Positions 1 to 64,000 of a DNA stretch of 64,000 bases are shown one piece after another. This DNA comes from an uncultured Colwellia sp. (GTDB lineage Bacteria > Pseudomonadota > Gammaproteobacteria > Enterobacterales > Alteromonadaceae): positions 1 through 64,000 of the forward strand of contig CAJWZC010000006.1 of NCBI GenBank assembly GCA_913049915.1, read 5' to 3'. A model generated the notes under the pieces. That model was not told the DNA's origin. It worked only from the letters and a program-made list of their open reading frames with translations, and did no database searches. Positions within the stretch are counted from its first letter, which is position 1. Every line of letters begins with the position of its first letter. The translations under genes and the position numbers were made by a program.

Positions 1-905
1 CCTTCACTATTTTTACATAATGGGAAACCAAGCTCTTCACGCTTTTGGTAATAAGCTTGTGCAACACCTTTTGATAAAGCTCGTACACGTAAAATGTAAC
101 GCTGGCGTTCAGTCACTGATATAGCATGACGTGCATCAAGTAAGTTAAAAGCATGGGATGCTTTTATTACTTGCTCATAAGCTGGTAGTGGTAAATTAGC
201 TTTAATCAATTTTTGACTGTCTTTTTCACATTGATCGAATTGTACAAATAGCGCGTCTACATCGGCGTGATCAAAGTTATAAGTAGATTGCTCTACCTCA
301 TTTTGATGGAATATATCGCGATAATAAACAGTACCTAATGGGCCATCAGCCCAGACTAAGTCATAAATGCTATCCACATTTTGGATATACATTGCTAAGC
401 GTTCTAGTCCGTAAGTAATTTCACCAGTAACTGGTGTACACTCTAAACCACCCACTTGTTGGAAGTAGGTGAATTGAGAGATCTCCATACCATTTAACCA
501 GATTTCCCAACCTAAACCCCAAGCACCTAATGTTGGTGACTCCCAGTTGTCTTCCACAAAACGTATATCATGAACAAGCGGGTCTATACCTAACTCTTTT
601 AATGAGTTGAGGTAAAGTTCCTGAATATTCTTTGGCGATGGTTTCAACATCACTTGGAATTGATAATAATGCTGCAAGCGATTTGGGTTTTCACCATAAC
701 GACCATCAGTAGGACGACGGCAAGGCTGTACGTATGCACTACTCATAGGCTCAGGGCCAATAGAGCGTAAAAAAGTCATTGGATGGAATGTTCCAGCCCC
801 AACTTCTAAATCAAGTGGCTGTACAATTACACAACCTTGACGTGACCAGTAATCCTGCAGTTGCAAGATTAAACCTTGAAAAGTTTTACTATTATAAGTT
901 GTCAT
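1..905 (-). CDS. glyQ: Glycyl-tRNA synthetase alpha subunit, 3' end cut by window
   Basis: Catalytic subunit of the tetrameric (alpha2beta2) bacterial glycyl-tRNA synthetase, which charges tRNA-Gly in the cytoplasm. The reading frame starts at the ATG at 905 ([20 protein letters not shown]) and stays open to base 1 for about 301 codons. E. coli GlyQ is about 303 residues, so only the last few codons and the stop are missing. Typical GlyQ stretches are visible: the [19 protein letters not shown] region near residue 36, [16 protein letters not shown], and [20 protein letters not shown]. glyS would be expected just beyond the left edge. It is separated from the gyrB end by about 166 bases holding its promoter and a hairpin terminator. 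Confidence 0.95.
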
Positions 906-1020
906 GGTATTCACTTCTGTCTTGTTTAACTGAACAAAGAATAATACTAAAATTTATTTTCCTATTCTTTGCCATATTATGCATTAGCTAATTATAACTT
1001 TATTAGAGTATTTACCCTAC

Positions 1021-1054
1021 AAAAATGCCCGGATATGAAAACCGGGCATTTTAT
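1021..1054 (-). terminator. Rho-independent terminator after gyrB
   Basis: An 8-bp perfect stem ATGCCCGG/CCGGGCAT with a 9-base loop. Read leftward it is followed by a T run (TTTTTGT), as expected for the end of the dnaA-dnaN-recF-gyrB transcript. The other side is also T-rich, so it may work in both directions and protect glyQ transcription from read-through. Confidence 0.85.
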
Positions 1055-1071
1055 TTAGTTCCTAATAATTA

Positions 1072-3525
<2,454 letters not shown>

Positions 3526-4656
3526 CTACTCAATCTTAACTGAATTATTCACAGGTAATATACCACCATGTTTCACGTGAAACATATGATATTTATTTTT
3601 ACTACTCTCTTTATCAATAACTAAGTCGTTAGTAATAAAAGGTTGTAATACACCCTCTTCTATTGCCGTAATAATTACTTGGCAATCCAAAACACTTAAC
3701 GCTGTTGACAAAGATTCCCTAGAATTAGCATCTAATTCCGCACCTATATCATCAATAAGTAAAATTGGTTTTACTCGTTTAACTCTTGCAATTAATTTAG
3801 CTTGTGCAAATGTTAACGCCAGTAAAAACAACTTTTGTTGTCCTCTTGAAAGCTGACTTTCTAGTGCCTGCTTTGCAATGAGGAATTTTACATCAAATTT
3901 ATGTGCTCCGTAAATACTATAACCAAAAGCTTGTTCCCTTTCATGACTATCATTTAATGAATCAATTAAACTCTTTTTCTGTGGCCAACCCTGTAAGTAC
4001 TGTACGGTAACCTTATCAGCAATGCTCGGTAATAATAGTTCTAACCAATAAGGTAACTCTAGAATTAAGTTAGTTATATATTCATTTCTAACATCAGCAA
4101 CTTCTTGTGAAAGTTGACAGAACATGGCGGTCCAATAATCAAATGTCGTTTTATCTAAATTATGCCTTATACAAGCATTACGTTGCTTAAGTACTCTATT
4201 GAATTCACGCCATTGCTTGGTTGAATCATGTTTCACGTGAAACATACCTAACTCTACAAAACGACGACGCTCTTTCGGTCCACCAAAAAACAATTTGAAA
4301 CTTTCTGGCGTAACAATTTGTACCGCTATATTCTTAGCTAACTCAGATAAACGTGCATGACGCTCCCCGTTTATTTTAATGAGCGTAACACCTGTTTGTA
4401 AATGTTTACTTAAACCTAGTTGTAAATCGTTTATATCTTTAACACTAACAACAAAATTATCTGTGTCGTAACTTGCAAGATGTTCTACTTTACTGGTGCG
4501 AAATGATTTGCCATGACCCAGAAAAAATATAGCTTCAAGTAAACTACTTTTGCCGCTGCCATTATCCCCAACAAAAAAATTGAGTTTCGGATGTAAATCT
4601 ATAGCAACAGATGATAAGTTTCTAAAATTATACGTAGTAAGCCTAGCAACACTCAT
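3526..4656 (-). CDS. recF: DNA replication and repair protein RecF
   Basis: ABC/SMC-type ATPase that with RecO and RecR loads RecA at single-strand gaps. Walker A is GDNGSGKSS at residues 30-38; the signature-like LSRGQQKL and the Walker B LLIDDIGAELD lie in the C-terminal third. At 376 residues it is slightly longer than most RecF proteins (about 360) because of a C-terminal tail. The gene holds two identical 18-bp palindromes, each read in frame as MFHVKH: codons 138-143, in the conserved RRRFVELGMFH stretch, and codons 358-363, in the tail. Both contain perfect ParB-binding parS sites. It lies 29 bases after dnaN. Confidence 0.98.
   Translation of the reverse strand: MSVARLTTYNFRNLSSVAIDLHPKLNFFVGDNGSGKSSLLEAIFFLGHGKSFRTSKVEHLASYDTDNFVVSVKDINDLQLGLSKHLQTGVTLIKINGERHARLSELAKNIAVQIVTPESFKLFFGGPKERRRFVELGMFHVKHDSTKQWREFNRVLKQRNACIRHNLDKTTFDYWTAMFCQLSQEVADVRNEYITNLILELPYWLELLLPSIADKVTVQYLQGWPQKKSLIDSLNDSHEREQAFGYSIYGAHKFDVKFLIAKQALESQLSRGQQKLFLLALTFAQAKLIARVKRVKPILLIDDIGAELDANSRESLSTALSVLDCQVIITAIEEGVLQPFITNDLVIDKESSKNKYHMFHVKHGGILPVNNSVKIE
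3569..3584. promoter_or_regulatory. parS: parS site 2 (ParB-binding centromere site)
   Basis: Perfect 16-bp match to the bacterial chromosomal parS consensus TGTTTCACGTGAAACA, extended by A and T on either side to an 18-bp palindrome. It lies in the 3' part of recF (codons 358-363). The ParA and ParB genes are about 12.5 kb away and oriC about 9 kb away, the expected origin-proximal setting for a ParB loading site. Confidence 0.95.
4229..4244. promoter_or_regulatory. parS: parS site 1 (ParB-binding centromere site)
   Basis: Second perfect TGTTTCACGTGAAACA, 660 bp from the first and also in recF (codons 138-143). The extended 18-bp palindrome is identical to the other copy. I saw no further perfect copy elsewhere in the window. 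Confidence 0.95.
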
Positions 4657-4685
4657 CAGTAAAAAAAGTACCTATTCACTATAAT

Positions 4686-5789
4686 CTATAAACGCATCGG
4701 CATAACAACATAAAGCGCTTCGCCATTGTTACTACCTTCAATAACTACACTACTATTGGCATCAGCTAAAGTAAATTTAACATTCTCATCTTTAATAGCG
4801 CTTAATACATCAAGGACATAACTAACGTTAAAACCAATTTCTAACTCACCATAAGGAAAGTTAATTTCAATTTCTTCCTCGGCTTGTTCTTGTTCTGGAT
4901 TATTGGCAGTAATTTTTAAATTAGTATCAGAGAAATTTAAACGAACACCTTTAAATTTTTCATTAGATAAAATAGAAGCTCGTGATAAAACCTGACGAAG
5001 TGCATCTTTATTGGTTTCAAATATCTTATCACCATTTCTAGGCAATACGCGTCGGTAATCAGGGAAACGACCATCCACTAATTTACTGGTAAAAGAAAAT
5101 TCAGTATCAATAATGCGAATATGATTAGAGCCTAAAAATATCTGTACTGATTCATCAACCGGTGCAAGTAGTCTAATTATCTCCAGTATACCTTTACGCG
5201 GAACAATAACTTGTCTCGCTGGTAATGCTAAAGAGTCATTTGATATTTTACAAATAGCCAGACGATGACCATCTGTTGCAACTGAACGAATTTCGTTGCC
5301 TTCACTTTCGATAGACATACCATTGAGATAATAACGAACATCTTGGTTGGCCATCGAGAAATGAGTGCTTTCTATCAAACGTAAAAATTCAGATTTTAAT
5401 AACTGAAACTCTACATCCCCTTTCCATTCTTCAATATTTGGAAAATCAACAGCGGGCAAAGTAGAAAGAGAATAACGACTGCGACCCGAAGATAACTTAA
5501 TAGACTCGTCGATAACTTCAAAAGATATCAAAGAATTCTCTGGTAAGCTTTTACATATATCTAAAAGCTTACGCGCGGGAATAGTGATATTACCGTCTTC
5601 ACCCTTATTCTGAATTTCTGTATAAGCAACCATTTCAAGTTCTAAATCAGTAGCGGTTAGGGTAAGTGAATGACCACTTACTTCAAAAAGTATATTACTC
5701 AAAATTGGTAAAGTACTTTTGCGTTCAACTGCACCAGAAACCAATAATAATGGTTTAAGTAATAATTCCCTGTTCAGTGAAAACTTCAT
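4686..5789 (-). CDS. dnaN: DNA polymerase III beta subunit (sliding clamp)
   Basis: Ring-shaped processivity clamp for DNA polymerase III, also a docking platform for Hda, MutS and repair polymerases. Its 367 residues match the usual length of three clamp folds. Family features are the N-terminal MKFSLNRELLLKPLLLVSGAVERKSTLPILSN, ATDLELEM, the central SVATDGHRLA and the terminal MPMRL. It lies between dnaA (64 bases upstream) and recF (29 bases downstream) in one leftward cluster. Confidence 0.99.
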   Translation of the reverse strand: MKFSLNRELLLKPLLLVSGAVERKSTLPILSNILFEVSGHSLTLTATDLELEMVAYTEIQNKGEDGNITIPARKLLDICKSLPENSLISFEVIDESIKLSSGRSRYSLSTLPAVDFPNIEEWKGDVEFQLLKSEFLRLIESTHFSMANQDVRYYLNGMSIESEGNEIRSVATDGHRLAICKISNDSLALPARQVIVPRKGILEIIRLLAPVDESVQIFLGSNHIRIIDTEFSFTSKLVDGRFPDYRRVLPRNGDKIFETNKDALRQVLSRASILSNEKFKGVRLNFSDTNLKITANNPEQEQAEEEIEINFPYGELEIGFNVSYVLDVLSAIKDENVKFTLADANSSVVIEGSNNGEALYVVMPMRL

Positions 5790-5853
5790 TTTGATACCTA
5801 CTTAAGTGCTTGTGTTATTATTTTTGTATTACTTTAAAAATTAAAATTAAAAA

Positions 5854-7239
5854 TTAAGATGAAAGTGTTCTAATTAAATTTGAATAATCTTCTTTTATAT
5901 CATGCGTTTCTTCACGTAAAGACTTAACTTTACGGCATGCATGTAAAACAGTTGTATGATCTCTACCACCAAATGCATCACCAATTTCGGGTAAGCTATG
6001 GTTCGTTAACTCTTTAGATAATGCCATGGCTATTTGGCGAGGTCGAGCAACAGAGCGATTTCGTCGTTTTGATAACAGATCAGCTATTTTAATTTTATAA
6101 TATTCAGCAACCGTTCGTTGAATATTATCTATAGTAACTAATTTATCTTGTAAGGCGAGTAAATCTCGTAATGCTTCACGGACAAAGTCGATAGTAATAG
6201 CACGACCAGTGAAATTAGCATTCGCAATAACACGGTTTAAAGCCCCTTCTAACTCGCGAACATTAGATCGAAGACGTTTGGCAATAAAGAAAGCAACTTC
6301 ATCAGCCAAATTAATCTGACTTTCTTCAGCTTTACGTTTTAATATTGCTACACGCGTTTCAAGTTCTGGCGGTTCTATTGCTAAGGTTAAGCCCCAACCA
6401 AATCGAGATTTTAATCGGTCATCAACACCATTAATTTCTTTAGGATACCTATCACTCGTCAATATAACCTGTTGATTTCCTTCAAGAAGTGCGTTAAACG
6501 TATGAAAAAACTCTTCTTGAGTTCGTTCTTTACCTGCAAAAAATTGAATATCATCAATAAGTAAAGCATCGACACTTCGGTAGTATTGCTTGAATTTTTC
6601 CATAGCGTTGTTTTGTAATGCTCTAACCATATCTTGCACAAAACGCTCTGAATGCATATAAGCAATTTTAGCATTGGGTTTATTGAGTAAAATTCCATTA
6701 CCAACAGCATGTAATAAATGCGTTTTACCTAAACCGGTACCGCCATAAATAAATAAGGGGTTATAAGCTGTACCTGGATTATCTGCAACTTGCGAAGCCG
6801 CTGCACGAGCAAGTTGATTAGATTTACCCTCAACAAAATTTTCGAAGGTATAATTTAATCGTACATTAGTTTTTTTAGGGATATTACTTTCTGGCTCAGC
6901 AGCTTTAGGGGAAGAAGTCGCTTTGGAAAACATTGACTCGTTACCACCATTATTTCTCGTGGTTAAATTAGTCGTAATGGAATTATTAACTATTGGTTTA
7001 CTACCCACGTCAAAACGTAGTAATAATGGATTACTTGGTTCGTTAATAGTAAGAAGTTCATTTATACGATTAACATATTTGTCTCTAACCCAATCTAGAA
7101 CAAACCGATTAGGAGCATATAAGGTCATAACATTATCATTTATAACGCATTGTAACGGTCGGATCCACATACTAAATTGCTGAGCAGGCAATTCTTCTTG
7201 TAGAACAGATAGGCATCTTTGCCAAGGTGAATGATCCAA
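5854..7239 (-). CDS. dnaA: Chromosomal replication initiator protein DnaA
   Basis: AAA+ initiator that binds DnaA boxes at oriC, melts the origin and helps load DnaB. At 461 residues it shows all four domains: the N-terminal DnaB-interaction segment, a variable linker (about residues 80-125), the AAA+ core with [15 protein letters not shown] (about residues 163-177), [20 protein letters not shown] and the arginine region, and the C-terminal DNA-binding domain with [15 protein letters not shown]. It is first in the dnaA-dnaN-recF-gyrB cluster. A consensus DnaA box about 60 bases upstream suggests autoregulation, which is known in E. coli and inferred here. Confidence 0.99.
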
Positions 7240-7295
7240 CCAAAACTCCAGTAGTAACTAGGTTATTATTTTTCTGTGGGCTATTATCTATTGAG

Positions 7296-7304
7296 TTATC
7301 CACA
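7296..7304 (+). promoter_or_regulatory. DnaA box upstream of dnaA
   Basis: Perfect TTATCCACA about 57 bases before the dnaA start codon. Its position suits autorepression of dnaA by DnaA, as established in E. coli; the role here is inferred. Confidence 0.75.
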
Positions 7305-7578
7305 AGTGCAATATTGACTTTTGACTATTATAATTATTTTTTGATTGAATAACTCTAAGTAACTGTTAAAAATAAATAAAAGTAACAAATTTTAAGAAAA
7401 ATAAGTAGGTTATTTATCAGACTTTGATACTTTAAACCTGCATTTAACTGAATTAGTTATTCAGATAATAAAACCCTCTTGTGATAAAACTGTGAATATC
7501 ATTAGTAATACCAGTCAAGATCACAAGGATCATCAGTTAAAATGCAAGGATCATTATGAAAATAGCAGACATAAAGGA

Positions 7579-7607
7579 TTGACAATTATCTCAGTAAGCA
7601 TTAATAT
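7579..7607 (+). promoter_or_regulatory. Sigma-70 promoter for rpmH-rnpA
   Basis: TTGACA, a 17-base spacer and TAATAT, about 70 bases before the rpmH start. The -35 is perfect and the -10 near consensus, as expected for a strongly expressed ribosomal protein operon. Confidence 0.65.
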
Positions 7608-7679
7608 TCGGCCTCATTTTTTAGATGTGTGCTCAATAGGCTGTTTTGCCAGGGCAACAACAACCGACGGATTAGCGTA

Positions 7680-7814
7680 ATGAAAAGAACATTTCAACCT
7701 AGCGTATTAAAGCGTAAGCGTAACCACGGGTTTCGTGCTCGTATGGCAACTAAGAACGGACGTGCTGTAATAGCTCGTCGTCGTGCGAAAGGCCGTGCTC
7801 GTCTTAGCGCATAG
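7680..7814 (+). CDS. rpmH: Ribosomal protein L34
   Basis: Basic 44-residue protein of the large ribosomal subunit. The sequence from [20 protein letters not shown] to the C-terminal [10 protein letters not shown] is the standard L34 pattern. The ATG at 7680 is chosen because it gives the canonical start and length; upstream in-frame codons have no counterpart in the family. It is followed 43 bases later by rnpA, the usual conserved pair. Confidence 0.98.
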
Positions 7815-7857
7815 TATCAATCCTTGTTTACAATGTTTGATATAAGGTAGTCTAACT

Positions 7858-8244
7858 ATGACTACTTATAAATTTAATCGGGAGTCACGTTTGTTGACTC
7901 CTGGTCATTTTCAAGCGGTTTTTTCTAAACCTATCCGCTTTGGCTCTCGCCACTTTACTTTATTAGTAACAACTAAACCTCATACTCTCATATCTGATAA
8001 ACATAACTCAGTTGCCAAAAACCGTTTAGGCTTAGCTATTGCTAAAAAACGAGTAAAACTTGCTGTGCAACGTAATCGTGTTAAAAGGCAGGTAAGAGAA
8101 AGCTTTCGCTTAAATCAAGATAATTTACCTGCTATCGATGTAGTCGTTATGGTAAAATCTGGTATTGATCAACTTGATAACAAAACGATAAATCAGGAAT
8201 TAGAGAATATATGGCGAAAAATAATTCAGCGCCACAAAAGCTAG
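7858..8244 (+). CDS. rnpA: Ribonuclease P protein component
   Basis: Small basic protein that works with the M1 RNA to cut 5' leaders from tRNA precursors. 128 residues. The RNR motif is visible in [29 protein letters not shown] near the middle, preceded by the F-R-F type N-terminal substrate-binding region. It overlaps the start of yidD by 34 bases, typical of the rpmH-rnpA-yidD-yidC-mnmE cluster. Confidence 0.97.
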
Positions 8245-8474
8245 TAATAACCGTTATAAAAAGCTATCAACGCTTTATTAGTCCATTACTAGGTTCTAAT
8301 TGTAGATTTACTCCAAGCTGTTCTACTTATGCAATCGAAGCTATTAATTGTTTTGGGATAATAAAAGGTGGCTGGTTAACAAGTAAACGTATATTAAGAT
8401 GTCACCCACTCAATGAGGGCGGTCAAGACCCTGTTCCTCCTATAACAAAAACAAATAATATCAAATCAGATTAA
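8211..8474 (+). CDS. yidD: Membrane protein insertion efficiency factor YidD
   Basis: Small 87-residue protein associated with the inner membrane and linked to YidC-dependent insertion. The family signature is clear: [20 protein letters not shown] followed by STYAIEA, and [15 protein letters not shown]. It begins inside the 3' end of rnpA in another frame, the usual arrangement. The tail after the DPVP motif is short and polar. Confidence 0.95.
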
Positions 8475-8767
8475 AATAATATTTTGGTATTAAAATATGA
8501 GTAAATATACTTATAAACATTTATAGCCTAATACTTATCATTAATTCAAGATGGATTATTCATATCAATAGCTAGCCTATTACCAATGAGTTTTACGAAT
8601 AAGTTACTAAAAATGATTTATTAATCCGATCTGAGGTTAAATAGCCTACCTAGACTAAAAGATAGTAGGTTATTAAGCGCACCTATATTAATATGCCACG
8701 CACTTATCAAATTTAAATTATGCACGGGATAATATTCCCCTGCCAACAAAGAAGAGAAGTAAATTTT

Positions 8768-10399
8768 ATGGAATCCCAACGCAGTCTACTTTTTATTGCG
8801 CTTATGGTTGTTACCTACTTACTGTTTAGTCAATGGCAACAACAAAATGCTGTAGTTCCTGAACAAATAAGTATTAGCCAAAACCAGTCAGCTGAAAATG
8901 TCAACTCAGACTTCGTGCCTGAGTCTTCAGATGCTCAAGTAAGTTCAGTAAAATCAACCGATACTTCTGCCAAATTAATCACAGTTACCACTGATACATT
9001 CATCTTGAAAATTAATAGTCAAGGTGGTGACATAGTTGAAGCTAAATTACTTAACTACGATACTGAGCAAGGTAATGGTATTCCATATACAATCATGCAA
9101 AATGGAAATCAAAAGTATATTGCTCAAAGTGGTTTAACCGGCGCTAACGGTATTGACCGTATAATCAAAGGTCGTCCAATTTATACCAGTACGCAAAACA
9201 ACTATGAGTTAACTAATGACAATTCAAGTATTGATTTAATTTTTCATGATGCTAGTGGTATGACAGTAACTAAACGTTTTATCTTTAATAAAAATAGCTA
9301 TAGCGTTGGTGTAAAATACTTAATAGATAACAACACAGCTAACAGTGTTTCTGTACAAATGTATGGTCAGCTTAAACAATCGACTGTTGTAGAATCAGGT
9401 GGTGGTATGTTACCAACCTACCGTGGTTCAGCTTACTCAACAACAGAAGAACGTTACGAGAAATATGATTTTGACGATATTCAAGAAGCAAACTTAACTA
9501 AGGTGACTGCTGGTGGTTGGGTAGCAATGCTTGAGCATTATTTCGTTTCTGCTTGGGTTCCAAAAACTGAAGATAGTAACCAAATTTATACAACGTATAG
9601 TAATAATTTTGAAGCCGTTATTGGCTTTAAAGCTCCTGCAGTTATCATTGATGCCGGTCAGCAAGGTTCAACGTCTGCAATATTCTATGTAGGTCCTAAA
9701 GATCAGTATGCACTAGATGAAATTTCTGACGGTTTGGGCTTAACTATTGATTACGGTTTCTTATGGATGATTAGTAAACCACTGTTTTGGTTACTACTAC
9801 AAATTCAGTCGATTTTTTCTAACTGGGGTGTAGCTATTATTATCATCACATTGATAGTTAAAGGTGCTATGTATCCATTAACTAAAGCGCAATATACCTC
9901 AATGGCTAAAATGCGTGACTTAGCGCCTAAAATGGCACAGTTAAAAGAACGCTTTGGTGATGACAGGCAAAAAATGTCACAAGCCACCATGGAAATGTAT
10001 CGTAAAGAAAAAGTGAACCCCGCAGGCGGTTGTTTACCACTAATACTTCAAATGCCTATTTTCTTAGCCCTTTACTGGGTATTCTTAGAAAGTGTTGAAT
10101 TACGTCACGCACCGTTTGTATTCTGGATTCAAGATTTATCAGCTATGGACCCATTCTTTGTGTTACCTGTGCTCATGGGTGCAAGTATGTATGTTATGCA
10201 AAAAATGCAACCTATGACAATACAAGATCCAATGCAGCAAAAAATAATGCAATACATGCCAGTAGTATTCTCAATATTCATGGCTTGGTTCCCATCTGGT
10301 TTAGTACTTTACTGGTTAGTAAGTAACTTGATTTCTATTGCACAAATGAAAGTTATCTTTGCTGGCATAGCCAAGAAAAAAGAAGCAACAGCAGCATAA
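8768..10399 (+). CDS. yidC: Membrane protein insertase YidC
   Basis: Inner-membrane insertase and chaperone acting alone or with SecYEG. From the ATG at 8768 it is 543 residues and starts MESQRSLLFIALMVVTYLLF, the first membrane segment. A purine-rich AGAGAAG ribosome site precedes this ATG, so the more upstream in-frame ATG (8720) is not chosen. A large periplasmic beta domain follows (about residues 60-330), then the conserved core with GCLPLILQMPIFLALYWVFL and the later hydrophobic helices ending in a basic tail. About 300 bases without a clear gene separate it from yidD. Confidence 0.97.
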   Translation: MESQRSLLFIALMVVTYLLFSQWQQQNAVVPEQISISQNQSAENVNSDFVPESSDAQVSSVKSTDTSAKLITVTTDTFILKINSQGGDIVEAKLLNYDTEQGNGIPYTIMQNGNQKYIAQSGLTGANGIDRIIKGRPIYTSTQNNYELTNDNSSIDLIFHDASGMTVTKRFIFNKNSYSVGVKYLIDNNTANSVSVQMYGQLKQSTVVESGGGMLPTYRGSAYSTTEERYEKYDFDDIQEANLTKVTAGGWVAMLEHYFVSAWVPKTEDSNQIYTTYSNNFEAVIGFKAPAVIIDAGQQGSTSAIFYVGPKDQYALDEISDGLGLTIDYGFLWMISKPLFWLLLQIQSIFSNWGVAIIIITLIVKGAMYPLTKAQYTSMAKMRDLAPKMAQLKERFGDDRQKMSQATMEMYRKEKVNPAGGCLPLILQMPIFLALYWVFLESVELRHAPFVFWIQDLSAMDPFFVLPVLMGASMYVMQKMQPMTIQDPMQQKIMQYMPVVFSIFMAWFPSGLVLYWLVSNLISIAQMKVIFAGIAKKKEATAA

Positions 10400-10434
10400 A
10401 ATATGCAAGTAGTTTACTTCGCAGAATAAAAAAA

Positions 10435-10467
10435 GGTGATTACTGATAATACAGTAATCGCCTTTTT
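10435..10467 (+). terminator. Terminator after yidC
   Basis: 11-bp stem GGTGATTACTG/CAGTAATCGCC (one G-U pair) with a 6-base loop and TTTTT tract, 36 bases after the yidC stop. It separates the rpmH-yidC unit from mnmE. Confidence 0.85.
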
Positions 10468-10550
10468 CGTTTTAGGGAGTTAAGTTTTAGGCATTTATGG
10501 GCAAATACAGTAAAATAGTCGTCATTCATATTTAAAGTAATTACTTAACC

Positions 10551-11966
10551 ATGACCTCAATTTCTTACAAAACAACAATAGCCGCACAAGCCACAGCACC
10601 AGGACGTGGTGGCGTTGGTATTATTAGAGTATCAGGCCCAGAAGCGAAAAATGTTGCTCAAGCTATTTTAGGAAAATTACCCGAAGTAAGAAAAGCTGAA
10701 TACCTATCTTTCTTAGACAGCACATCCCCTGATAAATCACAGGTATTAGATCAGGGCATCGCTATCTATTTCAAAGCACCTAACTCATTTACTGGCGAAG
10801 ATGTTATTGAGTTTCAAGGTCATGGTGGTCCCGTTATTTTAGATATGCTGCTTAAATCAATACTGGCGTTACCTAAAGTCATTATGGCTAAACCTGGTGA
10901 ATTTAGTGAACAAGCTTTTTTAAATGACAAACTCGATTTAACCCAAGCAGAAGCAATTGCTGATTTAATTAACTCAAGTTCAGAACAAGCAGCTCGGTCT
11001 GCCCTGCACTCTTTACAAGGTGATTTCTCAAAACTCGTTAATGAAATGGTCGAAAATATTATTCACCTGCGCATGTATGTCGAAGCTGCCATTGATTTCC
11101 CCGAAGAAGAAATTGATTTTCTTGCGGATAAAAAAATAGTTAATGATTTAAAAAATATTATTAACAAAGTAGAAGATGTGCGTAAACAAGCGCAGCAAGG
11201 AAGTATTATTCGTGAAGGAATGCGTGTAGTCATTGCAGGCCGCCCTAATGCGGGTAAATCTAGCTTATTAAACGCATTAAGTGGTAAAGAAACCGCCATA
11301 GTTACTGACATTGCCGGTACCACTCGTGATGTACTCGCTGAACAAATTCATATCGATGGCATGCCATTACATATAATTGATACCGCTGGATTACGAGACA
11401 GTGATGATGTCGTTGAGAAAATAGGCATTGAACGCGCTTGGCAAGAAATCAATAAAGCTGACCGTGTATTACTAATGGTCGATGCTAGTGAAGATCACAG
11501 TATCTTAGAAGATGAACAAGACATTAAAGATTACTATCCTGAGTTTTTTGCCAAACTACCAGAGAACATTGGCCTAACACTTATCAGAAATAAAGCCGAT
11601 GTAAATGATGCTAAAACAGGATTTACCGAGTTTACTGATACCGATGGTACGCAACACGCTATTATTACTTTATCAGCAAAGACAGGTAAAGGCGTTGTTA
11701 GCCTAAAAGAGCACTTAAAAACTATTATGGGTTACCAAGGTAGTACAGAGGGTGGCTTTATGGCAAGAAGACGTCACTTAGTGGCATTAGAGAATACCCA
11801 TCAGCATTTGCTGGTTGGATTAGAGCAACTTGAGTCTTACGTTGCGGGTGAAATATTGGCAGAAGAACTGCGTATTTGTCAGCAAGAGTTAGATCAAATC
11901 ACTGGTGAGTTCACCAGTGATGACTTGTTAGGTAAAATATTTAGCTCTTTTTGTATTGGTAAATAG
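10551..11966 (+). CDS. mnmE: tRNA U34 modification GTPase MnmE (TrmE)
   Basis: With MnmG it installs the carboxymethylaminomethyl group on wobble uridine 34 of certain tRNAs. 471 residues, slightly longer than E. coli MnmE (454). The N-terminal tetrahydrofolate-binding domain contains [12 protein letters not shown] and EFQGHGG. The inserted G domain has [14 protein letters not shown] (about residues 229-242), the DIAGTTRD switch and DTAGLRD. The C-terminus ends in FCIGK, the conserved catalytic Cys motif. Its partner mnmG is only 1.2 kb away, on the far side of mioC and oriC. Confidence 0.98.
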
Positions 11967-12240
11967 CCGATATTTATACCCCTTTCTATTAAAATAAACA
12001 GAGGTAAGTCATTTACTTCTGTTGTTACCACCAAAAATTCCTTCGGTGATCCCTCATTATAGCGTCTACAATTCCCTATTCCACACGAGTAAATGTTACT
12101 CGTTCAAAATATTATTAAGTAAAAACTTAGTAAATATACTTATTATATTCGATCGAAATGCTTCTTTTTATTCATTGTTAAGTAATACAATAGGGTAAAT
12201 ATACACTATAAATTCCCCTTATAAACTAAAGAGAACCTCT

Positions 12241-12738
12241 ATGAGCGCGATTCAAATCATCGTTGGAAGCATGCTTGGTGGCACAGAATATGTAGCAGAA
12301 GCTTGTGAAGAAACCCTAATTGAACTTGATCATAAGGTTGATATTCACTTAAAACCGGATCTTAATAGCATCATCAACAATACTTTCCCTATCAATATTG
12401 AAGAAAAAAAGCACAGTGGCTCCCCCGAAAACCCTATTTGGATCCTTTGTACCTCAACACATGGCGCTGGTGACTACCCAGACAACATCAAGCAATTTGT
12501 TAGTGATCTAAGTCATTGTGCACAAGATCTATCCACGGTTAGTTTTTTAACCATAGGAATCGGAGATTCTAACTATGATACTTTTTGCAAAGCAGCTAAA
12601 GACCTATCAAAACTATTAATTTCAATAGGTTGTAGTGAGTTAACCGCTGTTAAAACCTTTGATATGTCAGAAGATATAGATCCAGAAGATCTTGTTCAGC
12701 AGTGGATCCGTACAAATATAGATCTACTTTCGATCTAA
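12241..12738 (+). CDS. mioC: Flavodoxin-like protein MioC
   Basis: Small FMN-binding flavodoxin beside the origin; E. coli MioC has been linked to biotin synthase activity. 165 residues against about 147 in E. coli. Visible features are the N-terminal IIVGSMLGGTEYVAE phosphate-binding loop, STHGAGDYPDNIKQF and IGIGDSNYDTFC. The gene is rich in GATC sites (about eight), continuing the GATC density of the adjoining oriC. In E. coli transcription from mioC enters oriC; the same orientation is seen here. Confidence 0.93.
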   Translation: MSAIQIIVGSMLGGTEYVAEACEETLIELDHKVDIHLKPDLNSIINNTFPINIEEKKHSGSPENPIWILCTSTHGAGDYPDNIKQFVSDLSHCAQDLSTVSFLTIGIGDSNYDTFCKAAKDLSKLLISIGCSELTAVKTFDMSEDIDPEDLVQQWIRTNIDLLSI

Positions 12739-12758
12739 CCTGATCACTTACCCATAAC

Positions 12759-12767
12759 TTATACACA
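12759..12767 (+). promoter_or_regulatory. DnaA box in oriC (TTATACACA)
   Basis: Identical to the E. coli R2-type box TTATACACA; nearest box to mioC. Confidence 0.8.
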
Positions 12768-12791
12768 GTTTTCGATCTATTTATTTTACAT

Positions 12792-12800
12792 TGTGGATAA
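12792..12800 (-). promoter_or_regulatory. DnaA box in oriC (consensus)
   Basis: TTATCCACA on the minus strand, a perfect high-affinity box. Confidence 0.85.
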
Positions 12801-12864
12801 AACAGTTAATAACCCGTTAATTTTCTATTATTATTCAGTGGATTAAAAAGTTTTTTAAACGTCT

Positions 12865-12873
12865 TGTGGATAA
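12865..12873 (-). promoter_or_regulatory. DnaA box in oriC (consensus)
   Basis: Second perfect TTATCCACA on the minus strand, followed by paired GATC sites. Confidence 0.85.
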
Positions 12874-12970
12874 CTAGCTGTTTTGATCAAAGCTTATTCG
12901 CTGGTTGATCAAAGGTTGATCACAGTGTTATCATTGCTGTTAGTTCTTAATAAATATAATAAAAAATCAC

Positions 12971-13050
12971 TTACCCACAGAAAATAACGATCCTAATAAG
13001 TAATAGTAACAAGATCTTTATAAAGATCTCTTTTTATATATTAAGGATCA
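12971..13050 (+). other. oriC unwinding region with R1-equivalent box
   Basis: Begins with TTACCCACA (12971-12979), one mismatch from the DnaA consensus and at the position of E. coli R1. CGATCCTAATAAG at 12988-13000 is the counterpart of the E. coli right 13-mer. Two overlapping AAAGATCT-type repeats and a TTTTTATATATT stretch follow. Homology to the E. coli duplex unwinding element is by eye. Confidence 0.8.
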
Positions 13051-13197
13051 GCCCCAATCATTTTTACGAATTTGATCGTATCCTTGAAGAGAAAAAAGCG
13101 CTAAAATACGTTTCCTAATTTTTGAGTCTTGCAAATTTTATAATGCATATTCAAATAAAAACTTTGACTAAATTTAACCAAGCGGGATTGTTATTTT

Positions 13198-15087
13198 ATG
13201 TGGTATCAAGAGTCTTATGACGTAATTGTTGTTGGTGGTGGTCATGCGGGAACCGAGGCCTCACTTGCTGCTGCGCGTATGGGCTGCAAGACGTTGTTGT
13301 TAACTCATAACATTGACACGCTAGGCCAAATGTCTTGTAATCCCGCTATTGGTGGTATTGGCAAAGGGCATCTTGTTAAAGAAATTGATGCACTTGGCGG
13401 TTTGATGGCAACAGCTATTGATCATAGTGCAATTCAATTTAGAACCTTAAATTCAAGCAAAGGCCCAGCAGTTAGAGCAACTCGTGCTCAAGCAGATCGG
13501 GTTTTATATCGAAACTACGTTCGTAGTTTTCTAGAAAATCAAGAAAATTTAACTATTTTCCAACAACCATGCGATGACTTGATCCTTGAAAATGATCGCG
13601 TAGTTGGTGTATCTACGCAAATGGGCCTTAAATTTAAAGCTAAGACGGTAGTTCTTACAGTAGGAACTTTCCTTTCAGGACTTATCCACATTGGTTTAAA
13701 TAATTATCAAGGTGGTAGGGCAGGTGATCCTGCAAGCGTAAATCTCGCTGCAAAAATGAGAGATATGCCATTTAGAATGGATCGTTTAAAAACTGGTACT
13801 CCACCAAGACTTGACGCACGATCATTAGATTTTTCGGTTATGGAAGAACAAGCTGGTGATACACCTCGTCCAGTATTCTCATTTATGGGATCACCGGCGG
13901 ATCATCCAGAGCAGCTTTCTTGTTATATCACGCACACTAACGAACATACCCACCAAATAATTCGTGAAGGTTTAGATCGTTCTCCAATGTATACAGGGGT
14001 AATTGAAGGCGTAGGCCCAAGATATTGTCCATCTATTGAAGATAAAATTACTCGTTTTGCAGATAAAAATTCACATCAAATATTTGTCGAACCTGAAGGA
14101 CTAACTACTCACGAAGTATATCCAAATGGTATTTCTACCAGTTTACCTTTTGATGTACAAATGAATTTAGTCCGTTCAATTAAAGGCTTTGAAAACGCTT
14201 TTATTACTCGTCCCGGTTATGCCATTGAATATGACTATTTCGATCCTCGTGATTTAAAACAGAGTTTAGAGAGTAAATTTGTGCAGAATTTATACTTTGC
14301 GGGTCAAATTAATGGTACTACTGGTTATGAAGAAGCCGGTGCACAAGGTCTTATTGCTGGTGCTAACGCAGCTAATAGAGTTAAAGAGCGTGATGAATTC
14401 ACTCTTGGTCGTGATCAAGCTTATATGGGGGTGTTAATTGATGATTTAGCAACACTAGGCACTAAAGAGCCTTATCGCATGTTTACTTCTCGCGCAGAAT
14501 ACCGTTTATTACTTCGTGAAGACAATGCCGATATACGCTTAACAGAAGCAGGTCGTAAAATTGGTCTAGTTGATGATGCTCGCTGGCACAGATTTAATGA
14601 GAAGATGGAAAACGTTGAACTTGAACGTCAACGCTTACGATCTACTTGGGTACAAAAAGATCATACAAAAATAGATCAAATTAATGCCTTGCTGAAAACA
14701 CCAATGAGTAAAGAAGCGAGTTTAGAAGACTTAATTCGTCGTCCAGAAGTAAACTATACCGATCTAATGAAGATAGAAGGTTTAGGACCAGCGATACAAG
14801 ATAAGCAAGCATCTGAGCAAATTGAGATTCAAACTAAGTACGCGGGTTATATCGACAGACAGCTTGATGAAATAGCGAAGAAAAAACGTAATGAAGATAC
14901 TTTGATTCCCACCGATTTTGAGTATCAGCAAATTTCAGGTCTTTCTAATGAAGTTGTTGCTAAACTAAAAGACGCTCGTCCGGAAACTATCGGTAAAGCT
15001 TCGCGAATTTCTGGTATTACTCCAGCGGCAATTTCGTTATTATTAGTCTACTTAAAAAAACACGGTCTTTTACGTAAATTAGCGTAA
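13198..15087 (+). CDS. mnmG: tRNA U34 carboxymethylaminomethyl synthase MnmG (GidA)
   Basis: FAD-dependent partner of MnmE in wobble-uridine modification. 629 residues, the standard length. The dinucleotide-binding motif [12 protein letters not shown] is at residues 11-22, followed by [20 protein letters not shown]. Other family blocks are [30 protein letters not shown] and [17 protein letters not shown]. The C-terminal helical domain ends in [13 protein letters not shown]. It lies immediately right of oriC and heads the mnmG-rsmG-parA-parB run. Confidence 0.99.
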
Positions 15088-15144
15088 AAGCAATAGCTAG
15101 GTACGAGTTGGTAATTAACGCTAATTACTTACTCATCTAAAAAA

Positions 15145-15768
15145 ATGACTTTAACACAGCAATTATCGACACTGATTAGTAAAACGCAGCTAGTCGTATC
15201 TGAAAAACAAATCGATTTACTTATTCAATACGTTGAGTTACTCAACAAATGGAATAAAGCTTATAACCTTACGTCTGTTCGCGATCCTAGTGAAATGCTA
15301 ATTAAGCATATTATGGATAGTTTAATGGTGGGCGAATTACTTACAGGTGAAAATTTTATTGATGTAGGTACTGGTCCAGGTTTACCCGGCATACCATTAG
15401 CTATTTTGTATCCAGAAAGAAATTTTATCTTATTAGACAGTTTAGGTAAGCGTATCACTTTCCTTAGACAAGTAGTTTTTCAATTAAAACTCCCTAATGT
15501 CACACCAGTTAAAGCAAGAGTTGAAGATTACCAAGGTGATCTGCCTTTTGATGGCGTATTAAGTCGTGCCTTCTCTTCCCTAAATGATATGGTAAGTTGG
15601 TGTCAGCATTTAATTACCACTGAACAAGGAAAATTTTTTGCACTTAAAGGGCGATATCCTCAGGATGAAATCTCACAATTACCTGAAAATATCACTTTAG
15701 TAGCAAGTCATGAAATTACAGTGCCTGAGCTGGTTGGTGAACGCCATGTGATAGTTCTGAAAAAATAG
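15145..15768 (+). CDS. rsmG: 16S rRNA (guanine-527 N7) methyltransferase RsmG
   Basis: Uses S-adenosylmethionine to methylate G527 of 16S rRNA. 207 residues, as usual. The SAM-binding motif I is [17 protein letters not shown], and other family elements are [14 protein letters not shown] near residue 32, KHIMDSL and SRAFSSL. It starts 57 bases after mnmG, its conserved neighbour. About 290 AT-rich bases without a supported gene follow before parA. Confidence 0.97.
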
Positions 15769-16059
15769 CACTAGTAATTAATACCAAGTACATTAAGTTA
15801 TTAGCTACTCAGTGATAATTAAAAGGCTTAGAGGTAATTGATTGGTGATAATGGTTATTTACTTATCAAAAATCAGTAACGCAGCATATATTTCTTTTTA
15901 TACTCGCCCTTTGGAAGCTTATTTAACAAACTAATAACTGTAAAAAATTAATAAAAGATAGACTAGTTTAACTAATTTTTCTTGTTTTAAACTCACTAAT
16001 ATAGCTCTGAGTTGATAATAAATTTAATGTAATTGGTCTAGATAAAAATAGAGGCGCTT

Positions 16060-16866
16060 GTGGGAAAAATAATAGCAATTGCAAACCAAAAAGGTGGTGT
16101 GGGTAAAACCACAACCGCGGTTAATTTGGCTGCCTCGTTGGCAGCGACAAAACGCAAAGTTTTATTAGTAGATTTAGATCCGCAAGGTAATGCAACCATG
16201 GCGAGTGGTGTTGATAAATACCAAGTTCATGCGACTTGTTATGAATTGTTAGTTGAAGAGCAAAGTGTTGAAGATGTTGTTATTAAAGAAACGTCAGGTC
16301 TTTATCATTTAATTTCAGCTAATACAGATGTTACTGCAGCAGAAATTAAATTAATGGAAGTGTATGCGCGTGAACAGCGTTTAAAGAATGCATTAGCGCC
16401 AGTAAAAGACTTTTATGATTTCATAATCATCGATTGTCCACCCTCATTAAATATGCTTACCGTTAACGCTATGACTGCAGCTGATTCTGTTCTAGTGCCA
16501 ATGCAATGTGAATATTACGCATTAGAGGGTTTAACAGCACTTATGGATACTATTACTAAGTTAACGTCAGTAGTGAATGATAAATTACATATTGAAGGCA
16601 TACTTCGCACCATGTATGACCCTCGAAATCGCTTGGCTAACGATGTATCTGAGCAATTGAAACGACATTTTGGCGATAAAGTTTATCGCAGTGTAATCCC
16701 TCGAAATGTTCGTTTAGCTGAAGCACCAAGTTTTGGCACACCAGCGATGTATTATGATAAATCTTCAACGGGCGCGAAAGCTTATTTAGCGCTTGCCGGT
16801 GAAGTATTACGTAAAAATGATTCGGCTAAAAAAGCCAAGCAAGCTACGGTTAATGTTGCCAGCTAG
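16060..16866 (+). CDS. parA: Chromosome partitioning ATPase ParA
   Basis: Walker-type ATPase that moves the ParB-parS complex and so segregates the origin. The start is GTG at 16060, preceded by GAGG, giving MGKIIAIANQKGGVGKTTTA with the deviant Walker A motif at residues 11-17. LLVDLDPQGNA and FIIIDCPPSLN are the other ATPase motifs. 268 residues, typical of the chromosomal (Soj-like) group without an N-terminal DNA-binding domain. parB follows after 14 bases and two parS sites lie in recF. Confidence 0.97.
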   Translation: MGKIIAIANQKGGVGKTTTAVNLAASLAATKRKVLLVDLDPQGNATMASGVDKYQVHATCYELLVEEQSVEDVVIKETSGLYHLISANTDVTAAEIKLMEVYAREQRLKNALAPVKDFYDFIIIDCPPSLNMLTVNAMTAADSVLVPMQCEYYALEGLTALMDTITKLTSVVNDKLHIEGILRTMYDPRNRLANDVSEQLKRHFGDKVYRSVIPRNVRLAEAPSFGTPAMYYDKSSTGAKAYLALAGEVLRKNDSAKKAKQATVNVAS

Positions 16867-16880
16867 CACAAAGGAAAATT

Positions 16881-17783
16881 ATGAGTACAGTAAAACGTAA
16901 AGGCGTTAGTCGTTTAGGTCGCGGTCTTGATGCACTATTATCTCCAGCGGTTACAGGTGCAGAGACACAAGCGAATATTACTAAAGCGAGTAACAGCATA
17001 AAATCGATAGAGAATGAACTACTAAAACTGCCAATTGAACAGCTAGTACCAGGTAAGTATCAACCACGTAGTGGTATGTCTGATACAGGTCTTGAAGAAT
17101 TATCATTATCTATTCAATCACAAGGTATTATTCAACCGATTGTTGTACGTTTGGTTGAATATGGTAAGTATGAAATTATTGCTGGTGAACGCCGATGGCG
17201 TGCCGCTAAATTAGCACAACTTGCTATTGTTCCTTGTTTAGTTAAAGACGTGCCTGACGAGTCAGCGGTGGCTATTGCACTAATTGAGAATATCCAACGT
17301 GAAGACCTTAATGCAATGGAAGAAGCGGTGGCATTAGATCGCTTATTAACGGAATTTGAGCTAACTCATCAAGAAGTCGCTGTTGCTATTGGTAAGTCTC
17401 GTACTACGGTAAGTAATTTATTACGGTTAAATAAATTAAATGAAGAAGTAAAAACCTTATTAGAAAATGGTGATATTGAAATGGGTCATGCCCGTGCTTT
17501 ATTAGCATTAGATGGTGATGTACAAACTTCAGCAGCGCAAAACGTAGCAACGAAAGAGTTAACGGTACGAGAAACAGAGAGTTTAATTAAAAATATTCAA
17601 AATCCTATTATTGAAAAAGAAAAAGTTGAAAAAGAGTTTGATACTATCGCGTTGGAACAAGGCTTAGCAGATAAAATTGGCGCTAAAGTTGCTATTAATT
17701 ATAATAGTAAAGGTAAAGGTAAGCTGGTTATCTCTTACGATAACTTAGCTAAACTTGAAGAAATATTAGCCAAAATAAGTTAA
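16881..17783 (+). CDS. parB: Chromosome partitioning protein ParB
   Basis: CTP-dependent DNA clamp that loads at parS and spreads. 300 residues. The N-terminal RLGRGLDALL is the ParA-interaction stretch. The CTP-binding core shows KYQPR, GERRWRAAKLA and LIENIQREDLNAMEEA. The central helix-turn-helix contains HQEVAVAIGKSRTTVSNLLRL, followed by a dimerisation tail. It forms a two-gene unit with parA. Downstream there is no atp operon, unlike many relatives, but about 1.3 kb of eroded DNA. Confidence 0.98.
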   Translation: MSTVKRKGVSRLGRGLDALLSPAVTGAETQANITKASNSIKSIENELLKLPIEQLVPGKYQPRSGMSDTGLEELSLSIQSQGIIQPIVVRLVEYGKYEIIAGERRWRAAKLAQLAIVPCLVKDVPDESAVAIALIENIQREDLNAMEEAVALDRLLTEFELTHQEVAVAIGKSRTTVSNLLRLNKLNEEVKTLLENGDIEMGHARALLALDGDVQTSAAQNVATKELTVRETESLIKNIQNPIIEKEKVEKEFDTIALEQGLADKIGAKVAINYNSKGKGKLVISYDNLAKLEEILAKIS

Positions 17784-19042
17784 ACAGTATCTGTAAAAAA
17801 TATAGATATAAAAATATATAATGTCACTCTCCTTTTTTAATTAACTTAATATAATAACTTTAAGTAATAATTAAACCTTGATAAATATTTTAGTCACATT
17901 GGTACTCTTTTTACCTAGATATATTGAGCTTGTAGAAAATGACGTAGCAATATTTTAAAAATGGATTACTTATTCCGTTATAAAATATCTATCAGTATCA
18001 TGAAAATGCTAATTATTATCTCCTAATTGGCAACGGACTTTAGCAATGAAAGTTGGGTACTTGATATGGATAAAGTGGCATAGTATTACAAAAAATTGAC
18101 TGTTTTAATTATAAATATAGTAATTAATACGTAGACTTCATTATTAGCTAACAATTATTATTTGGAGCTACTGGCTTTATTAATCCCTTTTGTCACCTAA
18201 ATGCTTAATCAATAGTACCGTGTTGATATAGATGCTATTCGTTATAAAACTGATATAGGGATAATTTTCTTTGATATATATGGAGTTAGTTATCAGTGTT
18301 GATGGTAATAAAGATAATAGAGTAGCTTTCTTACGTATTAAAATACTATTAAAGGTAATTATAAAAGCTATTACTATTATATTATTGATGATGCCTCGTT
18401 ACTGAGGGCTTTATTGAGCGTGCGACAGCTGATTTTTTCTTTAAAATGGCTTATATGGACTTTCAGTAAAGTGATACTGATAAAGATAATACTACAACGA
18501 TGAAATAGTTAGTCCCATATACCCTACCCTCAGCATATTTTACTTATACACTGATAATTATTGGTGTTCTTCAATAAGCTCTGATTATGTACTAAATGAA
18601 TATAATTTTTATGATCGAGTATCACTATAATGATGTTGGCAGTATTAACGCTGAGGATTATACTGAACTTATCACTGAAGCGCCCTACCAGAAAGCTGAC
18701 GTATATTTATATGGACAGTACTACATTATTAACGCTTTGACTTAGTTAGCTTCTTAGATAAATTATATGAGCGATAGTACTTTTTATAATATAAGAGATC
18801 GTTCAGTATTTTTGACTATTAATAGTCAAACCCGTTGGAGTAATAATTTATACCTAATTTTTGACTATATATAAGCCATAGATACACGATAAAATAGTAG
18901 TGAAATTGAATCATTATTTTAGCTTCAAATTTGGTTCATATCTGCTTAGTATTTATACCATCTTGAGATGTTATTTTTAGTTTTTGATTTGAATAATTAT
19001 TTAAAGTAAACTATTTAAATAATTATTTTCAAGGATGAAATT
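17784..19042. other. Gene-poor stretch after parB
   Basis: About 1.26 kb, very AT-rich, with no open frame of useful length. The part from about 18380 to 18880 contains protein-like segments broken by stop codons and is described separately. From 17784 to 18380 I see nothing I can assign. Confidence 0.6.
18380..18890 (+). pseudogene. Degenerate reading frame, possibly an outer-membrane barrel protein
   Basis: Protein-like segments appear in two frames with several stops, for example TEGFIERATADFFFKMAYMD (about 18400-18465) and, from about 18625, YNDVGSINAEDYTELITEAP. Further on in the same frame are segments rich in Y, N and T and a final SNNLYLIFDYI. Alternating polar and aromatic residues suggest a beta-barrel envelope protein, but I do not recognise a family. 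At least two stop codons and one frameshift make it non-functional. Confidence 0.35.
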
Positions 19043-19222
19043 ATGCAAGAACTACCACCATTAACACTCGTTAAAACTTGGCTTGAGGTTGTTCAACTAC
19101 TCGAAATTCCTATCTCTATACGTGAAAAACGTAGTAAATTGATTACCTATTATTTTGGATCAATTGAACAGGCTCAAATATATGTAGAGGATAATGATGA
19201 TTACAATATATTAGGGGTGTAG
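19043..19222 (+). CDS. Small conserved-looking hypothetical protein, 59 residues
   Basis: Starts MQEL at an ATG with AAGGA seven bases upstream and ends with TAG at 19222, one base before the 3' end of the convergent tRNA-Arg gene. The protein is acidic at the C-terminus (VEDNDDYNILGV) with a basic middle (IREKRSKLITYYFG). It has no signal peptide or membrane segment. I do not recognise a family. Good ribosome site, intact frame and tight packing against the tRNA, in an otherwise eroded zone, favour a real gene. Confidence 0.6.
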   Translation: MQELPPLTLVKTWLEVVQLLEIPISIREKRSKLITYYFGSIEQAQIYVEDNDDYNILGV

Positions 19223-19223
19223 T

Positions 19224-19300
19224 TGGTCCACCCGACAGGAGTCGAACCTGTGACCTATGCCTCCGGAGGGCATCGCTCTATCCAGCTGAGCTACGGGTGG
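19224..19300 (-). tRNA. tRNA-Arg (anticodon CCG)
   Basis: 77 bases on the minus strand. The acceptor stem is CCACCCG/CGGGTGG with an encoded CCA end. The D-arm contains AGCTCAGCTGGATAGAG, the anticodon loop is CTCCGGA (anticodon CCG, reads CGG), and the T-arm contains CAGGTTCGACTCCTG. All stems pair by eye. It is close to the E. coli tRNA-Arg(CCG) sequence. Confidence 0.97.
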
Positions 19301-19529
19301 TTTTTTGATGTAATATATTATTAAAAATATAACCACAATATATACGTGGCAGATACTATAATTTATCAATATACTTGTCTAGTTAAGTTATCGAAAACAT
19401 CTTATGATTTGAAAGGTTTACTTACAGTATTACTCTTATCTTTGACATATCTTCAATATTTATATACTTTAGTGGAAAAAATATCTAAACTTATGAATAA
19501 GTTATAATGTTTTTGGTTATATTATCCAA

Positions 19530-20561
19530 ATGAAATCACGTCTTTTAGGGCTACTTTCAAGTTTTTTTATCATCAGTGTGTCATTAGTTATCCCGACTTT
19601 TGCGCAACAACTTGAAACTAAAACTATCAAAGCAGAACCTATGGTTAAAAAAATTAGCCGTACGGGTAAGTTAACTTTTAAAAGAACGTTAAACTTATCC
19701 TTTAAAACTAATGGTTACCTGGAAAAGCTTAACGTTGATGAAGGTGATAGCTTTATTAAAGGCCAGTTACTAGCACAACTTGACAATGAAGAGCTTACCG
19801 CTGAAAAAAACGCTAGTTATGCGCGTTTATTACAAGCAAAGCGTGAAATTAAACGTGTTGAGACGCTTCTCAGTAAAAAGCTAAGTTCACAACAAGTATT
19901 AGATGATGCTAAAACTCTAATTGAAATAACCCGTGCTAATCATAAAATAGCAGAATATAACCTTTTAAAATCTCGACTGATAGCACCCTTTGATGGTGTG
20001 GTACTAACTCGGTTTACTGAATTAGGTGAATTACAAAATCCTAATAAAAGTGTCTTAAAAATAGCAGCTAAAGAAAATAATTTAGTGGTTCGTGTCGCAT
20101 TAACTACCGAAGAATTAAATCTAGTCAAATTACAGCAAAAGATGGATGTTAATTTAGCACTATTTGGGCTAGTTAATGGCTCCGTGAGCAAAATACCCGC
20201 TATTTCAGATGAACAAAGTCATTTATTTACCATTGAAATATTATTAGATAATTTAAATATGAATCAAGTGGTTGTTGGGCAGCTAGTGCATGTATTAACT
20301 GACGTTATTACCGATAAACTTGCCTATAGATTACCACTAAAAGCCCTCAATAGTATCGATAGGCAAGGTAGGGCTTTAATTATGGTCTTGAATTCTGACT
20401 CAAAAGAGGTGAAAAGTTATAGCCAGCAAGCCTTCTCCATTAAACAGCTTTCAAATGAGTATATTTACTTATCTGCTGAGTCAAATATCCTACCCTTAAC
20501 CTTTGTCACAAGAGGCTGGCAACATTTAGCGTTAGAAAATAAACAATTAGATAAAATTTAG
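19530..20561 (+). CDS. RND efflux periplasmic adaptor (membrane fusion protein)
   Basis: HlyD/AcrA-type adaptor joining an inner-membrane RND pump to an outer-membrane channel. 343 residues. An N-terminal signal sequence (LLGLLSSFFIISVSLVIPTF, then AQQ) is followed by a lipoyl half-motif (NLSFKTNGYLEKLNVDEGDS), a short alpha hairpin of about 60 residues and the second lipoyl half with RLIAPFDGVVLTRFTELGE. No lipobox is seen. The pump gene begins 16 bases after its stop. No outer-membrane channel gene is adjacent, so a TolC encoded elsewhere is likely. The substrate cannot be told from sequence. Confidence 0.92.
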   Translation: MKSRLLGLLSSFFIISVSLVIPTFAQQLETKTIKAEPMVKKISRTGKLTFKRTLNLSFKTNGYLEKLNVDEGDSFIKGQLLAQLDNEELTAEKNASYARLLQAKREIKRVETLLSKKLSSQQVLDDAKTLIEITRANHKIAEYNLLKSRLIAPFDGVVLTRFTELGELQNPNKSVLKIAAKENNLVVRVALTTEELNLVKLQQKMDVNLALFGLVNGSVSKIPAISDEQSHLFTIEILLDNLNMNQVVVGQLVHVLTDVITDKLAYRLPLKALNSIDRQGRALIMVLNSDSKEVKSYSQQAFSIKQLSNEYIYLSAESNILPLTFVTRGWQHLALENKQLDKI

Positions 20562-20577
20562 TAAAGTGAAATAGCAG

Positions 20578-23500
20578 ATGAAACTACCTAGATTAGCGAT
20601 AGATAACGCCCCATTTACCTTAACTATTTTTTTATTATTGATTTTGATTGGTGTGGTGTCTTATTTAAATATGCCTCGTTCAGAAGATCCTCAATTTGAT
20701 TTACCGGTTGCCTTAATTGAAGTGGTTTATCCTGGTGCATCACCTAGTGATATTGAAACCTTAGTAGTTGACCCACTTGAACAAGAAGTTGCTGAGATTG
20801 AAAATATCAAAAAAATTGAAGCAAAAATTCATAATGGTGCAGTTAGAATTACTATCGACTTTCTTTATGGTACCGATGCTGAAGCTGCGTTTAATAAAGT
20901 AAAACAGGCGGTATCCACGGTAAGACCGAGTTTACCTGCAGGCGTTGCTAAATTATTGGTATTAAAAGCAACACCAAGTAGCGTTGCCATAATGCAGTTG
21001 GCTTTATGGTCTGAACCAATAGACTACAAAACCATGGAATTATATGCCAAGTTACTAGAAAAAAGACTAGAAACAATAGCTAGTGTTCGTAAGGCTAGTA
21101 TATGGGGATATCCGCGGCAAATTGTAGCGATAGATGTTAATCTATCGCTGTTAAAGTATTATGGCCTAGCACTTACTGATATAACTCAAGGTCTTCAAGG
21201 GCGAGCATTAAATATCACTCCAGGTTTTGTTGATGCCAGTACACGCCGTTTTAATGTTAAGACCAGTGGAAATTTTACTAAATTAGATGAAATAGAAAAT
21301 ACTATTATTAGTGATAGCAGCATAATCAGCGTTAATGGTATTTTAAAAATCAAAGATATTGCTAAGGTTAGTTTTACTAATGCAGAGCCGAGTTATTTAG
21401 CTTACTTTGATGATATCCCAGCAATATTTATTACGGTAGAGCAGCGTGAAAAAACTAATATCTTTGTATTAACTGAGCAAATAAACCAAGAAATTGAGTT
21501 GTTTAAAAAGAGTTTACCTAGTGGTATTAAGCTAGAAAAATTATTTCAACAAGCTGACAGTGTTAACATACGTGTTAATGGATTTTTTGATAATTTAATA
21601 CAAGGTTTAGTTATAGTCGGTTTAATGGCCTTACTATTTTTAGGGATCAGAGAAGCTTTAGTGGTGATTTTAGCTATCCCAATTTCATTTTTGATGGCTA
21701 TTGGTTGGCTTGATTTTAGTGGTTATGGTTTACAGCAAATGTCGATCGTTGGTTTGATCATTGCTTTAGGTTTATTAGTTGATAACGCCATTGTGGTAAC
21801 CGAAAGTATTCATAGAGAAAAAAAACTTGGTAAAGATATAAACCAGGCAGCAGCAAGTGGAACCAGTAAAGTAGCTTGGGCTATTGTCAGTGGCACTATT
21901 ACCACCATGTTAGCCTTTTTACCTATGCTGATGATTCAAAGTAATACTGGTGACTTTATTCGCTCAATGCCAGTTACTGTAGTATTAGTATTACTTGCCT
22001 CATTGTTAGTGGCATTAACGTTAACACCACTTTTAGCAAGTAAGTTGTTTGTTGTTATTGATAAAAATAGTAAAGTTAAAGCGACTAAAAGTTATACTCT
22101 TCAGCATTACGCCAACAAATTTGCTGAAAAGAGTTATAGCAATACTTTACAAATATTAATGCGCTATAAAGTAAGCGTTATTGTTATTAGTTTATTGATG
22201 TTAGTTACTATGTTCTCTTTGTTTGGCCAAGTAGGCGTGAGCTTATTTCCAAAAGCAGAAAAACCGATGTTACTCATAAATGTTACGACTCCAGCTAACT
22301 CATCATTAGCTTATACAGATAAAGTGCTTCAGCAAGTACTTCAGCATGTTAAGCAGTATGAATTAGTTGATAAAGTTGCACTTAATATAGGTAATTCAAA
22401 TCCACGTATTTATTATAATGAAGTACCCAAACGCGGTATTGCCCGTTTTGGCCAAGCATTACTTGTATTAAGAGAATATCACTCTGATGATGTGACTAAT
22501 TTAGTTAAAAGCTTACGTGATGATTTTAGTCATTGGCAGCAGGCGGAAATTACGGTTAAAGAGTTTACTCAAGGTCCGGTGACCGATCAGGTTATTGCCA
22601 TTAGGCTGTTAAGTGAATCACTCAGTGATTTAGAAAAAGTTGCTAATGACCTTGCAGTTAAGGTTCGACAGTTACCTGGCGTTGTAAATGTCGATAATCC
22701 AATAGGTATGGCAAATACTGAGTTAGCGTTAACTATTAACTATCAGCAAGCAGCATTGAGTGGTGTTAGTGTTGAACTATTAGATAAAACCATTAGTACT
22801 ATTTTATCAGGAACTACTATTGGCCAATTTAATGATATTAACGGCGAAGATTATCCTATTATTATTCGCCAAAGAGATCCCAGTATTGATAATTTGTCAG
22901 CTATTGAAATTAGCAATAATCAGGGTGTTTCAATTCCCCTTGAACAACTAGCTACCATGGAATTAAAAAAAGGTGGTAGTGACTTTTTTCATTACCAAAA
23001 ACTACGCATGGCTAAAGTATCTGCGGATGTTGAAACGGGTTATTCAGTTGGTGAAATCACTAAACAGTTGTTGAATTACCTTGAACAGAGCGATTTACCT
23101 GAAGGTATGCATTTTACTTTGGGTGGTGAAGAAGAATCTCGACAGACGACTTTTGCAGGCTTAACACAAGTTATGCTGATTACGGCTATAGGGATATTTG
23201 CTGTATTGGTGTTACAGTTCAAATCTATTTTGCAGCCCATGATTATTTTTAGTTCTATTCCTTTTGCTATGGCAGGTTCCATTATAGGGTTATATTTAAC
23301 TGGTTTATCTTTTTCTATGATGGCTTTTGTTGGTTTGATTAGTTTATTTGGTATTGTAGTGAACAATGCTATTATTTTGATTGATAGTACCAATATTAAT
23401 TTGAGATTAGGTTTAGACAAACGTTCGGCAATACTAAGGGCGAGTACTGTGCGCTTTACGCCAATACTGTTAACAACGTTAACTACTATTGGTGGTTTAA

Positions 23501-23661
23501 TCCCATTAACTTTGTATGGTGGTAGTTTATGGCAACCCTTAGGTGTAGTACTTATTTCTGGTTTATGTGTTTCCGCCCTTTCAAGTTTTTTGTTGGTACC
23601 AATTTTAACAGAACTGTTTACCTGTAAGGTTAATCAAAATATATATACTCGCTCCATTTGA
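20578..23661 (+). CDS. RND family efflux transporter, inner-membrane pump
   Basis: Proton-driven inner-membrane pump of the AcrB/MexB superfamily, 1027 residues. The first membrane helix is LTIFLLLILIGVVSYLNMPR, then a large periplasmic porter loop with YPGASPSDIETLVVDPLEQE. Membrane helices 2-6 carry GLIIALGLLVDNAIVVTES, the position of the proton-relay aspartate. A second porter loop follows and the C-terminal helix set includes VGLISLFGIVVNNAIILIDS. It is co-transcribed with the adaptor just upstream. The last few codons and the TGA lie inside a dispersed inverted-repeat element, so the native C-terminus has probably been altered. Confidence 0.94.
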   Translation: MKLPRLAIDNAPFTLTIFLLLILIGVVSYLNMPRSEDPQFDLPVALIEVVYPGASPSDIETLVVDPLEQEVAEIENIKKIEAKIHNGAVRITIDFLYGTDAEAAFNKVKQAVSTVRPSLPAGVAKLLVLKATPSSVAIMQLALWSEPIDYKTMELYAKLLEKRLETIASVRKASIWGYPRQIVAIDVNLSLLKYYGLALTDITQGLQGRALNITPGFVDASTRRFNVKTSGNFTKLDEIENTIISDSSIISVNGILKIKDIAKVSFTNAEPSYLAYFDDIPAIFITVEQREKTNIFVLTEQINQEIELFKKSLPSGIKLEKLFQQADSVNIRVNGFFDNLIQGLVIVGLMALLFLGIREALVVILAIPISFLMAIGWLDFSGYGLQQMSIVGLIIALGLLVDNAIVVTESIHREKKLGKDINQAAASGTSKVAWAIVSGTITTMLAFLPMLMIQSNTGDFIRSMPVTVVLVLLASLLVALTLTPLLASKLFVVIDKNSKVKATKSYTLQHYANKFAEKSYSNTLQILMRYKVSVIVISLLMLVTMFSLFGQVGVSLFPKAEKPMLLINVTTPANSSLAYTDKVLQQVLQHVKQYELVDKVALNIGNSNPRIYYNEVPKRGIARFGQALLVLREYHSDDVTNLVKSLRDDFSHWQQAEITVKEFTQGPVTDQVIAIRLLSESLSDLEKVANDLAVKVRQLPGVVNVDNPIGMANTELALTINYQQAALSGVSVELLDKTISTILSGTTIGQFNDINGEDYPIIIRQRDPSIDNLSAIEISNNQGVSIPLEQLATMELKKGGSDFFHYQKLRMAKVSADVETGYSVGEITKQLLNYLEQSDLPEGMHFTLGGEEESRQTTFAGLTQVMLITAIGIFAVLVLQFKSILQPMIIFSSIPFAMAGSIIGLYLTGLSFSMMAFVGLISLFGIVVNNAIILIDSTNINLRLGLDKRSAILRASTVRFTPILLTTLTTIGGLIPLTLYGGSLWQPLGVVLISGLCVSALSSFLLVPILTELFTCKVNQNIYTRSI

Positions 23662-23902
23662 ATATGCCCATTTCAGAAAATCTGATTAAATCATAATATA
23701 TGCATATTTTTTGTTAAGGGTTACTCCCTGAAGAGCAAATATAATGACGGCTTTGCTTTCTTTTCTAAGGATTTGGTTTATAAGAGCTTTATGCTATGTT
23801 ATTGGTCTCGAAAATAAACTAATAATTATCTTAAATCAATGTTCTGGCTAAAGGCCTTTATAATTCCAGCTAAATCTAGCATATTCAAGTGGAACGGATA
23901 TA
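23644..23902. repeat. Dispersed inverted-repeat element, copy A (MITE-like)
   Basis: About 259 bp. The left end (TATACTCGCTCCATTTGAAT) and the reverse complement of the right end (TATATCCGTTCCACTTGAAT) form imperfect inverted repeats, and internal blocks (TTTTTTGTTAAGGG, TAATTCCAGC) match copy B at 49800. The left end overlaps the last codons and stop of the RND pump gene. No ORF inside. Confidence 0.75.
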
Positions 23903-24529
23903 GTTCTCAGTTGTTTTACATCTAAATGACGCCAATAAAACTAAGACATCATGATGAATTAATATATAATAATTTTAATTACGGCAACGGTATTATTATG
24001 GTTGTAGCAATATTTTAGGATTCATATAAATGGAAGTAATTGGCACTTCAGGTTATCAAAAAAACTTTTTATAATAATAAATTTTATTTTTACTAGTCTA
24101 CTTTACAATAAAATTCAGATAATAAAATTAAAGTAGGGTTAACTTTACACAGTGAAGCGATCCAATATTATTCCCAGTAAGGAGTAGAATCTTATGACTT
24201 TCTTGGTGGCGATGCGCGATATAAAAAATCATTATCTAATCAAAAATATGGATTATAAATAAATTTTTTTTACCGAGATATGTTTCTTTTTCGTATGGAA
24301 CGTCAGTTGAAATACTTTAAAATGAGAACTATTGCAATATTTGCTAAGTAATATGCTCTTTTACTGAGGATTTTAAATCATGATGTATTATCGTATTATG
24401 TAATTTAGACAACTCAGTGAATTAAAGGCTATATATCCTAGAGGGTAAATAGGCTTTATTCTTTAATAGTATTGCTTGCTATAGCTACATTATTTCCTAT
24501 TAAACTTAAATTCAACCAATGAAATAAAT
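23903..24529. other. Eroded spacer before manC
   Basis: AT-rich DNA between repeat copy A and manC. The only recognisable content is the acetyltransferase remnant at about 24130-24350. I identified no clear manC promoter. Confidence 0.5.
24130..24350 (+). pseudogene. Remnant of a FemAB/BioF2-like GNAT acetyltransferase
   Basis: One frame reads LHSEAIQYYSQ, stop, GVESYDFLGGDARYKKSLSN, then a stop. The YDFLGGDARYKxSL block is the hallmark C-terminal segment of CelD/BioF2-type acetyltransferases found in polysaccharide gene clusters. A further piece, RDMFLFRMERQLKYFKM, lies just downstream. Only the C-terminal part is left and stop codons interrupt it. It lies directly upstream of manC, which fits a former polysaccharide cluster. 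Confidence 0.65.
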
Positions 24530-25960
24530 ATGAGTACAAAAACAATTTCACTTGCCTCTATTTTTCCTACAATTATGTGTGGCGGTAGCGGTACACGCCT
24601 TTGGCCTCTATCGCGTGCTCTATTTCCTAAACAGTTTTTATCTTTAGTTAATGATACCAGTATGTTGCAAGATACGTTATTACGCTTGCCTAAGAACAGT
24701 TGTGAGCCTGTTTTCATTTGTAATGAAGAACATCGTTTTTTAGTGGCGGAACAGGTTCGACAATTATCCCAACAGCAAAGTACTATATTGCTTGAACCTG
24801 AAGGGCGAAATACTGCTCCTGCAATTGCGTTAGCAGCAATTAATGCCTTAGAAAAAGATCAAGATGCTTTATTGTTAGTATTAGCTGCAGATCACGTAAT
24901 TCAAGATATTGCTGCTTTCCATCAAGCGGTTGAGCAAGCCAGTATTGCTGCACAACAAGGAAAGCTCGTTACCTTTGGTATTGTGCCCACTCATGCCGAG
25001 ACTGGTTATGGCTATATTAAAAAGGGCAATGAACAAAGCTCTGGTACTTTTGATGTTGCACAATTTGTTGAGAAGCCTAAACAAATTGTAGCCGATGAAT
25101 ATTTAGCCTCAGGTGACTACTTGTGGAATAGTGGTATGTTTTTATTTAAAGCTTCACGTTATTTAGAAGAACTAGCTAAACACCGTGGTGATATTTTAGA
25201 AAATTGCCAACAAGCGATGAAAGAGGTTGAGCAAGATCTTGATTTTTTACGTCCAAACAAAACGGCTTTCTTGGCCTGTGCCAGTGAGTCAATTGATTAT
25301 GCTGTAATGGAGAAAACTGACTCTGCAGTAGTCATCCCACTTGATGCTGGGTGGAGTGATGTGGGCTCTTATTCTGCACTGTGGGAAGTATGTGAGCAAA
25401 ATGAAGACAAGAATGTTTTAAAAGGTGACGTAATTGCACAACAAACTACTAATAGTTATATTCACAGTCAAAATAAGTTAATTGCAACGGTTGGTGTTGA
25501 TAACTTAGTTATTATTGATACGCCTGATGCGGTGTTGGTTGCCAATAAAGATAAAGTACAAGAAGTTAAAAAAATTGTTGAGCAATTGAAAAAAGAGCAA
25601 CGCTCTGAAGCGTTTATTCATCGAGAAGTTTATCGGCCTTGGGGTAAGTACGACAGTGTTGATTCAGGTGATCGTTTTCAAGTAAAGCGTATTACCGTAA
25701 AACCTGGTGCTAAATTATCAGTGCAAATGCATCATCATAGAGCCGAGCACTGGATTGTAGTATCAGGTACCGCAAAAGTGACCATTGATGATAATATTAT
25801 GCTGTTAAGTGAGAATCAGTCTGCTTACATTCCTATTGGCGCAGTTCATGCTTTAGAAAACCTAGGTAAGCTACCATTAGAGATGATAGAAGTGCAATCA
25901 GGTAGTTATCTAGGTGAAGATGATATTGTTCGTTTTGAAGATAAGTACGGACGAGCTTAG
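24530..25960 (+). CDS. manC: Mannose-1-phosphate guanylyltransferase / mannose-6-phosphate isomerase
   Basis: Makes GDP-mannose from mannose-1-phosphate and GTP; the C-terminal domain interconverts fructose-6-P and mannose-6-P. 476 residues, standard for the bifunctional type II enzymes (ManC, AlgA, XanB). The nucleotidyltransferase signature [12 protein letters not shown] is at residues 18-29 with PKQF just after. [13 protein letters not shown] and [15 protein letters not shown] follow. The C-terminal cupin has [20 protein letters not shown] and the metal-binding His and Glu. It stands alone, with a polysaccharide-related pseudogene upstream and a repeat element immediately downstream. Confidence 0.95.
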
Positions 25961-25962
25961 TT

Positions 25963-26123
25963 TATACCCATCGTTATTGATATTGACAAGGACGCTTCAT
26001 GGAGGTGGCTTATTAGAGAATGCAGGAGCTATTCTCCTGAATAACCATTCTTTTCAATCAATGTATTGTCTCTAAGCTTTTAAATTCTCGCTGAAACCAG
26101 CATCTTCAAGTGTAATAGGTATA
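25963..26123. repeat. Dispersed inverted-repeat element, copy C (diverged)
   Basis: About 161 bp from TATACCC, three bases after the manC stop, to GGTATA. The right end contains CAGCATCTTCAAGTG as in copy B. The left end is poorly conserved. A hairpin around AGGAGCTATTCTCCT lies inside. It may act as the manC transcript end. Confidence 0.5.
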
Positions 26124-26173
26124 AGTATTGGTGCGTCATATAAACTTATAGTCGTACCGATTTCACTATTTAT

Positions 26174-26917
26174 CTACACTTCAGATACTTGTACATAATT
26201 GTCACCACAAGAAAAAGCAATCAAGCGGCTAAGTTGCGTTAAGCTGTAGCCACTTTCAGTTTTCAGCTTGTTAAAATGCGCTTGTATTGCCGTTAAACTT
26301 TTTTTACTTTGCAAACCACCATCAATGATCTGCTGCGCTCTTAAATACGCTTCCACATCACTACTTAAAATGAAGGTATCTTTACCTAATAACCTCAATG
26401 CGTATGGGCCAGTATTACCACCTAAGCGTTGACCATGTTTTTTTAGATACGCCCATAGACCAATAATATCTTCACTTGGCCAGTCATTAATAAATTGTGC
26501 AAAGCTGATGTTTTTATCCATGGTGATATCAAACATCATCTGGGCATTGGCTTTAATCGTTTTTACTTTATTGTAATTACGAATTATTTTTGGATCTGCG
26601 GCTTTTCGCTCTAACATTTCTTCAGGCATCATCAGCATTTTTTCAATATTAAAATTGAAAAAGTGCTCTTCAAAGTCTGGCCATTTGTTTTCGACCACAC
26701 GCCAGACAAATCCAGATTTAAAAATTTGTTTGGTAAAGGCTGCGAGAATACGGTCATCACTTAATTCAGCAACATATTGCTGTGCTGCAGTATCATCAAG
26801 TAGTTTCTTACCAAGAATCTTCTTTCCTAATAATACTTCTAATGCCCTTACGCTACCTTTTCTTTCTGCAGCGCGTTTGAATAGAGCTTTAAATGTTTCA
26901 GGGTTATTTAAATTCAT
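26174..26917 (-). CDS. DNA-3-methyladenine glycosylase I family protein
   Basis: Helix-hairpin-helix base-excision glycosylase of the Tag family, which removes 3-methyladenine. 247 residues, longer than E. coli Tag (187). Family-like features are FVWRVVENKWPDFEEHFFNF, the RNYNKVKTIKANAQMMFDI helix pair and LGGNTGPYALRLLGKDTFIL. The zinc-binding pattern of classical Tag is not obvious, so the substrate may differ. The gene starts 4 bases after the stop of the small envelope-protein gene upstream, suggesting co-transcription. Confidence 0.8.
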   Translation of the reverse strand: MNLNNPETFKALFKRAAERKGSVRALEVLLGKKILGKKLLDDTAAQQYVAELSDDRILAAFTKQIFKSGFVWRVVENKWPDFEEHFFNFNIEKMLMMPEEMLERKAADPKIIRNYNKVKTIKANAQMMFDITMDKNISFAQFINDWPSEDIIGLWAYLKKHGQRLGGNTGPYALRLLGKDTFILSSDVEAYLRAQQIIDGGLQSKKSLTAIQAHFNKLKTESGYSLTQLSRLIAFSCGDNYVQVSEV

Positions 26918-26921
26918 AAGT

Positions 26922-27611
26922 CTATGCCATGCCTAGTTTACTGATACGACCATAATTATCATCGGATATAAAACCAAATAAATTAAGTGAGTGCTTTGTA
27001 TTAAATTTGTAATCCAAGCCAGTGCCAATCCAATAATTACTGTAATCATCAGAACCTAAGCCACCACCACCAAAGGCTAATACAGTCCAGTGCTCTGTAA
27101 TTGGTCGTAGCACCATAGCACCAATATATCCTGCGTTATTGGTGTTTTGTTGCATCACAATACTATTTTCTAAGGTCGTTTCATCTGTAACTACGGTTTC
27201 CCCAGTATTATGATTAAAACCAGCCATAGGAAAAACTATCCATTTTTCTGTATCAACACCGAGCACACTTAAGGGCAGGAATGTGCCAATCGCGTAATTA
27301 TTTTTATGGCCACCATTATCGTACTCAGAACGGCTTAATGATAAATTAAGTATACCAAAATCAAATAACCATGAGCCACCTAAATGCCATTCACTTGCAT
27401 CAAAATTTGTTCTTGCATTAATTTTACTTGCTGCATCAAGTGCTAAAGAGCCTGATATGCTTAAGTCATCTGTATAACTCAAACCTATTTTAGTAATAAC
27501 CTTTGTAGGGTCGTTTTGATTTTTTTCTTGGTGTTTTTCTTTTTCAGTAGTTTCGTTAGCAAAAGTGAAAAAACTTATTAATACAAATGATAGGGGAATC
27601 CAATAGCGCAT
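26922..27611 (-). CDS. Secreted or outer-membrane beta-rich hypothetical protein
   Basis: 229 residues from the ATG at 27611, chosen because GAGG lies seven bases upstream; the in-frame ATG at 27623 overlaps that site. A cleavable signal peptide (YWIPLSFVLISFFTFANET) is followed by a charged linker rich in E, K and Q. Alternating beta strands with many glycines and aromatics follow (GGSWLFDFGILNLSLSRSEY, GTGLDYKFNTKHSLNLFGF). This suggests a small outer-membrane barrel. I do not recognise a named family. It is followed 4 bases later by the glycosylase gene. Confidence 0.75.
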   Translation of the reverse strand: MRYWIPLSFVLISFFTFANETTEKEKHQEKNQNDPTKVITKIGLSYTDDLSISGSLALDAASKINARTNFDASEWHLGGSWLFDFGILNLSLSRSEYDNGGHKNNYAIGTFLPLSVLGVDTEKWIVFPMAGFNHNTGETVVTDETTLENSIVMQQNTNNAGYIGAMVLRPITEHWTVLAFGGGGLGSDDYSNYWIGTGLDYKFNTKHSLNLFGFISDDNYGRISKLGMA

Positions 27612-27684
27612 AGTTATCCTCATTTATGTTTATTCTATTTTAATATGAGTTAATACATTTTGAAATAGAATAAGTATGTGCTTA

Positions 27685-29736
27685 TTAAACGTTAATACCG
27701 CTATGACGTAATAAAGCATCAATTTCTGGGGCTCGGCCACGGAATTTTTGGAATAATTCACTGGGTTCTTCGCTACCACCTTTTTCTAGAATATTTGTTA
27801 AGAATGACTGTCCAGTCACCTCATTAAAAATACCTTGTTCTTCAAATAAGCTAAACGCGTCAGCGGATAATACTTCAGCCCACTTGTAGCTATAATAACC
27901 AGCAGAATAACCACCACCAAAGATATGACTAAAACCATGTTGGAAACGGTTAAATTCAGGCGCTTTTACTACAGAGTACTGAGTTCTCACATTATCTAAC
28001 GTTTGTTGAATATGTTTTTCATTATTTACTGCTGTTGGGTTAAAGCTTTCATGCATTGTAAAATCGAAAATACTGAACTCAAGTTGACGTAACATTTGCA
28101 TAGCCGATTGGAAGTTTTTGGCAGCTAACATTTTAGTTAACATTGCTTGTGGTAATGGCTCGCCACTTTCGAAATGTCCAGAAATAAAGGCAAGTGCTTC
28201 TGGCTGCCAGCACCAGTTTTCTAAAAACTGGCTAGGTAGCTCAACCGCATCCCAAGGAACGCCATTAATACAGGCAACACTGCTAGCATTAATTTTGCTT
28301 AACATATGGTGAATACCGTGACCAAACTCATGAAATAAGGTCACTACTTCATCATGAGTAAATAATGCTGGATTATTACCTACAGGCCCATTAAAGTTAC
28401 AGGTTAAATAGGCTACTGGATATTGAATAGTACCGTCAGACTTCTTAGTGCGCCCTACACACACATCCATCCAGGCGCCGCCACGTTTTTTCTCACGGGC
28501 ATAAAGATCTAAATAAAAGCTGCCACGTTTTTTACCTGATCTATCAACTATGTCATAAAAGTTAACATCGTCATGCCAAACATCAACACCTTCACGCTGT
28601 TTGATTGAAAGGCCAAATAACTTATGCACTACTGCAAACAAACCAGTAACTACTTTGTCTTTTGGAAAATAAGGACGTAATTCTTCGTCTGAAATAGCGT
28701 AACGACTTTGTTTTAACTTTTCGCTGTAAAAAGCTAAATCCCACGCTTGTAAATTGTCTTGTTTGAATTCGCTAGCGGCAAAGTCGCTTAGTTCTTTAAA
28801 GTCTTGTTGACCTTGGTGTTGTGATTTAATGGCTAAATTCTCAAGAAATTCCATTACTTCACTGGTGGTGTTGGCCATTTTGGTCGCTAATGAGTGTTGA
28901 GCATAGTTGTCGAAATCGAGCAAGTTAGCGAGTTCATGTCTCAAGTTGAGCAACTCGCTCATAATGTCGCTGTTATCAAATTCGTTAGCATTTGGTCCTT
29001 GATCTGATGCACGTGTAACAAAGGCGGTATAAAGCTGCTTACGTAAGTCTGCATTATCACAATACATCATTACCGGTAGGTAACTTGGAATATTTAACGT
29101 GAAAGTAAAACCGTGCTGTTCTTTTGATTGAGCCAATTCTTGGGCAGCAGTTAAGGCGCTTTCAGGCAAGCCGGTTAGTTCTTCTTTGTTTTCAACGGTT
29201 ATGTTGAAAGCTTGAGTAGCATCGAGCACGTTATTACTAAAGCTTGAACTGAGTTCTGATAAGCGCGTTGCTATATCACCATAACGTCTTTTATCGTCAT
29301 CACTTAACGCTATTCCTGATAATTTAAAGTCGCGCAGGGCGTTGGTAATTACTTTTTGTTGAGCGACATCAAGCTGTTCAAATTCACTACCATTTTTAAC
29401 GCTAAGGTAGGCTTGATATAAACCTTCATGTTGGCCAACAAAGGTGCCATATTCAGATAAAATCGGTAGGCAAGACTCATAAGCATCACGCAATTCATTA
29501 TTACTCATTACTGAATTCATATGAGAAACCGGAGACCATAACTTAGATAACGCATCATCAATATCATCAATTGGCATAACTAAGTTTTGCCAAGTATAAA
29601 TATCATTATTAGCCAGAACTTGCTTAATAATTTCTTTGCAAGCACTAATAGCTTGCTCTACAGCAGGCTTTACATGTTCAGGTTTTATTTTTGAAAAGGC
29701 AGGTAGTTCACTCGATACTAATAATGGATTGGTCAT
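27685..29736 (-). CDS. prlC: Oligopeptidase A (M3 family zinc peptidase)
   Basis: Cytoplasmic metallopeptidase degrading oligopeptides, including cleaved signal peptides; also named opdA. 683 residues, the usual size. The zinc motif HEFGH is at residues 469-473 with the downstream glutamate in ENWCWQPEAL. Other M3 features are CNFNGPVGNNPALFTHDEVV and the C-terminal GFSHIFGGGYSAGYYSYKWA. It is transcribed leftward, divergent from gor, and ends about 60 bases before the envelope-protein gene. Confidence 0.97.
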   Translation of the reverse strand: MTNPLLVSSELPAFSKIKPEHVKPAVEQAISACKEIIKQVLANNDIYTWQNLVMPIDDIDDALSKLWSPVSHMNSVMSNNELRDAYESCLPILSEYGTFVGQHEGLYQAYLSVKNGSEFEQLDVAQQKVITNALRDFKLSGIALSDDDKRRYGDIATRLSELSSSFSNNVLDATQAFNITVENKEELTGLPESALTAAQELAQSKEQHGFTFTLNIPSYLPVMMYCDNADLRKQLYTAFVTRASDQGPNANEFDNSDIMSELLNLRHELANLLDFDNYAQHSLATKMANTTSEVMEFLENLAIKSQHQGQQDFKELSDFAASEFKQDNLQAWDLAFYSEKLKQSRYAISDEELRPYFPKDKVVTGLFAVVHKLFGLSIKQREGVDVWHDDVNFYDIVDRSGKKRGSFYLDLYAREKKRGGAWMDVCVGRTKKSDGTIQYPVAYLTCNFNGPVGNNPALFTHDEVVTLFHEFGHGIHHMLSKINASSVACINGVPWDAVELPSQFLENWCWQPEALAFISGHFESGEPLPQAMLTKMLAAKNFQSAMQMLRQLEFSIFDFTMHESFNPTAVNNEKHIQQTLDNVRTQYSVVKAPEFNRFQHGFSHIFGGGYSAGYYSYKWAEVLSADAFSLFEEQGIFNEVTGQSFLTNILEKGGSEEPSELFQKFRGRAPEIDALLRHSGINV

Positions 29737-30154
29737 AAGGCTTAAAAATTAGTTTATATTATAACTGATGTAAGACCTAAGGTGGCTTTATTCAAGGTAA
29801 TTGAGGCAATAGTTAAAATATAAATTTATGTAAACAGTTATTTTTATATTACCTAACTCTCTGTTTGTGTAATTTTATTGTCTCGACAGAGTAAACTTGT
29901 TAATGATAATTGTTTTTTAAGTCGATGTTTGTTTGTTTGTACAAATATAAATAAGTTATACTTTATAACCCTTTTTGTCTTTTTATAATTAATTACGTTA
30001 TTGAGTGATAATGTTTAAAAAATCACTTATTAAATAAAACAAAAACTATTTTTTTCATGAGCTAATGACTGAAAGATTATTCAACTATTATGGTTCTAAT
30101 ACTTGAATAAAGCTGTCTCGGCGCCCACATTATCTTAAAACAACATCTTAACTA
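29737..30154. other. prlC-gor divergent spacer
   Basis: 418 very AT-rich bases between two divergent genes. It presumably holds both promoters. I saw no gene, no repeat and no recognisable operator. Confidence 0.5.
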
Positions 30155-31543
30155 ATGAGTAAAACCATGATACAACATTTTGATTATCTTGCCATTGGCG
30201 GCGGTAGTGGCGGTATAGCTTCAGCGAACCGTGCCGCAAAATTAGGTAAAAAAGCAGCCGTTATTGAAGCTAAGTACATTGGTGGTACTTGTGTGAATGT
30301 TGGTTGTGTACCTAAAAAAGCGATGTGGTATGCAGGACAGATTTCAGACGCATTAAAATATGCTAAGGATTACGGCTTTGGTGATCATTTAACTCAAGAC
30401 TCTTCACAAGAAAAGCCTAAATTTAATTGGGCAAAGTTAGTCGCTAATCGTGAAGCCTATATTGAACGAATTCATGCAGCTTATCAGCGTGGTTTTGATG
30501 CCAATAATGTTACTGTGATTGATGGTTTCGCAAAGTTTGTTGATAAAAATACCGTTGAAGTAAATGGTGAATTAATCACTGCTGATCACATTACGATTGC
30601 TACCGGAGGACGTCCATCTTTCCCTAATATTGAAGGGGCAGAGTATGGTATCGATTCTGATGGTTTCTTCGCGTTAACTGAGCAACCTAACAGTGTTGCT
30701 GTTGTTGGTGCTGGTTATATAGCTGTTGAACTTGCTGGCGTATTTTATGCGTTAGGCAGTGAAACGCATTTATTAGTGCGCAAAGAAAAACCATTACGTG
30801 GTTTTGATGACATGTTAAGCGATACCTTGGTAGAGCAAATGGCAAAACACGGACCAACGTTACATAACCACAGTACACCAGAACGCATTGAAAAATTGAG
30901 TGATGGCCGTTTAGTAGTACATTTAACGAATGGTAAATCTATCGGACCTGTTAATACTTTAGTTTGGGCAATAGGTCGTGAACCTGCGACGGATAATATT
31001 AATATTGAGTCAACGGGTATAGTGTTGGATGAACGTGGTTTTATTTCTACTGATAAATTCCAAAATACAAATGTTGATGGTATTTATGCTGTTGGTGATA
31101 ATACCGGTCGCGCACAATTAACGCCGGTCGCAGTAGCCGCAGGGCGTCGTTTATGTGAGCGTTTATTTAATAATAAACCGAATGAACATTTAGATTATTC
31201 TGGTATTGCCACGGTTGTATTTAGTCACCCGGTTATAGGCACTGTAGGTTTAACTCAGAACGAAGCGATAGCAGAGTACGGTGAAGAAAATATTACAGTT
31301 TATAACTCGCAATTTACCGCCCTTTATCAAGCGATTACTGATGACTATCGTGACCCTACGCGTATGAAGTTGATTTGTGCTGGCGCTGAAGAAAAAGTGG
31401 TTGGTTTACACAGTATCGGCTTTGGAAGTGATGAATTATTACAAGGCTTTGCCGTGGCGATGAAAATGGGCGCAACCAAAGCTGATTTTGATAACACCAT
31501 TGCTATTCATCCCACTTCAGCTGAAGAGTTTGTTACGCTTTAG
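30155..31543 (+). CDS. gor: Glutathione-disulfide reductase
   Basis: NADPH-dependent flavoenzyme that keeps glutathione reduced in the cytoplasm. 462 residues. FAD-binding [14 protein letters not shown] lies near the start, and the redox-active disulfide is Cys46 and Cys51 in [13 protein letters not shown]. The NADPH-binding [13 protein letters not shown] follows mid-protein and the C-terminal HPTSAEE carries the catalytic His. An in-frame ATG at 30167 would give a start more like E. coli Gor; neither has a strong ribosome site. Transcribed alone. Confidence 0.97.
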
Positions 31544-31573
31544 CGGTAAGTTGAAATATTGTCTGGCACGCTT

Positions 31574-32752
31574 TTAATGAGTTGCGGTTATGTTATGTTC
31601 AATATTATAAAGTTTATATTTATATAGCTTTCGTTCATCAAGTTCATAGGTCCACTCTAATGCTTTAACTAGCATTGCTTGGGCCTTTTCTAAGTTATCT
31701 TGTTTTACATAAATTTTATAAAGTCCCATATACGCTTGGTTAAGGTATGGAGCTTTTTTCAAAGCCTTTTTAAAATAAAATTCAGCCCGTCTACTCTGAC
31801 CCATTTTTTGTGCAGTATAAGCTTCTCCTAACCATTGGTACGGATCTGGATCATCTAGTTTGTTTAGTTGGTTTTGTAGAGTATTGGCTTCTTCTATACG
31901 CTGTTGAGATTTGAGTAACATAATATAATTACTCAATAGCGGGATACTGTCTTCCCCCTTGTTTAGGCCTGCTTTATATATCGCCTCTGCTGTTTTTAAA
32001 TCGCCCGATCGTCGGTGGATAACCGCTAATAGATTAATAACTGCAATGTTTTCATTATCAAATTGGTAAGCCTTATTTGCATATAAAAATGATTTGTTTA
32101 AGTCTTTTTCGGTTAACGCATCAGCGGCAATGTTTTTATAATACATAGCTAAAAAAGTTTCATAAGAGAACATTTTTCCTGTTCTATTACTTTTACTTGG
32201 AAAATAATCGATTACTACAGCTGGATTGAAAAAATAAAAAACGTCTTTTTCAGCGACAAAGGTAGGATCGTATATTAAAGTTTGTACATGTGAAGATGAT
32301 AAAACCACATCATCTTTTTGAGTGAATATGGGTAAAGTACTTACTTTTCGATAAGAAAATTCTAGTCCTAAATATTTTGCATAAGCCGTGGTTAATACGG
32401 CTAAGCTCATGCAATTCCCTTTATTTAACCGCATGGCGGTCGTTGCATCGTAAGTTTCACCGTAATAGGTAAAGTTGACTAATTTCTTGGCTAATATCTC
32501 GCTTAATGCTTTATGTGGTTCATAACCTTGTTTTATTTTTTTATCAAAAAGTATGGAAATTTCTTGTTGCTGTTCGAGTGTGAGAAAAAAAACATCGTCT
32601 TTATTCAATTGTTCGTTTTCTATATGAGGAAATAGACCGTAATTTATCGGGATTTTTTTAGCTTGTAGACCTGGCTGAGGTTTGGTCATATTTGAGCAAG
32701 AAGAAACAAATAAAACGAGTAATAAACTTAAAATTAACGGCATGCTATTCAT
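31574..32752 (-). CDS. TPR-repeat lipoprotein with transglutaminase-like domain
   Basis: 392 residues with a lipoprotein signal: a hydrophobic leader ending FVSSCSN, so Cys19 would be lipidated. Residues about 60-200 resemble a transglutaminase-like fold with a possible Cys (RLNKGNCMSLAVLTTAYAKYLG), a His in SSSHVQT and an Asp in IYDP. The C-terminal half has tetratricopeptide-like repeats (ALKKAPYLNQAYMGLYKIYV and others). It is likely periplasmic and membrane-anchored, a scaffold or peptidase-like protein. The exact role is unknown. It is convergent with gor, 30 bases apart. Confidence 0.78.
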   Translation of the reverse strand: MNSMPLILSLLLVLFVSSCSNMTKPQPGLQAKKIPINYGLFPHIENEQLNKDDVFFLTLEQQQEISILFDKKIKQGYEPHKALSEILAKKLVNFTYYGETYDATTAMRLNKGNCMSLAVLTTAYAKYLGLEFSYRKVSTLPIFTQKDDVVLSSSHVQTLIYDPTFVAEKDVFYFFNPAVVIDYFPSKSNRTGKMFSYETFLAMYYKNIAADALTEKDLNKSFLYANKAYQFDNENIAVINLLAVIHRRSGDLKTAEAIYKAGLNKGEDSIPLLSNYIMLLKSQQRIEEANTLQNQLNKLDDPDPYQWLGEAYTAQKMGQSRRAEFYFKKALKKAPYLNQAYMGLYKIYVKQDNLEKAQAMLVKALEWTYELDERKLYKYKLYNIEHNITATH

Positions 32753-33026
32753 TAATAATCCTTTATTATTAATTGATTAACTCTATATTTTCTCTTAGAT
32801 AGTATTAATTACGAAATTATAGGTAGAAATATAACGTAACAGAAAAGTTGTGTATAGTTCAAGGAAATATCAAAGGTCAGGTTGCAGTTGGAGTAGTCAG
32901 CACGAATTGATAGGAAGGATGAATAGTGTGCTTGTTGAGGGACGTTTAAATAATATACTTTCTCACTGCGGTATTTTAAAAAGTCACATCCATGTAACTT
33001 TCTTGTATAAAAACCGTACAGATATT
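32753..33026. other. Spacer with no supported gene
   Basis: 274 bases between two leftward genes. Short open stretches exist on both strands (for example QGNIKGQVAVGVVSTN on plus) but none has a start, a ribosome site and family support together. It may be a decayed gene. Confidence 0.4.
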
Positions 33027-33479
33027 TTACTCAACCGTAATGGTGATCTTTTTAGAAACAACCGCTGGTTTATGTGGAATGTGATGGTGATCGCCTAAAA
33101 TAAGCTGCAAAGTATGCTGTCCTTTAGGTAAGGTTAATGTTGTTTGAGTTTGACCACCGCCAAAGTGTTGAATATCACCACCCATAGGCATATCAAATGC
33201 AGGAAGAGAGGTTTTATCGATTAATAAATGATGATGACCAGTATTTTTTCTCTCCATACCTGCTGGCGAAACTCCCATGTCTTTTAAACCAAAGGTTACT
33301 GTAAACGTACCTTTCACTGTTGCACCATCGGCAGGTGAAATAATGTAAACATTGGCACTAGCAGGAGATGTCGATTGCGGCATACTACTGGCGGTGGCTA
33401 AGTCAGATACTAATAGGGCAGGGCTTAAAGTTAAAGTAAGCAGTGATACTTGGATAAATTTTTTCATTATATTACTCAT
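33027..33479 (-). CDS. DUF4399 periplasmic protein
   Basis: 150 residues with a signal peptide (KKFIQVSLLTLTLSPALLVS, then a processing site near ATA-SS). The mature part starts VYIISPADGATVKGTFTVTF and contains GMERKNTGHHHLLID and GQHTLQLILGDHHHIPHKPA. Those His-rich blocks are characteristic of DUF4399, an immunoglobulin-like domain of unknown function often near copper or rod-shape genes. The ATG at 33467 is an equally possible start. No operon partner is obvious. Confidence 0.88.
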   Translation of the reverse strand: MSNIMKKFIQVSLLTLTLSPALLVSDLATASSMPQSTSPASANVYIISPADGATVKGTFTVTFGLKDMGVSPAGMERKNTGHHHLLIDKTSLPAFDMPMGGDIQHFGGGQTQTTLTLPKGQHTLQLILGDHHHIPHKPAVVSKKITITVE

Positions 33480-33555
33480 AGTGTGGTTAGTATTAAATGG
33501 TTTGTTTTATTTTTTCTGGAAAAGTAGCTCAACATATTTTAGCACTCAATAGCGA

Positions 33556-34325
33556 TTAAAACTGATAATCAATTTTAACGTTAAACGCGGTATCAGACTG
33601 ACTATAATTACCCTAGTCTAAATTAGAATAGACAATTTCGCCTCCTAAGCCCATGCCAAAAGAAAAGCAATGTTCGATAGCTATATTTGCACCCAGCATA
33701 TATCCATTACTGTTAAGCGCTTCGGTAGCAGCATCAGTAATGGTTCTATAACCATTGAGTTGCCCCCATTGGTAGAAGGGACCTCCATAAATAATAGCTC
33801 TTTGTGTAAATTTATATCCTACGATCCAGGCAATATCATAAACATCGGTATTATGCTGCCAAAAATCTGTGTCGTAGGTGTTAGCACAATATAATACATC
33901 ACAATCAGTAGCATAATTGTTAGAGTAATATTGATCACTGGTGGTATTTCGTTCATAACCTAAAGTAAATGCTTGTGAAATATTACCTTGGCTTGATTAA
34001 TCTATATGTGTACCATAAAACTGATATTTAATACCAACTCTTGTCGCTGAGTCTCCATTACTGCTTATCGAAATTTCCAAGCCTTTAAATGTAGTAATAT
34101 TACCTCTATAAAAGTCATAAATATTAGTGCCATCAACATTGTTAAGGTCATCTTCAATAGTTAATGTTGTTCTACCACCAAGACCTACCGCTAGGTTCAC
34201 TTTTAAAGGTTCACGGCTTACCTCAGGATTATCAAAACGCGTTGTAGACATGGAGACTGTAACAGGATGGGATGAGCAAGCCGATAAAAAAGTGCAGAGT
34301 AATAAGCTAATAATTAACGGTAATG
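33556..34325 (-). pseudogene. Outer-membrane lipoprotein/barrel gene, broken
   Basis: One continuous minus-strand frame is interrupted by in-frame stops at 33997-33999 (TAA) and 33613-33615 (TAG). It begins without a start codon in LPLIISLLLCTFLSACSSHP, a lipoprotein signal with LSAC lipobox (about 34270-34325). Barrel-like sequence follows (LAVGLGGRTTLTIEDDLNN, IIYGGPFYQWGQLNGYRTIT) ending in VKIDYQF with a terminal Phe. The upstream end meets a heavy-metal RND fragment on the opposite strand at the point where the start codon should be. Family unknown. Confidence 0.7.
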
Positions 34326-35183
34326 AGCGTTATGATATCTATGTACGTCTTGCCTGTGTATTTAGGCAAGATGTAGCCGCAATTAGTGAATTACGTTTAT
34401 TAGCACCTAATGGTGCTTGGTTACGTTTAGCTGATATTACAGATATAGCTATTGAGTCAGGTCCCCCGCAAGTTCGCCGTGATGATGTTCAAAGGCGAGT
34501 GGTTATACAAGCGAATATACAAGGTCGAGATATGGGCAGTGTCGTGACTGAAATACGACAAGCTATATCACAGCAAGTAGAGTTACCCAGAGGTTATAGT
34601 GTGCAAATTGGTGGGCAATTTGAATCACAACAACGAGCACAACAACGTTTAATGTTAGTAGTACCACTATCGTTGGCCTTGATTGCTCTACTTTACCTTT
34701 AACTTGGTTGGACAAGTCTTACTTATATTACTTAATGTGTCTTTAGCCACTATTGGCTACATTGTTGCTTTATATGTATCGGGGCAATATTTGTTGGTAC
34801 CCAGCTCTGTCGGTTTTATTACCTTGTTTGGTGTCGCCGTACTTAATGGTGTAGCGATGGTTGAAAGTATTAATGCTGAAATAAAATCAGCTTTTCTACA
34901 AGCTGGTAATAAAACAGCCCTGTTGAATTATTTATAGCTAAATAGCGCAATATTTGATGGTGCATTGGCACGTTTACGGCCGGTATTAATTTATACGCTC
35001 ACATCATTGTTAGGCTTGTTACCTCTGCTTATATCTACGGGAGTTGGTGCTGAGATACAAAAACCATAGGCAACTGTTATTGTTGGTGGTTTGGTCAGTG
35101 CAACTTTATTAACACTGTTTTTGCTTCCCGTGCTTTATAAGCGATTTTCACAAGGTAAGATAAGATTACTTAAAGAAGTATGA
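34312..35183 (+). pseudogene. C-terminal fragment of a heavy-metal RND pump (CusA/CzcA-type)
   Basis: Homology starts abruptly at about INGNERYDIYVRLACVFRQD and runs through IESGPPQVRRDDVQRRVVIQ, GYSVQIGGQFESQQRAQQR, FITLFGVAVLNGVAMVESIN and TGVGAEIQKP. It ends at a TGA at 35181-35183. A frameshift lies near 34690 and in-frame stops at 34935-34937 and in KP(stop)ATVIVGG near 35068. About two thirds of a normal (over 1000-residue) pump is missing. It cannot encode a working transporter. Confidence 0.9.
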
Positions 35184-35519
35184 TTTAAGCAAAGTAAACG
35201 ATAAGTAGTTTACTGAATAAAATCTCAATGAAGAATGTTGGCCGATATATTTGTATTGATGATATAGAGGGCAATATTCTTTATTATTTTTGTCTTTAAA
35301 ATTTTATTTTTTCAGTATAAAATAAATAATCTAACTGGTGGATCACTTGCTAGCTATTGTCCTTACTCGCTTATGTTTTTTAGTTATTTAAAAGTGTAAA
35401 TAATCTGTAAAAAAAGTTTAATAATAGACTGGTAATCACGCCAATTTCTGATAATCTCTTAGCTCGTTATTTTCATCAGTTGATTTTTCGTACAGCTAAT
35501 AAATAACTTGATAATAAAA

Positions 35520-35528
35520 TTATCCACA
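35520..35528 (+). promoter_or_regulatory. DnaA box upstream of polA, copy 1
   Basis: Perfect TTATCCACA, lying within the 17-base spacer of a promoter-like pair TTGATA (35508) and TAGTAA (35531). Binding would be expected to block that promoter. Confidence 0.6.
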
Positions 35529-35539
35529 TATAGTAAAAA

Positions 35540-35648
35540 TAAAAACATTGTGTAGTAAAAGGCTTTTATGTACAGCTTTTTTTCAATGAAACCAATTTGT
35601 TATATTTATAAAGCCAGATTTGCTACCAGCAAATATCTGGCTGTTTTT
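35540..35648 (+). ncRNA. Candidate small RNA upstream of polA
   Basis: A transcript from the promoter-like sequence at 35508-35536 would run about 110 bases to a strong terminator and contains no ORF with a start. It does not resemble Spot 42 (which in E. coli lies downstream of polA). This is inference from promoter plus terminator only. Confidence 0.35.
35612..35648 (+). terminator. Intrinsic terminator before polA
   Basis: Stem AGCCAGAT plus TTGCT paired with AGCAA plus ATCTGGCT (two-base bulge, 3-base loop), then GTTTTT. No protein gene precedes it on this strand within several hundred bases except the RND fragment. Confidence 0.75.
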
Positions 35649-35665
35649 CGTACTTGACCACAAGG

Positions 35666-35674
35666 TTATCCACA
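35666..35674 (+). promoter_or_regulatory. DnaA box upstream of polA, copy 2
   Basis: Second perfect TTATCCACA, 100 bases before the polA start and 146 bases from the first, in the same orientation. Confidence 0.6.
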
Positions 35675-35773
35675 AGCTACAACAATAAAGCACACCGATA
35701 AAGTGGAGCCTACTTACGCTTTGTGGCATGCTTAGCCATCTTTAGCTTAATTTAGTCGCTTCGCGTAATTCTT

Positions 35774-38593
35774 ATGACAACTCCTGCAACCACTCAAGAC
35801 TCTAATAACACGCAATCACCCTTAATATTGGTCGATGGTTCATCGTATTTATTCCGAGCCTATCACGTACCTTATTTGCAAGCTCTTTCAACCGCAGATG
35901 GTCAACCTACAGGGGCTATTACTGGCGTATTAAATATGTTTCGTAGTCTAAAAAAAGATTACCCCAATGGAAACATAATCGCTATTTTTGATGCTAAAGG
36001 TAAAACCTTTCGTAATGACATGTTTCCGGAATATAAAGCCAATCGTCCACCAATGCCTGATGATTTACGTACTCAAATTGCACCAATACATGAAATTATT
36101 ACCGCAATGGGTTTACCACTTTTAGTTATTCCTGGTGTTGAGGCTGATGATGTTATTGGTACATTGGCAAAACAAGCAGATGAGCTTGGTATTGAAACGG
36201 TTATTTCGACCGGTGATAAAGACATGGCGCAGCTTGTTACTCAGCATGTTCGCTTGATTAATACTATGACCGACGTCGAAATGGATGTTGCTGGTGTTAG
36301 TGAAAAGTTTGGTGTTCGACCTGATCAAATTATCGATTATCTTGCCTTGATGGGCGATAAAGTTGATAACATTCCAGGCGTTGTTAAGTGTGGTCCTAAA
36401 ACGGCCGTTAAATGGTTAGCAGAACATGGCACCATGCAGGAAGTTATTGCCAATGCAGATAAAGTAAAAGGTAAAATTGGTGAGAATCTTCGTGATGCAT
36501 TAGAGCAGCTGCCATTGTCTTATCAATTAGCCACGATTAAATGTGATGTTGAATTAGAACAAACGGCTGGAGAATTAGTGGCTAGTGAACCAGACGTAGA
36601 CGCATTAGCCGAACTTTATGAAAAGTTTGAATTAAAACGTTTGTTAGCTGATTTACTTAAAGGTGATAGTGACGTTGGCGCAAGTACTAGCGGTACAGCT
36701 AAAAAGATTAAAAAATCTAAAGCAGGTTCTACAACTTCGGTGGGCGAGCAGGCTGTTGAAATTAAAACTGTGGGCGTTGAAGAAACTCAATACGATATTA
36801 TTTTAGATAAAGAGCTTTTTGAACAATGGTTGAAAAAATTACAAGCATGCGAGTCTTTTGCTTTTGATACGGAAACAACCAGTATTAGTTATATGAAAGC
36901 TGAAATAGTAGGCGTATCTTTTGCTATTGAATTGGGTAAAGCAGCTTATGTGCCATTGACGCATGATTATGTTGATGCACCAGAGCAACTTGATAAAGCG
37001 TGGGTATTAGCGCAATTAAAACCGTTACTTGAAAGTAAAACCATTAAAAAAATTGGTCAGAACCTTAAGTATGATGCCAATGTACTAAGTCATTATGATA
37101 TTACTTTGCAAGGCATCGACTTTGATACCATGATCGAATCTTATTGTTATAACAGTGTTGCTACGCGCCATAATATGGATGCATTAGCACTGAAATACCT
37201 GGATTATCAAACCATACATTTTGAAGATGTAGCGGGAAAAGGAGCTAAACAGCTTACCTTTAATCAAATTGATATTGAAAAAGCTGGTCATTATGCTGCG
37301 GAAGATGCCGATATTACCTTGCGATTACATCATGCTATTTTTCCTGCATTAGTAGAAAATGCTTTAATGTTAAGTGTTTTCAATGAAATAGAGATGCCAC
37401 TACTACCCGTGCTTGCCCGTATGGAGCAAACCGGTGTATTAATTGATAGTGATATCTTAGCTGAACAAAGCTTTACCCTAGGCCAGCGTTTAGATGAACT
37501 AGAAATTGAAGCACATAATTTAGCAGGTAAAAGCTTTAACTTGGCATCACCGAAGCAATTACAGCAAATCCTTTTTGAAGAGTTAGAAATCCCGATCATC
37601 AAAAAGACACCAAAAGGTGCACCTTCAACAGCAGAAGAAGTATTGCAAGAGCTGGCACTTGATTACCCATTACCAAAAGTTATTTTGGAAAATCGCGGTT
37701 TAAGTAAATTAAAATCGACCTATACCGACAAACTACCATTACTGGTTAGTGAAAAAACAGGGCGTTTACACACTTCTTATCATCAAGCTGTTACGGCAAC
37801 GGGGCGTTTATCCTCGACCGATCCAAACTTACAAAACATCCCAATTCGCAGTGAGCAAGGTCGTAAAATTCGCCAAGCCTTTATTGCACCTAAAGATCAT
37901 AAAATAGTCGCGATAGATTACTCACAAATTGAATTACGCATCATGGCGCATTTGTCGAACGATACCGGTTTAGTAACCGCCTTTAGCGAAGGCAAAGATA
38001 TCCATCGCGCGACGGCAGCAGAAATTTTTGCCGTTGAACTTGATGAAGTGACTACGGATCAACGTCGTAGTGCTAAAGCTATTAACTTTGGCTTAATTTA
38101 CGGTATGTCAGCCTTTGGTTTAGCCAAACAACTCAATATTGGTCGTCAGCAAGCGCAAGAGTACCAAGATAAGTATTTCCAGCGTTACCCTGGTGTATTA
38201 ACTTATATGGAAGATACTCGCCAAAAAGCGAGTGAGCAGGGTTATGTTGAAACCTTATACGGTCGTCGATTATACCTACCTGATATTAATGCTAAAAATG
38301 GCATGCGTAAAAAAGCGGCTGAACGTGCTGCCATCAATGCACCCATGCAAGGTACCGCTGCAGATATTATTAAAAAGGCGATGTTAGCTGTAGATGAGTG
38401 GTTACTTGAGAAAAATGATGATCGTATCAAAATGACCATGCAGGTTCACGATGAACTGATTTTTGAAATTCACCAAGATATCGTTGAAGAGACCACCGCG
38501 AAATTAGTAACCTTGATGAATGATGCGGTCGAGTTAAACGTACCATTAATTGCTGAATCAGGTATTGGTGATAACTGGGATGAAGCGCATTAA
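35774..38593 (+). CDS. polA: DNA polymerase I
   Basis: Removes RNA primers, fills gaps and takes part in excision repair. 939 residues, similar to E. coli Pol I (928). The 5'-3' exonuclease domain holds LILVDGSSYLFRAYH, PGVEADDVIGTLA and DKVDNIPGV. A lysine/serine-rich linker lies near residue 310. The 3'-5' proofreading domain has FAFDTETTSISYM and HYAAEDADITLRL. The polymerase domain has DYSQIELRIMAHLS, KAINFGLIYGMSAFGLA and the MQVHDELIFEI motif C. A double hairpin follows the gene. Confidence 0.99.
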   Translation: MTTPATTQDSNNTQSPLILVDGSSYLFRAYHVPYLQALSTADGQPTGAITGVLNMFRSLKKDYPNGNIIAIFDAKGKTFRNDMFPEYKANRPPMPDDLRTQIAPIHEIITAMGLPLLVIPGVEADDVIGTLAKQADELGIETVISTGDKDMAQLVTQHVRLINTMTDVEMDVAGVSEKFGVRPDQIIDYLALMGDKVDNIPGVVKCGPKTAVKWLAEHGTMQEVIANADKVKGKIGENLRDALEQLPLSYQLATIKCDVELEQTAGELVASEPDVDALAELYEKFELKRLLADLLKGDSDVGASTSGTAKKIKKSKAGSTTSVGEQAVEIKTVGVEETQYDIILDKELFEQWLKKLQACESFAFDTETTSISYMKAEIVGVSFAIELGKAAYVPLTHDYVDAPEQLDKAWVLAQLKPLLESKTIKKIGQNLKYDANVLSHYDITLQGIDFDTMIESYCYNSVATRHNMDALALKYLDYQTIHFEDVAGKGAKQLTFNQIDIEKAGHYAAEDADITLRLHHAIFPALVENALMLSVFNEIEMPLLPVLARMEQTGVLIDSDILAEQSFTLGQRLDELEIEAHNLAGKSFNLASPKQLQQILFEELEIPIIKKTPKGAPSTAEEVLQELALDYPLPKVILENRGLSKLKSTYTDKLPLLVSEKTGRLHTSYHQAVTATGRLSSTDPNLQNIPIRSEQGRKIRQAFIAPKDHKIVAIDYSQIELRIMAHLSNDTGLVTAFSEGKDIHRATAAEIFAVELDEVTTDQRRSAKAINFGLIYGMSAFGLAKQLNIGRQQAQEYQDKYFQRYPGVLTYMEDTRQKASEQGYVETLYGRRLYLPDINAKNGMRKKAAERAAINAPMQGTAADIIKKAMLAVDEWLLEKNDDRIKMTMQVHDELIFEIHQDIVEETTAKLVTLMNDAVELNVPLIAESGIGDNWDEAH

Positions 38594-38631
38594 ACGATAA
38601 GTTATTTACTTTACTTATCGCTGAATTAATG

Positions 38632-38664
38632 AAAAAAGGTAGTTACTTAGGTAACAGCCTTTTT
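38632..38664 (+). terminator. Terminator after polA
   Basis: Hairpin AAAAAGG..GTTAC/GTAAC..CCTTTTT with a TTAG loop and a T run, about 40 bases after the polA stop. Another inverted repeat (CGATAAGT/ACTTATCG) lies between the stop codon and this hairpin. Confidence 0.8.
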
Positions 38665-38706
38665 GATGTTACCAATTATATTAAATGATGGTTCACTTAG
38701 CGATAA

Positions 38707-39588
38707 TTAAAAGTCTAATGTACAACCACTGCTAGCTTCGATAAATCTATTAGTTTTACCACTTTGTTTAAACTCCAGTAGCGCTAAATTTATATTATCA
38801 AGCAGTTGATGATGATTGGGATAGCTATTACTAATTGCATAATACAAATGATTATATTTTATAGCGGGTTCAATTTTTTCAATACTATTGAGCAGTGCTT
38901 GTTTGTTGCGATTTGATAAGTTTGAATAATTAACACTGTAGGTGAATATACTTGGGTCACCAATAATTAAGTCGACTCTTTTTGTTACCAGTAGTTTTAC
39001 TAATTGTAACTCATCTACGGCTTCAACAATGTCGAATTGTTTTGCATCCATCATAGCATCAAACTCAGGGGTATTTTGATAACCTCGAACAACACCAATG
39101 ATTTTACCCTTTAAATCACGCCCATAAAATTTATTTGAAAGGACTAATAGTTCTCGACGTTTTTTGCCTAATACTGCATCAGAGGGGGCTGAACTTTCAA
39201 TAAAGTACTCGGGAAACAGTATATCCATCTTCCCTTCATCTACTAACATAACCGACCTTGCCCAAGGATAAAAGTGAATATTTAATTGGTAACCTTTACT
39301 GACTAATATGGCAACGGTAAATTGAAAAACCTACCCTTTATTATAGGCATATTCACTAATATAAGGAGGCCAGTTTACTATGGCTAAGTTAACGACGTTG
39401 TTAGAATCGCTATTAAAACGATAACCATTAGGTGTTTTTATTCCTTGAATTGTCTGTCGTTGCGCATTGGTGTAATAACTTACTTTGAATTCATCATTTG
39501 TCACTCCAGCTTTTGCTACTGTCATGAAGCTGAAATAAGCTATTAAAATAAGTAATAAAGTAATGCCTTGTATGACACTAAAAATCAA
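38707..39588 (-). pseudogene. Periplasmic solute-binding protein (family 3-like), one amber codon
   Basis: A single uninterrupted frame of 294 codons apart from one TAG at 39331-39333. The N-terminus has a hydrophobic leader (GITLLLILIAYFSFMTVAKA). Next come NLAIVNWPPYISEYAYNKG, the stop, then VFQFTVAILVSKGYQLNIHF and YPWARSVMLVDEGKMDILFP. The WPPY, PWARS and DLIIGDPSIF stretches are typical of extracellular solute-binding family 3 proteins encoded outside ABC operons in marine gammaproteobacteria. It has no transporter partner nearby. It is either a very recent pseudogene or a sequencing error. Confidence 0.8.
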
Positions 39589-39751
39589 ACCTAATACACT
39601 GTTAAGTTTATTAGGTTTGATTGGATAGGAACTTAAATTTTTTTGGCTAAAAAGTAGAGTAACCTTAATTAATACTCGATCACTTAAGGCTAATTAAAGT
39701 AAACTTAAGTGTAGTTGTTCATGGTCAGTATTTCTTGGTAATATTTTTTTG

Positions 39752-41128
39752 TTAATACAATAAGAAAAACGTTACTGCGGCAACAACACAGGAAACGACA
39801 AAGCTCAATAGCGCACCTTCTATAACCATATCTTTAATTTCTATTTCGCCTGTACCGTAAGCTATTGCATTGGGCGCTGTTGCTACGGGTAACATAAAAG
39901 CGCAACTGGCGGCCATAGCTGCGGGAATCATGAATATAGCAGGATCAACGCCCATACGGGTGCCAACAACCGCGAGAATTGGCATTAACAGGGTTGCAGT
40001 TGCAGTATTACTAGTTATTTCAGTAAGGTAAGTCACCACTAAGCAAAGTGTTAATACCATTGCGATCATAGGTAAATTAGCCAGTGACGACAACCATTCG
40101 CCCAGCATACTGCTTAGTCCTGATGCGGCAAAACCTTTAGCTAAAGCGATACCACCAGCAAAGAGTAATAACATGCCCCAAGGTATTTCTTTGGCGGCAT
40201 TCCAGTCAAGAATACGACCGCCTTTTCCGTTCGGTGTCATAAACATAATTACTACTGCAGTTAGTGCGACGGTACTATCCCCAGCGCTAGGTGTATTAAA
40301 CAACTCACTCCAACCGCCAAAAGGTGCGCCGCGAGTGATCCATGCAAACGCTGTTAAGCCAAATATAATTAAGGTACGCTTTTCTTCACTGCGCCATTTA
40401 GGCAATGTAGGTAGTTGAATTTTTTCATCTAAGGTAACTGATCGTGTTAGCCACAACGCCATTAACGGAATGGAAATAAGTACTACCGGTACACCAATTT
40501 TCATCCATTCGAGAAAGCCAAATTCTTTACCTGTTGTTTCTTCATAAATCCCCATAAAGATGACATTAGGTGGTGTGCCAATCGGCGTACCAATACCACC
40601 AACGGATGCTGAATAGGCGATACCAAGTATTAAGGCAACTTTAAGTTTTCTATTATTAACATGAGTTAAAATGGCTAAGGCAATAGGCAGCATTATCAAG
40701 GTCGATGCGGTATTGGAAATCCACATACTCAAAATAGCGGTTGCCAGCATAAAGCCAAAAACCAAACGTCTACCACTTGAAACACCCACCAGTCTTACCA
40801 TGTAAACAGCCATGCGCTCATGGGCACCACTTTTGACTAATGCCGTTGAGAGCATAAAGGCGCCCATCAATAATAATATGACATGGCTACCTAATGAAGA
40901 GGCGACCGTTTTGTGATCGACAATACCTAATAAAGGTAACAAAGCAAAAGGAACTAATGAGGTCGCTGGAATAGGAATGGCTTCAGTGACCCACCATATA
41001 ACGGTGAGCATGGTTATTCCGGCGGCGATGGCAGGTTTATCTGCTAAGCCAAACTGGCTCAGTAAAAAATAAAAGCCAAAAGCTAAAATAGGACCTAAAA
41101 AGATAAAGTGTTGTCGGGTCATTTTCAT
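39752..41128 (-). CDS. DASS-family anion symporter (SLC13-like)
   Basis: Sodium-coupled uptake of dicarboxylates or related anions at the inner membrane. 458 residues with about 11 hydrophobic segments. Family motifs are TVIWWVTEAIPIPATSLVPF near residue 43, MWISNTASTLIMLPIALAIL with the SNT signature near residue 136, and TYLTEITSNTATATLLMPIL in the second half. The paired SNT/TSNT repeats mark the two binding-site hairpins. The substrate (succinate, malate, citrate or sulfate) cannot be told. It stands alone, between the amber-containing binding-protein gene and recG. Confidence 0.93.
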   Translation of the reverse strand: MKMTRQHFIFLGPILAFGFYFLLSQFGLADKPAIAAGITMLTVIWWVTEAIPIPATSLVPFALLPLLGIVDHKTVASSLGSHVILLLMGAFMLSTALVKSGAHERMAVYMVRLVGVSSGRRLVFGFMLATAILSMWISNTASTLIMLPIALAILTHVNNRKLKVALILGIAYSASVGGIGTPIGTPPNVIFMGIYEETTGKEFGFLEWMKIGVPVVLISIPLMALWLTRSVTLDEKIQLPTLPKWRSEEKRTLIIFGLTAFAWITRGAPFGGWSELFNTPSAGDSTVALTAVVIMFMTPNGKGGRILDWNAAKEIPWGMLLLFAGGIALAKGFAASGLSSMLGEWLSSLANLPMIAMVLTLCLVVTYLTEITSNTATATLLMPILAVVGTRMGVDPAIFMIPAAMAASCAFMLPVATAPNAIAYGTGEIEIKDMVIEGALLSFVVSCVVAAVTFFLLY

Positions 41129-41236
41129 TATATTGCAAACTCTGTTGTTAGTAGCATACCTGTCTGGTTACTTTTATTATTTTAAACCTTGTTTTTTATT
41201 TTTCTTCGCTTAGCTTTTCTGATTAAAGACTGTTTA

Positions 41237-43330
41237 TTAGGCGTTGGAGTAGCGCTCTTTATTGCCTAACCAACGTTGAATTAATGCTTGTGCACTTTCA
41301 GGATGTTGGCGAGATAATAGATAAGCCTTTTGTTTTATTTCAGGAATTAAATAACCATCACGCAAAAGATCCGCAATTTTAAGATCAGCTAAACCTGTTT
41401 GTCTGGTACCGAGTAATTCACCAGGGCCTCTAATTTCAAGATCTTTTTCAGCAATAACAAAGCCATCATTACTCTCACGTAATACAGCTAAACGTTTAGT
41501 GGCAGTTTTGGTTAAAGGTGCTTTATACAATAACACACAAAAAGAGGCGACAGAGCCGCGACCAACACGACCACGTAATTGGTGTAATTGAGCTAATCCT
41601 AGGCGCTCAGGGTTCTCTATAACCATTAAACTAGAATTAGGCACATCAACGCCCACTTCAATCACAGTAGTGGCAATCAGTAGGTGTAAATCACCAGATT
41701 TAAAGGCATCCATCACGGCCTGTTTTTCAATGGCCTTCATTCGGCCGTGTACTAAGCCAATATTCAATTCTGGTAATTGTTCTTGTAATAAAATCGCCGT
41801 ATCTTCCGCTGCTTGGCATTGCAGTACTTCAGATTCTTCAATTAAGGTACACACCCAATACGCTTGCCTACCATCATGAACACAGCCTTGGCGAATACGT
41901 TCAATGACTTCTCCACGGCGTAAATCTGGTAAGGCGACTGTGTTGATGGGTGTTCGACCCGGAGGAAGTTCATCAATAATAGAGGAATCTAAATCGGCAT
42001 AAGCTGTCATCGACAATGTTCGGGGAATAGGTGTTGCCGTCATGATCAGTTGATGAGGGTATTTATTATCAAATACGCCTTTTTCACGTAACGTGAGGCG
42101 TTGATGCACACCAAATTTATGCTGCTCATCAATGATAACCAGTACCATGTTTTTAAATACTACGTCGGCTTGAAATAAAGCGTGCGTGCCGATCACCATT
42201 TGCATTTCGCCACTGGCAATTTGTTCTAGCGCGAGTCTTTTAGCTTTTACTTTGGTTTTACCTGCTAACCAACCTACGCTAATATCAAGGGGGGTAAACC
42301 AATTAGCAAAATTAATAGCGTGTTGTTCTGCCAATATCTCAGTAGGAGCCATTAAAGCGACTTGATAACCCTCACTAATAGCGGTTAATGCGGCAAGGGC
42401 TGCTACTAAAGTTTTTCCTGAGCCAACGTCACCCTGTACTAAACGCATCATAGGTTGGGTTTTGGCTAAGTCGGTTTTTATTTCAGCAACAACGCGAGTT
42501 TGTGCATTGGTTGGGGTAAAGGGTAATGCGCTAAGAAATTTTTCACTCACTTTGTCATCACCAACGAGAGGTAGCGCATCATGAACATCACTATTTTGTC
42601 TAAGCTTAAGCATACTTAAGTTATGAGCAAGTAACTCTTCTTTAATTAATCGCTGCTGAGCAGGGTGACGACCTTGCTCTAATTGTTCCACTGAAACCTC
42701 TGGTGGCGGACGATGTATTATCGTTAAGGCTTCACTGAGGGAGTACTGCTCGGTAAAAAGGTTAGCAGGTAATAACTCTTCTACTTGCCCTCGCTGTAAT
42801 CGAAGCAATGCTTGTTCAGTTAAGTTGCGTAGCGAAATTTGCCTGAGGCCATCAGTGCTGGGATAAACAGGCGTTAAGGTTTCTTCAACAGAAGTTAATT
42901 CTCTATCGTCATCCAGGGACTTATATTCAGGATGGACGATTTGATAGCTACGCGGACCACGTTTTACTTCACCATAACAACGAATAGTTTTACCAATCGC
43001 TAAACTATTTTTTTGACTCGCGGAAAAACTGAAAAAGCACAGTTGAATACTACCAGTACCATCATGTAGGGTAACTACCAGCATACGACGTTTACCGTGC
43101 GTTATTTGGCTATCGGTAATTTCGCCAATAATATTGGTGGAGGTACCGACTAATAAATTACGTACTGTAGTGACACGGGTTTTATCTTCATAGCGCAGCG
43201 GTAAATGAAAAAGCATGTCTTGCACGGTCAGCAAGCCAATTTTTTCAAGTTTTTCCGATAAACTAGGCCCGACACCTTTGAGTGTACTCAGCGGGACTTG
43301 TGATAATCGGCTTAGTGCTTCTAGTGCCAT
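41237..43330 (-). CDS. recG: ATP-dependent DNA helicase RecG
   Basis: Branch-migrating helicase that remodels stalled forks and Holliday junctions. 697 residues, the usual size. The N-terminal wedge (OB) domain is followed by Walker A GDVGSGKTLVAALAAL near residue 300, the DEQHKFGVHQR box and TATPIPRTL. The C-terminal helicase half has TTVIEVGVDVPNSSLMVIEN and QLHQLRGRVGRG. It is the last gene of the leftward gmk-rpoZ-spoT-ridA-trmH-recG cluster, 40 bases after trmH. Confidence 0.98.
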   Translation of the reverse strand: MALEALSRLSQVPLSTLKGVGPSLSEKLEKIGLLTVQDMLFHLPLRYEDKTRVTTVRNLLVGTSTNIIGEITDSQITHGKRRMLVVTLHDGTGSIQLCFFSFSASQKNSLAIGKTIRCYGEVKRGPRSYQIVHPEYKSLDDDRELTSVEETLTPVYPSTDGLRQISLRNLTEQALLRLQRGQVEELLPANLFTEQYSLSEALTIIHRPPPEVSVEQLEQGRHPAQQRLIKEELLAHNLSMLKLRQNSDVHDALPLVGDDKVSEKFLSALPFTPTNAQTRVVAEIKTDLAKTQPMMRLVQGDVGSGKTLVAALAALTAISEGYQVALMAPTEILAEQHAINFANWFTPLDISVGWLAGKTKVKAKRLALEQIASGEMQMVIGTHALFQADVVFKNMVLVIIDEQHKFGVHQRLTLREKGVFDNKYPHQLIMTATPIPRTLSMTAYADLDSSIIDELPPGRTPINTVALPDLRRGEVIERIRQGCVHDGRQAYWVCTLIEESEVLQCQAAEDTAILLQEQLPELNIGLVHGRMKAIEKQAVMDAFKSGDLHLLIATTVIEVGVDVPNSSLMVIENPERLGLAQLHQLRGRVGRGSVASFCVLLYKAPLTKTATKRLAVLRESNDGFVIAEKDLEIRGPGELLGTRQTGLADLKIADLLRDGYLIPEIKQKAYLLSRQHPESAQALIQRWLGNKERYSNA

Positions 43331-43370
43331 AGTTAAGATCAGCTCGGCTTAAAACTTATTATCGATAGCA

Positions 43371-44078
43371 CTAGTCATCGATATGTTGCCAAGCTTTTTT
43401 GTTCATTTGCATTTTTTGCCACCATTTTTCATCCGCGACAATTTGACCTCTGTCATTAATCTCAGGATAAGGTAAGCCCTTACGCTGACAAGCTTCGGCA
43501 AAGATAGGGTGACCACCTTCAAATAAAGTACGTTGACGGCGCTCATTGCTTAAAAGGGGTTTATCATACATGCCAGCAGCTTCGCGCTGGCGTTGAGCTT
43601 CGTATAAAACAACTGAGCAAGCAACAGAAACATTTAATGATTGCACCATACCAACCATAGGAATAACAATATGATGATCCGCTAGCTCAAGTGCTTCTTT
43701 TGAGGTGCCAAACTTCTCTTGGCCTAAAATAATAGCGGTGGGCTTGGTATAATCAATTTCGGTAAAATTAACCGCAGTATCAGACAAGTTGGTAACCAAT
43801 ACCTGCATGCCCTGTGCTTTTAACGCAGCAATGGCGTCGGCTGTTTTATGGTAATTATGGACCTCAATCCAATTTTGGCTACCCGCGGCACTACCACCGC
43901 GTACTTCTGCCTCTTCACTCTTCCATACTGCATGAACATCACTAATACCAATAGCATCACAAGTGCGTACTACGGCAGCTAAGTTATGAGATTTGTGTAA
44001 GCCTTCCATGCAAACTGTTAAGTCAGGTTGGCGTTTGTCTAACATGGTATTAATGCGTGCTAATCTTTCAGGGGTCAT
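43371..44078 (-). CDS. trmH: tRNA (guanosine-18 2'-O)-methyltransferase TrmH
   Basis: SPOUT-family knot methyltransferase acting on G18 in the tRNA D-loop. 235 residues. It begins MTPERLARINTMLDKRQPDL and carries the family blocks HKSHNLAAVVRTCDAIGI, AIILGQEKFGTS and VQSLNVSVACSVVLYEAQRQ. It sits between ridA and recG in the stringent-response cluster, the conserved gammaproteobacterial order. Confidence 0.97.
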   Translation of the reverse strand: MTPERLARINTMLDKRQPDLTVCMEGLHKSHNLAAVVRTCDAIGISDVHAVWKSEEAEVRGGSAAGSQNWIEVHNYHKTADAIAALKAQGMQVLVTNLSDTAVNFTEIDYTKPTAIILGQEKFGTSKEALELADHHIVIPMVGMVQSLNVSVACSVVLYEAQRQREAAGMYDKPLLSNERRQRTLFEGGHPIFAEACQRKGLPYPEINDRGQIVADEKWWQKMQMNKKAWQHIDD

Positions 44079-44265
44079 TTTTGTTTAATCTTTTAAATAA
44101 TTTTATCTCAGCTCTTTATCAAAGCTCGAGTACAGCTGGTAATAGGCAAAAGTAATGCGATTTAAACAAAGCCGTCAAGCTATTAATTTAGGGAGCTTAT
44201 ATCTATAAGTGACTTAAATAAATAGCGCTGACAATGCAGGTTAAATGGTATTAATGAAGCCTATT

Positions 44266-44655
44266 TTAGTTGACGCTAGGAAGTTCTAGTATACCGTCAA
44301 TTTCAATGGCTACATCTTTAGGCAATCTAGATACTTGTACTGCAGCTCTTGCTGGATATGGTTGACTAAAGTAACGACTCATAATTTCGTTAACCGTGGC
44401 AAAGTTACTTAAATCTGTTAAGAAAATATTTACTTTAACCATATCGTCAATTTCACCACCTGCTGCTTCACATACTGCAACGATGTTTTTAAAGACTTGT
44501 TCTGCTTGTTCAGTAAAGCCTCCTTCAATTACCGTCATTGTTTCAGCAACCAATGGGATTTGGCCAGATAAATATACCGTATTGTTTACTTTTACTGCTT
44601 GGCTGTAAGTACCAATAGCGCTTGGCGCTTTATCTGTACTGATAATACTTTTCAT
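44266..44655 (-). CDS. ridA: RidA family enamine/imine deaminase
   Basis: Hydrolyses reactive 2-aminoacrylate and related enamines released by PLP enzymes. 129 residues, standard. Visible motifs are [20 protein letters not shown] with the YSQA start, YLSGQIPL, and the C-terminal [20 protein letters not shown] with the substrate-binding Arg. It lies between spoT and trmH; ridA next to spoT is common in Shewanella- and Colwellia-type genomes. Confidence 0.96.
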
Positions 44656-44700
44656 AATTGTTCCTTTAGTAGCAGTCTTTGGTAACTGCCCATATCTGTT

Positions 44701-46809
44701 TTATTTATTTCGAATGACGCGTTGAACATCAATCATTACTTTAATTTTTCGAATTATATCAGCTAAATGAATACGGTCGCGACAGGTTATTTCCATGTCA
44801 ATTACGTATAAACCAGCTTCTTTTTCACCAGAGTTTAAACTGTGAACATTAGAGCCACATTTTGCTACAACATTGGTTAATAACGCTAATGCACCTTGGT
44901 GGTTAACAATTTCTACCCGTAATTTAGCAATAAACTCTTTATCAATATCACTGTCCCATTTGACGGGGAATAAGCTACCTTGATCATGACCTTTAATATT
45001 ACGACAACCTTGTTGATGCACCATTAAACCCTTACCGGGGCTTAAGTAAGCTAAAATACCATCGCCTGGGATAGGACGACAACATTTACCGTAACTGACC
45101 AACATACCTTCGGTACCTCTTATCGGCATTTTAGTCTTGGTACCTGTAGTGATTAAGTCGCTATCTTCGGTAAAACCATCAGTAAGTTGTCTGGCGATAC
45201 CGATACTTAGCGCATTACCTAAACCTATATTGGTCAGCAATTCATCAAAAGAATTATTGCCACTTTGTTGAACAACAGCATCAATTTTTTCTTGTGTTAA
45301 ATCTTCAAGTTTAGTTTTACCTAAAGCGTGACCCAATAGACGAATGCCTAAAGCATGTGATTCAGTTTTTTCACAACTTCTTAAGTAAGTTCTAATTTGT
45401 AAGCGCGCTTTAGCGGTAACGACAAAGTTTAACCAAGTGGCATTCGGTCTAGCTGCCGCTGAAGTAATCACTTCAATGGTTTGACCTGAATCAATGGGTT
45501 GGCTCATAGGATAAGGTTTACGATCTACCTTAACGCCGACACAAGAATTACCGACATCGGTGTGCACTGCATAAGCAAAATCGATTGCGGTTGCGCCCAT
45601 TGGCAGCTCAATAATACGACCATCAGGGGTAAAGACATAAATTTCTTCAGGAAATAAGTCAGACTTTACGTTTTCAATAAACTCAAAAGAACTACCAGCA
45701 CTTTGTTGAAGCTCTAATAAACTTTGCATCCAACGGCGAGCTTTCATTTGGGCTGTTGTGCCGGTGTTGCTACCGTCTTGTTTGTATAACCAATGAGCCG
45801 CAACACCCTTATCGGCCATTTGGTCCATATCCTGTGTGCGAATTTGAATTTCGACGGGAATACCATGCGGACCAATTAACGAGGTATGCAGCGATTGATA
45901 ACCGTTAGTTTTAGGGATTGCGATGTAATCTTTAAAACGTGTTTCAATCGGTTTGAATAAATTGTGCATAGCACCTAAAGCGCGATAGCAGTTATCAATT
46001 TTCTCAGTAACAATGACGCGAAAGGCATAAATATCCATCACTTCATTGAACATTAATTCTTTATTAAGCATTTTACGGTAAATTGAGTAGAGATGCTTTT
46101 CTCTACCAAGAATTTTTGCATCAATACCACTTTCTTGTAGACGTGATGCAATTTCTTTTTCAATATTATCAATAATTGCTTTACGGTTACCGCGGGCACT
46201 TTTTACTGCTGATTTTAGAGCGCGTGATCGCATAGGATAAAGCGCTTCAAAGCCCAAGCGTTCTAATTCATTTTTTATATCATGAATACCTAAGCGGTTT
46301 GCTATTGGTGCATAAATTTCTAGGGTTTCGCGGGCAATACGACGACGTTTATCTGGTCGTAATGAACCAAGGGTACGCATATTATGAGTACGATCGGCAA
46401 GTTTGATTAAAATAACACGGATATCTTGCACCATGGCAAGTACCATTTTACGGAAGTTTTCCGCTTGCATCTCTTCTTTGTTATCAAATTTAAGCTTATC
46501 GAGTTTACTAACGCCTTCAACAAGTTCAGCCACAGTATGGCCAAAGAGTTCAGCTAATTCATCTTTAGTAACTTCAGTATCTTCAATAACATCGTGTAAT
46601 AAAGCGGCCATGAGCGTTTCATGGTCTAAGTGCATTTGAGCTAAATTAATCGCTACGGCAACGGGATGAGTTATATAAGGATCACCACTAGAGCGCATTT
46701 GGCCATCATGGGCATCACGCGCGACAATATAGGCGTGTTTTAACAAATCAATTTGTACTTTTGATAAGTAAGTAGAACTAAGTTCTTTTAAAGGTTCAAA
46801 TAGGTACAC
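44701..46809 (-). CDS. spoT: Bifunctional (p)ppGpp synthetase/hydrolase SpoT
   Basis: Controls the alarmone (p)ppGpp in response to carbon, fatty-acid and iron stress. 702 residues. The start is GTG at 46809 with GGAG upstream. The HD hydrolase domain includes THPVAVAINLAQMHLD and ALLHDVIEDTEVT, the synthetase domain RFKDYIAIPKTNGYQSLHTS. A TGS domain (EEIYVFTPDGRIIELPMGAT) and a C-terminal ACT domain (VEIVNHQGALALLTNV) follow. It lies downstream of gmk-rpoZ after a repeat and a terminator, so it probably has its own promoter. Confidence 0.98.
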   Translation of the reverse strand: MYLFEPLKELSSTYLSKVQIDLLKHAYIVARDAHDGQMRSSGDPYITHPVAVAINLAQMHLDHETLMAALLHDVIEDTEVTKDELAELFGHTVAELVEGVSKLDKLKFDNKEEMQAENFRKMVLAMVQDIRVILIKLADRTHNMRTLGSLRPDKRRRIARETLEIYAPIANRLGIHDIKNELERLGFEALYPMRSRALKSAVKSARGNRKAIIDNIEKEIASRLQESGIDAKILGREKHLYSIYRKMLNKELMFNEVMDIYAFRVIVTEKIDNCYRALGAMHNLFKPIETRFKDYIAIPKTNGYQSLHTSLIGPHGIPVEIQIRTQDMDQMADKGVAAHWLYKQDGSNTGTTAQMKARRWMQSLLELQQSAGSSFEFIENVKSDLFPEEIYVFTPDGRIIELPMGATAIDFAYAVHTDVGNSCVGVKVDRKPYPMSQPIDSGQTIEVITSAAARPNATWLNFVVTAKARLQIRTYLRSCEKTESHALGIRLLGHALGKTKLEDLTQEKIDAVVQQSGNNSFDELLTNIGLGNALSIGIARQLTDGFTEDSDLITTGTKTKMPIRGTEGMLVSYGKCCRPIPGDGILAYLSPGKGLMVHQQGCRNIKGHDQGSLFPVKWDSDIDKEFIAKLRVEIVNHQGALALLTNVVAKCGSNVHSLNSGEKEAGLYVIDMEITCRDRIHLADIIRKIKVMIDVQRVIRNK

Positions 46810-46895
46810 CTAATACTCCAAATTGGGGCTGAATGGGGTATATACCCTAGTAATCACAGCATACGCGGCAATACGCTCTGTTTACAAGGAATAAT

Positions 46896-47057
46896 TATAC
46901 CAATATCATTAAATTTTTTAACTTGTTATGGGTAGGAGAAATATATCAAGGCAAGGTACTCGATTGACCAATAGCTAGCTATTGAGATTGAGAGCAAAGT
47001 CGCTACAAGATATCTTAACCAGCACAAGTGGACATTGGTTTAGGGACGTTGGTATTA
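46896..47057. repeat. Dispersed inverted-repeat element, second family
   Basis: About 162 bp bounded by TATACCAATATCATTAAA on the left and, on the opposite strand at the right, AATACCAACGTCCCTAAA. These ends form imperfect inverted repeats. No ORF. Similar left-end motifs occur at about 15781, 38670 and 47530. It fills most of the spoT-rpoZ gap. Confidence 0.55.
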
Positions 47058-47073
47058 CTAATAAAAAGACAAT

Positions 47074-47125
47074 AAAAAACGCGTAACCTATTATCTGACA
47101 AAAACAGAATGAGGTACGCGTTTTT
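47074..47125 (-). terminator. Terminator after rpoZ
   Basis: Stem AAAAACGCGTA..CC/GG..TACGCGTTTTT with a loop of about 23 bases; T-rich on both sides so potentially bidirectional. It ends gmk-rpoZ transcripts about 40 bases after the rpoZ stop and separates them from spoT. Confidence 0.75.
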
Positions 47126-47166
47126 AAAGGCTTAAAATTAACTCTTCTTATTAGAAGGAATTAACT

Positions 47167-47454
47167 CTAGCTAAAATCTTCTTGTTGACCACCAACAATC
47201 GCTGCAACAGCATCTAATTCAGCAGTATCTTGCTGAATTTGTTGTGCGCGATCAGAAGTGTTCATAATGTCTGTAGTAATTAAGCCTGCTTCGATTTCAC
47301 GCAAAGCGATTACCGTTGGTTTGTCGTTTTCGACTTCTACCAATGGATCTTTCCCGCCAGTTGCAATTTGACGAGCACGACGTGATGCAACTAGCACCAA
47401 ATCAAAACGATTACCGACTTTTTCTACGGCATCTTCAACAGTTACGCGAGCCAT
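47167..47454 (-). CDS. rpoZ: RNA polymerase omega subunit
   Basis: Small subunit that helps assemble RNA polymerase and forms part of a ppGpp-binding site. The ATG at 47454 gives [20 protein letters not shown] and 95 residues, the family length, with GGAG upstream; a longer in-frame start has no counterpart in the family. [11 protein letters not shown] and [10 protein letters not shown] are typical. Conserved neighbour of gmk and spoT. Confidence 0.97.
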
Positions 47455-47600
47455 CTGGGCACTCCAACTAATAAACCAACTTACAAAATAGCTGCGTAGT
47501 TTACTGGTCACTCACTAATTAAGCAAGCAATACCAAGTCAATTAAGTAAGTAATCGCTACACAACAGGGGACATTTATTCTTTTATTACTTATTTTGAAT

Positions 47601-48257
47601 TTATTCAGCAGACTGAGTTACTTTGCTATTTAATAATTTACTAAATAATTCTTGCTGAGCAATACTTTGCTGGCGACATTTAAGGCGCTGGTTATTTACC
47701 ACAATGGTTAGATCAAGTAGGGCTTGGTCGAAATTATCATTAACAATAATGTAGTCAAACTCGTTATAGTGAGAACATTCTGCTTGCGCTTGTTCCATGC
47801 GACGGGCGATCACTTCCTCACTGTCTTGACCTCGACCTCTTAAGCGACTTTCTAACTCTTCTTTAGAAGGGGGGCTAATAAATATAGTGGTCACACTCGG
47901 TTTTTTCATGCGAACTTGTTGTGCGCCTTGCCAATCAATATCAAGAAATATATCAATACCTTGAGCAAGCTGTTCGTCTATAGCGGCCTCAGAAGTGCCG
48001 TAATAGTTACCAAATACTTCGGCATACTCATAAAAAGCATTGTTTTCTATTTGTTTTTTAAACTCAGCAACAGTAACAAAGTGATAATGTTCACCATTAT
48101 TTTCCCCAGGACGGACATCTCGGGTAGTATGAGAAATAGATACCTGCATAGCTCTTACGGATGCTTGATTATCTTTTTTTAATAAAGCATTGATAAGGCT
48201 AGATTTCCCTGCACCGCTAGGTGCAGACAGAATAAATAAATTGCCAGGAACAGTCAC
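47601..48257 (-). CDS. gmk: Guanylate kinase
   Basis: Phosphorylates GMP to GDP with ATP. 218 residues. The start is GTG at 48257 with AAAGGA upstream. The P-loop [10 protein letters not shown] is at residues 11-20. [20 protein letters not shown] is the GMP-binding segment, and [11 protein letters not shown] and [17 protein letters not shown] follow. First gene of the gmk-rpoZ-spoT-ridA-trmH-recG group. Confidence 0.98.
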
Positions 48258-48306
48258 AGGGTTTTCCTTTGGAGTATTGTTTACGAATACCTATAAAAAT
48301 AAGCAT

Positions 48307-48358
48307 AAAAAAGGCTGAAGTTTATTTTACTCTATTAGAGTAAAAAAATCTTCAGCCT
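48307..48358 (-). terminator. Terminator after the aminotransferase gene
   Basis: Stem AGGCTGAAG/CTTCAGCCT enclosing a second helix TTTACTCT/AGAGTAAA, followed on the minus strand by TTTTTT. It lies about 60 bases after the aminotransferase stop and just before gmk. Confidence 0.85.
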
Positions 48359-48418
48359 GTTCATGACTTGTATTAAGAAAAGGTAATATCTTAATTATTT
48401 GTTACTTAATGATTGGTG

Positions 48419-49609
48419 CTAAAGCACCTTAGCAATAGATTTTGCTAAGTAATCAACATTACTGTTCGCAATGCCAGCAATACTCATACGGCTAGAACCA
48501 ACCATATAAATGCTGTATTCATCTTGTAATTGTTGTACTTGTTCAGGGGTTATACCTAAGAAAGAGAACATACCACTTTGACGACTGATAAAACTAAAGT
48601 CTCGTGTTACGCCATTTTCAGCAAGCTTATCAACGATTAGTTGACGGTTGCCGTTAATGCGATCACGCATACTTTTAAGTTCACCATGCCATTGTGTACG
48701 CAGCTCATCTGAACTTAAAATCGTTTCTACAATAGCGGCACCATGTGCTGGCGGCATAGAGTAAATAACGCGTACCACATAAAGTAAAACAGAATTAGCA
48801 ATATCAACCGCAATGCTTGATTCGCCAATAATAGTACAAGCACCAATACGCTCGCGGTATAAACCAAAGTTTTTAGAACATGAACTACATACAATCATTT
48901 CTTTAACTGTTTCAGCCATCAAACGCAAACCGTAAGCATCTTCGTCTAAGCCAGTACCAAAACCTTGATAAGCCATATCAATTAATGGTGTGAAACCAAC
49001 ATTTTTGGCGACTTCAGCAATTTGTTGCCATTGTTCATTGTTTAAATCCATACCACTTGGGTTATGGCAACATGCATGTAATAACACTACGTCATCACTG
49101 CTTACTTCTTTTAACGCATTTAACATACCGTCAAAATCTAAGCTTTTGTTTTCATAATCGTAATAAGGATAAGTTTTAACGTTTAAGCCAGCAGCAGCAA
49201 ACAAACCTGTATGATTCGCCCATGTTGGGTTACTTACCCAAATAGTTGCACCTGCTTTGCAAGATTTAATAAATTCAGCCGCTACGCGTAAAGCGCCAGT
49301 GCCACCAGGTGTTGATATAGTGTGAGCACGATTTTCGTTTAATACTTTATGTTCAGCGCCAAAAATAAGCTTAGCCATTTGGTCATTGAAAAGTTCAGAA
49401 CCAGTAGGTCCAATATAAACTTTGGTATCTTCTGTCGATAGACGATGTTGCTCAGCTTTTTTCACACAATCTAATATGGCAGTGTGACCTGCTTCATTTT
49501 TGTATACGCCAACACCTAAATCAATTTTATTTGGGTTGTTATCTTTTCTATATTTAGCTAATAATCCAAGAATTGGATCAGCAGGCAAAGCCTTTAAACG
49601 ACCAAACAT
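48419..49609 (-). CDS. Aspartate/aromatic amino acid aminotransferase
   Basis: PLP-dependent class I transaminase moving amino groups between aspartate or aromatic amino acids and 2-oxoglutarate. 396 residues, like E. coli AspC and TyrB. N-terminus MFGRLKALPADPILGLLAKY; GVGVYKNEAG; the substrate region LHACCHNPSGMDLNNEQW; PLP lysine in SSCSKNFGLYRERIG; and the C-terminal RMSIAGI with the carboxylate-binding Arg. AspC or TyrB specificity cannot be assigned. Single gene with its own terminator. Confidence 0.94.
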   Translation of the reverse strand: MFGRLKALPADPILGLLAKYRKDNNPNKIDLGVGVYKNEAGHTAILDCVKKAEQHRLSTEDTKVYIGPTGSELFNDQMAKLIFGAEHKVLNENRAHTISTPGGTGALRVAAEFIKSCKAGATIWVSNPTWANHTGLFAAAGLNVKTYPYYDYENKSLDFDGMLNALKEVSSDDVVLLHACCHNPSGMDLNNEQWQQIAEVAKNVGFTPLIDMAYQGFGTGLDEDAYGLRLMAETVKEMIVCSSCSKNFGLYRERIGACTIIGESSIAVDIANSVLLYVVRVIYSMPPAHGAAIVETILSSDELRTQWHGELKSMRDRINGNRQLIVDKLAENGVTRDFSFISRQSGMFSFLGITPEQVQQLQDEYSIYMVGSSRMSIAGIANSNVDYLAKSIAKVL

Positions 49610-50059
49610 GACAGAAGTTTACCTTATGTTAGAGGAGAGTTACGTCAATAAGGCATTATCGCACTTAGGACTGTAAACTCTCTAGTTTTTAGTTAACCAA
49701 GCATAACCTTGCAGGTGGCGTAATTAAAGTGATTTTTAAGTCATGTAGTGACAAAATTAAGATTAATTTGTACAGGTTTAGCTCTTTATTTTATAAGTAT
49801 ATACCTGCTCTACTTAAAGATGCTCATTTCAGAAAAGCTGAAGGAATCATAATCAAGGTATATTTTTTGTTAAGGGCCATCCCCTTAACAAAAATGTAAC
49901 GACGAGTATATTTTGCTCAGTTTCCCCCCCAATGGCTGGTTTATAAACGCTTTAGGCAAGGCGTTTCTAATTCCAGCTGAATCCAGCATCTTCAAGTGGA
50001 ACGGGTATAAAATCATGTACTTGATAAATAACTAAGTACTGATAAAAATTAAGTCGCGC
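49610..50059. other. Spacer occupied mainly by repeat copy B
   Basis: 450 bases between two leftward genes. Positions 49800-50009 are the repeat element; the rest presumably holds the aminotransferase promoter next to 49610. No gene seen. Confidence 0.6.
49800..50009. repeat. Dispersed inverted-repeat element, copy B (best preserved)
   Basis: 210 bp with clear inverted ends of about 33 bp. The left end starts TATACCTGCTCTACTTAAAG and the right end on the opposite strand TATACCCGTTCCACTTGAAG, both continuing ATGC then TTCAG. An inner hairpin TGTTAAGGG/CCCCTTAACA is present. The ends start with TA. The element has no ORF. It is the reference copy for A (23644), C (25963) and the fragment at 61711. 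Confidence 0.8.
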
Positions 50060-50770
50060 TTAAAAATTATCAGTAAGTGCGGCAACAATACCAATGATAC
50101 CGCCAAAGATGCCACCCCAAACAACTAACCAGCCAAGATGTTTTTGTATCATCTTTTGAACAATTTCTTTAACCAATTGTGGTGTTAATTCATTGAGGCG
50201 CTTTTCAATAATATCACTGACCTTATCCCGCATGCCTGAAATAATATCTGGTTGTTCTAATTCTTCTCGCAATAAGGTATTAAATTGTTCGCTCTGCGCT
50301 ATATCTTGAATAGAGAGTTTCATCTTCTCAATAAAAGGTTCTCTCATGGGTTGTAAAGCTTCACTACCACCAACCATGGCAAGCATGCCACCAAAAGATG
50401 AGTTTTCAATAACTGAAACTAAGTTATCAAAAGCTGGAGAGAGATCTACTTTATCAATAACGGGTGCTAAATTAATAGTACTGGCTTTTCCTGAACTATC
50501 TGACAGAAAACGGTCAATATTATCCTCAGTAAAAAATTGCTCCATCATTAATTGACGTATAGCGACTTTAAATTCTTCAAAACGAGCAGGAATAATACCA
50601 GAGCCGTAGAGTAGTGGAACCTTTTCAAACAACATATGGACAGCAAGCCAATTAGTGACAGCGCCTGATAAAGCAAATAACCCTAAAGTAAAAAGAATAT
50701 GCTGCTCGCTAACATAGCCTCCTATTGTACAAGCTAATGCAATGAGGTTGGTGATAAGGCTTTTGTTCAC
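50060..50770 (-). CDS. DUF445 family inner-membrane protein
   Basis: 236 residues with a hydrophobic N-terminus (ITNLIALACTIGGYVSEQHI), the conserved ALSGAVTNWLAVHMLFEKVP segment, a long amphipathic helical middle and a C-terminal membrane helix (GWLVVWGGIFGGIIGIVAAL). The pattern of N-terminal and C-terminal anchors with GAVTNWLAV is typical of DUF445 (YheB-like) proteins, whose function is unknown. It is divergent from the cyclophilin gene, about 86 bases apart. Confidence 0.85.
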   Translation of the reverse strand: MNKSLITNLIALACTIGGYVSEQHILFTLGLFALSGAVTNWLAVHMLFEKVPLLYGSGIIPARFEEFKVAIRQLMMEQFFTEDNIDRFLSDSSGKASTINLAPVIDKVDLSPAFDNLVSVIENSSFGGMLAMVGGSEALQPMREPFIEKMKLSIQDIAQSEQFNTLLREELEQPDIISGMRDKVSDIIEKRLNELTPQLVKEIVQKMIQKHLGWLVVWGGIFGGIIGIVAALTDNF

Positions 50771-50856
50771 GGAATACTCCTAGATAAATAATAGAAATTT
50801 TAAAGGCGGCTATGATAGCATTTAATGTACTCACCATAAAAATAGATAATTCAACG

Positions 50857-51726
50857 ATGAAATTTTATTTGAAAAGTGTCCTGACGTTAACGACATTATT
50901 TTTTATTAGTACTAGTAATGCGGATAACTCAGCAAACTCGGCTTGGCGTAAGTTGGCGCTTAGCAATACGGTTTTATTAACCTTGCCACATGGTAAAGTG
51001 GTTATTGAGCTAGCGCCGCAATTCTCTCCAGAAAATGTTAAGCAATTTAGTGGCTTAACAAAAAATGGTTTTTACGATAGCACTAAATTTTACCGTGTGA
51101 TCGACGGTTTTGTTGCTCAAGCTGGGCCAAAAGATGGCAGTAAGAAAGATAAATCAGTACCGCTATTAGCAATGGAATCGGAATGGGACGCCGATAGTAA
51201 ATGGACCTTTACCCCCGTACAGCAGCATGATTTATTTGCACAGCAGACCGGATTTAAAGACGGTTTTGCGCTAGCTTATCAAGCCAGTAAGGATAAGCTA
51301 GCTAAAGCATGGTTAACCCATTGCCCAGGTACCATAGCAATGGCGAGAAATAATGAAGCCGATACTGCTTCAAGTCACTTTTATTTTGTTATTGGCCAAG
51401 CACCACGTTACTTAGACAGAATTATGACCATCTTTGGTCGCGTGGTTTACGGTATGCAACATGTTCAAGCAATACAGCGTACTGAAGTTGTCGAAGGGGA
51501 TGATGCGGTTGACCATCGTGATTTTACTAACATAGTCAGTATGCAACTAATGAGCGATGTAGTAGAGGCTGAACGAATTCATATTGAAGTTGAAAATACT
51601 GAGTCAACCATGTTTGCGGAGCGCTTAATCAAACGTCGTGCCCGTGAAAGTGATTTTTTCTATAAAAAACCACCGCCGGTACTTGATGTTTGTCAGATCC
51701 CAATTAGAAGTCGACGAGTGAAATAA
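50857..51726 (+). CDS. Periplasmic cyclophilin-type peptidyl-prolyl isomerase
   Basis: Assists folding of exported proteins by cis-trans isomerising prolyl bonds. From the ATG at 50857 it is 290 residues and starts with a signal peptide (MKFYLKSVLTLTTLFFISTS, then NADNS); an upstream in-frame ATG would bury this signal. Cyclophilin elements are KFYRVIDGFVAQAGPKDG, CPGTIAMARNNEADTASSHF and RIMTIFGRVVYGMQHVQAIQ. The usual QGG is replaced by QAG, and an insertion lies between the two halves. The C-terminus is unusually basic. Confidence 0.9.
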   Translation: MKFYLKSVLTLTTLFFISTSNADNSANSAWRKLALSNTVLLTLPHGKVVIELAPQFSPENVKQFSGLTKNGFYDSTKFYRVIDGFVAQAGPKDGSKKDKSVPLLAMESEWDADSKWTFTPVQQHDLFAQQTGFKDGFALAYQASKDKLAKAWLTHCPGTIAMARNNEADTASSHFYFVIGQAPRYLDRIMTIFGRVVYGMQHVQAIQRTEVVEGDDAVDHRDFTNIVSMQLMSDVVEAERIHIEVENTESTMFAERLIKRRARESDFFYKKPPPVLDVCQIPIRSRRVK

Positions 51727-51794
51727 AATAGCTTAAATCAATATTGATTAAACTGAACGAACAATAAAATAATTTATTATCATTAAGGAACCCC

Positions 51795-52268
51795 TTGAAA
51801 AGTAATCTCATAACGAGTGCGGGATATAAAAAACTACAGGAAGAATTAAATTATCTATGGAGAGATAAAAGGCCAAAAATCACCGCTATTGTTAGCTGGG
51901 CTGCTAGTTTGGGCGATAGATCTGAAAATGGAGATTATACTTTTAATAAACGAGTATTAAGAGAAATTGATCGCAGAGTAAGGTACTTAAGAAAACGTTT
52001 AGAAGAGCTTAAGGTAATTGACTATTCTCCTCAGCAAGATGGCAAAGTATTTTTTGGCGCCACCGTTGAAATTGAAAATGAAGCGGGTGATATTATTAGC
52101 TTTAAGATTGTCGGGCCTGATGAGATTTATAATACCAAAGACTTTATTTCAATAGACTCTCCTATGGCCAGAGCAATGATAAAAAAAGAAGTAGACGATG
52201 AATTTTTCGTGCAAACCCCTGCAGGAAATAAAGAGTGGTTTATAAACAAGATTGATTACGTGAACTAG
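51795..52268 (+). CDS. greB: Transcription elongation factor GreB
   Basis: Enters the RNA polymerase secondary channel and stimulates cleavage of backtracked transcripts. 157 residues, start TTG at 51795 with AAGGAA upstream; the protein from this codon aligns with E. coli GreB from its first residue. The coiled coil contains ELNYLWRDKRPKITAIVSWA and AASLGDRSENGDY with the acidic tip. SIDSPMARAMIKKEVDD marks GreB rather than GreA. Confidence 0.96.
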   Translation: MKSNLITSAGYKKLQEELNYLWRDKRPKITAIVSWAASLGDRSENGDYTFNKRVLREIDRRVRYLRKRLEELKVIDYSPQQDGKVFFGATVEIENEAGDIISFKIVGPDEIYNTKDFISIDSPMARAMIKKEVDDEFFVQTPAGNKEWFINKIDYVN

Positions 52269-52526
52269 TTAACTTTTCATTTTATCGATTTAAATGGAGT
52301 TTGAGAAACAGATTATTAAGTATGTTTTTTTGAAACTGATTACATCGTAATCTATACCATGGAACGATTACCCCAAAATAAAGCGATGAAAAAATTATCG
52401 TATGCTTAGGCGGTAATACAGTCAGTGTTGAAAGTGATTGTATTGCAGCGCTCAGTATGATTTTCGTCAGAACAGTTTTCTGTTATTATACCAATCAACA
52501 TATTATCCTGCTGGAACTGCCTTTTA

Positions 52527-54926
52527 ATGTTAACTATTGCCGAGCAAATCGCTCAAGAACTCAATGTTAACGCGGTACAAATAAATGCCGCTATTACTTT
52601 ACTTGATGATGGTGCCACTGTGCCATTTATTGCCCGCTACCGTAAAGAAGCTACCCAAGGTTTAGATGATAATCATCTTCGCCATTTAGCGCAGCGCCTA
52701 AGCTACTTACGTGAACTCGAAGACCGTCGACAAGTTATTTTAATTAGTATTAAGCAACAAGATAAGCTGAGTGTTGAGCTCGAGAAGTTAATCACTCAAG
52801 CAGATAACAAAACTCGCTTAGAAGATTTATATTTACCCTATAAGCCAAAGCGTCGTACTAAAGGAAAAATCGCCAGTGAAGCGGGTATAGCACCTTTAGC
52901 AAATAAGCTTTTTAATAATTGGCAACTCTCTCCAACAACCGAGGCTAAATATTTTATCAATGAAGCAGCTGGCTTTTCTGATGTGAACGCCGTGTTGGAA
53001 GGTGCTTGTTATATTTTAGCGGAACGTTTTAGTGAAGATGCAAGTTTACTGGCAAAATTGCGTGCCCATCTATTAAAGCAGGCGCATTTAATCAGCAAGC
53101 TTATTAAAGGACAAGATAAAGCAGGGGCAAAATTCCGTGATTATTTTGAGCACAGTGAAAAGCTAAAATCAGTACCTTCTCATCGTATGCTTGCCATGTT
53201 GCGTGGCAGAAATGAAGGTTTCTTAAGGCTTAATATTGATGTTGATCCAGGACAAGAAATCGCTACTTTTAATAGTGCCGAACGAATCCTTATTGAGCAC
53301 TTAACGTTACGATGCCTTTCTACCGGAAATAAACAACCCGCGACAGAGTTTTTAACTAAGCTGGTGCAACTAACATGGAAAGCCAAGCTAAATGTTAGTT
53401 TAAGCAATGAACTGGTCACGAGTTTACGTGAGCAAGCAGAAACACAAGCAATAGACGTGTTTTCAAATAATCTTGCTGATTTATTGATGGCAGCACCTGC
53501 TGGTCCACAAGTAACATTAGGTTTAGACCCAGGTTTAAGAACGGGCTGTAAAATTGCCATTGTAGATGGCACAGGAAAGTTATTACATACCGCTACCATC
53601 TTCCCGCACGTCCCACAGAACCATTGGGATAAATCGATACGAACCTTGGTAAATATTTGTCGTCAGCATAAAGTTGAATTAGTGGCTATTGGCAATGGTA
53701 CTGGCTCACGTGAAAGTGATAAATTAATAGCAGAAGTTATCCAATTTTTTAAAGCAGAGGAAAGTAAAATACAACTGACTAAGATGATCGTCAGTGAAGC
53801 TGGCGCCTCTGTTTATTCTGCTTCTGAATTTGCTGCTAATGAATTTCCTGATTTAGATGTGTCAATTCGTGGCGCAGTTTCTATTGCCCGACGCCTACAA
53901 GATCCATTGGCTGAATTAGTAAAAATTGATCCGAAAGCCATTGGTGTTGGTCAATATCAGCACGATGTTAGCCAAAGCCAATTGAGTAAAACCCTTGATG
54001 ATGTTGTTGAAGATTGTGTAAATGCGGTCGGTGTTGATTTAAACAGTGCTTCAGCGGCGTTATTAACACGTGTTTCAGGATTAAACAAAACTATGGCTAG
54101 CAATATTGTTGCTTATCGAGATAGCGAAGGGCGCTTTACCAACAGAAAGCAGTTGAAAAAAGTAGCACGTTTAGGGCCTAAAGCTTTTGAGCAATCAGCG
54201 GGCTTTTTACGTATCACTGGTGGTGACAATCCGTTAGATCAATCAGCACTTCATCCTGAAAGTTACCCCGTGGTTGAAAAAATCCTTAGCTTACTCGAGC
54301 TTGATGCTAACAAAATACTTAATAATGATGAGCAACTCAAGTCACTCGACATTGATCAGCTAACCAATAATGACTTTGGTGAAGTTACCGTTAAAGATAT
54401 TATCAAAGAATTAGCTAAACCAAATCGTGATCCTAGACCCGCGTTTAAAACCGCTACTTTTGCCGAAGGTATTACAACCATGGCAGATTTAACTTTAGGC
54501 ATGATACTCGAAGGCGTTGTCTCTAATGTGGCTAACTTTGGTGCTTTTGTTGATATTGGTGTACATCAAGATGGTCTAGTACACATTTCATCAATAACCG
54601 ATAAGTTTGTTAGTGATCCGCGTGAAATTGTTAAGGCTGGCGATATTGTAAAGGTGAAGGTGTTAGAAATAGATTCATCTCGTAAGCGTATCAGTTTGAC
54701 TATGCGACTGGATGAGCAAGTAACAGAGCAAACTAAAAAACCGTCACAACCGCAAGGTGCCAGTAGTACTGCTAATAAAACGAAGAATCACTCAAGTAAT
54801 AAAAATCATCAGGGTAAATCCCCTGCACAGCAAAATAATTCGCAAGGTCGGCCGCAAGGTAAAAAGGTAGACAATGCCGTGATGGGTAACGCTTTCGCTG
54901 ATGCTTTTGCTAAGTTGAAGAAATAG
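52527..54926 (+). CDS. tex: Tex family S1 RNA-binding transcription accessory protein
   Basis: Conserved nucleic-acid-binding protein related to Spt6. 799 residues. The N-terminal helical region has [19 protein letters not shown] YqgF/RuvC-like domain follows with [20 protein letters not shown], then a helix-hairpin-helix region ([19 protein letters not shown]). The C-terminal S1 domain is [20 protein letters not shown] and onward. The tail after residue 735 is a low-complexity S, N, Q and K-rich stretch ending in [10 protein letters not shown], as in related Tex proteins. The paired RNA genes start about 70 bases downstream. Confidence 0.97.
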
Positions 54927-54961
54927 AATAAAACTATTTATAATTAATTGTTAAAATAGTG

Positions 54962-54990
54962 TTGACTATCGTAATGAGAATGATTATCAT
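54962..54990 (+). promoter_or_regulatory. Promoter with Fur box, sRNA copy 1
   Basis: -35 TTGACT (54962-54967), 17-base spacer, -10 TATCAT (54985-54990). The Fur core TGAGAATGATTATCA (54975-54989) differs from the 7-1-7 consensus TGATAATnATTATCA at one base and covers the spacer and -10, so iron-loaded Fur should block it. Confidence 0.88.
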
Positions 54991-54996
54991 TTGTTT

Positions 54997-55181
54997 CGTT
55001 GCCTAGGCAGTGAATGCTCTCTCACTAAATAGGTAACAGCAAAGAACGGAACTTAGTGGTTGTGCTCCAGGACACATGACCACTAAGTGCCACTTTGGTG
55101 TTCTACAGTTTTATTCGACTTTAAAATTTTTGATGGTTTAACCAGTAACACTTTCTTTATGCTCGTGTCACTGGTTTTTTT
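54997..55181 (+). ncRNA. Fur-regulated small RNA, copy 1
   Basis: About 185 nt from the predicted start to the terminator. Folded by eye: a 5' hairpin AGTGA/TCACT with loop carrying ATGCTCTC; a middle helix of up to 13 bp, CTTAGTGGTTGTG paired with CATGACCACTAAG; an A/T-rich single-stranded section (TTTAAAATTTTTGATGG) that could bind Hfq; and the terminator. No convincing ORF. By promoter logic it is made under iron limitation and would be expected to act on mRNAs. No RyhB or PrrF core was recognised, so the family may be new. Confidence 0.8.
55140..55181 (+). terminator. Terminator of sRNA copy 1
   Basis: 12-bp stem AACCAGTAACAC/GTGTCACTGGTT with one mismatch, 13-base loop, then TTTTTTT. 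Confidence 0.9.
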
Positions 55182-55247
55182 ATGCCTGTTATATTTTGAT
55201 TGTTTTACTCAATGATAATATTAATTAATAAAAGTTCATAAATAGTG

Positions 55248-55276
55248 TTGACTATATTAATGAGAATGATTATCAT
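55248..55276 (+). promoter_or_regulatory. Promoter with Fur box, sRNA copy 2
   Basis: -35 TTGACT (55248-55253), 17-base spacer, -10 TATCAT (55271-55276), Fur core TGAGAATGATTATCA at 55261-55275. The Fur core is identical to copy 1. Confidence 0.88.
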
Positions 55277-55282
55277 TTGATT

Positions 55283-55469
55283 AGTTGCTTAGGCAGTGAA
55301 TGCTCTCTCACTAAATAGGTAACAGCAAAGCACGGAACTTAGTGGTTATGCTTCAGGACACATAGCCACTAAGCACCACTTTGGAGCTCTACAGTTTTAA
55401 TTCGACTTTAAAATTTTTGATGGTTTAGCCAGTAACTCTTTCTTCACGGCAAAGGTTACTGGTTTTTTT
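55283..55469 (+). ncRNA. Fur-regulated small RNA, copy 2
   Basis: About 187 nt. Same architecture as copy 1. The middle helix is CTTAGTGGTTATG paired with CATAGCCACTAAG. Three pairs differ from copy 1 in sequence but stay pairable (Watson-Crick or G-U). The 5' hairpin loop is unchanged. The terminator loop is quite different. The pattern indicates selection on RNA structure and suggests two related regulators with a shared seed. Confidence 0.8.
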
Positions 55470-55470
55470 A
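55427..55470 (+). terminator. Terminator of sRNA copy 2
   Basis: Stem GCCAGTAAC/GTTACTGGT with an additional CTTT/AAAG pairing near the loop, then TTTTTTT. Confidence 0.9.
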
Positions 55471-55750
55471 TGCCTATTACTATATTTTTGTACTGTACTT
55501 TATATCTTAAAGCGACTTACTACCTCAGACATACCATTACTACTTACTTTTAATTGCTGGCTTGTCGATTAGTGGTCGCTAGTAATTCATTGGTTATACT
55601 GGCTAGACCATTTATACTCAAATTCTCAAATTAACTTCACCTGAGAGGAAAAATTTCTGAGCTTAGCTACGATTTTTGCTAATTTTTATTACAATAGATG
55701 GCAGTTTTATGAAATTAATTTTTATATTTAATACCTAGTTTTAAATAATC

Positions 55751-56125
55751 TCATGCAGTGCTTAAATCCCAGCCCTGAAAATCAGTACCGTCAATCAAGA
55801 CATTAACTATAGGGTCAATAACTTCAGCTAATGGCGTTATTACTTAATACTTCACCTAAGGTTGTTACTAGCGGTTCATTAATGAGAATTTCTGGAATAA
55901 TGGTGACCGATTGCGCTATTTTAATAATGAAATATTACCACGCATGGCTTCATTGGCATTATCAACCTTATATTCATGGAAATAATTACCTTAATGACTT
56001 CCATAGTCTATTTATTTGATTAGCTGTCTGGGGTACTAACTAGCGAGTTATCGGGTGTATTAGCAAAAATTGTCGTAGAGGAAAATAACGCACTAACAGC
56101 TAAAAATAATAGAGAAAAACTTCAT
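55751..56125 (-). pseudogene. Broken small secreted protein gene
   Basis: Minus-strand pieces in changing frames form one protein-like path: MKFFSIIF at 56125, then after a frameshift LAVSALFSSTTIFANTPDNS (a signal peptide). Next come NYFHEYKVDNANEAMRGNIS, RNRSPLFQKFSLMNR, PLVTTLGEVLSNNA and finally VIDPIVNVLIDGTDFQGWDL ending in a stop at 55751-55753. At least three frameshifts and two stops. About 120 residues originally. Family not recognised. Confidence 0.5.
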
Positions 56126-56299
56126 AAACAACTCAAAACTTAATTAATATAAGTGTACAATAAATAAATTAGTTAATACCAATGTTAAGAGTAATTATTT
56201 CTTTTTGTGTTGGTTGTTTTATTATTTATCTCGAGGTTGATTTAGCAAATATTCATCCTGTTTTTAAGTGGAGTAAATTTTAACTAAATCGTAAAATTA
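56126..56299. other. AT-rich spacer downstream of the S9 peptidase gene
   Basis: 174 bases with no gene or clear terminator. An ATACCAATGTTAAG motif near 56177 resembles the ends of the second repeat family. Confidence 0.4.
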
Positions 56300-58381
56300 T
56301 TATTTTTTATCAGCTTCTTTAAGTGCCGTTAAGTTAGCCGCATGAGATAAATCATGAGCAGGCATTGGCTTGTTATCATGTTTGAGATAGTTATCCATCC
56401 AACGCATTAAACGTAAGCTGTAGTCATACTTTGCTGCAGCGCGTTTATTACCATGACCTTCGCCTGGATAATAGACTAAACGCACGGTTTTGCCATGAAC
56501 CTTCATGTAGCGGTACATTTCCATCGATTGTGCAGGATGTACGCGAGGATCAGCTTTACCATGCATAATTAATAATGGCGTTTCAGACTGCTCAACCCAA
56601 AAAATAGGACTGCGCTCTAGATACCATTGCCATTTGTCCCATGGGTATGAACGAGCATGAACTAAATTCATTTCATTAGAAATATCAGTAGTGCCAAACT
56701 TTGATAACTGGTTAGAAATACCAACAAACATAACACTGGCTGCAAAATGCTTAGTCAGCTTAGTTGCCCCCCAAGCTGAAGCATAACCACCGTATGAACC
56801 ACCGGTAATACCGACTTTTTTCTCATTAACTAAACCAATATTCACTAGGTGATTTTTAAGGTCTACTAAGTCATCAAATTCTTTACCGGCGTAATCGTTT
56901 TGACCCAATTTAGAATAATCTACGCCTTTACCTGTGCTACCACGATAGTTAGGGTGAAATACGGCATAACCTTGTGCGGCGGCTAATTGGCCAGGACGAG
57001 AGTAGGCGGTTACCCAACCATCTTTATCATGGCTTTCTGGACCACCGTGCACGGACATGATTAAAGGGTAACGTTGGCCTTTTTTGTAATCAAGGGGATA
57101 AACTAATACACCACCAATCTCAACACCGTCACGGGCTTTAATGGTAAGGCTTTCTTGTTTTGCTAGTGATACATCATTTAACCAAATATTTGAGTCAGTT
57201 AAGCGCGTTTCTTTCTTTCCGCGCAGCATAAATACTTCGTTAGGGTGCTGGGCACTGTTTGCTTTAACGACAATACTTTTGTCTGAATTAGAAATGCTTA
57301 GGTTTGCAGCGATGAATTTACCACCCGCAACAACCGTGGTGTATTTGTTAGTACCAGGTTTAATTTTGGCGACAACAGACTGGGTACCAACATTGGCAAT
57401 AAAGAATAATTCATCACGCTTATTAGACCATTGAAAGTCACTGACGTGACCGTTAAAGTTTGGTAACCAGTTAGTTACTTTACCCGAACTAACATTGGCA
57501 ATAAATAGGCGGCCACTTGCTGGATCATGTATGTCTTGTGCGCCGAGTAGGGCTACATATTTACCATCGTATGAAAATTCAGCTGCGCCTAATTTACCTT
57601 TTGTAGCAAAAGACGTTTTAACAGATTTTTTGGCTATATCAACAATATGCCATTGTGACTTCATGTACTTGTCATCAATGAGTGCTGTAGGTTGAGTTTT
57701 TACTAATAAATCTTTACCGTTAGGCGAAAAATGTATATCAGAAACATACCCTTTGATATCCCATGCTTCAGGGGTTATCGCTTTATCCGACTGAGTAAGG
57801 TCTGTTACGTATAACAGCTGATTGGTTAACTCTTCTTCGAAAACTTCTGCTTTAAAGCCTAACTCTTTTAGTTTTTTAACTGACTTGTCTTTTGCTTTTT
57901 TAGCTAAAATTGCTATTTTTTTGTTATCAGCGCTAAGGGCGTAATGACTGATGCTGGTATTTTTTAATATCACGGCTTGTTGAGCTTGGCCACCATTTGC
58001 TGGGATCTGATATAGCGCAGTGAATTTATCATCGTTCATTTTTGCTAAGAAATAAATCAGTGAACCATCAGTAGACCATTGAATTTTCTTAACGTTTACC
58101 TTACCGGTAATATAAGGACGTTCTTCGCCTTTATCATTAACAAGGTAGAGTTCACCCCAGTTAGTACCATCTTTTTCAGCATAGATTTCACGGGGCACTG
58201 AGCGAGTGTAAGCAATGTATTCACCACTTGGGCTTACCTGCGCTTGGCTAACCGATTGCAGAGTGGCGAGGTTTTCAGCAGTGATAACTTTACTTGTTTG
58301 CTCAGCGGACGCCACTGAACAAGTAAGCAAACCTAAGCTAAGTGCTAAGGCTTGTTTTAAGGCGTTTATTTTTAGTTTCAT
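56300..58381 (-). CDS. Secreted S9 family prolyl oligopeptidase / acylaminoacyl peptidase-like
   Basis: Exported serine peptidase releasing dipeptides or acylated residues. 693 residues with a signal peptide (LKQALALSLGLLTCSVASAE). A beta-propeller with WD40-like PD40 repeats occupies about residues 35-400, and an alpha/beta hydrolase domain the rest. The catalytic triad is visible as Ser529 in GGSYGGYAS, Asp611 in ADPRVHP and His643 in GEGHGN. AGGACTAGTA precedes the ATG. Single gene, probably periplasmic. Confidence 0.95.
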   Translation of the reverse strand: MKLKINALKQALALSLGLLTCSVASAEQTSKVITAENLATLQSVSQAQVSPSGEYIAYTRSVPREIYAEKDGTNWGELYLVNDKGEERPYITGKVNVKKIQWSTDGSLIYFLAKMNDDKFTALYQIPANGGQAQQAVILKNTSISHYALSADNKKIAILAKKAKDKSVKKLKELGFKAEVFEEELTNQLLYVTDLTQSDKAITPEAWDIKGYVSDIHFSPNGKDLLVKTQPTALIDDKYMKSQWHIVDIAKKSVKTSFATKGKLGAAEFSYDGKYVALLGAQDIHDPASGRLFIANVSSGKVTNWLPNFNGHVSDFQWSNKRDELFFIANVGTQSVVAKIKPGTNKYTTVVAGGKFIAANLSISNSDKSIVVKANSAQHPNEVFMLRGKKETRLTDSNIWLNDVSLAKQESLTIKARDGVEIGGVLVYPLDYKKGQRYPLIMSVHGGPESHDKDGWVTAYSRPGQLAAAQGYAVFHPNYRGSTGKGVDYSKLGQNDYAGKEFDDLVDLKNHLVNIGLVNEKKVGITGGSYGGYASAWGATKLTKHFAASVMFVGISNQLSKFGTTDISNEMNLVHARSYPWDKWQWYLERSPIFWVEQSETPLLIMHGKADPRVHPAQSMEMYRYMKVHGKTVRLVYYPGEGHGNKRAAAKYDYSLRLMRWMDNYLKHDNKPMPAHDLSHAANLTALKEADKK

Positions 58382-58558
58382 TACTAGTCCTAGAGGTCTA
58401 TTTGAAAATTTATTACACGGATTTTATATTTTTTTGAGCGTTAAACAAATGGAAAGCGTATTAAATACGGTTAAAATAGTAAGAATAGAGATTAAGCAGG
58501 TATTAGTTAAATATCTTATACCTACTTAAGGAGCCATATCAACAATAACTAGTTTTAA

Positions 58559-59920
58559 TTACTTAAATCTAGTTGCTAAGTAATTGAATACGGCACGAAT
58601 ACCAAATGCTTCACCACCTAATGGGCGGCCGGATAAATGGCGAACATTAAAGGCCATTATATCAAAATGAACCCAATCTGTTTTTTCAATAAAACGTTGT
58701 AAGTATAACGCTGCAGTAATAGCGCCACCAAAAGGTTGCGCTGGACAGTTAGTCATATCCGCAATCGTACTGTCGAACAAGTTATCGTATGGGCTATAAA
58801 GTGGCATACGCCATACCGGATCGCTAATTTTGCTACCCGCTAAAGTAATATCTGCGGCAACTTGATCATTATTTGAGAAGAAACCAGGTAATTCAGTACC
58901 TAAGGCAACACGCATAGCACCTGTTAACGTAGCGAAATCTATAATCAAGGTAGGGTCATCATTTTCTGCTTCGGCTAAGGCATCACATAAAACTAAACGA
59001 CCTTCAGCATCGGTATTATGAATTTCAACCGTTAGACCTTTACGAGTAGTAACCACATCACCTGGACGAAGCGCGTTGCTTGATACTGCGTTTTCTACGG
59101 CAGGAATTAACACTCGCAAATTAATGGGCAGGTTATGTGCCATAATTAACTGCGCTAGACCCAAAACATGGGCAGCACCGCCCATATCTTTTTTCATGTT
59201 ACGCATGCCAGCCGAGGGTTTCATATCTAAACCACCACTATCAAAACAGACTCCTTTACCTACTAAAGTGACGAGTGGGTTTTTACTATCACCCCAGGTT
59301 AAATCAACTAAACGAGGCGTATGAACACTGGCGCGACCAACAGCATGAATAGTTGGGTAATTATGAACAAGCAGTTCATCACCAATGATTTGCTTAACGT
59401 CACCATTAAATTGTTCTGCTAGGTTTAACGCCGTTTTGGCGATATCTTCTGGCATCATATCGGCGGCGGGTGTATTGACCAAGTCACGTGTTAAGGCAGT
59501 CGCTTGGGCAAATTTAATAGCACTTTCTACAGTATCAGTATTATTAATTGCTAAACTGGCTAAGACTTTAGCTGACTTGTTACTAATATATCTATCATAT
59601 TGATACGCGCCAATTAACCAGCCAAAGCTAATCGCTTCAACATGTTTAGCGTCTGCTTTTAATAAATATTGACCTTGGGGTAACTGTTTAATTAAGTCAC
59701 CACAAGCAAAGAAATCGCTCGTATCGGTAACGACAAATACAGCTTGGTTAATTTCACCTTGGCTATTTGGGATAATAGCCAAGCCTTTACCGGTAAATTG
59801 CATATTTGATAACCAAGTTTTACTCTGTTCATCTTGCCGTGCAAGCCAGGATTGATATGCGGACTTTTCAATGATTATTAATGGTGTACCAGTATTTTCT
59901 GCATTCAATAAGTTATTCAT
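58559..59920 (-). CDS. M17 leucyl aminopeptidase family protein
   Basis: Cytoplasmic metallo-aminopeptidase trimming N-terminal residues. From the ATG at 59920, which has AAAGGA at good spacing (an ATG six bases upstream overlaps it), it is 453 residues. The M17 signature NTDAEGRL is at residues 302-309. The metal and catalytic segments GKGVCFDSGGLDMKPSAGMR and KKDMGGAAHVLG precede it. Shorter than PepA (503) and with a divergent N-terminal domain, so closer to the PepB-like or uncharacterised M17 groups. Confidence 0.93.
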   Translation of the reverse strand: MNNLLNAENTGTPLIIIEKSAYQSWLARQDEQSKTWLSNMQFTGKGLAIIPNSQGEINQAVFVVTDTSDFFACGDLIKQLPQGQYLLKADAKHVEAISFGWLIGAYQYDRYISNKSAKVLASLAINNTDTVESAIKFAQATALTRDLVNTPAADMMPEDIAKTALNLAEQFNGDVKQIIGDELLVHNYPTIHAVGRASVHTPRLVDLTWGDSKNPLVTLVGKGVCFDSGGLDMKPSAGMRNMKKDMGGAAHVLGLAQLIMAHNLPINLRVLIPAVENAVSSNALRPGDVVTTRKGLTVEIHNTDAEGRLVLCDALAEAENDDPTLIIDFATLTGAMRVALGTELPGFFSNNDQVAADITLAGSKISDPVWRMPLYSPYDNLFDSTIADMTNCPAQPFGGAITAALYLQRFIEKTDWVHFDIMAFNVRHLSGRPLGGEAFGIRAVFNYLATRFK

Positions 59921-60088
59921 GAGCATCCTTTAGAGCTATTGTTTATCTGATGTAATACCTTAATTGTAACTCAAGATGAGTAGGGAAAAATGCTATGAGG
60001 ACAATTATTTATCACTTTATGGTCAATTATAGTCTGAGATATAAAGTAGGTTAGAGAGTCACTGGTAAAAGCATTAATACTGGAGTAG

Positions 60089-60760
60089 TTATAACAACAC
60101 ATCTTTTAAGATGGTTTCGTCGTTTTTATTAGCTTTACTCATTTGTGCCATAAATAATTTAGTGTTAGCAATTACATCGTTTAGTGCATTATGAGAATGG
60201 TGTTCATGTAGTTCAAACTTGCTGCGTAAATTGGTTAGGCCTAATTCAGAAGGCTCGCAGGCAACATCGCGTTTATCTAAATTGCGCTTAGTAAGTGCTA
60301 GCGTATATATCATCGTAAAGTGGGTGCTATGCCATAAGGTTTCTGGCAAGCTTCAGTTAAAGCTATTTTTCAATGCGAACAAAATGTACCAGCATTACTT
60401 TACCTACTAAGGCTTATAATAGTGTTTCAATCACCACAGAAAATGATTGTCCTTGTTCTTTTGGGTTATCAGTAATGTGGTGAATAATACCATTATTCTA
60501 TTCAAGCTGCGCTTGGATTTTGATCATTTGATGGTAGTTTTTTTTGAGTAATATTTGCTTTTTTTAAGGGTGATAAAGCCAACAGGTAATAACTTATCTT
60601 GTTTGGCATCAAGAGCAGTTAATTAAAAATCAACTGCTAATATTTCTACCTATCGATGGGGGTATTAATATCAGGTAAAGGTACCAATAAAAAATATATT
60701 AATAGGCCAGCAGGCGCTTTTAGATAAATATACAATAAATAAGGTACTATTTTTAGTTTT
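60089..60760 (-). pseudogene. DnaQ-like 3'-5' exonuclease, decayed
   Basis: Pieces in several frames follow the family in order: KAPAGLLIYF and PLPDINTPID, ILAVDF then LTALDAKQDKLLPVGFITL (ExoI region), HITDNPKEQGQSFSVVIETL, ALVGKVMLVHFVRIEK, and the C-terminal LDKRDVACEPSELGLTNLRS and HHSHNALNDVIANTKLFMAQ (ExoIII His and Asp). Several stops and frameshifts interrupt it. In Shewanella and Vibrio an exonuclease of this kind neighbours the same symporter genes. Confidence 0.85.
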
Positions 60761-60764
60761 TATC

Positions 60765-61350
60765 AGTAGTTGTTTCCTTACGTTGTTAAGTAAATAAATA
60801 TCACCATAAATTATATCTAAATCAAAGAAGATACTGCTGTTTAACAGGGTTTTTGGACTGGGTGTGTTTACCCAAGCCGTAAAGTAATTATGTCAGATTT
60901 TTTGGGGTTGTCGCCACTTAGGGGTAGTGGCCATAATATCACTAGGACATTAGATAAAGCTGCACTCAGCTTGACCATCGCAGACAAAAGTAGCGAGACT
61001 TTCAAACCAAGTATCATCATAGGGTTTCATGGAATTATAGATAATAATAGCGCTATCTTGATCAGAATGAACCAATTGCTCTTGTCTCGCTCAAGATCTC
61101 ACCACAAGTCAAGTATAAGGCACTAGAGATTGACCATACTTACCTTCAGCTATTTCAATTAAATGTTGGTTAATGCCATAGTAATTGCGCTAATACTTTT
61201 ACCAACTTGGTCGGCACTGCTACCTAATGTTGATAATTGATACTTAATTCGCGAATTAAGTGCGCTAATACTTGCTTGGGCAAGCTATCAAATGTCGGGA
61301 TACTATGAATAAAACTGCTGATTTCTAAAAGTTTAGTATCTATGCTTTAT
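60765..61350 (-). pseudogene. DUF294 nucleotidyltransferase (CBS/cNMP-domain) gene, decayed and internally deleted
   Basis: N-terminal piece LLEISSFIHSIPTFDSLPKQ at about 61330, then directly the linker SSADQVGKSISAITMALTN. Next are LIEIAEGKYGQSLVPYT, a stop where Trp is expected, ARQEQLVHSDQDSAIIIYNS (the nucleotidyltransferase motif) and CPSDIMATTPKWRQP. The C-terminal VNTPSPKTLLNSSIFFDLDI ends it. The cyclic-nucleotide-binding and CBS domains expected in the middle (about 250 residues or more) are missing. Several stops and frameshifts. It precedes the exonuclease pseudogene in the same direction. Confidence 0.85.
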
Positions 61351-61876
61351 CCCATTACTAGGCAGTAGTGATCAAACATAAGTAATAGCACTAATTTAGA
61401 GTCTTGTATGCTATTGGACAAGTGTTATTGCCTAAACCTAGATTAAAGTATGGGGGATTTAATAGGGAGAAAGCTCGTAGGAGTTTATTGTTTTTACTTC
61501 TTTAGTAAAAAAAGAGAAAATATTAAACAAAGCCGTAATAAACTAAATACTCAGGTTTTTTAGCCTGTAAGCTTTTGTTACAATCTAGACTAAAGGCTAA
61601 TACCCCGTCAAAAAAAAGCTTGCTAGATTGTTTAATAGTTAAAGTTGAATATAGATTTTTGCCACTATTACTCTTCTCGTAAGTTTTGATAGAAATCTAT
61701 ATTTATACACAACCTGCGTCGTGATTCTCGCTGAATCTAGAATGTCGAGGTAACTCAGGTATTCCTTTTACTACTCGATAAATAAAATTATTACTAACTT
61801 TCTTATAAGTAAAAGCGTCATAAAGCGAAATAAAAAAGTAAATCGCTAAAAAACGCTATGTCGCTAGGAGACTATT
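61351..61876. other. Upstream region of the symporter operon
   Basis: About 525 bases between the DUF294 remnant and the symporter genes. It contains AT-rich DNA, a decayed fragment of the dispersed repeat (61711-61752) and presumably the symporter promoter. No gene supported. Confidence 0.45.
61711..61752. repeat. Fragment of the dispersed inverted-repeat element, copy D
   Basis: A single degraded right end: ATTCTCGCTGAATCTAGAAT followed by GTCGAGGTAACTCAGGTAT, matching the copy B end (ATTCCAGCTGAATCCAGCAT and onward) with many differences. Confidence 0.4.
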
Positions 61877-62128
61877 GTGGAAGAAAATAAAGAAGCATAC
61901 TGGCAGGAAAATCTGCGCTTGATCTTTATCTGTCTTGCAATCTGGTTTGTTGTTTCATTTGGCTTAGGTTTACTACTGGTAGAGCCGCTAAATGAATTTC
62001 GGCTAGGTGGGTACAAACTTGGTTTTTGGTTTGCACAGCAAGGTTCAATTTATTCATTTTTAGGTTTGATCTTTTGGTATGGTACCAAAATGAATAAGCT
62101 TGATAAAAAATATCACGCGGAGAGCTAA
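61877..62128 (+). CDS. DUF4212 small subunit of sodium/solute symporter
   Basis: 83-residue membrane protein with two hydrophobic helices (LIFICLAIWFVVSFGLGLLL and SIYSFLGLIFWYGTKM) joined by the PLNEFRLGGYKLGFWFAQQG loop that typifies the family. The start is GTG at 61877 with AGGAG upstream. It lies 3 bases before the large subunit gene and is almost certainly co-translated with it. The pair corresponds to the VC_2705-type symporters of Vibrio; the small subunit's role is unknown. Confidence 0.93.
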   Translation: MEENKEAYWQENLRLIFICLAIWFVVSFGLGLLLVEPLNEFRLGGYKLGFWFAQQGSIYSFLGLIFWYGTKMNKLDKKYHAES

Positions 62129-62131
62129 GAG

Positions 62132-63868
62132 ATGGATGAGTTAAAACTATATACTTACATCGCAGTATTTGGCACGTTCGCTTTATACTTTGCTATTGCT
62201 TGGTGGGCTCGTGCGGGTTCAACAAGTGATTTTTACGTAGCGGGCGGCGGCATCACTCCATTACAAAACGGTATGGCAATTGGTGCCGATTGGATGAGTG
62301 CAGCGTCATTTATCTCAATGGCGGGTATGATTGCTTTCATGGGTTATGGCGGTTCAGTCTTCTTAATGGGTTGGACTGGTGGTTATGTATTACTGGCATT
62401 GCTTTTAGCGCCATACATGCGTAAACACGGTAAGTTCACTGTACCTGAGTTCATCTTTGATCGTTATTATTCAAAAACTGCCCGTGTAGTTGCGGTAGCT
62501 TGTTTAATTATTGCCTCATTAACTTACATCATCGGCCAAATGAAAGGTGTGGGTGTTGCTTTCTCTCGCTTCTTAGAAGTTGATTACGCTTTAGGTTTAT
62601 ACATTGGTATGTTTGTTGTTTGGGTATACGCAGTACTAGGCGGCATGAAAGGTATTACTTACACACAAATAGCCCAGTATGTAGTGATGATTTTTGCTTA
62701 TACCATTCCAGCGGTATTCATTTCATTACAACTTACCGGTAACCCAATTCCACAACTAGGCTTAGGTTCAACCTTAGCTGACGGTAGTGGTATGTATTTG
62801 CTTGATAAACTTGACTTAGTCGTTACTGACTTAGGCTTTAAAGAATACACCACATCGAATTTAGGTGGTGGCTTGAATATGTTCGCCTATACCATGTCTC
62901 TGATGATTGGTACTGCCGGTCTGCCTCATGTAATCATGCGCTTCTTCACTGTGCCATCAGTACAAGCGGCACGTGCTTCAGCGGGTTATGCTTTAGTCTT
63001 TATTGGTCTTCTTTATACAGTTGCTCCGGCAGTTGGAGCAATGGCTCGCTTAAATTTAATGAATACTATTGAGCCTGTTGCTGGTCAAAACCTTGAGTAC
63101 GCTGAGCGTCCACAATGGTTTAAAGATTGGGAAAAAACGGGTCTATTAAAGTATGAAGACAAAAATGGCGACGGTAAAATTCAGTACACTGCAGATGCAG
63201 CAACGAATGAAATGGTTAAAGTTGACCGTGACATTATGGTACTAGCTAACCCTGCTATTGCGAACTTACCTAACTGGGTGATTGCGCTTGTCGCTGCCGG
63301 TGGTTTAGCTGCCGCACTGTCAACAGCAGCTGGTTTGTTATTAGCAATATCGTCCTCAATTTCGCATGATTTAATGAAGGGTATTTTAACGCCAGACATG
63401 TCAGAGAAAAATGAGCTATTAGCCGGTCGAGTGGTAATGACCATTGCGATTATCGTCTCCGGTTACTTAGGGCTCAATCCGCCTGGATTTGCCGCAGGTA
63501 CCGTAGCGTTAGCCTTTGGTTTAGCTGCATCAAGTATCTTCCCAGCATTAATGATGGGTATTTTCTCTAAGAAAATGAGCGGTAAAGCAGCAGTTGCTGG
63601 TATGGTTTCAGGTATCGGTGTAACAATGCTGTATGTATTCCAACATAAAGGCATTATGTTTATTCCTGGTACTTCATTTCTAGGCGACATGGGTAAAGAT
63701 TGGTTCTTCGGTATCTCTCCTAACGCCTTTGGTTCAGTCGGCGCATTAGTTAACTTTGCAGTAGCCTTCGCGGTACTTAAAGTAACAGGTCCAGCGCCAG
63801 CGCATATCCAAGCAATGGTCGAGAACATGCGTGTTCCTGGAACGATTAGCGCAGCACACGATCACTAG
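62132..63868 (+). CDS. Sodium:solute symporter, VC_2705 subfamily (large subunit)
   Basis: Inner-membrane SSS-family transporter, 578 residues, about 13 hydrophobic segments; related to the acetate permease ActP. Motifs include FYVAGGGITPLQNGMAIGAD and WMSAASFISMAGMIAFMGYG near the start, and ALSTAAGLLLAISSSISHDL later. Between two helices an extramembrane loop holds DKNGDGKIQYTA, an EF-hand-like sequence. The substrate is probably a small carboxylate such as acetate, by family analogy. A terminator follows. Confidence 0.93.
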   Translation: MDELKLYTYIAVFGTFALYFAIAWWARAGSTSDFYVAGGGITPLQNGMAIGADWMSAASFISMAGMIAFMGYGGSVFLMGWTGGYVLLALLLAPYMRKHGKFTVPEFIFDRYYSKTARVVAVACLIIASLTYIIGQMKGVGVAFSRFLEVDYALGLYIGMFVVWVYAVLGGMKGITYTQIAQYVVMIFAYTIPAVFISLQLTGNPIPQLGLGSTLADGSGMYLLDKLDLVVTDLGFKEYTTSNLGGGLNMFAYTMSLMIGTAGLPHVIMRFFTVPSVQAARASAGYALVFIGLLYTVAPAVGAMARLNLMNTIEPVAGQNLEYAERPQWFKDWEKTGLLKYEDKNGDGKIQYTADAATNEMVKVDRDIMVLANPAIANLPNWVIALVAAGGLAAALSTAAGLLLAISSSISHDLMKGILTPDMSEKNELLAGRVVMTIAIIVSGYLGLNPPGFAAGTVALAFGLAASSIFPALMMGIFSKKMSGKAAVAGMVSGIGVTMLYVFQHKGIMFIPGTSFLGDMGKDWFFGISPNAFGSVGALVNFAVAFAVLKVTGPAPAHIQAMVENMRVPGTISAAHDH

Positions 63869-63915
63869 AATATTAAGTGATTAGGCGTGACTGACTTTAC
63901 GTCAGATAATATAAA

Positions 63916-63957
63916 GGCTAGATGATAATTTATATAAACCGTCGTTTAGCCTTTTTT
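63916..63957 (+). terminator. Terminator after the symporter operon
   Basis: Stem GGCTAGATGAT/GTCGTTTAGCC (one mismatch, two G-U pairs) with a 14-base loop and TTTTTT, about 48 bases after the symporter stop. Confidence 0.8.
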
Positions 63958-64000
63958 GTTAAGCTCTAATTAACTATTAGAAAATGAAATATAGTAATTT

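Follow-up and report, generated by a model that had tools for sequence, protein, structure and literature searches.

The window analysed here, a stretch of 64,000 nucleotides from a contig of an uncultured Colwellia sp., contains an open reading frame (ORF) that we take to be tex, the name used in the initial annotation, with profile matches to the S1 domain only. It is followed by two tandem units of about 185 nt with a spacing of 286 bp (Table 1). The initial annotation had described two units at this distance, each with a TTGACT-17-TATCAT promoter, an identical 15-bp Fur core across the spacer and the -10 element, about 185 nt of non-coding sequence with a terminator, and an identical hairpin loop. 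Sequence reading and alignment of the copies confirmed all of these elements, with coordinates accurate to a few bases. The Fur-like box, GAGAATGATTATCAT, is exact in both copies, as is the loop ATGCTCTC, and the ORF list of the window holds no frame of at least 40 amino acids that is common to the two units, a single 42-amino-acid frame lying over copy 1. When up to three mismatches are allowed, the box occurs five times on the plus strand of the window, and the only exact occurrences are these two. The sole match in the window that reaches an Rfam gathering cut-off is a tRNA gene at 19227-19300 on the minus strand.

Table 1. Features of the tex locus and of the two predicted small RNA (sRNA) units, in window coordinates
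Feature	Position	Strand	Basis
tex, conserved upstream neighbour	52527..54926	+	ORF list
Copy 1 promoter (-35 TTGACT 54962-54967, -10 TATCAT 54985-54990)	54962..54990	+	sequence
Copy 1 Fur-like box GAGAATGATTATCAT, overlapping the spacer and the -10	54976..54990	+	motif
Copy 1 predicted sRNA of about 185 nt, start estimated from the -10	54997..55181	+	MFE z -3.97
Copy 1 R1 covariance-model match	54991-55136	+	159.2 bits
Copy 1 hairpin 1, loop ATGCTCTC 55014-55021, proposed mRNA seed	54998..55037	+	fold, opening probability, covariation
Copy 1 hairpin 2, loop 55065-55074 with CAGGAC 55068-55073	55051..55088	+	fold, opening, covariation
Copy 1 conserved AU-rich AAAATTTTTGATGG, putative Hfq-type element	55123..55136	+	alignment A2
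Copy 1 intrinsic terminator	about 55140..55181	+	sequence, fold
Copy 2 promoter (-35 TTGACT 55248-55253, -10 TATCAT 55271-55276)	55248..55276	+	sequence
Copy 2 Fur-like box GAGAATGATTATCAT	55262..55276	+	motif
Copy 2 predicted sRNA of about 187 nt, start estimated from the -10	55283..55469	+	MFE z -4.69
Copy 2 R1 covariance-model match	55277-55423	+	160.8 bits
Copy 2 hairpin 1, loop ATGCTCTC 55300-55307	55284..55323	+	fold, opening probability
Copy 2 hairpin 2, loop 55351-55360 with CAGGAC 55354-55359	55338..55373	+	fold, opening probability
Copy 2 intrinsic terminator	about 55428..55469	+	sequence, fold

A DNA search of the window's own genome and its relatives placed the RNA in 33 of 99 genomes, all belonging to the same genus, with a copy extracted from 28 of the 30 loci (the exceptions being L028 and L030). 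The initial annotation had proposed a model search of related genomes, and our covariance model, R1, recovers a conserved structured RNA in 33 of the 39 genus genomes (Colwellia/Litorilituus). Of these RNA-bearing genomes, 31 have their nearest copy on the strand of tex, with its start 45-315 bases downstream of the tex match; G022 and G026 carry their copies on contigs that lack a tex match. The tex query matched all 99 genomes, in some of them (including G022, G007, and G031) only with E-values of 1e-11 to 1e-14, and these weak matches are probably to other S1-domain proteins. In E. coli, the genes behind tex are feoABC, whose promoter is a conceivable source of the sRNA units.

Both full-length RNAs fold better than all 200 of their shuffled versions, and for a 140-nt piece of copy 2, one of 200 shuffles folds as well. 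According to the initial annotation, the middle helix (hairpin 2) keeps its pairing at all three positions altered between the copies; this holds (copy 1/copy 2: U-A/U-G, U-G/U-A, and G-U/A-U), but a basal pair is lost in copy 2, so that 14 pairs in copy 1 correspond to 13 in copy 2. Covariation was assessed in alignment A2, from which R1 was built and which comprises 41 of the 48 extracted copies, leaving out those that are interrupted, fused, truncated, or without the 3' motif (L015, L017, L018, L021, L024, L025, and L035). The helix cells of these 41 rows pair in 99.0% of cases (shuffles, 95.3%; slid partners, no more than 46.5%); two-sided changes occur in 11 of 25 pairs, against 4.9 in shuffles; and none of 500 shuffles attains any of five covariation measures, all of these figures being inflated by kinship among the rows. 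The outer helix of hairpin 1 shows two-sided changes in six of its eight pairs, including a switch from C-G to G-C in 12 rows, a pattern that is hard to obtain without a real helix. In the terminator stems of the relatives, read by eye, the letters vary and pairing is retained. Conservation across the genus, together with covariation, makes chance an unlikely source of the feature, and we consider the conserved, structured RNA family with Fur-type promoters to be real.

The Fur-like box, with up to three mismatches, precedes 40 of the 46 R1 hits examined. The model itself excludes the box, yet many of the 46 hits are training rows that were first collected by it, and the 48 extracted copies carry the box by construction. 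Four of the six hits without a box are the rear parts of two interrupted copies (L068 and L069) and the second units of two fused arrays (L070 and L084); the remaining two, L072 and L085, have boxes with four mismatches each. A Fur box over the promoter, a feature of Fur-controlled iron-sparing sRNAs, is thus found here at the level of the motif, from which we infer Fur control and transcription of the predicted sRNA. A Fur box and structure alone cannot separate an sRNA from a Fur-regulated structured leader or a small-protein gene, either of which would be no trans-acting RNA, and many Colwellia copies contain a five-codon frame in hairpin 2. Each unit in the window nevertheless has its own terminator, the units occur in tandem, no 40-amino-acid ORF is common to the copies, and the five-codon frame, checked by eye, is not kept in L102 or L112, two diverged relatives described below; we regard the leader or small-protein reading as extremely improbable.

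The tandem arrangement seen in the window is not universal in the genus. The model gives one hit in 13 of the 33 genomes, a tandem pair behind tex in 12, and four hits in G015, and the two hits each in G009 and G029 represent one interrupted copy. In these last two genomes (L018 and L017, respectively, at about 1175-1650), the sole copy behind tex is split by about 250 bases inserted at an identical position, after hairpin 1 and before hairpin 2. At L021 (G020) and L024 (G013), two sRNA units lie about 103-112 bases apart, and the second lacks its own Fur-like box; a single transcript may therefore contain two hairpin-1 loops. Additional copies away from tex or on another contig were observed in G010, G012, G014, G022, and G028. 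G027, where the model finds no match, as in five other genomes of the genus, has a stretch behind tex that resembles the 3' end and terminator (L121) and reads as a decayed copy.

Beyond the genus, the RNA becomes sparse and diverged. A pattern scan of named genomes returned 29 stretches, 28 of them from Colwellia or Litorilituus; the 29th, from Desulfoluna, was rejected because it has no model match and reads as coding, and about one such stretch is expected by our own estimate. No similar DNA was found in plasmids and phages, and no pattern match in viral contigs. A model search of 295 genomes of the family detected the RNA in 19, three of these outside the genus (L072, L073, and L074), under strict filters that make misses weak evidence of absence. 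In 21 other genera, scanning the initial 1000 bases of the stretches that follow tex for the box, and then reading them, added two more, L102, which R1 scores weakly (E 0.11), and L112, unmatched at E 1, bringing the diverged relatives in other genera to five. Four of these (L073, L074, L102, and L112) lie directly behind tex, each with a Fur-like box, the boxes of L102 and L112 coming from the scan behind tex; L072 lies away from tex. The same four retain the loop CAGGACGC, which is lost in L072, and the hairpin-1 loop drifts. L102, L073, and L074 fold with z of -4.18, -5.48, and -3.46, respectively; L112 folds less well (z -1.74, with 9 of 200 shuffles as good).

We then asked how this RNA relates to known iron-responsive sRNAs. 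No Rfam family reaches its cut-off at the two copies in a search of the window, the best match under relaxed limits having an E-value of 0.39, so the RNA is not a known Rfam family. The initial annotation could see neither the RyhB nor the PrrF core, and, in agreement, neither covariance model matches the copies: for RyhB (RF00057) both fall below the gathering cut-off, and PrrF (RF00444), whose cut-off is 90 bits, scores 16.7 and 16.3 bits over about 40 bases at the promoter, which is chance level. RyhB was found in none of 60 genomes of the family at E 0.001 under strict filters, with a positive E. coli control; the 12 of 99 genomes that its model matches (six above the cut-off) are all among the 39 genomes of the order that belong to other families. 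Eight RyhB loci were read out of 14 hits, and in these the core ACATTGCTCACATTGCTTCC is identical or nearly so; four of the eight (L089, L094, L095, and L097) adjoin a polA-like ORF, presumably polA. G060, which belongs to another family, has two weak RyhB matches 366 bases apart, L097 (with an exact core) and L099, that might represent a tandem RyhB. The Colwellia RNA could be a strongly diverged RyhB orthologue, given its Fur-type promoter, sodB as a candidate target (see below), and the TTGCTC in the hairpin-1 region of L073 and L074, which resembles the RyhB core. Against this, the RyhB model matches neither the copies nor the 60 family genomes, the word ATTGCTCACATTGC finds no match better than three mismatches in 14 among the 48 Colwellia-type copies, and the RyhB core is identical or almost so in the eight loci read, four of which adjoin the polA-like ORF and not tex. 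Common descent with RyhB therefore appears highly improbable. By the tests made, the RNA is not a member of the RyhB or PrrF families, being unrelated in sequence and of a known functional kind. The proposal in the initial annotation of an independent Fur-controlled sRNA family thus gains support at the sequence level from the missing Rfam match, the conserved structure, and the RyhB search of the 60 family genomes. Among the matches listed in a search of the open-access literature, none reports such an RNA for Colwellia or its family.

The loop of hairpin 1, AUGCUCUC, is predicted to be unpaired in both copies (p 0.99-1.0), and sodB emerged as its candidate target. The initial annotation had suggested that this CU-rich loop could pair with Shine-Dalgarno (SD) regions, and it is indeed complementary to the ribosome-binding sites of sodB and ccmD. 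The iron superoxide dismutase gene, sodB, is the only gene with the Sod_Fe_C domain in 37 of the 39 genus genomes, none being found in the other two; the SodB of the window genome has its best matches among Fe-type families and structures (346.9 bits, against an NCBIfam cut-off of 348). The sodB start region of this genome reads GGAGAGCAUAAUG, in which GAGAGCAU is complementary to the hairpin-1 loop. The SD sequence of sodB is GGAGAG(C/U) in 33 of the 36 Colwellia genomes evaluated (37 rows, of which G021 is cut by a contig end). The exceptions are G026, which bears the sRNA and reads GGAGAAC, and G030 and G005, both without a detected sRNA. The word GGAGAGY is thus present at sodB in 30 of 31 genomes with a detected sRNA compared with three of five without (Fisher p 0.045), the three latter being G007, G017, and G027. 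Outside Colwellia, one of 25 loci from 24 other genera (that of G053) carries the word, a difference with a Fisher p of 1e-12 that is uncorrected for shared ancestry; in G052, the start region reads GGAGAACC, which leaves this outside count unaffected.

The predicted duplex between loop and sodB in the window genome amounts to -14.3 kcal/mol. Background starts, which were called by a script and in part represent orthologous genes of several Colwellia species (n=141), average -5.6 kcal/mol (sd 2.2), and none of the 141 reaches -12; the background energies and those of the sodB and ccmD comparisons between genomes were computed with one consensus loop and not with the loop of each genome. Among the outside sodB loci, two of 25 reach -12 kcal/mol in the short stretch (-14.7 and -12.2), and four of 25 reach -12 kcal/mol or better in a wider stretch (-50 to +30), three of them without GGAGAGY. 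In L016 and L034, a U to C change in the loop has no compensating change at sodB. The five diverged relatives, each with its own loop chosen by eye and its own sodB, pair poorly (-6.1 to -9.5 kcal/mol), G102 among them although its loop is the Colwellia loop. For comparison, RyhB of Shewanella is reported to target sodB and several cytochrome c genes but not sdhA or acnA (PMC5826389).

The second candidate, ccmD, was found by a screen for GGAGAGCA a short distance before ATG in four genomes, and the gene was named by Pfam. The screen gave 34 matches, all of which were read, against 7 for the reversed pattern, a control that is unfair because GGAG is itself an SD word; further complementary starts belong to genes without an obvious iron role (murE and a VOC protein). 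The ccmD SD is complementary to the loop in 22 of 37 genomes, made up of 21 among the 36 that were parsed and G013, which was read by eye. The site is present in 21 of 31 genomes with a detected sRNA and one of six without (p 0.031), this one being G031, and is missing in 10 of the 31 sRNA-bearing genomes. The surroundings of the SD vary, and the variants in G036 and G033 differ in letters with pairing retained. CcmD identity to the query is at least 67% in the 22 genomes with the site and at most 63% in the 15 without, which suggests that the site-bearing genomes form one lineage. Outside the family, the site is absent from all nine genomes compared, out of 18 genomes of the order with a ccmD match; within the family, the comparison covers Colwellia only. 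Iron- or heme-protein mRNAs complementary to the seed, as known for Fur-controlled iron-sparing sRNAs, are thus represented by sodB and, in part of the genus, by ccmD.

A screen for perfect 10-mers returned 39 matches in four genomes, against nine for the reversed pattern, and seven of the 39 are the sRNA itself; most of the 30 matches that were read are intragenic or antisense, so this screen is of little use. Codons 4-7 of a sodium-dependent transporter (L177, L184, and L190) contain a perfect 10-base complement of the loop in three of the four genomes, for which a protein motif may account. A perfect 10-base complement also lies upstream of thiC (NCBIfam name) at L165 in G000; of the 39 matches, the 30 that were read show it in no other genome. 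These transporter and thiC matches, the restriction of the screen to SD-type matches in four genomes, and the failure of the extra-genus relatives to match sodB would all suit a genuine Fur-controlled sRNA whose main targets are others than sodB or ccmD. The retention of the sodB match across the genus and its near absence outside point the other way, and we judge such a reading very unlikely.

The most conserved loop across genera belongs to hairpin 2. Its CAGGAC does not vary in alignment A2, and four of the five extra-genus relatives retain it. The accessible part of PMC7652899 gives the repeat of CsrB as CAGGA(U/A/C)G, which lies in hairpin loops or elsewhere in single-stranded RNA and points to CsrA binding. 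CsrB-like RNAs were found at E 0.01 in 7 of 11 genomes tested, one above the Rfam cut-off, and those of the family bear the same words (GTGCAGGACGCAC in G036 and CAGGACG twice in G051). Five CsrB-like RNAs, L336 (G000 C98:4035-4205), L335, L332, L334, and L337, lie below the cut-off, with 17-25 GGA words in the 450 bases around each. The RNA might, then, act mainly by protein binding, with the CAGGAC(A/G) of hairpin 2 bound by CsrA, iron starvation feeding into the Csr system, and the sodB match secondary. The fit of the loop to the CsrB repeat (PMC7652899, in the part available), its persistence outside the genus while the hairpin-1 loop drifts, the shared words in the CsrB-like RNAs, and the presence of two GGA words in one copy of the window and three in the other would all agree with such a role. 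However, only the hairpin-2 GGA is kept throughout A2, compared with at least two in the known base-pairing CsrA antagonists covered by the same partial source (PMC7652899); most Colwellia copies read CAGGACA and not CAGGACG; the GGAC of copy 1 is only partly open (p 0.5-0.77); L072 has lost the hairpin-2 GGA; and the complementarity to sodB and ccmD would be left unexplained. Protein binding as the main mode of action thus seems unlikely, and, given the single conserved GGA and the prevalence of CAGGACA, a link of the hairpin-2 loop to the Csr system is best viewed as a possible one. A bolder combination, which we put forward tentatively and consider doubtful, is a two-headed iron-starvation RNA in which hairpin 1 would silence sodB (and ccmD) and hairpin 2 would dock CsrA, the CsrA head being the older and the sodB seed having been added in Colwellia after the loss of RyhB.

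The reading that we favour, and consider likely, is that each copy encodes a Fur-repressed, trans-acting, iron-sparing sRNA, RyhB-like in action, that pairs with the SD region of sodB and, in part of the genus, of ccmD; judged by the sequence data, the RNA very probably spares iron by base pairing, with sodB among its targets. Each copy would be an independent gene. When iron is plentiful, Fe-Fur would occupy the box over the spacer and the -10 element and block transcription, as the motif suggests; when iron is short, the RNA would be made and would end at its own terminator. Hfq probably holds the RNA via the AU-rich stretch and the U tail. The exposed loop of hairpin 1, 5'-AUGCUCUC-3', would pair with the sodB SD region, GGAGAG(C/U)A, and in part of the genus also with that of ccmD (heme exporter, cytochrome c maturation). 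Complementarity is observed, and the pairing is expected to block ribosome binding, thereby sparing iron and heme. An iron-shortage-type promoter combined with a loop that matches the sodB ribosome-binding site suggests that the job of RyhB is probably done by the Colwellia RNA, in a family without detected RyhB, with a different sequence, and with the seed in a hairpin loop. The associations above reflect few independent events, as the sRNA and its target sites may be co-inherited.

The finding closes a gap, as a marine family without detected RyhB has its own candidate iron-sparing RNA, and the ribosome-binding site of sodB differs between the RNA-bearing genus and neighbouring genera. The diverged copies in neighbouring genera and the apparently decayed Colwellia copy make gain and loss of the circuit traceable. 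Through the CAGGAC loop, which is conserved more widely, a connection between iron and Csr in cold-sea bacteria becomes open to testing; the two-headed RNA, if true, would wire iron status into the Csr carbon-storage network.

Among known systems, RyhB is the closest in function: both belong to the class of Fur-controlled sRNAs, share sodB as a (here candidate) target, and have a seed region with TGCTC, whereas the Colwellia RNA has two large hairpins, a seed fixed in a loop, tex as its neighbour, and no match to the RyhB model. PrrF1 and PrrF2 are tandem Fur-controlled copies, and in this arrangement they resemble the pair in the window. BrrF, HrrF, and IsrR are Fur-controlled RNAs of other lineages that, by their descriptions, follow the same logic. 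BrrF of Burkholderia cenocepacia is reported to reduce sodB and to be unlike any known Fur-regulated sRNA (PMC7377471); the Colwellia RNA would add to BrrF another example of an unrelated RNA reaching the same target. McaS and GadY, base-pairing sRNAs that also bind CsrA, may share with it the combination of a seed and a GGA loop, each having at least two GGA motifs, according to the accessible part of PMC7652899, against the one conserved in the Colwellia RNA.
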